In this document: positions 1 to 64,000 of the stretch, piece by piece | Numbering within the stretch: position 1 is the first letter of the stretch | How the letters are laid out: the number at the start of each line of letters is the position of its first letter | Assembly: GCF_009727055.1 (NCBI RefSeq) | Contig: NC_052357.1 | Location: 5,919,613-5,983,612 of the forward strand | Source: Benincasa hispida | Taxonomy: Eukaryota; Streptophyta; Magnoliopsida; Cucurbitales; Cucurbitaceae | Direction of reading: 5' to 3' | Length of the DNA stretch: 64,000 bases | Translations under genes and position numbers: made by a program | The notes under the pieces: model-generated | What the model was told of the DNA's origin: nothing | Databases searched by the model: none | The model's input: only the letters and a program-made list of their open reading frames with translations

Positions 1-489
1 CTCTCATTAGTTTGCAGTAAAGTTTCGTGCATGGCCTTGTGGCACCTTGAGTGTACTCCTATAGGATGACATTTTTGCATGACGCTCTATTCAAACTCTA
101 GCAATGGATAGGGTTACTTTAGTTTCATGTCCTAATCGGTTTTTCCCTACGGTTGGCTCATTGGGGCGGAACTCTAGGACCTAAAATGAGGAGTTACACT
201 TACAAGAATTGTTAAGCGAGTTTAACAAATACTGGACTAAACAATGGTGACTAATAATGACAGTAACGAAGAGTTATTCTGTCTATTAGTTGAGATTATT
301 TCATTTTAGTGAAGGGGCACCTGATCACCCTACGGTGACTTTTTTCCTGACTCATTGAAACATCATTGCAAAATAGATGTCACTTAGGGTACATTAGACT
401 ATTTTACTAAAATTTGATTGTTGTTTTGATGGTTTAATGCAATTAGACTAATTATAAATAATTTGTATGATTTCAACAATCTTTTTAAT
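1..489 (+). mobile_element. Ty1/copia untranslated leader fragment
   Basis: Noncoding leader immediately upstream of a copia gag. It aligns by eye with 23,420-24,056, the leader of the second gag copy: both carry a segment about a clade-typical 'cctcgtggcaccctg' motif, an 'aggatgacat' motif, and a 'gtgactttt' segment before gag. The left part of the element lies outside the window or was lost. No promoter or primer site is visible in this piece. Confidence 0.65.
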
Positions 490-1345
490 ATGACTTCTGC
501 TATACTTAATTTACTCGCTGCTGACAAATTAATGGGCGAAAATTACACTTCATGGAAAAAATACGATTAACACAATCCTTATCATCGATGACCTGCGTAT
601 TGTCCTCATGGAGGACTGTTCTCCCGTTCCAACTCTCAATGCTGTTTGAAATGTTTGAGAAGCATACGAGCGATGGATATGGGCAAATGAGAAAGCCCAA
701 ACGTACATCTTGGGAAGCCTTTTTGAAGTCTTGGCCAAAAAGCATGAGCCCATGCTCACGGCTCGTGAGACTATGGAGTCTCTGAAGGGAATGTTCGGAC
801 ATTCGTCCACACAGCTCAGGCACGACGCTCTCAAACACATCTTCAATGCTCGAATGCAAGAAGGGGCATATGTTCGAGAACATGTTCTCAACATGATGGT
901 TCATTTCAACGTGGCAGAGATGAATGAGTCCATCATCGATGAAGTCAATCAAGTTAGCTTCATTCTAGAATCTTTACTTGAAAGTTTCCTACAGTTTCGT
1001 AGCAATGTTGTTATGAACAGGATTGACTACAACTTGACCACCTTGCTTAACGAGTTACAGACCTTCCAGTCCTTGATGAAAAATAAGGAACGGAAGGGTG
1101 AAGCAACTGTTGCTTCATCTTCTAAAAAGTTCCACAGAGGTTCGACCTCTGGGACAAAGTCTGTGTTTTCAAAAAGTGGAAGAAGAAGAAAGGTAGAAAG
1201 GGAAAAGCTAACCCACCAGCTACTGCCCAAAAGGATAAGAAAGTCAAAGTTGCAAAGGGAATCTGTTTCTATGGCAACCAGGAGGGACATTGGAAGAGGA
1301 TTGTCCCAAATACTTGGCAGAAAAGAAGAAGACCAAACAAGGTAG
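490..1345 (+). pseudogene. Ty1/copia gag remnant (UBN2-type), frameshifted
   Basis: Capsid-like Gag of a copia retrotransposon, which would package element RNA in cytoplasmic particles. The start at 490 gives the usual copia N-terminus (LLAADKL, then NYTSWKK), matching the second copy that starts at 24,057. The frame breaks near 570, and an open stretch at 710-1345 carries the central helical part (LAKKHEPML, MESLKGMFG, REHVLNMMVHFN) and the lysine-rich tail. The zinc knuckle is degraded. Because of the early frameshift and stop it cannot make full Gag. The family assignment is strong from the motif order; the lineage within copia is not resolved. Confidence 0.85.
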
Positions 1346-1354
1346 ATATGATTT

Positions 1355-1815
1355 GCTTGTTTTGGAAACCTGTTTAGTGGAGAATGATGATTCAGTCTGG
1401 ATAATTGATTTGGGTGCCACTCACCACATTTATTCTTCATTTTAGGGAATTAGTTCCTGGCAGTAATTGGGAACTGGAGAGATGACGATGCGGGTTGAAA
1501 CTGGGCACGTTGTCTCAGCTGTGGCAGTGGGAGGTCTCCAATTAACTTTACATAATAGATATATTTTGTCAGAATTTTGTCAGAAAATGTATATATAGTT
1601 CCTGTTTTGAAAAGGAACTTAATTTCTGTAAAATATTTACTCGAATAATCTTATTGCATAGACTTCTTTATAAATAGTATTTATTTCTAATAATGAAGTC
1701 AATATTTGTTCAGCTGAACTGAAAAATAATTTATATGTGCTAACACTGTTAGCAACTAAATTGCTCCATAACACTGAAATGTTTAAAATTGAGGTAACTC
1801 AACATAAAAGACTCA
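1355..1815 (+). pseudogene. Ty1/copia protease and pre-integrase remnant
   Basis: This follows gag in the usual copia order. The translation shows the pepsin-like active-site region as WIID-L-GATHH near 1,398-1,430, where the family normally has DSGA, so the serine is replaced by leucine. Next comes the GGLQLTL strand near 1,530, and then a pre-integrase stretch (LHNTEMFK near 1,765-1,790) with many stops. The sequence ends abruptly where an inverted LTR begins, so integrase, reverse transcriptase and RNase H are absent here. Confidence 0.75.
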
Positions 1816-2555
1816 AAACTATGACCAAACCCCTCTCGGGCCAAGAGACGGTATGGTGCCACATTGTTTAAGCCTCGGAATCAGCCCTTAAGGGAGAAAT
1901 TTATCTACTTACCCCAACGTTAGGGAATGGAGGAATTCCATCTTGTATAGTTGTGTTCCCAACTCTCCAATCAGACGAATCCCCAAAATGGTAGGCTTAT
2001 TGAGTTGGCGATCTGGCCACTCTCACCCATACAAATCAAAGGACCACCTTCATAGGCAGGAGTTCACAACTCAATCAAGATTTAAGTCATGTCACCTATA
2101 GTCATCCTGTTGAAATGTAAGTATTTATTATGAATGGTGTTATATAATGAGACTATTCATTTCATGGTCCAATCTGATACAAACTCTTTTGCATAGAATA
2201 CCCCATTCACATGTTTCCACATGATTGATTAGGATTTGATCATTTGTAGCACTTTATAACAATTGTAACATCTACAAAGTGGATCGTATTCATAGTGTCA
2301 CAAGGATAAGTTATCAAACCTGTTCCATCTACTACAGACCATTTAGGTTATCACTTAAACATGATCCACCTGTATGTCTCTACATACATGTTTAAGCTAC
2401 AGATGATAACCTTGGATATTAGTTTATTGGTCTGTGGGTTTAATACTACTAAATGTCAAATAAAATATCTCATATTACATTAAACAAATAAAATGTTTGT
2501 ATAATACAATTACAAACTGCAAGACCCTACGAGATTTAGGGCATCAACCCCAACA
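1816..2555 (-). mobile_element. Copia LTR, 5' part, inverted
   Basis: Reverse-complemented, this begins TGTTGGGGTTGATGCCC, the same terminus seen at 7,413 and 27,534. It then follows the LTR for about 740 bases, including the segment shared with 8,098-8,180. The LTR start is at 2,555 and the piece is cut off at about 1,816. It faces the forward LTR that begins at about 3,059, so the two form a large inverted repeat. Confidence 0.8.
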
Positions 2556-3058
2556 CATTGAACATATGGCCAAAAGTAATTGGCTTTATTAAAAACAGCC
2601 AAACAACTTTGTACTTATAAAAATGGTCAGAATATTCCAATGGTACATTTTTGTATTTAAAAAAGTGACAGTTATACCCTCCTATGAAATCTCTATATTT
2701 TTTGTGTATTTATAAACAAAATATTTTGAATAAAAAATCCTTAATGACAACATAAACTAATAAAATAAACTATAGTACCATTGAAAATCGCGCTATAATT
2801 ATAGAATATATCACAAAACAAAAATCAAATCAAATCAACATTTATACCTGCAAAACAAAAATACGTCTTCCCACAACCTTTACTATCAGTAACCCTTCAT
2901 CTTCCTTCAACCTCCCATACCCCAATCCTTCATCTTCCTTCAACCTCTCATACCCCATTTCATCTTCCCACGCAACACTGAAATACACCATTTCATCTTT
3001 AGAAACCCTTGAATCCTTCAAAACCCCGAATCCTTCAGAAAACCTTGAATCCCATCAT
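2556..3058. other. Unassigned spacer between inverted LTR pieces
   Basis: AT-rich sequence with no reading frame and no match to the LTR copies in this window. Near 2,890-2,960 a unit of about 34 bases (containing CATCTTCCTTCAACCTC) occurs twice in tandem. It may be original flanking DNA or a piece of another element; the sequence does not say which. Confidence 0.4.
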
Positions 3059-4640
3059 CCAAGGTTATCTTTGTAACTTAAACATATATGTGAAGACATA
3101 CGGGTGGATCATGTTTAAGTGAAAACCTAAATGGTCTGTAGTAGATGAATAAGGCTAGGTACCTATCCTGGTGACATTACAAGTATGGCCAATTTTATAG
3201 GTGTTACAATTAATGTAAAGTGCTACAAATGATCTGATCCTGATCATTCATGTATAGACATGCAAGCGGGGATATTCTATACAAAGGAGTTTGTATAAGA
3301 TCGGACCACGAAATATTTAATCTCATTATATAATGCCATTTATAATAGGGACTTTTATTTCACCAGGATGACCATAGGTAACATGACCTGAATCCTGAGT
3401 GAGTTGTGAACTCCTGCCTATGAGGGTAATCCTTTGATTTGTATGGGTGAGAGTAGCCAGATTGCCGACTCAACAAGCCTACCATGTTGGGGATTCGTCT
3501 GATTGGGGAGCTGGGAACACAGCTACATAAGATGGAATTCACTTTTTCAATTGCTCCCTTAAAGGCTGATTCCGGGTCTTAAATAATGTGGCGTCACACC
3601 CTCTCCTGGCCCGATAGTTAAGTCATAGTTGGACTATGACCTATTGTTCATGAGAGGAATCAGTGGTACTTGAGGAGTTAGATGTAACTACGGGGTAAAA
3701 TGGTAATTTGGCCTAGTTGTACTTACGAGCAATTTGCGAAGGGTCATCGTATTGTTGATTAATTATATCCAATGGATACAGAAATATATCTATAGTGCGA
3801 AGAGTGCAACTTTCAGTCTTTAGTGGAGTGCCCAATAGTTAACGAATGATGATTAATTAATTAAATGAATAATGTAATTAAAGAGTTTAATTAATTATTC
3901 ATGTACCGTTGGAGCTTCAATCTACAGGTCCATGAGGTCCCCATTGGTAGTTCAATAGAATTTAGTTGAGAATAAGTTTTTTGATTAATTTGAATTGTTC
4001 AAATTAATAGAGAGATTTAATTATATATGATATGATTAAGTTGTTTCAATTATATATGATATAATTGTCCTAATGTATTTGATACATTATATCTTAATGA
4101 GAGGAAGTAAATATTTGAATGAGATTCAAATATAGTATTTATGAATTGGATTCATAGTTGCTAAATTTAATAAAAATATGATTTATATTAAATGTCATAT
4201 ATAAAGAGAAAAGAAAGTATAGTTTATATTGTATGTGATACAATATTAAAACTATAGGTTATATGTTATATTTGATATAACGTATAATTATATATATATA
4301 TATATATATAATACGATAAGTTAGTTATCATATTTATGTTTATATTATTATTTTAATAATAAGGAAGGGAGTTACAACTCCTTTCTCATTCTTTTCTCTC
4401 TATCCACGTAAGTGAGTGGTGGTTATTTTTAGCAAGAAGAATAAAAGAAAAATGTTTTCTTCTTCTTCTTCTAAGGTTGGTTGGACGATTGAGAAAGAAA
4501 AATATAGAAGTGTTTTGTGTATTTTGTCTTGGGTTTTTTAGAGTTCTCAATCTTCCTCCTCTATATTAAGTTTTCCCTCTTAACCAAAATAGTCAGAGTC
4601 CACCACTCATGGGTTCTCACCCTGAGAATACCAAGGTAAC

Positions 4641-5360
4641 TGTTGAAGGAGACATTTTGGACCAACCACAAATTGCCACGTCGTTTGCTAAATTAATGAT
4701 GAAATTCCAAAATATTAAATTTGGGACTAATTAGGAGTTGACATGTGCCCCAAATTGAAGTTGAAGATCAATTTTGATGATGCCACATGGTTTCATCACG
4801 ATAGTTGAATTGGATAAGATTAACTTAATCCAATTTAATATTATTATTATTTAGGTTAAAGTCTCTAAACTCAAAAATAGGTTGAATTTGACCCAAATGT
4901 CAAATCAAACCCAAATCCAACTAATTGGGCCCAAGAGTCATACTCGTGGATCAATCAAGCCCAAATCCAACTAATTGGGCCCAAGAGCCAGACCCATGGG
5001 TCAACCAAGCCTAAGCCTATAAAGCCCACCTGTGAACTCCATAAATAGAGAATCTCTCCTCATTTGCAGATGTCAGCAATTCTACATTCAGAGAGCTTAG
5101 AAAGAATTCATCAACAAGCAGAAGACTTTCAAGACTCCTGAAGCTGCACTTCTAGAAGACAGAAGACCCTTGAAGACACGAGGACTCTTCCAAGACCTCT
5201 ACTTCAAGAACGTTCAGTGCCTTTCTTCTTCAAGTCAAGCACATCCACTCAATCGAGAGAGAATAAGAGGATTAAGTACTAAAAATTGAATCACATTGCA
5301 TCAAATCATCATCAACACCAACACCAACTCAAGTTCAACTCCACGAAATACATTTCTCAA
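4641..5360 (+). mobile_element. Solo LTR of an unrelated element nested in copia LTR
   Basis: The flanking LTR is interrupted between 4,640 and 5,361 relative to the copy at 7,413-9,415, where the two sides are continuous near 9,084-9,096. The insert begins TGTTGAAGG and is flanked by GTAAC (4,636-4,640) and GAAAC (5,361-5,365), a 5-base target duplication with one mismatch. It contains a promoter-like TATA (ATAAATAG near 5,040) and two tandem copies of a roughly 49-base unit at about 4,905-5,003. No internal coding sequence is present. A related fragment lies at 47,215-47,415. The 3' end reads CAA rather than CA, so the exact border could shift by a base or two. Confidence 0.65.
4905..5003 (+). 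repeat. Two-copy tandem repeat in nested solo LTR
   Basis: A unit of about 49 bases with core CCAAATCCAACTAATTGGGC occurs twice in a row upstream of the TATA box of the nested LTR. Its position in the U3-like part is where LTR enhancer repeats usually lie; enhancer activity is only inferred. Confidence 0.7.
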
Positions 5361-5639
5361 GAAACCTCGTGTGAACAGTAACTTTTGTGGTACTTTCCGA
5401 TTTTGTTCGAGGTTAATCTTGAAGAAGGCCTTCAAGGAGTTCGTAATTTATTCGAGGGAAACCGTGAAGAAAAGGTCTTCAAAATTTGGTTTCTTAAAAC
5501 CCTTTAATTCTTTATAAAACATGTTGTAATTTAGAATTAAATGCATATTTTGTTTACTGTAAACTTTGTATTCAATAAAAAATAGAAGTCGATCAATCCG
5601 CTTCCGTTCAAGGTTCTCTATCTTTAGAGTTCTTTCAAT

Positions 5640-5652
5640 TGGTATTAAAGCC
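5640..5652 (+). promoter_or_regulatory. Primer-binding site, tRNA-iMet type (diverged)
   Basis: TGGTATTAAAGCC lies two bases after the LTR end and matches the 3' end complement of initiator tRNA-Met (TGGTATCAGAGC) at 10 of the first 12 positions. The intact version is at 9,418. This site fixes the LTR 3' border and the plus orientation. Confidence 0.8.
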
Positions 5653-7412
5653 AGGTTGTAGGTTTTTTATTCCAAATTCCATTCTTTTATTGAATCATTT
5701 TACAGTATTGGTGAATTTTATTATCTGAATCTTGTCTCATGCTATGAATGGTTATGGATGTAATTTGTTGATGGATGTTTCGGGATAGAATGCTCTGTTT
5801 AAGGCTTTCTTTATTTAAAAAATTGGTTTGTAAAGGCCCCTGTGTGTTTGGGCATTAATCTTGCAATCAAATCTGTAATTTGTAAGTTTAAGTCGCTCGT
5901 GCTGTTCCCGAAAAGCTTCAAAGAAGAGTTGCAGAGTGTTATTTCAATGGAGAAGATGAAACAGAGATTCTATATCGTGGAGCTACAGCTAAACGATCGT
6001 GTAGCTCTTGCTATGTGATCATGTAGCTTTTGCTACACAATTGTATAGCATTTGCCAAATAACCGCGTAGCTAATGCTACGCAATCGTGTAGGGTTTGCT
6101 ACACGATCGTGTGACATTTGCTACAAGATCGCACAGTTGCTTGCTACAAGATCGTGTGAGTGCGATCTTTAGATGCTCATCACATAGTTGCTTGCTACAC
6201 GATCGTGCGGTCTCTAGATGCTCATCGCATAGTTGTTTGCTACACAATCACGCAGTCTTTCATGCTCATCGCATGGTTGCTTGCTACGTGATAGTGTAGT
6301 CTTTCCTACAAGATCACATAGATGTTCATCGCATAGTTCATTTGCTACACGATCAGCTGCAAAGTGGTTCTTTGAAGGGCAGTTCGGTTCGAGCGGTTCA
6401 AGACCTGGTTCACCTGTTTCGAATCGGTTGACTCAAATTTTGTAATAGTTAGCCTTTTCTTTTTTTCTTTTTAGAGGTCTTGTCCTGGTCCATCAACTGC
6501 TAGAGTAAATATACATACAATGTATGTTTTATGTTATATGTCATAATGTATGTCATATAGTTTTAAAATCCACCATATGTTATGCATTTATGTTCATGCA
6601 TCATTTTATATTATAAGTGTTATAATATATGAATATGCATGATTTAAATTTCATAAAGCATGCTTATGCATCATATAGTATTAATGTTGTAGTATATGTA
6701 TGCATACATTATAGCATATCCATGTATCATTTATATTATAATTGTTATAATATATGGTTGAATGGATGTAATTCATTACTTAGTTATATAATTGTTACAT
6801 ATTAGTAATGAATGAATATTGCATGAAGCATGACATTACCTTAGGTTAGTTTATAAATGTTATAATTAACTAAAGTATGTCTAGCATACAATGATTGTTT
6901 TTAATTGTTTCATTTATTTATAACTAAATGAAATTAGAATTAAAATTAATAACAAAGAGTTGCATGCAAATCTGAAACCATAATAATTTTTTAAAAATTA
7001 TTTTAAAATATGATTGAGATAGATCTAAGATCACATATTTCTAATAAGAAATCTAAGTTTAATCTTTCAATTGATTTCATAGGATTTTAATCGATTTCAT
7101 ATGATTAAATTGATTCTTAATAAAATATTAAATATGTAACAAATGTATTTATAAGGGACCTTTTGGCTAAGGCAGGTTATGGCTAGGCTGGGGTATTTAA
7201 GTCGATAGAAACGCCGCACCCCTACCTGGGAAACTACCTAGAAAGGTGAATTAGATAGATTTGTTATATGCATACAAATTTGACCAAAGTCTATTAAAGA
7301 GTAATGAGACTTCGATTAAAATTGTTTAATCATCAAAGACAAGAGTTGTTATTGAGCAAATTAAACAAATACTTAGATAAAATCAGTAGCCGAATTTTTC
7401 CTAAGTTAATTA
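5653..7412 (+). mobile_element. Copia leader without coding region
   Basis: Matches the leader at 9,431-9,817 and 20,193-23,330 (shared landmarks: tccaaattccatt, an 'ataagggacctttt' block near 7,152, and 'cacccctacctgg' near 7,217). No gag or pol follows: at 7,413 the sequence runs straight into another LTR of the same family. The element therefore looks like LTR-leader-LTR, either by internal deletion or by unequal recombination between leader copies. Confidence 0.75.
5985..6355 (+). repeat. Array of short CGATCG-centred palindromes in copia leader
   Basis: About ten degenerate units of roughly 30 bases, each with a core like CTACACGATCGTGTAG, a near-perfect 16-base palindrome, separated by TTGCT-rich linkers. 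Diverged versions of the array are in the other leader copies (9,765-9,805 and 20,027-20,480). It produces open frames on the plus strand, but these are repeat shadows, not genes. Confidence 0.75.
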
Positions 7413-9415
7413 TGTTGGGGTTGATACCCTAAACCTCGTAGGTCCTGTAGTTTGTAAACACCTATATGAACAAACTCTTTGTGATGTAATAATATGAGAT
7501 ATTTTATTCACTACAGTCTATGAAATATGAGATATTTTAGTTGCATTAACCACAAACCAATAAACTAAGATCCTTAGTTGTCGTTGTAACTTAAGCATGT
7601 ATGTGGAGACATAGAAGTGGATTGTGGTTTAAGTGATAACCTAAATGGTCTGTAGTATATAGATAAATGAGGAAAACCTTATCCTAATGACGCTACAAGT
7701 GTAACCCGCTTTGTAGATGTTACAAGTGTTGTAAAGTGCTACAAATGGTATGATCCTGACCATTCATGTATTAGACATGCGAGCGGGATGCTCTACTGCA
7801 AAGGAGTTCGTATAAGACCGGACCATGAAATGTTTAGTCTCGTTATATAACGTTGTTCATGACAGAGACTTTCATTTCACTAGGATGACTATAGGTAACA
7901 TGACCTTAATCCTGAGTGAGTTGTGAACACTTGCCTATGAGGGCGGTTCTTTGATTTGCATGGGTGCGAGTGGCCAAAATCGTCGACTCAAACATACCAC
8001 TTTGGGGATTTGTTTGATTGGGGAGCTGGGAACTCAACTACACAAGATGGAATTCACTCCTTCCCCGAAGCAGGGGTAAGTAGATAAATTTCTCCCTTAA
8101 GGGCTGATTCCAGGGCTTGAACAATGTGGCGTCACACCTTCTCTTAGCCCAAGAAGGATTTACTCATAGTAGGACTATGATGTATTGTTCATTAGAGGAA
8201 TCAGTGGTACTTAAGGAATTAGATGTAACTACAGGGGAAAAACGATAAATTAGCTCAACTATACTTACAAGTGATTTGTGAAGGGTCATCGTACTTTTGA
8301 TTGGTTATATCCGATGGACACGAAAATATATTTGTAGTGTGAAAAGTGCAGTTGTCGGTCTTTAGTGGAGTGTTCGAAAGTTAACGGATGGTGGATATCA
8401 TGATTGGCTTCAAACTATAGGTCCATAAGGTGCCCTTGGTAGTTTAATAGATTCATATTGAGAATCAGTTTTTGGGTTAGTTTGAAGTGTTCAAATTAAC
8501 AAGAGGGAATTTGATTATATATGATATAATTAAATTTATTCAATTATATGGGATATAATTGATATAATATATTAGATACATTATTTGGAGGAATTAATAT
8601 AAATATGATTTATATTAAATGTCATATAGGAGAAAAAGAACTATGGTTTATATATTGCATGATATGTAATATTAAAACTATATATTATAAATATAATATG
8701 ATAAATTAGTTATTATATTTATTTATAATTAAATCAATTATGAGATAATTGGTTTCGATTTTTTCTCCTAATAACCAACTTAGTGGGAAGTTGAAATCAG
8801 TTATGGTAACTGATGGATAAAATGAAAATCGTTTTCATTTTTTCATAAGCGAACGCGTATTAAACAAAAAGCTACACGATAGTTTTGAGAGAGTAAATGA
8901 TCAATCGAATTTACCTATACGATAGTGACTCGCTTCCTAAATGATCGTGTACCCAAGTCTATATGATAGACTTTCTCATTCTCCCACTTACTCGATTGTT
9001 TATCCGATCGTTCAGTTCCTCCTTCCCTCTATCAAATCCATACAGAGCCTACAACTCCTGGATTCTCACACCGAGAATACCAATGTAACCTCGTGGTAGT
9101 GTTTACTTGCTGTTCGAGGGTCGAGGGTCGAGTGTTACTCGATTTTGTTCGAAGTTATTCCAGAGACGTTGCGTTCATGCTGTTGAGCATTCGTGCTGTT
9201 GAACGTTTGTGTTGATGGATCAAAGAAGTACAAGAAGAAAAGGTTCTTCAACGGTGTGTTCATTCGATCTCTTGTATTTTCTTCTTGAAGCATGTTGTAA
9301 TTTAAAGTTTATGCATAACTATTGTTGTTTGATTGTAAATGTGCATGTTCTTTCACAATGGGATTTAGAACGATCTGTTTCTGCTCATTGGTTCTCTTGT
9401 TTTAGAGTTCCTTCA
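7413..9415 (+). mobile_element. Complete copia LTR (reference copy)
   Basis: Starts TGTTGGGGTTGATACCC and ends CTTCA at 9,415, giving TG...CA ends and a length of 2,003 bases. A tRNA-iMet-type primer site follows two bases later. Its start matches 27,534 and the inverse of 2,555. This is the only copy in the window with both ends, and I used it to place the breakpoints in the other copies. Confidence 0.88.
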
Positions 9416-9417
9416 GT

Positions 9418-9430
9418 TGGTATCAGAGTC
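9418..9430 (+). promoter_or_regulatory. Primer-binding site, tRNA-iMet
   Basis: TGGTATCAGAGTC, identical over 11 of 12 positions to the complement of initiator tRNA-Met 3' end. It directly follows the LTR and defines the start of minus-strand DNA synthesis for the copia element. Confidence 0.88.
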
Positions 9431-9817
9431 AGGTTGTTTTGATATTCCAAATTCCATTATGTATTCAATTACATTTACAGTCTTGGTGGGTTTTCTATTT
9501 CTGCAATGCGTTTAAGTGTTAGATGTAATTGTGGTTGTGAATTGATGAATGTTTCAGGATGATTGCCTCTATTTGTTAAAGCTTCCTTTAAATTTCAAGT
9601 AAATTTGTTAGGGCCCTTGTGTTTTTGGGCATAATAACTTTGCTATTGAGTCTGTATTCAAAGTATTTGAGCTTTTAAGAGTCGTTCGTGATGAAGCTTC
9701 AACAAATGGAGATGTCATTCTCATCGAGGAAGAAGACCAAGGGTTGGTCTCATCATGTAGCCCAGGCTAAACGATCGTTTAGATTTGGCTACGCGATCGG
9801 TGTAGAAATGTTCTACT
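9431..9817 (+). mobile_element. Copia leader, left part, interrupted by gypsy element
   Basis: Continues like 5,653-6,040 and is cut at 9,817 by the first base of a Tekay-type LTR. The leader resumes after 20,007. The five bases before the insertion are CTACT; the matching right-hand copy is missing because the right border of the inserted element was lost at an adapter junction. Confidence 0.78.
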
Positions 9818-10004
9818 TGTGAACCCCGAATCCTAATTTCTCTACTTGAGTATGTTCCCTATTGAGATTAATGTGATGAGTAGGTTGATGTGGAAACTAG
9901 TGTGGAATGGTAGAGAAAAGAATGGAAATTAGAAGAAAAGAGGAAATTGGCGGGTTGATGCGTTGGAAGGCACACGAGTAGGCGAGGCATGCATGGAAAG
10001 GCAG

Positions 10005-10440
10005 CCCATACGTCGAGCAGCCTCGACCAGCGTTCAGGCCATGCATCAAGCAGCCTCGGCCAGCGTCCATGCCATGCATCGAGCAGCCTCGACCAGCGTT
10101 CAGGCCATGCATCAAGCAGCCTCGGCCAGCGTCCATGCCATGCATCGAGCAGCCTCGGCCGAACGCCCTGCCAATGCGTCGAGTGGACACGCCCATACGT
10201 TGAGCGCACTGCTGAGCGGCCACGCCTATGCGGTGAGCACCCTACCGAGCAGCCATGACGTGTGTCGAGGTGCCCTGCCATGCAGCCAAGCGCGCAGCCT
10301 ATGCCATGTGCCCATGTAGCAGAGCGAGCGAGCGATGGCTAGCACACGCCGCATGCGTCGAGCGGCCAACCCATTCAGCGCGCCTATGCATTGGTGGCCA
10401 GCACAATGCACCCATGCTAAGCAAGCCGTGCGAGTGAGCC
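10005..10440 (+). repeat. GC-rich minisatellite inside gypsy LTR
   Basis: Units of 33 and 66 bases (core CATCGAGCAGCCTCG and CAGCGTCCATGCCATG) repeat in tandem at about 10,010-10,165, then decay into looser GC-rich repeats. The 3' LTR has a diverged version at 17,925-18,400. Its base composition stands out sharply in an AT-rich window. All six frames stay open over long distances, giving false alanine/arginine-rich ORFs. Confidence 0.85.
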
Positions 10441-10835
10441 ATGCGTCGAGGATGGACGGTCACCCTCTGCGTTGGTGATGGTTAGCTCCTTGCGATGGCT
10501 AAGCTGAATTGTAATGATAGTGAATTGGCTTGCTATGCGTTGAGTAGAGGCTATGCGTTGTTTATGGACTAGGTGTTGAGCATCTAAGAGTTGGACACAT
10601 ACAAGGGTAAGGTCACATAGAAAACGTCATCAAAACCATGTGTCTTCTTAGAAGGAAAGCCTTAAGCCTTAAGAATTTGAAGTGGTGGAATCAAATTGGA
10701 GGCTCATGCGTTGGCAATATGGGAGTAAGATACTTAACTTGCGATGATCACAGCATTGCGTCGATGAGGTGAGAAGGAGACACTTGGCCATGCAGCCAAG
10801 TAGGTGGTGTCAACTCCAGAGAAGGTTTGGACGCC

Positions 10836-10845
10836 TATAAATAAA
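10836..10845 (+). promoter_or_regulatory. TATA box of gypsy 5' LTR
   Basis: TATAAATAAA, conserved at the same place in the 3' LTR (18,805-18,813, TATAAATAG) and in the inverted LTR (63,479-63,487). Its position downstream of the repeat-rich U3 part fits an RNA polymerase II start about 30 bases further on. Confidence 0.65.
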
Positions 10846-11692
10846 GCCATGAGACTTCATTTTTAGATCACAATTCAGAAATACCGTAAAAAGAGTGGAA
10901 GAGTGGAGCAAACCTTGTGTTGGAGCCAAATCCATGCGTTAGTCATAGATGACGCATTGGATAGAGAAGTCTGAAGAGGACGTATCAACTTGGGACGAAG
11001 AGTTCTCCCAATTTACTCGTGTGTTTGGAGTGATTTCAAAACCATCTAAAAGCTCTAAAAGTCTAGTTTTCAGGGTAGAGCTGCCGGAAGAAAATATCGA
11101 AGGAATCGGGCTAGAAACTGAGAGGAAGACAGAAGGGTCAGGCTGTCGGATCAGCTTGAGCCAGTCTTGAAGATTCTGTGATTTCGGCCAAACCACAAGG
11201 AGTTCTGAGCTCATATTTTAGGCTAAGCTTCCTGAGACATTTTAGAATATTTTTTTAGAAGTAAGTATTTCAAAATAAGGTCCAGAACTATGAGCAATCT
11301 AATTGTAAGTTAAATCTGGATTCTAGGGGTGAAAAGGGAGCCCGAGGTAGAAAATGGAGCAACTAGAATGAAAAGCTCCTAAGCAATCAAAGTGAGTGGC
11401 TAAAATGTTTTGACTAAAACATTTGCTTAAAATGTTTGATTACAACGTGTTATAGAAAGCATGTTTTAAAGAAGTTTATTCTCATGCCAGGTAGTTTTAC
11501 AAAGTGAATTCCAAGCAAACCATGAGTTATGTTTTAAACGCATGCATGTGTAGGAAATTGTTGAAAAGCGATTTATATGTGATAAATATACTCAGCATGC
11601 GTTAGTACCTTTAAAGCCATGTTTTTATATGTGTTATACTTTACATGCTTTAAAGAGAGAAAGTCATTTATGACTAGTTTTACTTAAAACAC

Positions 11693-11832
11693 GATACCGA
11701 AGGACATTTGAGAAGGTATCCACTCAACTAGATACTGAAGGACATTTGAGAAGGTATCTATTGGTATTGAAGGACGTTTGAGAAGGTATCAAACCAACCA
11801 GATATCAAAGGACGTTTGAGAAGGTATCTGAA
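11693..11832 (+). repeat. Four-copy tandem repeat in gypsy LTR
   Basis: Four units of about 37 bases with the core GAAGGACATTTGAGAAGG then TATC. The same array is in the 3' LTR (19,656-19,796) and inverted at 62,690-62,835. It lies downstream of the TATA box, so in the transcribed R/U5 part. Confidence 0.85.
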
Positions 11833-12544
11833 CAGAAGTACTTAAGGTATGACGGTACTTAGTATGGCCACGTGCACGTAGGTAGTTAGAGTCAGAGATT
11901 GAACAAAAAGGTTCTCTCTTGACTAGCAGTTGGTGTTAGGATTGTTTTATCCACAGTAAGATTATTCTCAACTGAGAAATAGTTTTACTGTTTTATGACT
12001 AGAACAACTTTATATGCTTTATGCTTGGAAAATGTTTACACTGCAGTACAAGTATTGTAAAAGCTTATATTTTAGTTTGAACTCTTATTTGAGATTTTGC
12101 ATGAGAATCAATTATCTTTCTTAAGTTACTCACTGGGCGTAAGCTCACCCCATTTTCAAATGCCCCCCCCCCCCTAAGTAGCGGTCAAATCCTCTAAAGA
12201 TAGCTTTGCATCTGCTCTGCCACTAAAGGAATAAGAGATTTGTAACCCGTCGGTTTAGGTGGTTACTGTTAATATTGTACACATGTTCCTGTTGTTCATA
12301 TAGGGACTAGGGTTTTTGGGTTTTAGGACTTGTGAATCTAGTGTTATAATGACTCTAAATATGTTATGTTTCTGAATTAATAAATTTTGGCCTAAATACA
12401 TTCCGTTGTATATAAGTTATATTTTGGTATCAGAGTTATTCTACAAGAATTATTAGGCAGTAAGTGTCAGCCAAAGGGTTGATAACTGCTGCAGTCACGC
12501 CCTTCTCTAGGCTAAGAGGGTGGTCTGGGGCGGGATGTGACAGC

Positions 12545-12690
12545 TTAGTATCAGAGCAAAGGTTTACGTAAAATCTGGGAGAAGGTTAAGAATAAAGTTT
12601 GGGTTGATACTAGCTTGGTATCAGAGCAAAGGTATACGTAAACTTGGGAAAGGTTGAGCTAGCTTAGTACTAAAGCATAAGGTTTTGGGT
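12545..12690 (+). promoter_or_regulatory. Primer-binding site, triplicated
   Basis: TTAGTATCAGAGC at 12,545 resembles the tRNA-iMet primer site. A better match, TGGTATCAGAGC, lies at 12,616-12,627 in a second tandem copy of the region (both followed by AAAGGT), and a decayed third copy starts near 12,664. Only the first is next to the LTR. Confidence 0.7.
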
Positions 12691-12763
12691 GAAAGAGAGT
12701 TCATGCATTAAATTAAGTCCCATAGATAAGTCCCTAACATGTGTACCTAATAATTAGGCAAAG

Positions 12764-13890
12764 ATGTTGAAGAGAAGTGGCAAGCAGACCAAGTAGACTG
12801 AGGATAGGAATGTTGACCCTACCAGCGAAGGTTCTGAAGTTGGACGGGACCCAGATCCAAAGGGGAAAAGAGTTAAAGACTCAGTAGAGCAGGAAGCAAC
12901 TTCTGTAAATGAGTCGAGTACACCAAGGGTAGGTGTAGAACCTCAGATGGAGGATCGAGTATTTGATAGAATCACTCAAAGATTGGCGATAAGTGTAGGA
13001 TCGATTCAAAACGATCCAGAAAAGAAATTTGACGTCGAGAGGCTAAAAGCTTTGAAGCCACGACGTTCGATGGAGCCACAGATCCAGTAGATACTGAGAT
13101 CTAATTGGATTTGATTGAGAAATGTTTTAAGGTTATGAGATGCCCTGGGGACCGTAAGGTCGAGTTAGCGGCATTCTTGCTGCAGAAAGAGGCTGAGAAG
13201 TGGTGGAAAGTGATAGAGGCTAGAAGGAATAGTTCGGAAACTATGACTTGATCTGAATTCAGACAAGTATTTTAGGATAAATACTACCCTAGTTCTTTTA
13301 AAGAAGAAAAGAGGGAGGAATTCCTTAGGCTAACTCAGGGAGTGATGACGGTTGTTGAGTAAGAATAAAGTTTTACTGAGTTATCTCAGTATGCCCTTCC
13401 GATCATCGCGAAAGAAAAGGAGAGGTGTAGAAGATTTGAGAATGGCTTAAGAAGAAAGATATGTACACCCGTTACCTCAACATCCAATTGGGTAAATTTC
13501 ACTCAGTTAGTTGAGATCGCTATCCGAGTAGAGCAAAGTATAGAGAGGGAAGATGTACTCCAGCCAGGTGAAGGACAATTTAGAATGTCTGAAGAAACGC
13601 GAAGTAGGAGATTTAGACCCTCGTTCTCTGGACAATCGGGTATAAGGAGCTTTGGAGGCATGAGCCAACAAAGTTCAAGTCGAAAGAGGTCAAGACTTAT
13701 AGCTGGACAGAGTGGTAGATCAGTATCAGGTCATGCTAGCAAGTCAGTAGCTAGTATAGGGAGGAAACCGCTTTGTATAAACTGTAGAAAGCCTCATACA
13801 GGAGTATGTTATGGCAATAGGAATGTGTGCTTCCAGTGCGGACAAGCGGGACATTTCAAGAGAGATTGTCCTAGGTCATGGAGCACATAG
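12764..13890 (+). pseudogene. Ty3/gypsy (Tekay) gag, multiple stops and frameshift
   Basis: Gag of a chromovirus. The start at 12,764 gives a hydrophilic N-terminus with an early stop. The capsid core is recognisable from about 13,080 (LLQKEAEKWW, then FKEEKREEFL, then RRFENGL). The open C-terminal part from 13,585 is serine/arginine-rich and ends with CINCRKPHTGVC and the zinc knuckle CFQCGQAGHFKRDC. Several in-frame stops (for example near 13,100, 13,250, 13,275 and 13,365) and one frame change make it non-functional. It is followed by a duplication of its knuckle region. Confidence 0.85.
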
Positions 13891-14238
13891 TGAGCAAAGA
13901 GGAGTTACACAGACTGTAAACCAACCTAGAGCGACTGGAACTAGAGGAGAAGGATCCGGTATAGCTAAGTAGAAAGGGGTAGCTGGACGACCTCAACAGC
14001 AATAGCAACAGTAGCAGCAGGGTAGAGNATGTGTGCTTCCAGTGCGGACAAGCGGGACATTTCAAGAGAGATTGTCCTTAGCTAGGTCATGGAGCACATA
14101 GTGAGAAAAGAAGAGTTACACAAACTATAAACCAACCTAGAGTGACTGGAACTAGAGGAGAAGGATCCGGTATAGCTAAGTAGAAAGGGGTAGCTGGACG
14201 ACCTCAACAGCAATAGCAACAGTAGCAGCAGGGTAGAG
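13823..14238 (+). repeat. Tandem duplication around an N, gag zinc-knuckle region
   Basis: Unit 1 (13,823-14,027, 205 bases) and unit 2 (14,029-14,238, 210 bases) are nearly identical, both beginning ATGTGTGCTTCCAGTG and ending GGTAGAG. A single N at 14,028 separates them. They differ by a five-base insertion and a few substitutions. A duplication centred exactly on an N is typical of imperfect gap closure, so it may not exist in the plant. Confidence 0.85.
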
Positions 14239-14246
14239 TATACACT

Positions 14247-14777
14247 ATGACACACCAGGAAGCGGAAGAGGCTTCAGATGTCGTAACTGGTACGATAACT
14301 TTAGGTAATCAATCTGCTTATGCATTATTTGATCCTGGTGCTACGCATTCATTCATATCTAGCATGTGTGCATTACATATAGATAGAGTACCTGAGTGTA
14401 TGAATGAGGATTTGTTTATCTCTACGCCTGTAGGAGATACTCTAGTTGTACACGAGTATTACAAGAATTATGATGTAATTCTTGGAAATCAGAGTTTATG
14501 GGTTGACTTGATTCCATTAGAATTACTAGAGTTTGATGTTATCTTAGGTATGAATTTTCTAAATAAACACTATGCCAGTTTTAAAAGAGAAATAGTGTTT
14601 AGAAAACTAGGTGAAAAAGAAATAACCCTGATGGGAAGTAAAAGAATACTTCCAAGAAGCTTAATATCAGTAGTAAAGGCTAGAAAATTGTTGAGTAAGG
14701 GATGCGAAGCCTATTTAGCCTATGTAGCAGTTTCACAGGATAAGAAACTGAAACCTGAGAATGTACCTATGGTATAA
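14247..14777 (+). pseudogene. Gypsy pol: retropepsin domain
   Basis: Aspartic protease of the Tekay polyprotein. The catalytic loop reads ALFDPGATHSF (D-P-G-A in place of the usual D-S-G-A), and the second half shows DVILGMNFL. An in-frame stop at 14,775 separates it from the reverse transcriptase. The start given is simply the first methionine of the open stretch; in an intact element this would be part of a Gag-Pol fusion. Confidence 0.85.
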
Positions 14778-16268
14778 GAATTCTTAGATGTATTCCCTGA
14801 AGAATTACCAGGTTTACCACCTAACAAAGAAATAGAGTTTACTATTGAGTTAGTTCTGGGTACAGTACCCATATCCCAGGCACCATATAGGATGGCACCA
14901 ACAGAACTAAAAGTTCAGTTATAGGAACTTGTAGATAAGGGGTACATTAGACCCAGTGTGTCACCTTGGGGAGTGCCAGTCTTGTTTGTTATGAAGAAAG
15001 ACGGTACTTTTAGATTATGCATAGACTATAGACAATTGAATAAGGTGACCATTAAGAATAAGTACCCATTGCCTCGTATAGATGATCTCTTCGATCAGTT
15101 AAAGGGAGCCACGGTGTTCTCTAAGATAGGTTTGAGATCAGGTTATCACCAGTTGAAGTTGAAAGGCACAGATGTTCCAAAGACTGCATTCAGAACTAGA
15201 TATGGACATTTTGAGTTCCTAATAATGCCGTTTGGATTGACAAATGCTCTTGCGGTATTTATGGACTTGATGAATAGAATATTTCATCATTATTTGGATC
15301 AATTTGTGATAGTTTTCATAGATGATATACTAGTGTATTCTAGTAGTGTAGAGAAGCACAAGGAACATCTAAGGATGGTGTTACAGATTCTAAGAGAAAA
15401 GGAGTTATGTGCCAAATTTAGTAAGTGTGATTTTTGGTTAAATCAAGTCGTATTCCTTGGGCATATAGTTTCAGCTGACGAAGTTAGCATTGATTCCCAA
15501 AAGATAAAAGCAATAGTTAACTGGGAACGACCCCTGAATGTAACCGAAGTATGTAGTTTTCTAGGCTTAGCAAGTTATTATAGGAGATTCGTGGAGGGTT
15601 TTTCTAAGATAGCTCTACCATTGACAAAGTTAACCAGAAAAGATGCGAAGTTTGAGTGGTCGCCAGAATGTGAGCATAGTTTTCAGGTATTGAAACAGAG
15701 GTTAGTATCAGCACCAGTAACTCTACCTACACCAGGTAAGGAGTTTGAGGTTTATTGTGATGCATCCCAACAAGGGTTAGAATGTGTGCTGATGCAGGAG
15801 GGAAAGGTAGTAGCTTATGCTTCTCGACAGTTAAAGAAGCATGCATGTAACTACCCTACACATGATTTGGAGTTAGCAGCAGTTGTGTTAGCTCTAAAGT
15901 TGTGGAGACATTACCTGTTTGGTGAGCGGTGTCATATATTTACGGATCATAAAAGTCTAAAGCATATCTTTGATCAAAAGGAACTAAACTTGAGACAGAG
16001 AAGATGGCTCGAATTGATCAAAGACTATGACTGTACCATTGACTATCACCCAGTTAAAGCAAATGTAGTAGCTGATGCTTTAAGTCGAAAAACTAGATCA
16101 GCTAGAGCTAGTATCAATTCAGTGAAGGGTACACTGATTCATGAGTTATATAATGCTAGGGCAGCATTATCAATCGGTAAAAAAGGAGGGTTATTAGCTT
16201 CATTTCAAGTGCGTCCTACCCTCGTAGAAGATATTCTACGTGAGCAATTAAAGGATTCTGATTTTTAG
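14778..16268 (+). pseudogene. Gypsy pol: reverse transcriptase and RNase H
   Basis: The linker (EELPGLPP) and RT begin just after the stop at 14,775; a second stop is at about 14,922 and the rest is open from 14,958. RT motifs in order: [48 protein letters not shown] and the catalytic [10 protein letters not shown] (two aspartates near 15,320). The RNase H part has YCDAS near 15,755, DLELAAVV and FTDHKSL. The frame closes at 16,266. The motif spelling is typical of chromoviruses. A dead copy because of flanking stops, but the catalytic residues remain. Confidence 0.92.
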
Positions 16269-16295
16269 AAGTTAGCTGAGGAAGTAGATAAAGGA

Positions 16296-17475
16296 TTGAG
16301 GACGGACTACCAATTAAGAGCTGACAGAGTGCTATTGAAAAAAGGTAGGATATGCGTACCTAAGGACTTATCACTTAAACAAGCTATTCTAGAAAAAGCA
16401 CATAGTTCGGGCCCATGTTATGCATCCGGGCAGTACGAAGATGTACAAAATATTAAAGAGATCGTACTGGTGGCCTGGTATGAAAAGAGAGATAGCAGAG
16501 TATGTTGACAGGTGCCTAATATGTGAACAAGTTAAACCAGAAAGACAGAGGCCAATAGGATTACTTAATCCACTTTCAGTACCAGAGTGGAAATAGGAGT
16601 ATATTACGATGGATTTCTTGTTTGGATTACCTAAGACACCAGCGAGCTATGATGGTATATGGGTAATTGTGTATAGATTGACAAAAATAACTAAGTTTTT
16701 ACCTATTAAAGTTACTTATACCCTAGACCAATTAGCTAAGCTATATGTTGATTGAGTCGTAAGTCAGTTTGGAGCTCCAGTTTCAATTGTATCAGATCGA
16801 GACTTCAGATTTATATCAAAGTTTTGGCCTAGTTTGCAGAAAGCTATAGGAACCAAGTTTTATTTTAGTACCACTTTTCGTCCAAAAATGGATGGTCAGT
16901 CTGAGCGGACAATCCAGACATTAGAGGACATGCTGAGAGCATGTGTGTTGCAATTTAAGGGCAGTTGGGATACACATCTGTCATTAATCGAATTTGCATA
17001 TAACAACAGTTACCATTCGAGTATCGGGATGGCACCGTATGAGGCACTATACGGAAGGCCATGTAGGACTCCGATATCCTGGAATGAAGTGGGTGAAAGG
17101 AAATTACTAGGTCCAAAACTTGTACAACAGACACTGGATAACATTAAGATTATAAGAGATAATCTTAAGACGGCCCGAGATAGGCAAAAAAGTTACACTG
17201 ATAAGCAGAGAAGAGAATTAGAGTTTGAAATTGGTGATAAAGTATTTTTGAAGTTATCTCTATGGAAAGAAATACTTAGGTTTGGTAGGAAAGGGAAATT
17301 AAGCCCAAGATATATTGGACCTTATGAGATAATAGAAAAAGTCAGTCCAATGGCGTATAGAATGAATTTACCTCCAAAATTATCTCATATTCATGATGTG
17401 TTTCATGTGGCAATGCTTAGAAAGTATGTGCCAGATCTTACCCATGTGTTGCCTAATCAACCAGTACAGTTGTGA
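16296..17475 (+). pseudogene. Gypsy pol: integrase, frameshifted
   Basis: The zinc-binding N-terminus (HSS..., then CLICEQ near 16,515) is split by small indels near 16,410-16,500. Stops are at about 16,594 and 16,755. The catalytic core residues can be followed: D in TMDFLFGLP, D in IVSDRDF and E in GQSERTIQ (about 16,900). The C-terminal open part (16,834-17,475) includes APYEALYGRPCRTP, the GDKVFLK strand and the GPYEI / FHVAMLRKY region. Domain order PR-RT-RH-IN confirms Ty3/gypsy. Confidence 0.9.
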
Positions 17476-17477
17476 GA

Positions 17478-17650
17478 AAATTTGTCCTATAAAGAGGAAC
17501 CGGTGGAGATTCTTGACAGAAAAAAAACAGGTTTTAAGGAATAAGACAATCCCATTGGTGAAGGTACTATGGCGAAACCATAGCACGGAAGAAGCAACAT
17601 GGGAAGCTGAAGAGAAAATCAGAAACAAGTACCCACAGTTGTTTAGTTGA
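17478..17650 (+). pseudogene. Chromodomain-like C-terminal tail of gypsy pol
   Basis: After a stop at about 17,473, two frames together give EPVEILDR..., RNKTIPLVKVLWRNH and EEATWEAEE, the usual end of Tekay/Del integrases. The chromodomain-type tail is thought to direct integration to heterochromatin. A frameshift near 17,520-17,545 and the preceding stop break it. Confidence 0.75.
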
Positions 17651-17681
17651 CAGACTTGTAGCGAAATTTCGAGGACGAAAT

Positions 17682-17697
17682 TTTATAGGGGGGTAAA
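17682..17697 (+). promoter_or_regulatory. Polypurine tract of gypsy element
   Basis: TTATAGGGGGGTAAA directly before the 3' LTR, following the GAGGACGAAATTT block that is typical of chromoviruses. It primes plus-strand DNA synthesis and marks the LTR start at 17,698. Confidence 0.85.
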
Positions 17698-19968
17698 TGT
17701 GAACCTCGAATCCTAATTTCTCTACTTGAGTATGTTCCCTGTTGAGATTAGTGTGATGAGTAGGTTGATGTGGAAACTAGTGTGGAATGATAGAGAAAAG
17801 AATGGAAATTAGAAGACAAAAGGAAAGTTGGAAAAAATTGGCTAAGTATAGAAATTTGCGGGTTGATGCGTTGGAAGGCACACGAGTAGGTGAGGCATGC
17901 ATGGAAAGGCAGCCCATGCATCGAGCAGCCTCAGCCACACCCATGCAATGTGTCGAGCAGCCTCGGCCAGTGCCCAGGCCATGCGTCGAGCAGCCTCGGT
18001 CAGCGCCTAGGCTATACGTCGAGCAGCCTCGACCAGCGCCCATGCCAATGCATGCATCGAGCAGCCTCGACCAGACGCCCTGCCAATGCGTCGAGCGGAC
18101 ACGCCCGTGTGTTGAGTGCACTGCCGAGCGGCCACGTCCATGCGGTGATCACCTTGTTGAGCAGCCATGTAGTGCGTCAAGGTGCCCTGCCATGCAGCCA
18201 AGCGCGTAGCCCATGCCATGCGCCCAAGTAGCTGAGCGAGCGAGCGATGGCCAGCACACGTCGCACGCCCATGCGTCGAAGTAGCACATCCATGCACCTA
18301 AGCACCTGGCCAAGCACGCCCATGCATCGAGCGGCCAACCCATGCAATGTGCCTATACGTTGGTGGCCAGCACCATGCACCCATGCCAAGCAAGCCGTGC
18401 GAGTGAGCCATGCGTCGAGGATGGACGGTCACCTTATACGTTGGTGATGGTTAGCTCCTTGCGATGGCTAAGTTAAATTGTAATGATAGTGAATTGGCTT
18501 GCTATGCGTTTAGTAGAGGCTATGCATTGTTTATGGACTAGGCGTTGAGCATCCAAGAGTTGGACGCATACAAGGGTGAGGTCACATAGAAAATGTCATC
18601 AAAACCATGTGTCTTCTTGGGAGGAAAGCCTTAAGCCTTAAGAATTTGAGGTGGTGGCATCAGATTGGAGGCTCATGCGTTGGCAACATGGGAGTAAGAC
18701 ACTTAGCTTGCGATGATCATAACATTGCGTTGATGAGGTGAGAATGAGACACTTGGCCATGCAGCCAAGTAGGTGGTGTCAACTCCGGAGAAGGTTTGGA
18801 CGCCTATAAATAGAGCCATGAGATTTTTAGATCACAATTCAGAAATACCATAAAAAGAGTGGAAGAGTGGAGCAAACCTTGCGTTGGAGCCAAATCCATG
18901 CATTAGTCATAGAGGACGCATTGGACAGAGAAGTCTAAAGAGGACGCATCAACTTGGGATGAGGAGTTCTCCTAATTTACTTGTGCGTTTAGAGTGATTC
19001 CAAAGTCATCTGAAAGCTCTGAAAGTATAGTTTTTAGGGTAGGGTTTATGGAAGAAAAGCTCGAAGCGATCGGGCTGGAAACTAAGAGGAAGACAGAAGG
19101 GTTAGGCTGTGAAATCAGCTTGGGCCAGTCATGAAGATTCTGTGATTTCGGACAAACCACGAAAATTTCTAAGCTCAAATTTTAGGCTAAGCTTCTTAAT
19201 ACATTTTAGAATAGTTTTGTAGAAGGAAGTATTTCAAAATAAGGTCCAGAATTATGAGCAATCTAATTGTAAGTTGAATCTGAATTCTAGGGGTGAAAAG
19301 GGAGCCCAAGATAGAAAAGGGAGCTACTAGAGTGAAAAGCTCCTAAGCAATCAAGATGAGTGGCTAAAACGTTTTGACTAAAACATTTGCTTAAAATATT
19401 TGATTACAACATGTTATAGAAAGCATGTTTTAAAGAAGATTATTCTCATGGCAGTTAGTTTTACAAAGTGAATTCCAAGCAAACCATGAGTTATGTTTTA
19501 AATGCATGCATGTGCGAGAAATTGTTGAAAAGCGATTTATATGTGTTAAATATACTCAGCATGCGTTAGTACCTTTAAAGCCATGTTTTTATATGTGTTA
19601 TACTTTACATGCTTTAAAGAGAAAGTCATTTATGACTAGTTTTACTTAAAACGCGATACCGAAGGACATTTGAGAAGGTATCCGCCCAACTAGATACTGA
19701 AGGACATTTGAGAAGGTATCTATTGGTACTGAAGGACGTTTGAGAAGGTACCAAACCAACCAGATACTGAAGGACGTTTGAGAAGGTATCTGAACAGAAG
19801 TACCTAAGGTATGACGGTACTTAGTATGGCCACGTGCACGTAGGTAGTTAGAGTCAGAGATTGAGCAAAAGGGTTCTCTCTTGACTAGCAGTTAGTGTTA
19901 GGATTGTTTTATCCACAGTAAGGGTTATTCTCAACTGAGAAATAGTTTTACAGTTTTATAATTAAAAC
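17698..19968 (+). mobile_element. Tekay-type gypsy 3' LTR, right end missing
   Basis: Begins TGTGAACC like the 5' LTR and follows it through the minisatellite, the TATA box (18,805) and the four-copy repeat, but stops at a point equivalent to about 12,002 of the 5' LTR. The final 540 or so bases are replaced by a sequencing-adapter junction at 19,969. The truncation coincides exactly with the adapter, so it is most likely an assembly fault and not a deletion in the plant. Confidence 0.88.
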
Positions 19969-20006
19969 CTGTCTCTTATACACATCTAGATGTGTATAAG
20001 AGACAG
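19969..20006. other. Nextera mate-pair junction adapter (assembly artefact), copy 1
   Basis: CTGTCTCTTATACACATCT followed directly by its reverse complement AGATGTGTATAAGAGACAG: 38 bases, two 19-base Tn5 mosaic ends head to head. From memory this is the circularisation junction of Illumina Nextera mate-pair libraries. It should never be in a genome; the sequences on either side were joined from separate ends of a mate-pair fragment. Confidence 0.97.
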
Positions 20007-20026
20007 CTCTATGCATGGCACGCGTG

Positions 20027-20319
20027 CTAAACAATTGAGTAGGCCAACATACTCATCGCATAGTCACTAGCTACTCGATCACTCGGTATGCGATACTTGA
20101 TGCTTTCTTCTCGATTGTTTAGATGATCATGCTTTATCACATAGTTGTCGTCCTGTCTCTTATACACATCTAGATGTGTATAAGAGACAGAACTAAACGA
20201 TCAAGTAGGCCCAACATACTCATCGCATAGTCACTAGCTACTCGATCACTCGGTATGGGATACTAGAGGCTTACTGCTCGATGGTTTAGAGGATCATGCT
20301 TGATCACATAGTTGTCGTC
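20027..20319 (+). repeat. Duplicated copia leader segment around adapter copy 2
   Basis: 20,027-20,152 and 20,193-20,319 are two diverged versions of the same leader segment (shared CATAGTCACTAGCTACTCG and ATCACATAGTTGTCGTC), differing at roughly one position in ten. They are separated by the adapter at 20,153-20,190. The divergence suggests two different genomic copies of the repeat were stitched together. Confidence 0.85.
20153..20190. other. Nextera mate-pair junction adapter (assembly artefact), copy 2
   Basis: A second perfect 38-base copy of the two head-to-head 19-base mosaic ends, only 146 bases after the first. Its flanks are alternative versions of the same repeat, as described for 20,027-20,319. 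Confidence 0.97.
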
Positions 20320-21066
20320 TACTCGATCGTTTCAGCATGCATTACACGATGTGTGCTACACTATCGAGTGGCCTTCATGCTTCATTGCATAGTCATAGGC
20401 ACTCGATCCATGCTGCACGATTGTTTATACTCGTTCAGCGTTACTCGACGATCACAAGGAGCAACTATACGATCAAGGAACAAGGCTTCGCCCGGGCGGT
20501 TCAAGACCCGGTTCGCCTGTTTGAACCAGTTGGCTCGATGGTTTTTGTAATAGATAGTTTTTCTTTTCCAGTTTTTTAGGCTAATTATCCCGATCCATTG
20601 ATTTTTAATGAATGTACATGTGATGTATGTTTAATTATGTGTCATAAAGTATGCCATATAGTTTTAAAACCCACCATAGGTTATGCATTTAGTCATACAT
20701 CATCTTTATATATAAGAGTTATGATATAGTAGCTTGCATGAATGAATTACTTTAAAGCATGCTTGTGCATCATATAATATAAGAGTTATAATATATGCAT
20801 GCATTAAGCATATCCATGCATCATTTTTATATTATAAGTGTTATAGTATAAGGGTGTATGAAAGCATGTATGCTTGGTTCATTATAAGTTATATAAGAGT
20901 TATATATAGTAATAAATGAACATTGCATGAAGCATGACACTTAGGTTAACTTATAAAAGTTATAAATACCTAGTCCAGCTTAGCAATGTTGTTGGTTTTA
21001 GTTGTTTCTTTTTATAAGAGTTATAATAGAAATTAGAACTAAAATCAATAAAAAAGACACAGGTTT
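20320..21066 (+). mobile_element. Copia leader, middle part
   Basis: Continues the leader interrupted at 9,817; it matches 6,355-6,960 (for example the GGTTCAAGACC... block at about 20,498 and the series of ataatatatg / catgcat motifs). It is broken at 21,067 by an inverted LTR-like insertion. It has no coding content; short open frames are chance. Confidence 0.72.
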
Positions 21067-22919
21067 TGTAGGATTGTATCAACAGCAGCGGAAGTACAAG
21101 GATCATCTAAGCACTCAAATTCACTAATTTTGGCATAATATAAAGTATGCTTCTGCAGAAAAATGGGTTTCAAGACATACCTCTTGTGGAACTTCTTCAA
21201 AGCTCCTTCTCCAGCTACAATCTTCTTCATATCTTGTTGTAGACCACCTTAAGATTTTCCCCACTATTCTTTTGGTTCTCTAGATTGAGTTGTGGGACTC
21301 AAAACAAGCTTGAATCAAGGGATGAACGAGAAAAGCTCACTGCTGCAACCTTGTTGAAGAACATTTCTTCAAACTAGTTTTTCTCTCAAAACTCTATAGA
21401 TTGCATGCCCGATTTTCACTCTAGTCTCTTCATTATATTGCAAATCAACATGCAAAGAGAAGAGTTGCATGAGTTGCAGCTCATGCTTGGAGAAGACAAG
21501 GCAAATAATGCTTCATGTGTAAGCTATTTAGGTGATGGATAATGGAAAAATCCATTTTTCCATTTTGTGTTTTTGTTTTCCAATTTTTCCAATTTTATCT
21601 AAAAATCAAAATTTGATTTTATAAGTCTATTTTGATTTTAAAAATGAAAATTTAATTAATTTCATAAATTAATTATTAAATAAAATTTAATTAATTTAAT
21701 ATCAAATATTAAATTAATTTTAACACATATCCATCTTTATATATTTCAATCATATTTAAATATATAAATTCTCCTATTCCGTTTAATTCTAAAATTAAAC
21801 ATAATTATATCTCATATAATTACTAATTCTCTTAATTCTATTTGAATGTTTCAAATTAACTTATCACACTATTCTAGAGCTAGTCCGTTACGAGCTAGTA
21901 GGGGACCTCGCGGACCTATAGATCATGGGCTCCAACGATTCGAGATTAATCGACTAAACTCATTAGACCAAATTAATCCCCATTTATTAACTAATGGGTC
22001 ACTTCACTAAAGCTCATAATTGCATTCTCCTCACTGTAGATATATTATGTTCACATGATTTAACCATAATCAGCAAGTCGACCATTCACAAGTTGTTCGT
22101 AATAACGGTTGGGTCAAATATCTGTTTTACTCCCGAGATTACGTCTTATTCCCCAAGTCCCTACTGATTCTCTAATGAACAACTGGTTTGTAATCCAATC
22201 ACCAAACCAAACTCTCAACCCAATGAGAGGGTGTGACCCCTTGTTCAAGACCTGGATTCAGTACTTGAGAGAACAACCTTTCTCCTATCCCTAAATTGGG
22301 TAGGCGTGAACTCCGTTTTGCATCCTATATCCCCAGCTATCTATCCGGTCTTACCCCTGAAATGGGAGTCTTATTGAGCCAACCTTGTTGAGCTAACCCT
22401 CAACTATGCAAATTTAAGGGCAATCCTGAATAAATAAGAGTTCATAGTTAGCTCAGGATTAATATCGAGTTACTTAAGTCATCTAGGTGAAATAGTCAGT
22501 CTTAAACAGTAAACAACATTATAAAGTAAGAGTGACTTATTTCTTGGTCCTGATCTTATGCAAACTCATTGCATAGGACGCTTCCACTCTTCATGTCATA
22601 ACATGTATGAATTAGAATCACATCGTATGTAACACTTTACAATTTTTTGTAACAACTACAGAGTAGGTCGCATCCAATGGTGTTACCAGAATAAGTTACC
22701 CAATCTCATTCATGTACCATAGATCATTTTGACTATTTACTCGAACCCGATCCACTCTTATGTCTCCACATAAAGTTCAAGTACTCATACAATAATCATG
22801 GGTCTTAGTTTATTGGATTTAGACTTTCATAAAATTTATGAGATTAATAACAAGTATATTGATAATAGAAAATTTTTATCATTTTACAAATTGCGAGTTT
22901 TAGGACATAAAACCTGACA
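21067..22919 (-). mobile_element. Inverted solo LTR of a related copia family
   Basis: The leader is continuous if this block is removed (6,960 region on the left, 7,010 region on the right). On the minus strand it starts TGTCAGGTTTTATGTCC and ends CCTACA, giving TG...CA ends and 1,853 bases. Flanking bases GGTTT (21,062-21,066) and TGTTT (22,920-22,924) agree at four of five positions. Its inner part shares the order of blocks of the 2.0 kb copia LTR (for example a rearranged cttaaacat/ccgatccac section near 22,745) but is clearly a different family. No internal region is present. Confidence 0.65.
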
Positions 22920-24056
22920 TGTTTAATCATGTTTTAAAAGAGTTTTAAAATTTTATTGAGATAGACCTAAGATCACGTTTCTAATGAGATTAAAAACCTA
23001 AGTTTAATATTTTAATCGGTTTAATAGGATTAAATTGACTAATAAAAGATTAAATATGTACCAAATATATCTATAAGGGACCTTTTGTCTAAGGTGAGTT
23101 CTGTCTAGGATGGGGTATTTAAGCTGATAAAAACGGAACACCCCTACCTAGGAACCTACCTGGAAAGGTGAATTAGATAGATTTGCTGTATGCATGCAAA
23201 TTTGATGATAGTCTGTTTAAAGTGTTTAATAAGACTTGATTCGAACTTGTTTAATTATCAAAAGCAAAAGTTGTTTTTTAGCAAGTTAACTCACACTTAG
23301 ATAAAATCAGTAGCCGGATTGTCTAAGTTAATGAAATCCTAGGTAGAACATTCAGTGGAAGTTACTTGGGGTATATGATACTTCACTTAAGCCTCTACAC
23401 ATTTCTCCCTAAAAGTTCACACCGTGAGATCTATCCTCGGCCTCGTGGCACCCTGGGAGTATCCCTTTAAAGGATGATGTTTGGGTAGGTCAATACCAAG
23501 ATGAATGGAGAGAATGTTCATAGTAAGTGGGAGGGGACATGTGACAACATATCCCATGGTCTCTCTCATTAGGTTGGATAACGTTTTTATGCATCGCCTC
23601 GAGACATCCTGGGATTTTCCCCTAAAAGGATGGCAATATTTGCACAACTCTTTATCTGATCTCTTGAAAGAATAAGGTTGCTTTAGTCTCTTGTCCTAAT
23701 CTGCTTTTTTCCTATGGTGGGCGCATTAAGGTGGGACTCTAGGGCCTAAAATGAGGGGTTACACTTATGCGGAATTGTTAAGGTTGCTAACAAATTATGG
23801 ACTGAAAAATGATTGTTAGAGTCAGTTACAAGAGTTGTTTGTGTCTAATGGTTGAGAATGTCTCATCCTAGTGAAAGGGTACTTGATCACCCCAACGGTG
23901 ACTTTTGTTCTACCTCGCTGGGACATCATTGCAAAATAGATGTCATTTCTCTTAAGGTACAATAGAACTATTTTGCTAAAACCTAAAATTGGTATTAAAA
24001 GTGGTAATGCAAGTAAATTTATTAAGTTTGTTCTTGTTTTCAACAACTTTTAAATT
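22920..24056 (+). mobile_element. Copia leader, right part
   Basis: Resumes the leader with the GACCTAAGATCACGTT and ATAAGGGACCTTTTG blocks also found at 7,025-7,160, then continues through the section shared with 1-489 up to the gag start. It is the only place in the window where the leader runs into a gag. Confidence 0.75.
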
Positions 24057-24913
24057 ATGGCAACCGCTACTTTAGCTCTTTTAGCCGCCGACAAACTAAC
24101 TAGCAACAACTACGCTAGTTGGAAGAACTCATAAACACAATAATTATCATGGATGACCTCCGATTCATCTTTATGGAGGAGTGTTCTCCTATTCCACCTC
24201 CTACTGCTACTCAAAATGTTTGAGACACGTATGAGCGATGGACACGGGCGAACGAGAAGTCCTGAGTGTAAATCTTGGTCAGCCTAAACAACGTCTTGGC
24301 CAAGAAGCATGAGCCCATATTCACTGCACGTGAGATCATGGAGTCCTTGAAGGGAATGTTCAAACAACCGTCCGGGCAGCTCAAGCATGACGCTCTAAAA
24401 TGCATCTTCAACTCCAAAATGAAGAAGGGTACATCTGTTCGAGAACATGTTCTGAACATGATGGTCCACTTTAATGTGGCGGAGATGAACGGGGCTCGCA
24501 TCGATGAGGGCAACCAGGTTAGCATTATTCTGGAGATGTTGCCAGAAAGTTTCCTACATTTCGTAAGCAATGCTTTTCTAAATAGGATTGATTACACTCA
24601 TACAACTCTCCTCAATGAGTTACAGACATTCCAATCCTTGCCGAAAAGCAAGGAGAAGACAGTTAGTGAGGCAAATGTTGCTTCATCATCTAAAAAGTTC
24701 CTCCGAGGTTCGACCTCAAGAACTAAGTTTGCATCTTCTTCTTCCGGCACTAACAAGTGGAAGAAGAAGAAGGGTAGTAAGGGGAAGGGGAAGGCACCGA
24801 CTAACTCACAAACTGTCGTACAGTGGGTAGACAACCAGCGCCAGTTGAAAAGAAAAAATGTTTCCACTGCAATCAGGATAGACACTGGAAGTGGAACTGA
24901 CCAAGTTGGTTGA
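24057..24913 (+). pseudogene. Ty1/copia gag, second copy, frameshifted
   Basis: Start at 24,057 (LALLAADKL, NYASWKN), then an early stop near 24,134 and a frame change before the open part 24,275-24,913. The central motifs match the copy at 490-1345 (LAKKHEPIF, MESLKGMFK, REHVLNMMVHFNVAEMN, TTLLNELQTFQSL), followed by the lysine/serine-rich tail. A decayed zinc knuckle is visible as CFHCNQD in another frame near 24,855. It differs from copy 1 by many substitutions and independent breaks, so both are old. Confidence 0.87.
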
Positions 24914-24939
24914 AGGAAAAGAAGAAGGTTAAGGCCAAT

Positions 24940-25163
24940 CAAGGTAAATGTGAGTTACTGATTTTGGAGACTTGTTTAGTGGAGAATGATGATTCTGTCT
25001 AGATTATAGATTATGGGGCCACTAACCATGTTTGTTCTTCTTTTTAGGGGATTAGATCCTAGCGACAACTTGAGATTGGTGAGATGACGATATGAGTTGG
25101 CACCGGGCACATCGTCTCAGTTGTAGTAGTGGGAGGCCTCCAGTTGACTTTACAAAATAGGTT
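24940..25163 (+). pseudogene. Copia protease remnant ending in LTR
   Basis: LETCLVENDDSV, a stop, then the active-site block with D-Y-G-A (family D-S-G-A) and NHVCSS, as in copy 1. The GGLQLTLQN strand near 25,135-25,158 is followed without a gap by LTR sequence, so pre-integrase, integrase and RT are missing at this junction. Confidence 0.75.
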
Positions 25164-27016
25164 GTCTATAAAATATGTGATATTTTAGTTGCATTAACTG
25201 CAAACCAATAAATTAACATCCAATGTTATCGTTGTAACTTGAACATGTATGTGGAGACATACAGGTGGATCATGTTTAAGTGATAACCTAAATGGTATGT
25301 AGTATATGGATAAGGCTGGGTACCTTATCCTGGCGGCACTATGAGTATGACCTGCTTTGTAAGTGTTACAATTGTTGTAAAGTGCTATAAATGATCTGAT
25401 CCTGATAATTCATGTATTAAACATGCGAGCGGGGATATTCTATACAAAGGAGTTTATATAAGACCGGACCACGAAATGTTTAGTTTCGTTATATAACGCC
25501 GTTCATGACAGAGACTTTCATTTCACTAGGATGACCATAGGTAACATGACCTGAATCCTGAGTGAGTTGTGAACTCTTGCCTATGAGTACGGTTTTTTTA
25601 TTTATATAGTGAGAGTGGCCAGCTCGCCGACTCAACAAGCCTACCATTTTGGGGATTTGTCTGATTGGGGAGCTGGGAACATAACTACACAAGATGGAAT
25701 TCACTCCTTTCCCGAAGCATGGATAAGTAGATAAATTTCTCCCTTAAGGGCTGATTCCGGGTCTTCAACAATGTGGGGCCACACCCTCTCTTGCCTCGAG
25801 AGGGATGTAGTCATAGTGAGACTATGATCTATTGTTCATTAGAGGAATCAATGGTACTTAAGGAATTAGATGTAACTACAGGGGCAAAACGGTAATTTGG
25901 CCCAATTGTACTTACGAGCAATTTGTGAAAGGTCATCGTACTGTTGATTGGTTATATCCAATAGATGGAGAAATATATCTGTAGTGCGAATAGTGCAGCT
26001 GTCGGTCTTTAGTGGAGTGCCCGACAGTTAAATGATGGTAGATAATGTAATTAAAGAGTTTAATTAATTATTCACGTACTATTGGAGCTTCAAACTACAG
26101 GTCCATAAGGTCCTCTTGGTAGCTTAAACGGATTTAGTTGAGAATAAGTTTTTGGGTTAATTTGAATTGTTCAAATTAATAAGAGGGAATTTAATTATAT
26201 ATTTCAATTATATATTATATAATTGTTATAATGTATTTGATACATTATTGTTTAATTGGAGGAAATAAATATTTGAATGGGATTCAAATAGTTGTTAAAT
26301 ATAATATAAATATGATTTATATTAAATGCCATAAAATAGAGAAAAGGAACTAGGATTTATATTGTATATGATACAATATTAAAACTGTAGTTTATGTGTT
26401 ATATTTGATATAACATATAGTTTAATATAAATAATATATAAGTTAGTTATCATATTTATTTATATTTATTTTATTAATTTTTCTAATTTCTCTTCAACCA
26501 CCTTAGTGGGTGGTTAATTAGTTTTTGTGGCAATTTGGAATAAACGAAAAATAAATTTTCTTTTCTTTGATACTTTCCCAAGACACTACACGATTGAAGA
26601 CCATTTACTATATGATAGAAAAATCACAGAAACGTTCTGTGTCTTTCTTCAATTTTCTTCCTCCTCCAAACTCAAACTCCCTCCTTATCAAAATAGTCAA
26701 AGCCCACAACTCCTAGGCTCTCATCATGAGTATACCGAAGGCTCCTGGTGGTTGTTTTTTCTATTTTGGTTTGTGATTTTCTTGAATAGGGTCTTCAAGA
26801 TTTGTTGTTGTTTTTGAGTTCGTGACAGTTCGAGGAGTTTACACAAAGAAACATTCTTCAAAGGTATAATCTCTTGAACTCTATTTCTTAATTAAAAAAA
26901 AACATTATGTAATTTATTTAAAAATGCATATCTTGTATATTTGCTGTAAATTTGTTTTTCAATCAAAATAGAATTTGGACGATCCGCTTCCGCTCAAGGA
27001 TCTCTTTAAAACGAGT
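25164..27016 (+). mobile_element. Copia LTR lacking its first ~100 bases, inside pol
   Basis: Matches 7,516-9,410 of the reference LTR block by block (cttgaacatgtatgtggag near 25,238, the gagactttcatttcact segment near 25,510, the gatccgcttccg end segment near 26,982) and ends near GAGTTCCTTTAGA at about 27,016. It lies between protease and RNase H sequence, where an LTR never belongs in an intact element. The primer site that should follow is absent. Confidence 0.8.
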
Positions 27017-27390
27017 TCCTTTAGAGAGGCAGTAATATGGCGGAGCACTAAGCAAGGGTGCACTGACTCCACCATGGAGGCTGAGTATGTAGTGACTTGT
27101 GAAATTATTAAGGGATTCGTTTGGCTTAAGAAATTCTTGACTGATATGGAAGTTGTTCCAGACATGTTAAAGCCCATCACACTTTATTGTGATAATAGTG
27201 GTGCTGTGGTTACTTTCCGAGAGCCTAGGAGTCATAAGCGTGACAAACATATAGAGCGAACGTATCATCTCATTTGAGAGATTGTGCATCGAGGGGACGT
27301 GATTGTCACACAGATAGCTTCAGAGCACAACGTTGCTGATCCATTCACAAAGGCCCTCATGACTATGGTGCTTGAAAGTCACTAGTAGAC
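27017..27390 (+). pseudogene. Ty1/copia RNase H, C-terminal pol fragment
   Basis: Copia-type RNase H: KQGCTDSTMEAEYV, LYCDNSGAV, EPRSHKRDKHIERTYHLI, a stop at about 27,275, then IVHRGDVIV and ASEHNVADPFTKAL. These residues include the conserved E and D of the nuclease site. The N-terminal part and the whole RT are missing, the 5' edge being fused to LTR sequence. Confidence 0.9.
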
Positions 27391-27428
27391 TATGGGTCTA
27401 TGGGACAGGTCACGTCTGGACCAAGGCA

Positions 27429-27533
27429 AGTGGGAGATTTTGTATTGAACGCATGTTATGCCCTAGTTTATTTTGTGTACTTTGTATTTTGATTATATTT
27501 TACACCCCACTAGCTTTAGGTCAAGTAGGAGAT
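27429..27533 (+). promoter_or_regulatory. Two polypurine tracts before the 3' LTR
   Basis: AAGTGGGAGATT at 27,429-27,440 and AAGTAGGAGAT at 27,523-27,533; only the second abuts the LTR start (TGTTGGGG at 27,534). The first is followed by a TTTTGTATTG segment that is not LTR. One of them is probably an upstream tract, which some copia elements have. Confidence 0.7.
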
Positions 27534-28178
27534 TGTTGGGGCTGATGCCTTAAATCTCGTAGGGTTCTATAGTTTGTAAACATTGTTGAACAAACTCATT
27601 ATGTATTTAATAAAATATGTGATATTTTATTCATTGTTTATAAAATATATGATATTTTAGTTGCATTAATTACAAACCAATAAACTAACATTCAAGGTTA
27701 TCTTTGTAACTTAAACATGTAAGTGGAGACATATAGGTGGATCATGTTTAAGTGATAATTTAAATGGTTTGCAGTAGATGGATAAGGCTGGGTACCTTAT
27801 CCTTGTGACACTACGAGTATGACTCATTTTATAGGTGTTACAATTGTTGTATAGTTCTACAAATGATATGATCCTGATTATTCATGTATAGACATGTATG
27901 CGGAGATATTCTATATAAAGAAGTTTGTATAAAACCAGACCACGAAATGTTTAGTCTCATTATATAACGTCGTTCATAATAGAGACTTTCATTTCACCAT
28001 GATAACCATAGGTAACATGACTTGAATAGTTGTGAACTACTGCCTATGAGGGCGGTCCTTTGATTTGTATAGGTGAGAGTGGCCAGATCGCCGACTCAAC
28101 AAGCCTATTATTTTGGGGATTTGTCTGATTGGGGAGCTAGGAACACAGTTACACAAAATGGAATTCACTCATTCCCTT
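27534..28178 (+). mobile_element. Copia 3' LTR, truncated after ~645 bases
   Basis: Starts TGTTGGGGCTGATGCC and follows 7,413-8,060 of the reference LTR, then stops at about 28,178 and changes to unrelated sequence. It belongs to the RNase H just upstream, as shown by the polypurine tract. Confidence 0.82.
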
Positions 28179-29085
28179 TGTATTTTCAGTATCCATAGGT
28201 TAGATTTATGTTTAATTTTGGATTGTAATCGATGGATTGGATTATCGTTCTTGATTTATCTATGGATTAAGAGGTAAATCCATCTAATTTATTTGAGTAA
28301 GAGGTTCGATGCAATTTTCTTGAGATTTCTTTGATTGAATTTTACATTCTTCAATTCCATGCTTTCTTTGAATCTCGCTATAATTTAGATTTGCATTATG
28401 TGTTGGAGTGACAACCGTATCATAATTGCACGTCTTAGCTAGTTGATTTCAAGCCTGTGCATTTCCTTTGTGTTCGTTTGTGCCTGAAATAACCCAATGG
28501 CAAAAGATTGAATGTGAATGCTTAGATTTATAGGTTGGTCTTGAATCTTGATAATGCATGTTTAACCTAGATTCCAAGAATGGGTTAATTGAACAAGGCT
28601 ATCCGGTCAGTTAATTACACAATTGAATCCTCATTCTTAATGCATATGATTTTAATTTTATATGATCACTGAGAACCTAGTAGAATTAAGAGCATATAGT
28701 TCAATTAGGGTATTGACTTTTTGACCTTAATTGATAATTAGGACGCTTGATTGATTTTGTTTTAATTAGTTGTCGGCTTTTGTAGAGTCTAGTTAAATTA
28801 TATCAATTTGGTAGTTGTACACGTATGAATTGAAGTTTGTTTATTTATCGAGTCCCATGATAGAAATTGCATAGGATTCTCTCTCTTACTCTTGAAATTA
28901 GATAGATCACTATCCTAGATTACATTTTCCCTTACATTTTATGTTTTACACGTTTATCTATTTCATACTAAAACCTCCCATTTACCGCTCTAGTGAAGAT
29001 ATTGGCTTAATGAAACAAATCGTGTTTCTCTGCGGATCGACCTGGACTTACTACCATTACTATGTTTTTTTGTAGTGATAGGAGT
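28179..29085 (+). mobile_element. Probable gypsy (Athila/Ogre-like) LTR fragment
   Basis: No reading frame. The right end carries CTGCGGATCGACCTGGACTTACTACC near 29,031 in shorter overlapping form (GGATCGACC, CTGGACTTAC), like the end block of the Athila LTRs in this window (GTTCGACC, TGGACTTACC at 53,402 and 60,269). Such a block is common near the 3' end of long plant gypsy LTRs. Left border and family are uncertain. Confidence 0.4.
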
Positions 29086-29925
29086 TGTTCAGTATTCTAA
29101 TTTTTTTATTTGTGACTCTTTTCGATAATAAACGACACTGAAAGAGGCTTTGAACAGTTATCCCGAATATGTAACTTCTTAACAATAAATTTCGTGAACG
29201 GTCAAAAATTGAAATCAACCGAAACATGCAAACAAGCAATATTAAAGTTGTTATATCGTTTGTTGTCGTCCCACATGTCCCCATATAAAATCTCGATCTT
29301 GCGATATTTGGCTGAAATATAAATTAAAAAAACTATAATTACGATGTGTTAACGTTACACAAATATCTAGAATTCAATATAAGAGTACACAAATAAATAC
29401 TTTATGTTCAAAAAATACACCAAAAGGGAAGAAGCTTAGAAAATACACCAGTAGAAAGGAAGCAACACTAAATTCAAAAGACTCCACGACGAAAGGAAAA
29501 CAAACCAAATGACAGAAGGGAGGAAATACCTTTCTCGGCTGTTGTGTAGTCTCGACGATCGTAGGTAAATAGAAGACAGAATCAATGACAAGTAACTAAC
29601 CCTTTATTCTTTATTAAATTATAAATTGTAATTAAAAAAATAGAAACTATACCCACAAAAATCTCGCTAGGTAGTTTGTCTAAAAATACGCAAACAATTT
29701 TTTGGGAGATATTGGTAGAATTGTGGAAGAAGTTGTGAGATCTGTGGGGACATGTTTGGAAACGTAAGTAAGAGATGGACTCTACATCGACGATTTTTTT
29801 ACCATAAATCATGAAAATAAAAAAATGACTATATTTCCAATTGGATATTGCGTTTTGGCCATACTGCACAACTAACGGTTACTCGACGAGATCGACTTTC
29901 ACATTCTCTAATGGGCAGCGATTGT
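29086..29925. other. Intergenic, upstream of the SWA2-like gene
   Basis: AT-rich, without a credible gene, repeat or tRNA. Short open frames on the minus strand near 29,582-29,869 have no domain. The proximal part contains the likely promoter (see next entry). Confidence 0.5.
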
Positions 29926-30078
29926 TCCAACGGGCCGAACTTTAGGCCCAACATTAGATTAAGGTGGGTCATCCAATGGGTTTGCAGAACGGAGACCTGG
30001 TCAAACCCCCCAAATTGTTTCCGTGAACTTGTTAAAACCCTGTCCCCCGCGAAAAGTAGCTTCGCGAGCTCTACAACA
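29926..30078 (+). promoter_or_regulatory. Promoter/5' UTR with site II and telo-box-like motifs
   Basis: GGGCC at about 29,933 and AGGCCCA at about 29,944 form a closely spaced pair of site II-type (TGGGCY) elements, the binding motif of TCP factors. AAACCCTG near 30,035 resembles the telo box AAACCCTA. This combination is known from plant ribosomal-protein and ribosome-biogenesis genes, which fits the downstream product. No clear TATA box is present, also usual for that class. The transcription start is not visible. Confidence 0.45.
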
Positions 30079-33000
30079 ATGGCGGCTTCTAAAGCCACCA
30101 ACAAAGCTTCAAACACCGTCGCCGACATCGACACTCTCAAAGGCGAAATTGCTTCCTTTGCTTCATCACTCGGCTTCGTTTCTTCAACCCCATCTTCAGG
30201 TTTCAACGATGTCGATTTTCGCAAACAAGGCCCTCTCAAGCCAACCAAACACCCAAAAAAGCCTAAACGAACTCCTGAACAAGAACCCACCAAAACCCAG
30301 AAGCCAAAAGCTCTCAATTCCAAATCTAAGGAACAGCCGAAGCCTAAGCCTAAGCCCCCCGTTCTTGCTCTCGACGATGGCAACGACAAGCCTCGAAGTT
30401 TTGACAAATTCAAGAACCTGCCGAAGCTTCCTTTAGTGAAAGCCAGTGTTCTGGGTACGTGGTATGTTGATGCTGCGGAACTGGAAGCGAAAGTTATGGG
30501 AAACGAGAAGAAGATTGAAGTGAAAAAAGACGTGGAAGAGTGGAAGAAACTGGTGCAGAAGAAGAGGGAGCTTGGGGAGAGATTAATGGCGCAATATTCT
30601 CAGGATTATGAGGCTTCAAGGGGAAAGAGTGGAGATATTAAGATGTTGGTCACCACACAAAGGTCGGGTACTGCTGCTGATAAGGTTTCGGCATTTTCGG
30701 TCATGGTGGGGGATAATCCAGTTGCCAATATAAGGTCACTTGATGCGTTGTTAGGTAAGTTTTAGGGTAAACTTTTCACTTTATATTGTAGGGATAGTAG
30801 TTCTTTTTTCTTTTCTTTTTTTCATTCAGCATGCTGTAAGTTTAATTGGAGTACGGGGGAATTTATATTCTTGTTTCATTACATCGTGGATATTCATCAT
30901 CATTATAGAGGAGCATTTGAATTGCTGGTTTTGGAAGTTTGATATTTGTAGCTGAAATTGGCAAGTTTTTGTTTTTCTTTAACCGTCTGTTTGGGGTTTT
31001 AGAGGTCATTGCATTTTATTGTTTAAGTAAAGCAAAATCAGATACAAAATGTTGGCTTGACTAAAAAAGCCAATGTGAAGAACCCAATACTCTTATCCTC
31101 AACACCCATAGACATTGTACATTTTCAATCTTGGATTGTTAGACTAGACAGATGAATATGAGTTTGGATTATGTGATCTGTTGTTGCGCAATGAAACAGG
31201 TTATCTTAGGGTTGCTTAGCGTGTTAGTTAAGTTAACAGGGAGGATTTGATAGTTACATCAGAGCCTCGGACTTGCACCATATTTTGTTCTGAAACTGTA
31301 TTTTTGGTTTTTAAAGGGATGGTCACATCAAAAGTAGGGAAGCGCCATGCATTGACGGGTTTTGAAGCGTTGATGGAACTGTTCATCTCAAGGTGGCATC
31401 TCTAATTGTGGTATCTGTTGTGCAGTAGAGTAGTTACATTTTTGTTTTATGGATTAGCTTATCATAAACTTACCTCTTACTTCTTTGTGTCAGTTTGTTG
31501 CCTGATCGGAAACTGAAGAATTTACTACAACGGCCATTAAATCATCTTCTTGATACAAAAGACGGAAATTCTCTATTACTATTTTGGTTTTGGGAGGAAT
31601 GCCTGAAGCAAAGGTACTTTGCACTTCATTATATTTTTTGAGCAGAATGGCAACTGATGATATATTTTCTCTCTTTATTCAAGTATTCGACTAAGCTTGA
31701 TACGTTTGGATCACTGATTTCTTGCATTACTTTGATATGGTTGTTTCTGAAACCTCCAATTGGTGCATGCCTTTTAAACCAACTTGTAGTAATTACACTA
31801 CTTCGTAGCTTTTGCACTTTGGAGTTCCTTTTGGTATCCTCTTTTGTTAGAACTTTTAAATTTCTTGTCTGATGTTAAATGTACAAGGTATGAGCGATTT
31901 GTTATTGCTCTTGAGGAAGCATCACGAGATGATCTGCCAGCGCTGAAAAACAAGGCCCTGAAGGTTGGTTTTCTGACTCTCACTCATTGGACACAATTTA
32001 TTCCCACCCTTTTTTTTTTCCTCTTCTCTGGTCTAGTCATATTATAAGATTCTTTAGCATCGAGTATTTCAATCGTGGAAACAGTAATGGACTTCTGTAG
32101 TCAACTTAACTTTTAGAATAGTTTATCCTAAAGCTAAACTAAAAAATGCTTAAATTTCACTGTTGTTCCAGACCATTTATGTGCTGCTTAAGAGTAAATC
32201 TGAACAAGAGCGCAGGCTACTGTCAGCACTAGTTAACAAAGTGAGTTGAACATTCTATTTCTTTATCTTATTTCGATTTTAATATTTATATATTGGTAGT
32301 TGTAGTTTTTATTGCCTATACCTTTTTGATATCATCTTCCAGTTGGGTGATCCTGAAAACAAGACTGCTTCCAGTGCCGATTATCATTTATCAAACCTGT
32401 TGTCTGATCATCCAAACATGAAGGTATAATGTTAGAATTAGACATTGCTGGTACCTCATCAATCCATTTTCCATCATCCATGAAAATGAGGCTTCATTTT
32501 AGGGTGGTTTTTACAAGTTTTTGAACCTGATAGATCCACAGAGGTATCTTATATAAGCTTTTGTGCATAATCTTCTACATGTTTTTCACTAAAATTCTTT
32601 TGTACAGGCTGTCGTAATTGACGAGGTGGACTCTTTCCTTTTTCGTCCTCATTTGGGATTACGAGCGAAGTATCATGCTGTATGTATCTCCTACTCACCC
32701 TACTCTTTTGTGTTTAGAAATGTTTTATGGAAGAGCTTAGACTCCTTAGCTGTGGTGGTTTTGTATGCCAAACCTTTTATATGGGATTGTGCAGCAAGTT
32801 AACCATGATCTGTCATTTTTGAGACCTACTAGGTGCACTGTATTATTGTTTTAGCCATTTTCATGTAGGTGAATTTTTTGAGCCAAATGCGCCTCAGCCA
32901 GAAAGGAGATGGACCGCAGGTGGCCAAACATTTGATAGATGTGTACTTTGCATTGTTCAAGGTAGTGGCAGAGTTAGTTTTAATTTCTATTGTTTAGTAC

Positions 33001-36000
33001 AATAGTATCTATCTGTGCCTTTATTATAAATCTCTAGGTTAAATCAAAATCTAGTGAACTTTCAAAAGGTTCTGATTACAATATTGAAAGTTGAGTAATG
33101 TTTAGAAGTCCTTGTCATTTAGGGAACTATCGAAAGGATATGATGCTATGACCTCTTATTGGATTATTGTTGGCTAATTTGACACAACATAATGCATGGA
33201 AAAAGAAGGTTGATTTGATTAGTTGATCTTAACAAATCATCTCAAATATACTAGTTCCACTATTTGGGACTCATTTTGTGGTCAGTAGAAGAAAATGATT
33301 TGCGTGCAATGATCGCAGGTTTTGGTTGCTTCCGATGACCAAAAGAAGCAAAACAGTCGTGAAGAAGACAAGAAAAAAGCTTCAAGGTCTTCAAAAGACA
33401 CCAAGGCAAAAGATCTCTTGGAATCACATGTCGAAATGGATTCTAGGATTTTGTCTGCTCTTCTAACTGTTAGTATTCTGTTTATTTTTCTAAAGTTATA
33501 AATTAAGAAATGGTAAATTGAAAGATGAATTCAAGCATTTTCTTTAGTCAAATTTAAGTTCTTTTTCCCTGATCCTATTTATGGGAGTTCTATTTATATT
33601 CTGATTGTTCTCTCTGTGTGGCTGTCTAATAGGGAGTAAATAGAGCGTTCCCCTACGTCTTGAGCAAGGAAGCTGATGACATCATTGAGGTTCAATCACC
33701 GATGCTTTTTCAGCTAGTAAGCTCAATGGCGTACATTAATTTTATTTCAAGAGTTTTGAGGTTATGTTATCAAAGTGCTCAAATTTTGATAAACGTCTAC
33801 TTTTTCAGGTTCACTCCAAGAATTTTAATGTGGCAGTTCAAGGGTTTATGCTTCTCGATAAAGTATCGTCCAAAAATCAAGTTGTCAGTGACCGCTTCTT
33901 CCGTGCCCTGTACTCAAAATTATTACTTCCAGCCGCCATGAACTCGTCAAAGGCAAGCCTATCTTTTGTTTTATTTTGGGACTCACATATCTTTACTTAG
34001 GATATGTCGAGCACCCCATTATAATTGTAATTTTACGTGTTCTAATCTTTTCTAAGAGCATCCTGAATTATATTTTTTTTAATTGACCTATTTGCAGGCA
34101 GAAATGTTTATTGGTCTTCTTCTGAGAGCAATGAAGAATGATGTGAACTTAAAGCGTGTAGCTGCTTATGCAAAGCGTATCTTGCAGGCAATTGTCGCTT
34201 ACTCTTCCTCCCAATGTCATTTTACTTTTGTTCTTAAGAGTTTACATTTATTGTGGAATTGCTATATCTCGAATCTTTGATGTACAGGTTGCTCTTCAAC
34301 AACCACCTCAATATGCCTGTGGATGCCTATTTCTTCTTTCTGAAGTTCTTAAAGCAAGGCCTTCCTTATGGTAATGCTGTTTAGTACGATTTAATGATGA
34401 TTTTAAGTTTGAGTTGGAAGGATTAACAGTATTTACTCAGTTCAGTTAAGTCTAAAAGAGCCTTGGGTTTACAGGAATATGGTTCTCCAGAATGAGTCGG
34501 TTGATGATGAACTTGAACATTTTGAAGATGTAGTAGAAGAAGAAAATATCAACAAAACAATCACTGAACTAAGAGTACATAAAGATGATGTCCAGTGTGA
34601 CAGTGACGCTGCTTCATCGGAGGACGACGATTCTCCTGACGAAGATGACGAGTCTCCAGTTTCTCATTCTGAAGACGAAAGTTTAGATCTTGATGGGGAG
34701 TTGCTCATGAGATATGATTCCAAAGATGCTGATGAACCCGCCGTAAAAAAACCTGGTGAAAACGGGCAGCAATCTCTTACACCTTGTAAGGGATTGTCAC
34801 TTCCTGGAGGGTACAATCCACGGCACAGGGAGCCATCTTACTGGTAATTTCCTTTCTCAAATCTTTTTTAGCAATTTTCAACCATCATATTAAATTAGTA
34901 TATGGTAGTAGAAGTCAAATATTAATTACAAGTGGATGATAGCTAATCCATCTAGTAACATGTATTTGCTTAACATGACTCAAAAAAGTGAAGCCAATGC
35001 GACTTTGGATCGTTTACACTTATTCTTTTGTTCTTTCTTTCTAAGTGTCGATTTTTACTCGTTAATTCTTATTGAACTACCATCAGCAACGCAGATCGTG
35101 CAAGCTGGTGGGAGCTTGTAGTCCTAGCTTCTCATGTGCACCCATCAGTTGCTACCATGGCTCAAACTCTTCTTTCCGGTGCTAATATTGTCTACAATGG
35201 GAACCCGCTTAATGACTTGTCACTTACAGCTTTCTTGGATAAGTTCATGGAGAAGAAACCTAAAGCAAGCACATGGCATGGTGGTTCCCAAATAGAACCA
35301 GCCAAGAAGGTGCTCAATTGACTTTGTTATTCTATCATTTTTTTGCTATGTGACATTTTCATGTCATTTCATGCTTAGAAAAAGTTATTGGATTTGAGTA
35401 GCTGACTCATGTTTTGTTTCTCTCAGCTTGACATGAACAACCATTTAATTGGACCAGAAATATTGTCATTGGCTGAAGAAGATGTGCCCCCAGAAGATCT
35501 TGTGTTCCACAAGTTCTACACGTTTAAAATGAACTCCTCGAAGAAACCAAAGAAGAAAAAGAAGAAAGGAGCAGATGAGGAGGCTGCTGAAGATTTGTTT
35601 GGTGGAGCTGTTGAGGCTGACTACAACGACGATGCTGCCGAAGATCTGTCAGATGTCGACATGGTTGGTGCGGATGAGAGTGATAACGAAGAGATTGAGA
35701 ATTTGTTGGATTCTGCTAATCCTTCAGGAGAAGCAGATGGTGACTATGACTATGATGACTTGGATCAAGTTGCCAATGAAAGCGATGAAGACTTGGTTGG
35801 TAATAGCAGTGATGAGGAGATGGATATACATTCTGACATTGCAGGTGGAGAAGATTTAGGTTCTAGCAGTGATGAAATGCTAAGCGGCAGCGATAATAAC
35901 GACTTAGGAAAGGATTCAGACGATGAACCTAAGGAGAGGAAAGCAAAAGCATCACCTTTTGCAAGCCTCGAAGAATACGAGCACTTAATAAACGAGGACG

Positions 36001-36095
36001 GTGATCTTAAAAAAAAGTCTACTAAAGAGAAGACGAAGTCAAAATCAAAATCAAATTCGAAGGCCAGGAAGAGGAAGAGAGACTCTCGCAAGTAG
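30079..36095 (+). CDS. SWA2: NOC1/SWA2-like nucleolar ribosome-biogenesis protein, 16 exons
   Basis: Plant homologue of yeast Noc1/Mak21 and human CEBPZ, an early 60S pre-ribosome factor in the nucleolus; Arabidopsis SWA2 is needed for gametophyte divisions. Exons as I read them: 30079-30754, 31317-31392, 31494-31613, 31888-31963, 32172-32240, 32343-32423, 32608-32679, 32869-32961, 33319-33468, 33633-33716, 33809-33952, 34098-34187, 34288-34370, 34475-34843, 35087-35309, 35427-36095. They sum to 3,075 bases, 1,024 residues, near the Arabidopsis length as I remember it. The start at MAASK is chosen because the in-frame ATG at 29,848 lies in promoter-like sequence. Domains: lysine/proline-rich N-terminus; helical repeat region; CBF/MAK21 domain at about 500-760 (FFRALYSKLLLP, MFIGLLLRAMKND, LQQPPQYACGCLFLLSEVL, ASWWELVVLASHVHPSV); acidic tracts in exons 14 and 16; basic tail ARKRKRDSRK as nuclear/nucleolar signal. 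Introns 11 and 12 appear to use GC donors. No break is visible; probably functional. Confidence 0.93.
33953..34097 (+). other. Intron 11 of the SWA2-like gene, GC-AG type
   Basis: The upstream exon ends TCAAAG and the intron begins GCAAGC, a good match to the consensus of GC-AG introns; it ends TTTGCAG. The join gives SSK-AEMFIG, as expected for the family. A GT donor about 15 bases further on would also keep frame but would add five residues that the family lacks. Confidence 0.7.
34188..34287 (+). other. Intron 12 of the SWA2-like gene, probable GC-AG type
   Basis: The upstream exon ends CTTGCAG and the intron begins GCAATT; it ends TGTACAG. The join gives RILQ-VALQQPPQ. Using the GT six bases downstream would add only two residues (A, I) in frame, so the GC donor is likely but not certain. 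Confidence 0.5.
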
Positions 36096-37163
36096 GTAAT
36101 TCCATTCCTATCCTTAACCAGACCCTCCCCCACCCCACCCCCATATTGAAAAACAATTGATACCCACCAAACCTGCATATGAAATTTTATTATTAGAACT
36201 GTCTTGGGTTTGGTTGGTAAACAAAAAAATTAGAGAAATGAGCATTCTTTACATTAATTTTGGTTTGGATCAACTCAAAAACCAACATACATCGCCATGT
36301 GGGGAAGTCGGCTTTCGACATCAGGTTTGCCAAACAATTCTCATTCAGAATTATATTTTGTCTTCTGTGATTCCCATATTTAATCTTAATCCACTTTGTC
36401 TTAACTTCTGTGCACATTACACAGACACCATATCTTCAACATGGTGAAATTTTTGTTTGTTTCTATCAGATTCATGAATCCTATATTACTGATTGATTGA
36501 TCTCCAAGATTCTGAGCTGCAATCTCTGATTATATGGGTTCAATATTTGGTAGAAGATAAAAGTTTTTGTTTTGATAGATGATGATTAGTGCAATGATTG
36601 ACCCGTACGATCCAAATCAGGACCGAGCTGTAAAGTTTCTTCACCAAACATAGAATAAGGATGAGAAGGCTTTAGTTAAGCTAGCTACCAAAAGAAAACA
36701 AAAGAAAATCTTAAAAGGAAAGCAAGGAGGGGCGGCATTGTTTTTGCTGATGAGTTTATAGGTGGCAGAACTATCACGTTGTATATTGGATAACAACTTG
36801 TCACAGATTACTCTTTAGATCCAATTCAGGTTCGATGGTTTTGTCCTTTTTTCTGTCTTCTCCATTTGGACCACCCAAAACTATTGGTTTTGGTGTGAAA
36901 AACTTTGCTCCAACTACTGACAACCTCTCTATGATAAGCCATGGAGAGGAGAATTTAAGTTTTTCTTTTAAAGCTGACTGGAAACTGAAATCTTATCAAT
37001 ATGTCAGTGATTTATTATCCAGCGATAAATAGCATTCAAGAATTGTGTGGAGCTTGTGACGTGTTGAATATTGAAGGAAAAAAGTATATTTTACCATATT
37101 AGTAGTAATTCTTTGAGAGTAAGATTTGTGTTTTAGCAAGTTGAATACGAGACTGACATTGGT
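36096..37163. other. Intergenic region after the SWA2-like gene
   Basis: 3' UTR and intergenic DNA. A 65-codon open stretch at 36,835-37,032 has fairly ordinary coding-like composition (FGPPKTIGFGVKNFAP, then LSSDK and a stop) but I recognise no family, and no upstream exon with a clear splice join is visible. It could be a gene relic. Confidence 0.4.
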
Positions 37164-37700
37164 GAGCTACTAGGCCAACAAGTTTGACCAAATAGGTTGA
37201 AAATCGAATTCACTGTAGTAGGTGAAATTTAGGAACCAATAAAACCATTCAAAACGAAAATTGATTGAAATTGTGGACCGAAGTAGAAAGTTCATTGACC
37301 ATTGAACCTAAGAGACAAATAAATCTATCTAAATCAAAGAACTGCACTTAACATTGAAGGATGATTTGTTATCAGATTGTACTCGTATGGAATGCAAACG
37401 TGAGAAGGCAATGAGAAAATTCAATTAGCTACTAGACCAACAAGGTTGATCATATAGGTTGAAGTTGATTGAATTGATAACTTCACTGAAGTCATGAAAC
37501 TTAGGACCAATAAAACCACCCCAAAACAACTAACAAGATTAACCAAATCGATTGAAATTGTTGACTGAAGTAGAAAATTCAATGACCGTTGAATCATAAG
37601 AGACTAAAATTGACCAAATTTTATCTGAATTGAACGGTTGAACTTAACATAGAATGATGATTCATTCTCGGATCGAACTTGAGAAGGCAATGAAAATTCA
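37164..37700 (+). repeat. Diverged tandem duplication, two units of ~265 bases
   Basis: Unit 1 (about 37,164-37,425) and unit 2 (about 37,426-37,700) share the order of blocks: GCTACTAG(G/A)CCAACAAG, an AATAAAACCA segment, GATTGAAATTGT, GAAGTAGAAA, and ACTTAACAT(T/A)GAA, with small indels. Not coding. Confidence 0.7.
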
Positions 37701-38676
37701 ATTAAATTGATTTGATCTCTCACAGTAAAATTGACAAAGGGGTTGACTGATGCTAATAATTGGGAGAAAGATCCCATATTCATTAAAGTTGAAAGAGAAA
37801 CTGATGTGTTACTGAGACAAGACAAGAAAAAGGACATGGATTTGAAAGATGTTTGGTTGGAAAAATGAAAAGCTGAGGAGGCAGATAACAAAAACATAGA
37901 GTGCAACTAAATACAAAAAAGAAAAAGGCAGTTCAATGGGATCAAAGAAAAAGCTAATTTAAATGAAAGGTAATCAATCCTTTTTTTTTTTTTTTTTCCC
38001 TTTTTTGAATCAAAGACGAATTTTTGAAGCTGGATGGCATTGGCAGATTACCAACCAACAAGTTATTTTATTTATTTATTTATTTTGTAATTAAAAAAAA
38101 GCTTTATTTTTTTCTTTTTTGCACGATTCCTTTTTCTGACACTATTGATATGCTTAAATATTTGTTCATATGATATAATAATCATTTTTTATATTTCTAA
38201 TACCCTTTCAAAACGACAACTGGGTCTTCACTGGCATTTTCCATCACCTATCCCTTTTTCCTCTCTCAATTCATTCTCTCTCTCTAAATAAAATACTTTT
38301 TATTCTTATCTATATGTTCCAATTGGCATCTTATTTACTATTTAGCTTCAATTTAATCACTTAATTTTGATCAATTTTCTCCCAAACACTTTTGTTTGTG
38401 TGAAATTTATCAATGTATTAGTGTTGGTTTACTCTCCATTCATATCTTATATTAAATAATTTAATTAAATTTATTGTAGTTCCTCTATTTAAGTTTTTAG
38501 GTTCATTTGATGATGTATCATGTATCAGAAAATTCATGTTATGTCATTTTCTTTTTAACAATTTGATATTAATTTTTATTCGCTAAACTTTCTACAAAAT
38601 TTCGAATTCATTAGTGAGGACTAGAAATTCATCAACTAAAACAACGATTAGTGATTTCTTACACATGAAAGAGTTG
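37701..38676. other. Intergenic, AT-rich with long T runs
   Basis: No gene seen. Contains a T run of about 18 bases at 37,980-37,998 and CT-rich stretches near 38,270. Minus-strand open frame at 37,604-37,906 has no recognisable domain. Confidence 0.5.
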
Positions 38677-38945
38677 TTAATACTCGGTAATAATAATGAT
38701 ATATTTTGAGTTATGTGATGAATTCAAAATTGTGAAAGAGAGAAGAAGAAAACTAAATCAACTTGGAAAAGAAATCTTATAGAGTTAATTTATGAACATT
38801 AATATTCAGCAATGAAATATTTTGAGTTACTTGATGGAATATAAATTGTGAAAGAGAGAGAAGAAAAAGTAACTCGAAAGAAATATAGTAGTGCTAGTTT
38901 ATGGAAATACATCACAAGAAAATTGTTAATATTCATTATTTGGTA
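38677..38945 (+). repeat. Imperfect tandem repeat, unit ~125 bases
   Basis: Units at about 38,677-38,798 and 38,799-38,926 share TTAATA(C/T)TC, ATATTTTGAGTTA, AATTGTGAAAGAGAGA and a later TAGTTTATG-type block; a third unit begins at 38,927 and decays. Noncoding, upstream of the SAUR gene. Confidence 0.55.
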
Positions 38946-39756
38946 CCAATGTCCGGCGGTGATACAATTGAAACTACTTGATCAAATTATGTAGACTAAC
39001 TTAAATTTTGAACCATAATCATCAAATAGCTCGATATGAGTATAACTCAATCTGTCAAGATATTACTCACCTTCTTAAAAATTGGATCTCAAAATTCTTG
39101 GTAAAACTTTCTTTAAAAACATTATAAATTTATCGTTTATATATGTATTTGTATCATTCCATTGGTTATGACCACTTCATTTTCTTAATTCATAACTTTA
39201 TTGAATAAAAAAGTGATGCATTAAAAATAACGGTTCGCCATAGAATTAACAACCAAATTGATTCTTTCGGATAACAAAATAACAAAATTGATTTGTCAAT
39301 ATAATAAAAGGAAAGAAAAAAAATTGAATATTGTTTAATTGATTAATGAAGTTGGTGGGTTGAACACGAACAATTATACAAAGAAAGTTGAAACATTACA
39401 CGTGTCAAAACCTGGTACGTATATGTTGATGATTATATCTTAATTTGCATTTTTAATATATATAAATAAATTACAACGGAATGTTTTAATTAAAATTACA
39501 AACAATTCCATTTTCTTTTTTTATTTTGATGATATTTTGGCGTTTTATATTACCAAACCTCATGTACAAAATTAAAATAAAAATGCAACCAAAAATATCA
39601 CTCTTTATCAATATGCGTGTGGGCCATGTACGTATAATTCTTCTTCTTCTTTTCTTCTTCTTCCATTTTCCTTTGTTTTTATATAACGAAGCTTCCCTTT
39701 CTCTTTCCCTCACCCTTCTCTAAACTTTTCCCTATTTCTCTCTACAATTTTCAGCC
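38946..39756 (+). promoter_or_regulatory. Upstream region of the SAUR gene: G-box, TATA box, pyrimidine-rich leader
   Basis: A perfect G-box CACGTG at 39,399-39,404 lies about 355 bases before the start codon; bHLH (such as PIF) and bZIP factors bind this motif. A TATA box (TTATATAA, about 39,679-39,686) lies about 70 bases before the start, and the leader is CT-rich. No clear TGTCTC auxin element was noticed. The rest of the stretch is AT-rich noncoding DNA. Confidence 0.55.
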
Positions 39757-40128
39757 ATGGTCAAAGCCGGAACTCTCACCAAGCTCAAGTCAGCCATTAA
39801 GAGATGGCCTTCGATTACCAAGCTCGGTCGGAGCTCTAGCTCGGTGTCGGTTGCCGCCGTGAGTGATGGTGCCAATATTGGCGAAAACATCTCTAAGGAG
39901 CTTCGTACGGTCTATGTCGGTAAGTCCCGACGACCGTATTATGTCAGCTTGGATGTCGTAGCACATCCTTTGTTTCAAGAGTTGGTTGATAAGTCATCGT
40001 TTGACGACGAAGGCGCGGTGGTGGTTTCTTGTGAGGTCGTCATGTTTGAGCATTTGTTGTGGATGTTGGAGAATGCGGCCACGCAATTGGGGTCGACTGA
40101 GGAACTCGTCGAGTTCTACACTTGTTGA
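39757..40128 (+). CDS. SAUR78: SAUR family protein (SAUR76/77/78-like)
   Basis: Small auxin up RNA protein, 123 residues, single exon, as is usual for the family. SAURs of this type act in auxin/ethylene-linked growth control. A basic N-terminus (KLKSAIKRW, TKLGRSSSSVS) is followed by the SAUR core from about residue 48: RTVYVGKSRRPYYVSLDVV, then HPLFQELVDKS, the acidic DDEGAVVVSCEV and FEHLLWMLEN, and the short C-terminus EELVEFYTC, characteristic of the SAUR76-78 group. The start is the first ATG after a TATA box and pyrimidine-rich leader (context GCCATGG). It lies 3.66 kb downstream of the SWA2-like gene on the same strand; Arabidopsis SAUR78 (At1g72430) is, from memory, next to SWA2 (At1g72440), which supports the assignment. 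The exact paralogue is inferred. Confidence 0.9.
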   Translation: MVKAGTLTKLKSAIKRWPSITKLGRSSSSVSVAAVSDGANIGENISKELRTVYVGKSRRPYYVSLDVVAHPLFQELVDKSSFDDEGAVVVSCEVVMFEHLLWMLENAATQLGSTEELVEFYTC

Positions 40129-41739
40129 CTCGGCGGTTGTAGCGGTTAATGCGGCGGATGGACGACGGCGGTGAACGGCATGCATAATACAAAGTCTAAT
40201 AATTTAATTAAGGTGTAAAGATGTTTGGTAGCTAATGTTTGTTGAGAGAAATTGAACGTCGTTGCTGGAATGTGTATTTTTTTTTTTTAGTTTTATGATA
40301 ATTAATCATGATTAATTAAACAATATAATTAAAGATTGCTACTTAATTACATAATTTAATTTTAATTCTTGGTTTTTGTTGTCGTGTTTCTATTAGCTCA
40401 TTTATTTTAATTGGACTTTTTTTTGTTCCAAATAAATAAATAAAAGTTAACTCTCTCTAACCGATGGGTGAACTAAACTTGTACTTTTTTATGAAGAATT
40501 TAAAAAATGAATAAATATCTATTTAAATTATTTCAATCAATTTAGCGTTAAATTAATCGTTGATTGACGGCTCTACTTAGAATATGAATAATATAAAGCA
40601 TTTCAATTTTTAATTTTGATGTCTATGGATTTAAAATTAAAGTTACAAATATGAAAATTTGAAATATATATACAAATGTGTCTACAATTTTTTTTCTTTG
40701 ATGTGAAATGAAAAGGAATTTATTTTTTAAGTCTCCAAATTCTGTTACGTAGTGTAAGGGACGATTGACTCATGACCATTTTATAATAGTGATTTCATTT
40801 TATGAAATTTTGTCCATTTATATATTCTTTTGAAATTAATTCTAAATATGATTTTTTTTAAAGTAATTGTAAAAATTAGAGTATATATATATATATTTTA
40901 AAAAATATCAACCTCTGCTTGTTCAAATTATTTTTTTACTTATTAGGTTTGTATTATTACCTTCCTCAAATTTCTATTTTTACAACGTTGGTCATTGCTA
41001 GGGTTATATTTGTTGTCAACTCTCCGTAGTCTTTTTGTTTTCTTAAGAATAAACATTTTATTTGGGTTAAAATATCTATTAAAAATTTGGAGTCAAAGGT
41101 AGAAAATTCCTTTTCTGTCACTATCTCCTAAATTCTCGAACAATCAAGTTAGAGATTCTTCCTCTATTAAAATTGGTTCAATAGATAATTTTTCTATTGT
41201 TTATTATTATTATTATTATTATTTTCTTGTAAAATGACTTGAATCTATTAATGGATGCTTCTAACGATCAAGTTTCGTTAAGTCGTATTCGTATTTATGT
41301 TATTTACAATTTTTATTTTTTAGAGAAGTTTACTACACAAACTTTCTAACTCTACTGATGTCTCTGAATCTGTAATATGATATTTTATCTCAACTAATAA
41401 TAAGCTATTATCTCCTTCTGCTCATGGACATAGCTAATACACTGTTAGTGAGTCACGTAAATCTTTGTATCAATTCTCTATTGTTTACGTTTTTTTTAAA
41501 AAAAAAAAATTTGTGATTCTCTAAACTTAAAAGCAATTCAAAATGACCTTATAATGAACCATTTATATACATAAAGTTGTGTGATTTCTGTAGTTTTTGA
41601 AGTTGGATTATAATCATGTTATCCTGCCTCTCAAAAGTCTTGTTTGGTATGAGTTTGGCAAATGTAGGGTTCATGTACAACGAAAGTACCCTACCCAAGC
41701 AATCATTTGCTTTATATATATATATATTTATATATAGAG
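40129..41739. other. Intergenic, 3' side of the SAUR gene
   Basis: Contains AATAAA-type polyadenylation signals at 40,431-40,442, roughly 300 bases after the stop codon. Otherwise AT-rich with simple repeats, (TTA)n near 41,206-41,223 and (AT)n near 40,883 and 41,716. No gene seen. Confidence 0.5.
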
Positions 41740-41975
41740 TAATTACAATTGGTAGCATTTTTAGGAATAATAACCAAATGTATAACATCATTTAAAAAAA
41801 AATTGCAAATATAGACAAGTCTATCAGCGATAGACTTTATCGTTGATAGACTATTACCAGTGATATGGTCTATCACTGATAGACTATTTAAATTTAGTCA
41901 TATTTGCAATTTTTTTAACATTATGTTATATCTGCTAATATTTTGAGTCTAATATTTATATTTGCAACTGTAAAG
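41740..41975. mobile_element. MITE-like palindromic element
   Basis: A foldback unit: left TTGCAAATATAGAC and right ATTTGCAATTTTTT arms flank a core built of (T)CTATCA(G/C)(C/T)GATAGACT repeats, itself palindromic; outer ends ATTACAATTG and CAACTGTAA are inverted. No coding capacity. I recall very similar elements scattered through cucurbit introns and promoters. Confidence 0.6.
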
Positions 41976-44791
41976 ATACATATCATCCCAAAATAATGAT
42001 TTTAATGGCTATGCAAGAGAAAATGAAGACATTATAATGAGTGGTTTTTTTTTTTTTTTTTTCAAATAATAATTAGTGTTAATTAACTTTCAGAAGTCAG
42101 CATTAAATTTTAAAAAAAAGAAAGAAAAAAAGAATACAAACAATTAGAAGGTATGAAAGAAAGCTGTCAAAAGGTGGACAAATTGTTTGGCAGAACTTGA
42201 AATTTCCATCCTAATTAGAAAAAAAGTGAAGAAAATTGGAAAGATTATATATACAACTCATGTTTGAAATTTGAAAATTACATTAATTTAATTAGAAAAG
42301 TAATTAGAGAGCCATTTTGATTGTATTGGGCATGCATGCATTGAGAATTCATATACTTAATCATATTGCTTTAATTATGTACATTAATTACTTTTCAAGT
42401 TTGCTTTCAGATTAAGAAGGTGATCATTTTAAATACTCCCTTGAAAGTATATGGAGAAAGAGTGTTGGAAAAGAAGGAAAAAAGGAACTTTGATGGTGAT
42501 GAGAGATTTTAATGGTTAATGACAGATCATAATCTCTTTTCTTATTAAAACTGAGGCAAATTCATAGTACCAAATAAAAGTTAGGCTTAAAGGATATTTA
42601 AAATATACCCACACACATTAAGTTCAAGTAATTAATTGGTTCTCTATTTGAAATTTATTAAGTTATTTATATTCAGCTGAGTATCATAGCTAAAGACTTT
42701 TTTTTTTTTTTTTTTGGTATCAAAATGAAAATTCATGCATGCACTTAATCAAATAAAAGTTTATTGGTCAAATTGAAATTTATAATTAAGACCAATTTTA
42801 CTTCTTTCTTTATAAAACAAATTATCAGAGAATTTTGAACTTTCATATATCCTATGTACTATATTAGAATTTGAACCTTCGACTTAAGTACATGAGAGCT
42901 ATATTTATTTTGATAACTCCATTAGAATTTTAGATAAAATAACTTTCTACTAAAAGATATTGTACACAATCAAAGAAAGAACATGTCTTCGATTAATATA
43001 AAGCTTAATTTACAAGATTGTTGCCATTAAGAAAACACTTTATACTAATGTGATTTATGAAATTAAAGACAACAAAACTGAGTTGAGATGGATTTAAACT
43101 TGTTTTAAGAATATTATAAGAAAATTACAATTAAGCAAGCAACTAATCATATATAGATGACACTAATTAGAATACTCAATTACTATTTTACGTTTTAAAA
43201 GAAAAAAAAAATACAATATAAATATATAGGATAAATTTGAAAAAAAAAAAAAACTTGCTATATATTTAGCCACGGACTTTTAATTTCATTTAATATTTTA
43301 ACATCTTACTTTGTTTTAAATTAAATAAGTGTTACAATTTTTATTATCTTGATAAGCTTTCATTGGAATGTTCTTTAAAAAAGGAAATACACTTTCATGA
43401 ATGTCATTTGTAATGAACTAATGAATATATCTTTTAAATCTAACTTAATTAAACCTTAGAGAGATTTTTTTTTCCAAATAATTTGTGATTTCTTAGGAAG
43501 ATCATTCAATGGACAAGCTTCATGATTGGACTTTCTTTCTTTCTTTTGATGTTTGATGCTTATTGAAAGAAATTAGTGAGTTTGAGAAGAAACTTACTTT
43601 TTTTTTTTTTTTTAAATTATGAAAAAATTGAAAAATTAAAAGTTAATGAACCTATAAATATATAATATTCAATGACTACATTTTTTTTTTTTTTTTTTTG
43701 TTAAAATAACTGAAATTAAACCAAAAAAGTAAAAATTGCAACATTTGTTTTTAAGGGAAAAAACCTAACAAATTACTACTATTTTGGTGAGGGGATTGTT
43801 TTAAATAACAAAACTAGTGAAAAATATTTTCAAACATAAACTATCCATTAGTAATAGATAGTGATAATTTACTATATTTTTATAAATAAGTCAACTCATT
43901 TATTTATATTTAAAAATATTTTTTAATATATTTTACCGACTTGACCATTTATAACTTTTTTGTGTGTGTAAATGTAGCTTTTTGGTAATGAGGTGGAAAA
44001 TGAAAGAGAAATTAGATAAGGGGTTGTAATTAAATATATATTTATAGCCGCAATTAAAGTAGAGAATCTATTTGACCCTTTGAATAAACACGTTTGTTTG
44101 GGCTTGACTTGGTTCTTTTAATTTAACCCCAAAACTGGAAAGAAACAAAAATAAAAATGAAAAATAAAGAAATTAAGAATTTGTGCCCTACTGTGCTGAC
44201 ACATAACACTTTACTGTCCCCCCACCCCGAATTAAATTTAATTATTAAAATGCTGTGGTTGTAAATTATTTGTGATAGATCAAATCTGATTTCTGAACCT
44301 AAAAATGGGGAATTGGGAATCAGCAGCGGAATGGGCCTTTAAACCGTGTGCTATTACCACACCCCTTTGCCCATTGGATACTTTCTCCCAAATCTCATTC
44401 CAATTAACTACAATTTTAATCCTCAAAACCTTTTAAAATTTGTATTTCATATGTCCCAAAACTTTATAAATATTATTTTCAAACTCATACCATCTTGAAA
44501 ATTATCACCGATTACTTAAGTGAGCGAAGTTGGACCATAAATGTCATGTCATATATTGTTTTTTAATACGATACGGATTGAGGAGATTTGAACTACATAT
44601 ATATATTTTTTAATCACTAACACATATTATGTGTCATTTGAGTCAATTGAAATAATAAGATATATAGAAAAATATTCTTGAACCAAAAATTTATAGCTTG
44701 GAGACTTTTTTTTTTTTTTTTTTACAAATTATCTTACTCTTTTTGAGTATTTATAAGTTAAAAGTTGATTGGTTAGTGTTATATTTTAATT
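41976..44791. other. Intergenic, AT-rich, homopolymer-laden
   Basis: No gene or RNA is supported. It has T runs of 15-21 bases at about 42,047, 42,690, 43,598 and 43,680, and a small palindrome (ACTATCCATTAGTAATAGATAGT) in short form near 43,840 that may be a decayed MITE core. 44,190-44,400 is richer in GC and could be an old promoter, but nothing follows it. Confidence 0.45.
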
Positions 44792-44980
44792 AAATAATTT
44801 CAGTTGGTAGTACTTTTTAGGCTAATAATTAAATGTATAGCAACCATTTTTTAAAAATTATAAATATAACAAAATCTCAAAAATAAAATCTAAATTTTGT
44901 TATATTTGTAAATTTATTTTGTATTGTGATATATTTATTGATATTTTAGACTTCATTATTATATTTGCAATAACCTCTAA
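44792..44980. mobile_element. Decayed MITE-like element, second copy
   Basis: Same layout as 41,740-41,975: CAGTTGGTAGTA near the left end, TATAGCAACCATTTTTTAAA, an inner pair AAATATAACAAAAT / ATTTTGTTATATTT, and ATATTTGCAATAA at the right end. The GATAGA core is lost. Confidence 0.5.
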
Positions 44981-45185
44981 ATTCTAAGGAGATTGTTCCA
45001 TCTAAAAATATTTGTTAATTAAGAGTGTCATGTTAGTCATGAAATAGGCAGTCTTGTAAGACCATTACAATTTGAAAATTAAAATTAAAAATATAGTAGT
45101 ATACATATGTGTTTTATAGTGTATGTTGTTTTAGTATTATTATCGTGTTCTTAGGATATTCATCTAAAACCAACCATATAGAGGC

Positions 45186-45290
45186 CATGGATTCTCTATT
45201 GTGGGCTAATTGGGCCTCATTAAGGCCCACGCTAAAGATTAAAATAGGCCCACACATTTTCATATGACATTGGCCCATAATGACTCCTTT
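45186..45290. promoter_or_regulatory. Cluster of five site II-type motifs without an adjacent gene
   Basis: TGGGCT at 45,202, TGGGCC at 45,211 and GGCCCA at 45,224, 45,248 and 45,272 lie within about 76 bases. Such clusters mark TCP-regulated promoters, but no reading frame starts near by on either strand. The last motif is inside a 33-base block that recurs inverted at 46,965-46,997. Confidence 0.35.
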
Positions 45291-45479
45291 CAAAAGCAAG
45301 TTAAAAGCTTGTTTGATTTGAGTATTTATTTTTTATTTTTTATTTTGGATCTCATTTAAGTTCGTTTGTTATTTTTACCAATTATCTATTTTCGAAAAAA
45401 ACATGTAGATTAAATTATGAATTATGTCTATAATTATGACATATTCGAATTTGGCGATTATAGAGTTAAACTTCTTAAC

Positions 45480-46545
45480 TAGGAAAAAATATCCTTTTGA
45501 TCCCTGAATTTTTAAAAATAGGTGCATTTGATATCTAATGTGCCATTTTAATCCCGAGTTTTTAAAACTATGTTTAAAAGGTCTCTCAACTAATAAGTTT
45601 ATTAATTTTAAACATAAAATTAATTAAACATATGATGTGCCGAAACGACTTGGAAACAATATATTTTTTTAATCTTTCTCATTTTTCTCTCTTCACTCTT
45701 TGTCCTCTCTCCTCCATCTCCATCTCTATTTGTCTCTCATTTTTCTATGAAAATGCTCATGAAATTTGCTCACTTCTCTCTTTTCTTTATCTCATACTTT
45801 TTTCTTTCATTTCTTCTCTTTCTTGCCCTCTCTTCTCTATCTCCATCTCTATCCTCCCTCTTTGTCTCTCATTTTTCTGCATACAATGTTTAAGCAATTT
45901 TTTTTTTTTAATTTTAATTAAATTAAAATAGTTGAACCGTAAAACCATTCTTGAAACATCCAAAGAAAACAAAACAAAAATCACCAAAAAAAAAAAAAAC
46001 CAAAACCAGTAAATGCAATTTATTTTTTCTTAAAAACACACACAAACAAAGCAGTAAACACCATGAAAAAACAGAAACACAAAAATTTGGAAAAAAAATA
46101 GAAAATCAAAATAAAAAGGAAATAGAAAATTAAAATAAAGGATGGAAATTACTTAAACGCAATACAAACTTTTTTTCTAAAAAATTAAGAGACAAAGAGA
46201 GAAGATGGAGGTTGAGAAGTGAGGACAAGAGAGAGAAGTGAGCAAATTTAATGAGATTCTTCATAGAAAAAATGAGAGATAAAGAGAGAAGATGGAAATG
46301 GAGGTGAGAGGAAAAGAGAGAGAAGAGAGAGAAATGAGAAAGATTAAAAAATATATTTGTATTCAAGTCATCTTGATACATTATATATTTAGTTAATTTT
46401 ATATTTAAATTTAATAGAATTATTAGTTGGGAACCTTTAAACCTATTTTTAAAAATTAAGATTTAAAATGGTCAAATTAAAATATTAGAAACTAAATATA
46501 TTTATTTTTAAAAATTCAGAGACCAAAAGATATTTTTTCTTTTAG
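45480..46545. mobile_element. Foldback / MULE-like element with ~400-base inverted repeats
   Basis: The left arm starts GGAAAAAATATCCTTTTGATC and the right arm, read inverted, gives nearly the same series (AAAATATCTTTTGGTCTC...). The arms match through TGAATTTTTAAAAATA, the AACTAATAA/TTATTAGTT region, CGACTTG / CAAGTC and a CT-rich (inverted GA-rich) block up to about 45,890 and 46,180. The loop (45,890-46,180) is A-rich and noncoding. No transposase. Open frames on both strands are shadows of the CT-rich arms. Long-armed nonautonomous Mutator-type elements have this form, but no 9-base target duplication was verified. Confidence 0.7.
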
Positions 46546-47214
46546 TTAAACATGGTAAATAGTTCTCAAAATATATCTTTCCCTCTCTGCCCATTGTTTT
46601 TCTTATCTTTTACTCGGTCCTAAATTTAACATATTCAATTAAAAAATTCACTCGAATAGAAAACGTAAGCTCATTAGCATGTAAGTAAACAGGAAAATAA
46701 ATAAACTAGAAAATATGTGGTAACATGATAATGTATCAGATTTTACTAAAGTTTAAGAGATTAGATCAAAAGTTTTGAACGGCATACCAATCAAATAAAA
46801 GGAAAAAAAATCAAATAAAAGGATCAAATTGAATTTATGTCCAAATTGCTTATGCAATAAACCAAATCCAAATATTAATAACATGTATTCCATTTTTGAG
46901 GTTGCACGAGATTTCTAGAAAAATTTGATTTGTAGAGTTGAACTTGTGTTGATGTAGATTTGATAAGGAGTCATTATGGGCCAATGTCATATGAAAAGTG
47001 GAGGAGAGAGAAATACATAAATAAATAACACACACACACATATATATATATATATAAAACGTAGGTGAGCGCTAAATTGTAAATAACCACTGATATTAGT
47101 GAAAATAGGGAGATCAATAGGTCTTTTTTGCAAAAAAAAAAAAAAAAAAAAAAAGAAATCTTCAAGATATTAACCTAATATGTGTCTTTTCTTAAGGTCT
47201 TTTATGTAGAAATC
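46546..47214. other. Intergenic with microsatellites
   Basis: Compound microsatellite (CA)n(TA)n at 47,028-47,056 and an A run of about 23 bases at 47,132-47,154. It also contains the inverted 33-base copy at 46,965-46,997. No gene. Confidence 0.55.
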
Positions 47215-47415
47215 TCTAAATAGATTAGTTCTCTTCATTTGTAGGGGTCTGAAATTTTACACTCTAAAGGGCTTAAAGAGAATTCTCCCAATAATCAAAA
47301 GACTTCCTGTTACAAACATTCTTCTAAGACTTCAACTTCAAGAACATCCGCACGCTCCACTTTCTCAAATCAAGCGTGCACATTCAATTGAGAAAGAACT
47401 AGAGGATCAATGACT
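47215..47415 (+). mobile_element. Fragment related to the nested solo LTR at 4,641
   Basis: Aligns by eye with 5,040-5,285: AAATAGA, CTCTTCATTTG, GAGAATTC, then ACTTCAAGAAC, TCAAGC and TCAAT(T/C)GAGA(A/G)AGAA. It is only the transcribed right half. It stops where the minus-strand Athila sequence begins. Confidence 0.5.
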
Positions 47416-49466
47416 TCTTTGACAGTATATCTTTCTGGAAATTTACATAGCTGGGCATCTGTTCAAGAGCTTCCACAAGGGGAATGTTGATATGAAGTTG
47501 CTTAAGGACATCTAGAAATCTCTTGAACTAATGGCTATCATCTTTCTTTTTCAGCCTGTTGGGAAATGTTGGCAATGGAGGCAAATTTCACTTGCCTTGT
47601 TTTTCTCTCTCGCCACAACAAAATCCTGTGGTGAGGGTTCTAGATTAGATAGTACTGAGGCATCTTTGCTTGAAGAATTCAATGTTGTTGGTGGTCTGTT
47701 GGAAGCATGAGTAGTATCACTAAAAACGTTATTAGTTGGTTCATAATTTGTGGAATCGATTGAAACTGTAGGAGTCAAAGTTTCTGGTATTGCTATAGTG
47801 GGAGATTTCAATTTTCCAATCTCTGGAGTTTGTTGCCGAGTTAGCCAGTGTCCTTCCACTTTGTAGTGTCACTGCTTGATATTGCTACTTGCCACTAATG
47901 TGAGGGGTTTTGGTGTTACTGGGTAGGGTGCCCGACAGTTTGTTTTTCAATTTGCTGGCAATCTGTCCGACCTGAACTTTTAGATTCCGGATCGAGGACA
48001 CTAGGCTCTGGATCAACGCATCATTCTTTCGAAAATATTCTTTCAAAAGTAGCTCTAAGGATGAGGATGTGTTGGAACTCGATGCATGATACGAGCGGTT
48101 GTGGGCAGGTTGATGGCCTTGACTGTGCTGATGGAATCTTGGGGGGCTTCTTTTATGCGCATGATGTGAAGGTGCATTTTGCTACTCAGGTTGTTGCTGG
48201 ATTCCTTCTTAAGAGAAATTGGGATGATTCCTCCAAACCGAATTGTATGTCTTGCTGAATGGGTTGTTATGAATTGAATAAATGACCTGAGGTTTGTGTG
48301 AGCATACTTCATAAGAGTGAGGCTCCCCGCACTTCACGCAACTTACAACAACGACCTAATTCAGTGCATTAAGTTGAGCAGAGTTTATGCCCAACACACC
48401 TTGGTTAATAGCCATCGACTTCAGGAGGGAAGTGACTTGAGCCATCTCGGCAGCTAATGTGGCCACTGCATTTGACTCAATCAACGCACCAGTCATCTTA
48501 TGTTTATCACAATTCTTGTTGCCATATCCATCATTTACAAAATCATCAGTGTTTCTTGAGATCCTGTCCAAAATTTCCTTGGCTTCTATATATGTCTTGT
48601 GCATAAGCCCACCCGCAGTTGATGTATCGGCTATTGATTGTGAAGCTTGGTTTAGTTTGCTATAGAAAGTTTTCATCTAGACACAGTCAGGTATGCCGTT
48701 ATGCGGGCAATTACGAACTAGGCGCTTAAATCTAGCCCATGCATCACTCAAGGTCTCAGAATCTTTCTGTTCAAAGATAGCAATGTCTCACCGCCTCCTT
48801 GCATTGATGGTAGGTGGAAAGAATTTTTACATAAATCTCTCAACAAGCTGGTCCCACAAAATGATTTCATTTGGCTCCAAGGAATCAACCCATTGCTTGC
48901 CCTTGTCTTTAAGAGTGTAAGGAAAGAGAGAGAGCCTGATCCCTTCTGGCGTCACGCCAGGAATAGTGAATGTGTTGCATATCTCCACAAAACTGGTCAG
49001 ATAGATGTGAAGATCTTCTCCAGGAGCCCCTCCAAACTGTCATGTAGTTTGGATCATTTGTAATATTACTAGCTTCATCTCGAATCGAGCATTCCCATCA
49101 ATCATTGGTCGCATGATGCTTGGAGAGAAATCGTACACGTTCGGGGTTGCATAATTCCGTATTGCTATATTATGGTCATTAGCCAGCAGGATTGGATTCT
49201 ACTGCCCCTGCCTATGTAGACCATTCCACCATTCGGGGTCATTGTTTTGATTGTTGGCCATATTCTTGTGTTGGTTCCTTCTTCGATTTCTGTTGTTTCT
49301 AGCTCTGCGATGGAATGTCCATTCAATCTCTAGGTTAAAATCAAATTCAGGTATTGTACCTTTACTTATATATTGTTTATAGCTTTGTTGCTCAAGCTAA
49401 CAATACACATAAGATCAAAAGGGTGCCAGTAAAAACACACAAAAATAAACAAAATTAGTGGCTAAG
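47416..49466 (-). pseudogene. Athila-type gypsy gag, minus strand, frameshifted
   Basis: Reading leftwards from the primer site: N-terminal block near 49,265-49,110 (NNDPEWW, NPILLANDHN, VYDFSPSIMRP), the capsid core near 49,000-48,700 (LSLFPYTLKDKGKQW, RFKRLVRNCPHNGIPDC), an open part at 48,676-48,356 (GGLMHKTYIEAKEILD), a decayed knuckle region, and at the far left the pre-protease motif LDVLKQLHINIPLVEALEQMP in split frames near 47,520-47,440. Stops and frame changes occur throughout. The rest of pol is lost at 47,416. The order and wording fit the Athila clade. Confidence 0.82.
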
Positions 49467-49484
49467 TCTCTGATAACAGTGCCA
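49467..49484 (-). promoter_or_regulatory. Primer-binding site, tRNA-Asp type, diverged
   Basis: On the minus strand TGGCACTGTTATCAGAGA, five bases inside the LTR end. It resembles the Athila primer site TGGCGCCGTTGCCAGGGA, seen in better form at 53,539 and 56,014. Confidence 0.7.
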
Positions 49485-49489
49485 AAAAT

Positions 49490-51029
49490 TGTTGTGTAAA
49501 ACCCGTTGTGCTCGATCATGTTAGAAATGATGATGCGATGAGATAAATTATGCGACGAGTTGTAGCTGTGTTATGTGTTTGTCATAAGTGTCCTTATATC
49601 AAACCAAGTATAAACAAGATATAAGTTTCTCAGTGTAAACCAAGGTCGAACTCGAGGACTCGTTAACTAAAATGTTTATGTGGTTAATGTGTTTGTAGCG
49701 AAAGTTAATTAAAGTATAATAGAGGAAAATAAATTTAAGATGTGTGCTCATAAAGCTATGCAATGAAATTAACTAAGCAAGCAATGAACAATTTAAGAAT
49801 GATCCTAAGAATTTTAAGGGAGTAGTAGCTTTAACTTGTAGTGGAAAATGAGTGGACAAAGCAGGGTTAGGGGAAGTCGATTCCAAGTTCCTAAGTTTAA
49901 CATCAAGGGTAATCCAAGCTCTATAACATTCGTTCATCGCACACCTTTTGGCAGCTAGCCCTATTTTTCATATCTCTATGATGCATGAATGATGTTGTGT
50001 TGATCATAAGGTTATTTCTATTTCTAGAAACACTTCTGATTTTGTTTAGTGAGTTCCACAACTACTTACCTTCTCGAGTAGTTGATTATAGCTACTTGAC
50101 TTAATGAATGATCATAGGCAAGCATTTACATATTCGTACACTAAGAAAACTGAATTAACCTTCAAAACTTAGACTTAGCTCCTGGTATTAAACTTCCCCT
50201 TTACCCCGTGGAATTTAGTTACTCATGGCAAAGGAAAAAAAAATGGTAAAAACAGATGAGAAGATGAAAGTAGTCATGATAATATATAGAAGTAGAAATG
50301 TCTATTATAAAATGAGTTAGTGTCTTAATCACAAAATGCAATACAATAGGGAGAAGCAAGAAACAAGAAGTGATATGCAGTTATCAACAATCTCTTGCTT
50401 CAATCTGATGGGGTGCTAAGGCTGCTGGTGAGGCTATGGTAGTGTGATATGGAGAAGGCTCTCTCAAGCACTTGCTCCAACGAGTTTTTCCAGTGGTAAA
50501 TCGAAGGATCTTTGGGAAGTGGGAGAATGCTCAGGGATGCTCTCAAATATGCTTTGGCTCGAACTAAAATTATGTATCTCTAAGTTGCTTTGGATGTGTT
50601 CATCCCTTTCTCTGGTCGTCAAGGCTCTATTTATAGAGCCATGGGCTGACAGGTTTGTGTCTTCCACTCAAATTAGTCGTCATCTCTAACTTGGTTAGTG
50701 AGAATGTCAGCACTGCTATCATGGTTAACATTCTGAAGTTATTGCAAAAGATCCATTAGGATAGTGCCAAAGATCCCAAGGCATGCAATAAAATGTTCCT
50801 TCGTCGGGTAAGAGCTCAGTGCATGCGGACAGGTCCTGCATCATCTACAAAACATAACACTTCGGTGCAAGTTGCCTCATGATATACGGTCAGTAGATAT
50901 TTCAAATATACTTCAACCCAAATATAGTTTTAAGAATGAATTCTTAGTAGTATCGATGCATATTCAACCTATCTAACCTCATTATTCTAAGTAAAAGGCT
51001 ACACTAACTTGTATTTCTACAAGTTATCA
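49490..51029 (-). mobile_element. Athila-type 5' LTR, minus strand
   Basis: On the minus strand it starts TGATAACTTGTAGAAATAC at 51,029 and ends TTACACAACA at 49,490, 1,540 bases with TG...CA ends, followed by the primer site. A TATA box lies at about 50,627-50,636 (minus strand CTATAAATAG). Its sequence differs from the TGATAATGGGCAG family at 51,853, so it is a second Athila family. Confidence 0.85.
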
Positions 51030-51720
51030 CTTGTTCAAGAATCTGATTTGAATGATAATGTTCCTCTGCTCGAATTAGCTGGTAAGAAAACTGTGAATGT
51101 TAAAAGTGTTGATAATGGATCCTCTGAGACATTCGAGTCTGAGTTTGATCAGCATAAGTCTATGAAATTCCTAATTCTTTAGAAGATAGTGATCTGAAGA
51201 GTTCTTTTGATGTTGACAATTTGCTCCAAGTCAGGTTAATAGAGCTCCTGTCAAATCCAGATAGAAGAAAGTTGTTTCCTCTAGACCAGCTTCTTTGAAT
51301 GTGTCATCAGTTCCATTGGATGGTGTTTCTTTTCATATCGAGTTAGAGGCTGCTTTGTGGAAATTTGTGGTTCAAAGGAAAATTGTACATGAAAAGGAAC
51401 TGTCTAGTCGAACTCAAGACTGTTTTGACCTTGTTAATCTGATTCCCCAAGCTCAACTTGATAGGACTATGCTCAATTTGGGACCATTCTACCGCCAGCT
51501 CATGAAAGAATTTATTGTCAACCTCTCTCCAAAATTTGACAATCCCAATAGTCCCGACTTCCACAAAGTTAATGTGTGTAGACATTCATTTATCTTCACT
51601 GCAAATCTTATAAATAAATATCTCAATAGAATTGTGCTTTCAGATGTCTGAAAAACGTCCTTCTCTGAGAGAGTTAACTTTTGAATTAACAAGAGGGGAT
51701 AGGACATCTTGGCCTAAGAA
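51030..51720 (+). pseudogene. Fragment of retroelement envelope-like ORF (plant transposon-protein domain)
   Basis: The open stretch 51,295-51,651 plus sense sequence before it in other frames. Recognisable pieces: GVSFH, ALWKFVVQRKI, the GPFYRQLMKEFIVNLSP block, NSPDFHKVNVC and ANLINKYL. These match the domain often labelled 'putative plant transposon protein' and, in cucurbits, 'envelope-like'. In Athila-type elements such an ORF lies downstream of pol. Here it stands alone between two LTRs, opposite in strand to the left element. Truncated at both ends; no membrane segment is visible. Confidence 0.6.
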
Positions 51721-51852
51721 GGGATAACTATCCACTGCTATTTTGAGCTTTAAATATGTTGTGCTTCATAGAATTGGAATCTTCAATTGGTGTCCTTTCT
51801 CGCACAAATCAAGCATTTCTGTTTCTTTTGCTACTCTATTATATCATATGGG

Positions 51853-53532
51853 TGATAACGGACAGAAATGCACGTTATTACAGTACGAATAAGTAAAACA
51901 ATGAGGGAATGCGACGGTAAAAATATACAAAATCATGTCTAAAAGCGGTAAACTGAGAATATTGCGATCGCATGCGCCCATCGCATAAAAGCAGCTAATT
52001 TACTTATTTTGTGCAGGAAAAATGTGTTGGCATAAGTAACATTGCGATCCAAGGAATTCGGCGTCTGCGCGCATTGAAAGATTACGACCGCAAAGTCATG
52101 CGATCGTATGCGCTTGCGAGAAGTTGCTCAAGAAGGTGGCCGCATAAAGACGACACATCAAGGTGAAAGCTTAATAAATCATGATGGGATAGAAAGCTGA
52201 TGATGGTCGAATCCGAATTTAGTTGACAAGCTGTTAATGACACACTGTAGCAAGTACATTCAACTTTTCGGTGACCATTAATCGACGCATCAGATAGAAG
52301 ATTTAATGACCTCCCATCATTGCAATCATTAGAGAGAAAAGATTCTTCACTTTGAGCTCTATAAATACCGAAGGCCGCCATCGATAAAGGAGTTCGCCAT
52401 ACAAAAGATAGATCATATATAAATTAAATAGCTATTAGTTTGTAGTTATTCATATACTTAGAAGGCGAAGGCGAGTGAAGAGAAGAAGATGCCGGGAGGA
52501 CATTTCTGGACAGCTCGAAAGACTGTCGGGAAGCGCTATAAAAGGAGAGAGGGCCGACACTTACGAAAGCAAGGATATTCTTCTGGGCAGAGTAGAGTAA
52601 AAAGACAGTGTAAAAGCCACAGGAAGAAAGACATTGCTACCAGACTTCTTATCTCTACTTTCCATTGTTGTTTTGTATTTTGACTTTATTTATAAAATGG
52701 AATTCTTATCTCAACATCTATTCAATCTCTTCACATTTCACATGAGTAGCTAAATTTCCGAATGGGCTGAGAAGTACTTAGCTAGCATGACCTAGGATCT
52801 TCACTTTATGCGATCATCTTGTCTTATGTATGTGCTATTCACCCTTTAGAGATACTTGAGAGAGTAGTTTAAAGAAAGAATCTAGGCTTGAGAGAGTCAA
52901 ATTAGAATATAGGCTTGAGAAAATTAGATTAGAATCGCATTGGCAAGAGATAGAAACTTAGACATAAGTTCTGTTTGCTATTATGCATCGCATGCACCCT
53001 AGAAATAGGATATGATAGTATGCGGTCGCCTTGTGTATGTATGCATCATTCATCACTGCATAGACAAGAATAGAGGCTTAGACATAAGTCCTATCAACAT
53101 TATCGTATACATCGCATGCATCCTAAAAATAGGAACCATGACATTTGCATTGAGGGATGACATGCTGTTGTGTGTGTGTGTGTAGCATGATCGCATAACT
53201 TGAATGCAATCTTAGGAAGTGTTAGCTAAATCCCTTCTCAACCCGTTCATCGCATACTCATTGTATTCTCGATTTCATCAACTCTTTAAACAAATCCATC
53301 GCATAGGATTTATACTTAAACAAAACATCAACCAACTTATTTGTTTTTTCCACCGCAAAGGAATCAATTTTATTGTCGCATAGTATCTCAGTAGTCCTTG
53401 TGTTCGACCTTGGACTTACCAGGAAACCTAGTGAGATTTATACTTGGGTTTTACTAGGAAAACATGCATGTGCAACGCATAAATCATCATCACAATTATA
53501 CACCATTATTTCATCACATTTACAATGCATCA
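51853..53532 (+). mobile_element. Athila-type LTR (TGATAACGGACAG family), copy A
   Basis: TG...CA ends (TGATAACGGACAG to ATGCATCA), 1,680 bases, with a TATA box TATAAATA at 52,360-52,367 and the end block TTCGACCTTGGACTTACC. A tRNA-Asp-type primer site follows at 53,539. Aligns along its length with 54,421-56,007. Confidence 0.9.
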
Positions 53533-53538
53533 AGTTTT

Positions 53539-53556
53539 TGGCACCGTTGCCAGGGA
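53539..53556 (+). promoter_or_regulatory. Primer-binding site, tRNA-Asp type
   Basis: TGGCACCGTTGCCAGGGA, one or two changes from the tRNA-Asp complement used by Athila elements. Six bases after the LTR. Confidence 0.85.
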
Positions 53557-53768
53557 CTATGACAGTACATATTGCGCTAACAGTAACTTTTTTATTTTCT
53601 TGGCAGCTTTCGACCTCTGTGCACTACCTCTCCTTTGGTAAGGGAAGAAACAGGGGTCGTATGAGTGAAGGACACGTTCCGGAGCCCAACTACGACCCAG
53701 AGATTGAAAGAACGTTCCGAAGAAGACAGTGAGACAACCTCCGATAACAGCAAGAGAGAAATCCTCGA

Positions 53769-54380
53769 ATGGCGGAAAAACCGGAAGACAGAGTAGCAAA
53801 TGCGAACAATATCATGGCAAACCCCATTCTCTTGGCGAACGACCATAATAGACCCATCTGGGACTATGCATTGCCCAACATCTATGATTTCTCCCTAGGA
53901 ATCATGAGGCCAGCTCTGGACGGATCGAGGTTTGAGATGAAGTCAGTTATGTTGCAGATGATTTAGACGGCCGAACAGTTTGGTGGAAGATGTGGCGAGG
54001 ATTCACATGCCCATTTCTGGAGTTTCATCGAAATTTGCAATACTTTTGTGTTCCCAAACATCTCAGCTGAAGAAGTTCGACTAACGTTGTTCCTATTTTC
54101 GCTATGCGACCAAGCAAGGAAATGGGTCTATTCTCTCGAACCAAGAGAGATAACGTCTTGGGAACAAGTAGTAGAGATGTTCATGAAGAAATACTTCACC
54201 CTGACCGAGAATGCAAGAAGGAGGAAGTTGATTACAAATTTTGAACAAGAAATTGATGAATCGCTCAACAATTCCTGGGCGAGGTTTAAGAGACTGGTGC
54301 GAGATTGTTCGCACAACTGCTTACCTGATTGTCTTCAAATGGAAATCTTCAAATGGAGACTGATGCGAGAAAATCTTTAG
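53769..54380 (+). pseudogene. Athila-type gag, C-terminally deleted
   Basis: Starts MAEKPEDR, then NPILLANDHNRPIWDY, LPNIYDFSLGIMRP, a stop at about 53,965, and in the next frame-continuous part the retrotransposon gag core (EEVRLTLFLFSLCDQARKW, SWEQVVEMFMKKYF, FKRLVRDCSHNCLPDC). At about 54,350, where copy B continues with more gag, this copy jumps to the 3' untranslated segment and the polypurine tract. The pol gene is entirely absent, so the element is nonautonomous. Confidence 0.88.
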
Positions 54381-54407
54381 TTTATGCTTGAGGACAAGCA
54401 TTGTTTT

Positions 54408-54420
54408 AAATTTGGGGGTA
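54408..54420 (+). promoter_or_regulatory. Polypurine tract of Athila-type element
   Basis: AAATTTGGGGGTA directly before the LTR start TGATAGTGGG at 54,421. It shows that the LTR at 54,421 is the 3' LTR of the element starting at 51,853. Confidence 0.8.
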
Positions 54421-56007
54421 TGATAGTGGGCAGAAATACACGTTATCACAGCGCAAGTAAGTAAAACAATGAGAGAATGCGACGGTAAAAATATACAAAA
54501 TCATGTCCAAAAGCGGTAAACTGAGAATATTGTGATCGCATGTTCCCATCGCATAAAAGCAGCTAATTTACTTATTTTGTGCAGAAAAAATGCATTGGCG
54601 CAAGTAACATTGCGATCCAAGGAATTCGGCGTCTGCGCGCATTGAAAGATTACGACCGCAAAGTCATGCGATCGTATGCGCTCGTGAGAAGTTGCTCAAA
54701 AAGGTGGCCGCATAAAGATGACGCATCAAGGTGAAAGCTTAATAAATCATGATGGGACGGAAAGCTGATGAAGGTCGAATTCAAATTTAGTTGACAAGCC
54801 GTTAATGACACACTATAGGAAGTACATTCAACTTTTTGGTGACCATTAATCGGCGCATCAGACAGAAGATTTAATGACCTCCCATCATTGCAATCATTAG
54901 AGAGAAAAGCTTCTTCATCTTGAGCTCTATAAATACCAAAGGACGCCATCGATAAAGGAGTTCACCATACAAAAGATAGATCATATACAAATTAGATAGC
55001 TGTTAGTTTGTAGTTATTCATATACTTAGAAGGCGGAGGCGAGTGAAGAGAAGAAGATGTCGGGAGGACATTCCTGGACAGCTTGAAAGACTGCCGGGAA
55101 GCGCTATAAAAGGAGAGAGGGCCGACACTTGCGAAAGCAAGGATATTCTTCTAGGTAGAGTAGAGTAAAAAGACAGTGTAAAAGCCACGGGAAGAAAGAC
55201 ATTGCTACCAGATTTTTATCTCTACTTTCCATTGTTGTTTTGTATTCTGACTTTATTTATAAAATGGAATTCTCATCTCAACATCTGTTCATTCTCTTCA
55301 CATTTCGCATGAGGAGCTAAATTTTCGAATGAGCTGAGAAGTACTTAGCTAGCATGGCCTAGGCTTGAGAGAGTTAGATTAGAATCTAGGCTTGAGAAAG
55401 TCAGATTAGAAATGCATAGGCAATAGATAGAAACTTAGACATAATTTCTGTTTGCTATTATGCATCGAATGCACCCTAGAAATAGGATATGATAGTATTC
55501 GGTCACCTTGTGTATATATGCATCATTCATCACCGCATAGACAAGAATAGAGGCTTAGACATAAGTCCTATCGACATTATCGTATAGATCGCATGCGTCC
55601 TAGAAATAGGAACTATGGCATTTGCATTGAGAGACGACATGCTATTGTGCGTGTGTGTAGCATGATCGCCTAACTTGAACGCAATCTTAGGAAGTGTTAG
55701 CTAAATCCCTTCTCAACCCGTTCATCGTATACTCATTGTATTCTCGATTTCATCAACTCTTTAAACAAATCCGTCGCATAGGATTTATACTTAAACAAAA
55801 CACCAACCAACTTATTTGTTTTTGCCACCGCAAAGGAATCAATTTTACTGTCGCATAGTATCTCAGTAGTCCTTGTGTTCGACCTTGGACTTACCAGGAA
55901 ACCTAGTGAGATTTATATTTGGATTTTACTAAGAAAACTTGCATGTGCAACGCATAAATCATCATCACAATTATCCACCATTATTTCATCACATTTACAA
56001 TGCATCA
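54421..56007 (+). mobile_element. Athila-type LTR, copy B (shared by two tandem units)
   Basis: 1,587 bases, TGATAGTGGGCAG to ATGCATCA, with a TATA box at 54,928-54,935. It is closely similar to copy A apart from a deletion near 55,360. It serves as 3' LTR for the unit on the left and 5' LTR for the unit on the right, because a primer site and gag follow it. Confidence 0.9.
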
Positions 56008-56013
56008 AGTTTT

Positions 56014-56031
56014 TGGCGCCGTTGTCAAGGA
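56014..56031 (+). promoter_or_regulatory. Primer-binding site, tRNA-Asp type, second unit
   Basis: TGGCGCCGTTGTCAAGGA, six bases after LTR copy B; matches the tRNA-Asp complement with about three changes. Confidence 0.83.
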
Positions 56032-56243
56032 CTACGACAGTATATATTGTGCTAACAGTAATTTTTTTATTTTCTTGGCAGCTTTCGACCTCTAAGCACT
56101 GCCTCTTCTTTGGTAAGGGAAGAAGCGGGTGTCGTATGAGTGAAGAACACATTCTGGAGGCCAACTATGACCCAAAGATCGAAAGAACTTTTCGAAGAAG
56201 ACAATGAGACAACCGCTGACAACAATAAAAGGGAAATCCTCGA

Positions 56244-57290
56244 ATGGCGGAACAATCGGAAGACAGAGCAGCAAATGCGAACAATATCATGACAAATCCC
56301 ATTCTTCTGGAGAATGATCGCAACAGACCCATCCGGGACTATTCGTTGCCCAACCTCTATGATTTCTCCCCAGGAATCATGAGGCCAGCTCTGGACGGAT
56401 CGAGGTTTCAGATGAAGCCGATTATGTTGCAGATGATTCAGACGGCCGGATAGTTTGGTGAACGGAATGGAGAGGATTCGCATGCCCATCTCTGGAGTTT
56501 CATCAAAATCTGCAACACTTTTGTGTTTCCAAACATCTCAGCTGAAGAAGTTCGACTAACGTTGTTCTCATTTTTACTATGCGACTAAGCAAAGAAATAT
56601 GCCTATTCTCTCGAACCAGGAGAGATAACGTCTTGGGAACAAGTAGTAGAGATGTTCATGAAGAAATACTTCCCCCCGATCGATAACACAAGAAGGAGGA
56701 AGTTGATTACAAATTTTGAACAAGAAATTTACAAATCGCTCAGCAATGCCTGAGCGAGATTTAAGAGACATGTGCGAGATTGTCCGCACAACGGCTTACC
56801 TGACTGTCTCCAAATGGAAATCTTTTATCATGGTTTGAACCTTGCATCACAAACGGCTGCCAATGCGGAAGCAGCTGGAGTCTTGCTTGACAAAACGTAT
56901 GATGAGGCTAAAAATATTCTTGATCGCATATCAAAGAATCACGAAGATTGGAGGGAAAGCGATCAACGACTTAAAATTTGAGAAAGTGATACAAACAATG
57001 GGACCATCGCATCCCTACAAAGTCAAATGAATGTGATGATGAATCTGATACAGGGCATCGCAATCAATAGCCCGGGAACGCAAAAAGGGTAGGTCAACAC
57101 AATCGAGCAGACAAGATGGAAGTTGTGCTACTTGTGGAGATTTGCATATGATGGAAGAATGTTCGAGGAACCCGCAATTTGTATACTTCGTAAAGAACAA
57201 TCCTTTCTCTAACATTTATAACCTCGGGTGGAGAAACCACCCCGACTTCGCGTGGAAAAACAATCAACAACAGAGTTATCAACCCATGGT
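56244..57290 (+). pseudogene. Athila-type gag, second unit, frameshifted
   Basis: Parallel to 53,769-54,380 but longer: MAEQSEDR, NPILLENDRN, LPNLYDFSPGIMRP, a stop at about 56,452, the gag core with further stops, then GLNLASQTAANAEAAG, the KTYDEAKNILDRI region and a zinc knuckle CATCGDLHMMEEC near 57,128-57,166, ending with QQQSYQP. At about 57,290 it is joined to inverted Athila sequence. Not translatable as one protein. Confidence 0.87.
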
Positions 57291-58570
57291 CACCCCCAAA
57301 TTTAAAACAATGCTTGTCCTCAGCATAAACTAAAGATTTTTCTTAGAGAGTCAACCGCCTTTTTTACCTTGTTTTCTTGAGGTGCCTTATTCAAATCTTA
57401 TGAACCAGAAGCTCCTTAATTTCTATCCTGGTCTCTTCTTAAAAATTTCTAAAATTTAGGAACCGCAAGTTTAACCTTAAAAAAGACTTGTTTCCAGGGC
57501 ATCGATGATTTATTTTCAAAAAAACCTTTTCAACTGGGGTGTTTCAAATGATTTTTATCCTTGCGTAGTTTAGATGTCCTTCTATGACCTTGCGCTGATC
57601 CAAGTGCCTAGCCTTCGTTTTGGCTTGCCCCTATGGGTGTCATGTGAGCATCCAACTACAAGCAAGAGTCTCTTTCTCAGTTTAAAACTCATGCCTATTT
57701 GGCAGTGGAGTTGCGATCATATTTTTTATATGCGTTGATCACAATTCCTACCTTCGTTTTGGCTTGCCCCCACGGGTGTCATGCGGACATCCAACTACGA
57801 GTAAGGTTCGATCTCAACGTTATGATTTTTTTTTATGCATGAAGTAGCAAGGTTGAAAAATAAATACCGTACCCCTAAATTTAAACGTAGCAATGTCCTC
57901 ATTGTTGAAGGACTAAAAGAATTCATGCGATGCTCTTAGAAAGTTTCGTAAAAGTCAGTTTGAAAGAAAGTTGGTGGAACACTAACTTTTAGAAATAATT
58001 CATGAATTGACTGTCCTATTATTAAGTTGATTCTAGTACATGCGATGAGAAAAAGAGGCATGCGTTTCATCATTGAAATCATAATTGGTACGGAGAAACA
58101 ATGTGGTGACTAACTAAAGTAATCAATTATTTAATGATTGCACCAGCTAAAGAGGATGCGATGATAAAATTATCAAAGTTAAGAATGAGATGCGAGAGTG
58201 CAAAATTTGGAATAAACAAAGTCAAGGAAAGATACAAACCCCAAATTTGCTCTGTCGCCCGCATCTTCCGTGATCAGATCCTTCTTTACGGAAAGCCGAT
58301 TTCGTCGATTGCAATGGCGGAACGAATTAGTCGCATTTTTTAGTTATCGCGTAGCTCACCGCAATCATTTACCATGATCGTTGCTAAAAACATCGAGAGG
58401 GTAAAAAATATATAAAAGATAGAGTTAACATTTTTTTTTCCCGGAGTGATAATGTAAAAAGGATATAAAAGTGATAAAGGATATTAAAAGATAGAGAGAG
58501 TTCATGAAATGAAGTTGTAAAAGGATACTTAAAAAAGATTGCGTCCCTGATGAGTTTGAATTGTATGATT
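57291..58570 (-). mobile_element. Athila-type 3' noncoding region, inverted
   Basis: 57,291-57,340 is the reverse complement of 54,371-54,420, that is, of the polypurine tract and the bases before it; the LTR that should follow is missing. The remainder lies between that tract and the integrase end of a minus-strand element. It holds a direct repeat of about 57 bases (57,612-57,668 and 57,751-57,807, core CCTTCGTTTTGGCTTGCCCC). No gene on either strand. Confidence 0.65.
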
Positions 58571-58967
58571 GAGCAGATTCTGGCCATTTCTTTTTTAGTT
58601 GGAATTCCTCAGGTCCACGGAGGTTTTCTCACAATGCAAGTCTTCTCCGTGATATATTTTGACTCTTTTCCCGTTGACTTTGAATGTGTTGGTCCCGTCT
58701 TCACTGGATAATTCAACCCCTCCATGCGAGAATACCTCTTTGATTATAAATGGACCAGACCATCATGATTTTAATTTTCTAGGAAAAGGTTGTAGCTAAT
58801 AATTGTATAGCAAGACCTTTTGTCCGACTTGGAGATTATTCTCGTATAGTTGTTTGTCATGCCAACGTTTTGGGCGTTCCTTGTAGATTTTGGCATTCTC
58901 ATATGCTTAAGTTCTACATTCGTCAAGCTCAACCAACTAAAGTTTCCTTGCCTCCCCTGTGGCCTTC
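58571..58967 (-). pseudogene. Athila-type integrase C-terminus, minus strand
   Basis: Minus-strand translation shows GEARKL, a stop, [35 protein letters not shown] and, after a stop and frame changes, GPFIIKEVFSHGGVELSSED and VKIYHGEDLHCE. This is the end of the pol polyprotein; the upstream half continues beyond the solo LTR at 60,402. Confidence 0.8.
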
Positions 58968-60401
58968 TAATAATGGGCAGAAATGCACGTTATCATAGTG
59001 CTAAATTCTTAAACAATGTTGGATTGCGTTGATAAAACATGTTAAATTGCATCCATCAAACATCAATTTCATAATATTGCGGTCGCATGTGTTCATCGCA
59101 TAGGAACAATTGATTTTAGTGTTTTTATGTAGAATATGCGTTGACGCAATGCAAGAATTGCGATCATAGGAAATTATAGGTTGAGCGCAGCATCACCGCA
59201 AGGCTTTGCGGTGATAGTGTTTGTAAATATTCGCCCGAGAAAGATCGCCGTAACTTGGTCAGCGTAACATGGTGGGTGCATCTGGGTGAAAGGCTAATTA
59301 ATCGCAATGGGACAGAAAGCTGATAGCAGTCAGATCCTGTCTCTTATACACATCTAGATGTGTATAAGAGACAGGCTCAGGGAAACTCGAGAGAGAACCT
59401 TGAGGCGAAGAAGCAGAGAGTGGGCCGACTCTCGCGAGAGCGAGATTATCTTTTGAGAATGAGTAGAAATCAGTGTAAAAGCCCGAGCAGTAAGAGATTG
59501 CTTCCAGGCCCTTTATTCTATACTTGAACTGTTATTTTGTACTTCATCTCCATATTTATACAATGGAAGTTCTATTTCTACATCTATTCACTCTCTTAGC
59601 ACCCATGAGTAGCTAAACTAGTCGAATGGGTTGAGGAAAACTAAGCTAACATGACCTAGGAAATTCATTTCTTGCGATTGTCTTATTTTATGTTGTGCCA
59701 AATACCCTTTAGAGCTACTTGAGAGAGAGTCTAAAGAAAGAACCCAATGACTCGAGAGAGCTAGGTTAGAATCTGGACTCGAGAGAGTAAGATTAGAACT
59801 GCATAAACAAGAGATAGAGACTTAGAGATAAGCTCTGTTTGTCAACCTGCATCGCATGCATCATAAAGATGGGAATGATATTATGTGGTCGCCTTATTTG
59901 TGTGTGTGTCATTTCGTCATCGCATAAATAAGAATAGAGGCTTATGTGTAGGTCCTATAGACTTAGCGCATATATCGCATGCGTTCTAGCCTTAGAAGCC
60001 GTGACATTCGCACAAAGAGATGGTTTACTATTGTATGCATGTTGCATGATCGCATAGCATGAACGCATCTTAGGAAGTTTTAGCCAAAACTTTTCTCAAC
60101 CCGTTCACCGCATACTCATCGCATTTCCCATTTATCAACGCTTTTCGAACTCCACCGCATTTGTTTATTTTTCATCAACGTAAACAACAACCCCAACACT
60201 TTATTAATTTATCTGGTTATTGCAAAGTTTTATAAAAATTACCAACGCAACCTGTTTTCACAAGTCCCTGAGTTCGACCCTGGACTTACCAGGAAACTCA
60301 GTGGAATTTACACTTGGATTCCGCTGAGGAAACTTGAGTGCACAACGCAATTTCATTAATGCATATCATCCACATTTCCACTTCAATAAAATAACACATC
60401 A
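58968..60401 (+). mobile_element. Solo LTR inserted in a minus-strand pol
   Basis: LTR of the TGATAATGGGCAG family (start reads TAATAATGGG, one change) ending CACATCA. It divides the minus-strand integrase exactly between NFDLE and the GEARKL block. Flanks CCTTC (58,963-58,967) and CCTCC (60,402-60,406) form a 5-base target duplication with one mismatch. It is about 250 bases shorter than copy A, the loss lying at the adapter at 59,337. No internal region. Confidence 0.82.
59337..59374. other. Nextera mate-pair junction adapter (assembly artefact), copy 3
   Basis: A third perfect 38-base head-to-head pair of the 19-base mosaic end. The left flank corresponds to about 52,205 of LTR copy A and the right flank to about 52,480, so about 270 bases of LTR, including the TATA box, are missing at the junction. 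Confidence 0.97.
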
Positions 60402-61970
60402 CCTCCAAATCAAAATTGAGCTTTTTCACTGCCCACATTGCTTTACGCTCCAATTCAAGCAGTAAGTGGCATGCCTTTCCGAACACCAGCGCATACGGGG
60501 ATATGCCTATAGGTGTTTTATAGGCGGTCCGGTATGCCCACAAGGCATCGTCCAACTTCATTACCCAATCTTTGCGTAAAGGCTTCACTACCTTCTCTAA
60601 GATCAACTTGATTTCCCTATTGAATACCTCAGCTTGGAACTTATGGTGGATATTATACTTGAGCAGCAATTTGTTGATGATGTTATTAACAAAGTAGGAG
60701 CCTTCATCACTTATTATGGCATGTGGGGTGTCATAACGAGGGAAGATATTTTTCCACAAGAACTTGGAGACTATCGCTGCAGCGCTTGCGACACACGATA
60801 CCGCTTTAACCCATTGGGAAACATAATCGACGGTTAACATGATGTATTTGTGACCATTTGATGGTGGAAATGGCCTCATAAAGTCTATGCCCCATACATC
60901 GTATAGCTTCAATTCTAAGATAATATTCATCGATATCGCATTCTTCCATGAAATGTTGCCTGTGCGTTGGCACCGATCGCATTTCATTGAATAGTCTCTT
61001 GCGTCCTTAAATAAAGTTGGCCAAAAATATCCACTTTGTAACACCTTTGCGACAGTGCGTTGGCCTCCAACATTTCCACCATACGGTGAGTCATGGCATT
61101 GGGATAATATGCACTGGTGAGCAGCTTTTGGTACGCATAGCTGTAAAATCTAGTCTGACCCCCTTTTGCAAAGATTTGGCTCATCCTAATAATAGGATTT
61201 ACATTCATGTCTGAGCCACCTCTTTTGGTGGGCTGTGTAGTTCTCAGGAAATTGTTCACAAACCAGAAAATTGACCACGTCTGCATACCACGGTAATTCT
61301 TCAATTTTAAACAGCTGCTCATCTGGGAAAGTAGCGTTCACCTTCGACTGGTTGCGATTAACTTCTGGATTTTCTAATCGTGATAGGTGGTTCGCAAACT
61401 GGTTCTCCGTCCCATTGCGATCAACGATTTCCATATTGAATTCTTGAAGGAGAAGAACCCATCGAATCAACCTCGCATCTTTCTTTGTCATTAAATAATT
61501 GATTGCCGAGTGGTCAGTATGAATGATCAATTTAGATCCCAGTAAGTAAGCTTTGAATTTCTCCAGCACAAAGATTACCGCAAGAAGTTCTTTTTCAGTG
61601 GTAGTGTAACTTGTTTGGGCAGGTTTCAAGGTTCTACTTGCATATGCGATGGGGTGTAGCATTGTTTTCTTCTTTTGTGCCGGCACCGCCCTCATTGTAT
61701 AACCGGTAGCATAGCACATCAGTTCAAAGGGTTGTGTTCAGTCTGGTGCGATCAACACAGGTGCGGTTATTAATACGTTCTTCTGTATTTTGAATGCGTT
61801 GAGGCATTTTTCATCAAAGTCAAACGTTCTCTCTGTCACCAGCAACGCATTCAATGGTTGCGCAATCTATGAAAAGTCCTTCATAAAACGTCGATAAAAT
61901 CCTGCATGCCCAGGAAGCTTCTGACAGCCTTCACATTTGCTGGAGGTAGGAGAGTTTCAATGGCCTTAAT
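60402..61970 (-). pseudogene. Athila-type pol: RT end, RNase H and integrase core, minus strand
   Basis: From right to left on the minus strand: RT C-terminus (IETLLPPANVKAVRSFLG, near 61,965-61,900), RNase H (HPIAYASRTL, TTTEKELLAVIF, IIHTDHSAINYL, FNMEIVDRNG, FANHLSRLE; 61,719-61,350), then the integrase zinc domain ([10 protein letters not shown]), catalytic D in [10 protein letters not shown] in [10 protein letters not shown] and E in [10 protein letters not shown], and the segment up to KKLNFDLE at about 60,402. Frameshifts at about 61,040 and 61,720, and a short in-frame loss before NREIK. The clade is Athila/Tat-like. Interrupted on the left by the solo LTR and cut on the right by a Tekay LTR. 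Confidence 0.88.
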
Positions 61971-64000
61971 TGTCGCACCCCGCCCCAGACCACCCTCTTA
62001 ACCTAGGAAAGGGTATGACTGCAGCAGTTATCAACCCCTTTTGTTGACACTTACTGCCTAATAACTCTTGCGGAATAACTTTGATACTAAGATATAACTC
62101 ATATACAACGGAATGCCTTTAGGCCCAAAATTTATAAATTCATAAACATATTATGTTTAGAGTAATTACAACACTAGATTCACAAGTCCCAAAGCCCAAA
62201 ATCCTAGTTCCTATATGAACAACTATAACATGTGTACAATATTTACAGTAACCATCTAACAGACGGGTTACAATATCTTTATCCTTTAGTGGCAGAGCAA
62301 ATGCAGAGCTATCTCCTGAGGATTTGACCGCTACCTAGGGGAAAGGAAAACATTTGAAAACGAGGTGAGCTTGCTAGCCCAGTGAGTGACTTAAGAAAGA
62401 TAACTGATTCTCATGCAAAAGTTTCAAATAAGAGTTTAAACTAAAGTATAAACTTCTATAGTACCTTGTACTGCGGTATAAATATTTTCTAAGCATAAAA
62501 CATATAAAGCTGTTTAAATCATGAAACAGTAAAACCGTTTCTCAGTTGAGAATAACCCTGCTGTAGTTAAAATTAATCCCAACACCAATTGCTAGTCAAG
62601 TGAGAACTCTTTTGCTCAATCTCTGACTTCAACTACGTACGTGCACGTGGCCATACTAAGTACTGTCATACCTTAGGTACTTCTGCTCAGATACCTTTTC
62701 AAATGTCCTTCAGTATCGAGCTGCTATGATACCTTCTCAAATTTTTTCGATATCAAGTGGGTTTGGTACCTTCTCAAACGTCCTTCAGTACCAAGTTGGT
62801 TAGATACCTTCTCAAATGTCCTTCGGTATCGCATTTTAAGTAAAACTAGTCATAAATGACTTTTTCTTTAAAGCATGTAAAGTATAACACATATAAAAAC
62901 ATGGCTTTAAAGATACTAATGCATGATGGGTAGATTTAACACATATAAATAGCTTTTCAAAAAACTTCCCACACATGCATGCGTTTAAAACATAACTCAT
63001 GGTTTGCTTGGAAATCACTTTGTAAAACTAGCTGGCATGAGAATAATCTTCTTTAAAACATGCTTTCTTTAAGATATTGTAATATTTTGTCAAATATTTT
63101 AGTCACTCACCTCGATCGCTTAGGAACTTTTTACTCTAGAAGTTCAAGACTGGCCCAAGCTTATCCGATAGCCTGACCCTTATGTATTCTTCTTAGTTTT
63201 CAACCCAATCCTTTAGAGCTTTTTATCCGGCAGCCCTACCCTGAAAAATAGACTTGCAGAGATTTCAGGTGGCTTTGGAATCACTCTAAACGCATGAGCA
63301 TATTGGGAGAGCTCCTCGTCCCAATTTGATGCTATTTTCCAGACTTCACCATCCACTGCGTCCCCCTTGAAGCTTTATGATCAATGCATGGATTTTGCTC
63401 TCAACGCAATGTTTACTCAGATTACCCACTCTTTTTAATGTATTTTTGAATTTTGATCTAAAAATGAAGTCCTTGGCCCTATTTATAGGCGTCCAAACAC
63501 TCTCCAAGGTCGACACCTCCTACTTGGCTACATGTCCAAGTGTTTCTTCCTCACATTATCAATGCAATGTTTAATCAACGCAATGTAAGGTGTCCTTCTC
63601 CTACATTGCCAACGCATGGGGCTTAATTTGCATGTCTCCTCATGCACCCACCTCAAATTCTTAATACTTAAGGTTTCCTCTCAAGAAGACACATGTTTGA
63701 TGACGTCCTCTATGTGAGCTCATCTTTCATATGCATCCACAACCCTTGGATGTTCAACGCATAGTGCCATCAATGCATAACAACCCTTTGTTCCACTTGG
63801 TTTTCCAACACACCACCACCGCAACCCATCTTAGTCACTGCAAGCCTAATCATCGCAAGAGCCAGCCACCACCAACGCATAGGTTGGCCGCTCGTCCTTA
63901 ACGCACAGCTCACTCGGCATCACTGCAAGGCTCGCTTGGCATCGACGCATGGCGCTTGGCATAGGCGCTCGTCACCGACGCATGGGCATGTGGCATAGGC
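61971..64000 (-). mobile_element. Tekay-type gypsy LTR, minus strand, runs off the window
   Basis: Inverse of the LTR at 9,818-12,542: on the minus strand it ends GGGTGCGACA at 61,971 and includes the four-copy repeat (62,690-62,835), the TATA box (63,479-63,487) and GC-rich repeat material from about 63,780 on. There is no primer site to its left, so it is a solo LTR or the 3' LTR of a minus-strand element lying mostly beyond 64,000. It inserted in, or next to, the RT part of the Athila pol (five flanking bases TTAAT). Confidence 0.88.

Follow-up and report, generated by a model that had tools for sequence, protein, structure and literature searches.

The 38-base block that follows a truncated LTR retrotransposon in the wax gourd (Benincasa hispida) genome is a laboratory adapter, an artefact foreign to the plant's DNA. 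Exact copies of it number three in the window, by which we mean the whole stretch of 64,000 nucleotides that was analysed (NC_052357.1, positions 5,919,613 to 5,983,612), and 9,991 in the whole assembly (912,946,352 bases in 1,791 records; reversed control, 0), a density of about one per 91 kb. That the 38-mer is a library artefact is virtually certain. Carry-over of adapter into the assembly, together with false gap closure, is very probably the overall explanation, and false gap closure is likely the main route by which the junctions arose, the joining step being one that we infer. New here are the scale at which the 38-mer pervades this assembly, the two further copies in the window (J2 and J3, beside J1), and the evidence that J1–J3 are within-locus false gap closures and not long-distance chimeras. 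Among the literature matches listed, no title pointed to an earlier account of such contamination in the draft genome of wax gourd.

J1 consists of CTGTCTCTTATACACATCT followed by its own reverse complement, an exact and perfect palindrome of 38 bases, and this match bears out the reading given in the initial annotation, namely two 19-base Tn5 mosaic ends placed head to head. The further proposal made there, that the block is the Nextera mate-pair circularisation junction, agrees with print: the identical 38 bases appear as a biotin-labelled ring adapter for circularising fragments of about 4 kb (PMC7357533), and NextClip searches for and clips, as a unit of 38 bases, the 19-bp adaptors that are added by the transposase and joined on circularisation (PMC3928519). 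The location of the block had been given exactly, but it had been taken as a single copy, with J2 and J3 unlisted (Table 1). When the 19-mer was searched at up to three mismatches, six were found in the window against 0.02 expected, and these make up the three head-to-head pairs; the other Illumina adapter motifs that were tried gave no match in the window. Since the search of the whole assembly for the 38-base junction returned thousands of exact copies, J1 is no single accident. The count is itself a lower bound, because exact matching skips adapter copies without their terminal bases. Copies short by one to a few terminal bases were seen in L134 (at 4090) and L144 (near 3878), so that exact-match counts are too low.

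Table 1. Features of the window that bear on the three adapter junctions.
Feature	Position	Strand	Remark
CTACT target duplication	9813..9817	+	precedes the 5' LTR; present once at the matching site in L173, L174 and L176
5' LTR	9818..12542	+	full length, TG...CA; by sequence comparison
gag-pol region	13369..17475	+	broken frames; Pfam domains on separate pieces
3' LTR, cut by J1	17698..19968	+	537 bp shorter than the 5' LTR
J1	19969..20006	.	mate-pair junction adapter, a palindrome of two facing 19-base Tn5 mosaic ends; exact match
146-bp host-repeat piece between J1 and J2	20007..20152	+	second version of the 20193–20319 interval
J2	20153..20190	.	second exact 38-mer; maps to one interval in 5/5 intact copies
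Host repeat to the right of J2	20191..20500	+	39 or more other copies elsewhere in the assembly
J3	59337..59374	.	third exact 38-mer; about 290 bp missing, two window paralogs concur

As an independent test, the chemistry of the adapter can also be recognized at its edges, where bases were read outward at distinct ends, 99 of them from wax gourd and 288 from public prokaryote contigs. Base 1 is G at 44 of the wax gourd ends (p=1.4e-9) and 129 of the prokaryote ends (p=7.6e-15), base 9 is C at 38 and 116 of them, respectively (p=1.7e-6 and p=6.0e-10), and in the pooled ends bases 4, 5 and 6 are mostly C/T, A/T and A/G. These edges agree with the core of the published Tn5 target pattern, AGNTYWRANCT (PMC8525568), of which only the T at base 3 and the A at base 7 show faintly or not at all here. 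The adapter edges are Tn5 cut ends, as a pool and not copy by copy. No 9-bp duplication surrounds J1, J2 or J3, and in the sample of 53 junctions described below an exact repeat of the end of the left flank at the start of the right one is 9 bp long in none and 10 bp long in one (overlaps of up to 59 bp examined); as the 9-bp duplication is absent, the two edges of each copy come from separate cuts. Sequence identity, print and the pooled cut-site signature together demonstrate that untrimmed adapter was carried into the assembly. With the Nextera mate-pair adapter the block shares all 38 bases, the 19+19 structure known from NextClip and the Tn5 target pattern at the edges. That adapter, however, is normally found in a read, where it marks the two ends of a 2–8 kb fragment, whereas the 38-mer of the window lies within an assembled chromosome and joins the sides of a gap in the right order.

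The element that is cut by J1 is a gypsy-type (Ty3) LTR retrotransposon, as judged by its two LTRs, the CTACT duplication on its left and its gag-pol region in gypsy order. The Pfam domains follow one another as zf-CCHC, RVP_2, RVT_1, RT_RNaseH and SH3_Tf2-1, that is, zinc knuckle, protease, reverse transcriptase-RNase H and the C-terminal part of the integrase; the integrase core had no Pfam match in the piece searched. From an intact gypsy (Ty3) element it differs in that the end of the 3' LTR and the second duplication are absent owing to the adapter, and in its broken frames, which are partly due to the N at 14028. This N, the only one of the window, lies inside an unmerged overlap (13822–14238), in which about 205 bp before the N recur after it; the repeated piece includes the zinc-knuckle stretch, so that an assembly fault of another kind than the adapter interrupts the gag frame. 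The last base of the 3' LTR corresponds to position 12005 of the 5' LTR, and 537 bp of LTR are therefore missing, which confirms the truncation by about 540 bases that had been noticed initially. The LTR does stop at the block, its exact end being the base before it (19968) and not, as first stated, the first base of the block itself. Over 2,180 sites, the 5' and 3' LTRs are 91.5% identical. CTACT is found to the left of the element only; the adapter directly follows the cut LTR in place of the expected second copy, which had rightly been reported as missing and which would fall within the lost stretch. The LTR end missing at J1 is kept in a third copy (62509–61971, minus strand). The stretch 61971–64000 (minus strand) is a third and more distant LTR of the same family, about 80–81% identical to the other two, and reaches the end of the window.

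The host DNA at the insertion site of the element belongs to a dispersed repeat, of which the stretch at 20191–20500 has its further copies at 83–88% identity on many chromosomes (the figure in Table 1 being 41 matches minus the window's own and the 146-bp piece). Five copies were read (L173, L174, L175, L176 and L177), and none of the five contains the adapter. In three of them (L173, L174 and L176) the match to the left host flank ends in CTACT at the element's insertion point, and the match to the right flank of J1 starts 131–132 bp past CTACT on the same strand; L175 and L177 are without the stretch around the insertion point and hence uninformative on J1. The same order of the J1 sides is found in a looser paralog inside the window (5529–6958). 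The three uninterrupted copies of the insertion locus sustain the original claim that the bases on either side of J1 are not neighbours in the plant. The loss comes to about 537 + 5 + 131 = 673 bp, made up of the LTR end, the second target duplication and host DNA. Judged by sequence comparison, the two sides of J1 come from a single locus, where they lie about 0.67 kb apart with order and strand as they should be.

At J2, the stretches to the left (20027–20152) and to the right (20193–20319) both correspond to one interval in all of the intact copies L173–L177, and as this interval is single there, some 127 bp are present twice at J2 only through the artefact. Because the two versions are only about 91% identical, another genomic copy is the probable source of the 146-bp piece that separates J1 from J2. 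A natural tandem array at 20007–20319 was considered and rejected on the grounds that the interval is single in five of five intact copies; Tandem Repeats Finder reported no array at 19900–20600. For J3, two paralogs in the window (51.9–52.8 kb and 54.4–55.4 kb) concur on the loss of about 290 bp, with the left flank ending at 52201 and 54769 and the right flank starting at 52505 and 55076, respectively, at about 75–79% identity. The region 51853–55945 is composed of two tandem copies of a stretch of about 2.5 kb, which are 92–96% identical to each other in parts and about 73–79% identical to the neighbourhood of J3. Taken together, these comparisons show the sides of J1, J2 and J3 to stand in the right order and on the right strand, with loss or repetition of bases between them.

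Joins of this kind could be brought about by the palindrome itself. Untrimmed adapter pairs of the Nextera mate-pair type stayed in the reads and entered the assembly, and reads or contig tips that reach the end of a fragment run into the 38 bases. Any two such ends, from either strand, would then overlap perfectly over 38 bases, and in a presumed assembly step the left and right edges of a gap would be joined through the adapter, a false closure. The sides so joined would be neighbours in the right order, with the intervening bases lost, as at J1 and J3, or repeated, as at J2, and adapter tips that hide a true overlap would give rise to junctions with a repeated piece. As to the published assembly, the B227 draft of wax gourd is given as 912.95 Mb (PMC9905507) or 913 Mb (PMC6856369), and if the present assembly is B227, its construction drew on mate-pair libraries, five in number and of 2 and 8 kb (PMC6856369). 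According to the same paper, contigs were assembled from paired-end reads with ALLPATHS-LG, scaffolded with the mate pairs and gap-filled with PacBio reads; the word Nextera is absent from its text, a point against the proposed account. The B227 draft is reported to have 2,197 scaffolds (397 of them assigned to the 12 linkage groups), as against the 1,791 records here, and is listed with 26,315 contigs (PMC9905507).

How widely these patterns hold was seen in a sample of 53 junctions, which comprises the first 50 exact junctions of C1 (L132–L171; L128–L131 were omitted, being contained in L132–L135) and the three of the window. A direct copy of 34–213 bp abuts the adapter on both sides (at most 30 bp off) in 23 of the 53, as compared with 0/53 when the right flanks were swapped and 13 of 1,000 random adapter-free positions; a non-abutting direct match is present in two of the remaining junctions, and 28 have no flank match. 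The repeated pieces are identical in 12 of the 23 and at most 95% identical in five (J2 included), and where the versions differ in this way, the two ends come from different molecules. The 23 are not all independent, since three belong to one loop in L146 and two to L170, and two of them are short or weak (the first junction of L146, and L165). In L146 (4000–4538; G000:C1:2861251–2861789), four adapters have an exact 129-bp unit between and after them with a period of 167, as if the assembly path had circled a small ring several times, and in L170 a 90-bp unit is repeated. Inverted copies about the palindrome were rejected as a pattern, as none of the 53 junctions reaches the threshold of 34 (highest value, 29). 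The sampled places have no N beside the 38-mer, and a run of at least three N within 500 bp was found at none of the 53.

Against false gap closure stand the 28 junctions without a flank match and the two with a non-abutting one, the true distance being fixed, among these, at J1 and J3 alone. A different origin that suits part of the sample is self-ligation of tiny fragments, by which a piece of 30–210 bp closes on itself and is read on both sides of the adapter, sometimes over several rounds; the 12 identical pieces fit such circles as well as or better than they fit gap closure, and the repeated rounds in L146 and L170 fit them too. Tiny circles cannot, however, account for J1, for J3 or for the other junctions that have no repeated piece, nor can they explain J2 and the other pieces at 95% identity or below, and as an alternative to false gap closure they are very unlikely. 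Alongside it they may well explain part of the junctions, and both routes may be at work. In a plain circularisation chimera, a mate-pair molecule of 2–8 kb would have been read through, and the right flank would come from one insert upstream of the left. This is what the adapter marks in a single read (PMC3928519), and the mate-pair libraries were indeed of 2 and 8 kb (PMC6856369), but the intact copies and paralogs at J1 and J3 place the right flank downstream, hundreds of bases off, which rules such a chimera out for these two junctions. Moreover, in 20 C1 loci searched over 4 kb on each side, a range that 8-kb inserts exceed, the only near-identical upstream copies of the right flank are those that abut the adapter, the other upstream matches being one of 88.5% in L151, about 0.48 kb away, and a weak one in L141; the chimera is very unlikely to be the explanation. 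Finally, it is vanishingly improbable that the 38-mer is real plant sequence, be it an insertion of Tn5 type or a palindromic repeat of natural origin, for although its very many copies, sharp borders and transposase target pattern would suit this reading, the J2 interval is adapter-free in the intact copies, unrelated contigs of bacteria and viruses carry the same 38 bases, these appear in print as an adapter for laboratory use (PMC7357533), the 9-bp duplication is never seen among the 53 junctions, and its absence at the window copies rules out a real Tn5 insertion.

In the prokaryote species set, at least 120 stretches carry the 38-mer, from 19 named organisms among the matches listed. Of the 147 junctions in these listed matches, 26 have a copy that abuts the adapter, 19 have a direct match that is non-abutting, 100 have none and two are too short. 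Runs of N occur no more than 500 bp away at 37 of them and no more than 50 bp away at ten, as raw counts for stretches in which N makes up 57,388 of 931,861 bases. Some of the loci (L025, L101, L115 and L120) are in records titled chromosomes (CP051244.1, CP017948.1 and NZ_CP051236.1). The exact 38-mer is present in 5 of 72,556 plasmid records (two of Klebsiella and one each of Serratia, Cronobacter and Escherichia) and absent from an E. coli collection of 5,426 genomes and from 50,697 phage records. IMG/VR holds seven stretches, and four of these, all from one metagenome, have the adapter at most 10 bp from the contig end, which is where it should lie if contigs break off on reaching it.

Whether genes continue across the adapter was examined in 50 of the 120 listed loci (human-associated ones being among those omitted), which yielded 27 junctions with open pieces on the same strand on both sides; for ten of these, the left and right pieces were scanned separately against Pfam. 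In L014, one acyltransferase domain continues across the adapter with about 80 profile positions missing, and in L099 lipoyl and E3-binding domains are followed, beyond the adapter, by the catalytic domain that belongs to this type of enzyme. Repeat domains flank the adapter in L020, a result that agrees with continuity but says little, the sides of L091 and L100 match different families, and the other five have no match on one or both sides. Gene continuity, which favours false gap closure, is supported in two of the ten bacterial junctions and undecided in the rest; that so few clearly continue one gene, and that L091 and L100 differ across the adapter, speaks against false gap closure. The occurrence of the 38-mer in at least 19 named prokaryote assemblies suggests that the same hidden closures exist there.

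Clearly, the 38-mer is an artefact and not biology, yet it is able to corrupt the biology that is read off this assembly. The loss of the LTR end and of the target duplication at J1 would mislead the dating of LTRs and the counting of elements, J2 and many other places present a false tandem duplication (34–213 bp in the sample), and a gene model that crosses a copy of the 38-mer would be broken. It is rather likely that gaps were closed unnoticed at about ten thousand places in the assembly, with the order kept but the distance wrong (from about −213 to about +670 bp where this was seen). If so, the contig count understates how fragmented the assembly is, and truncated LTRs and short tandem duplications that adjoin the 38-mer are artificial. 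Since a hidden gap probably lies at each copy, the 38-mer can be used to list some ten thousand positions that deserve a second look in this widely used crop reference.
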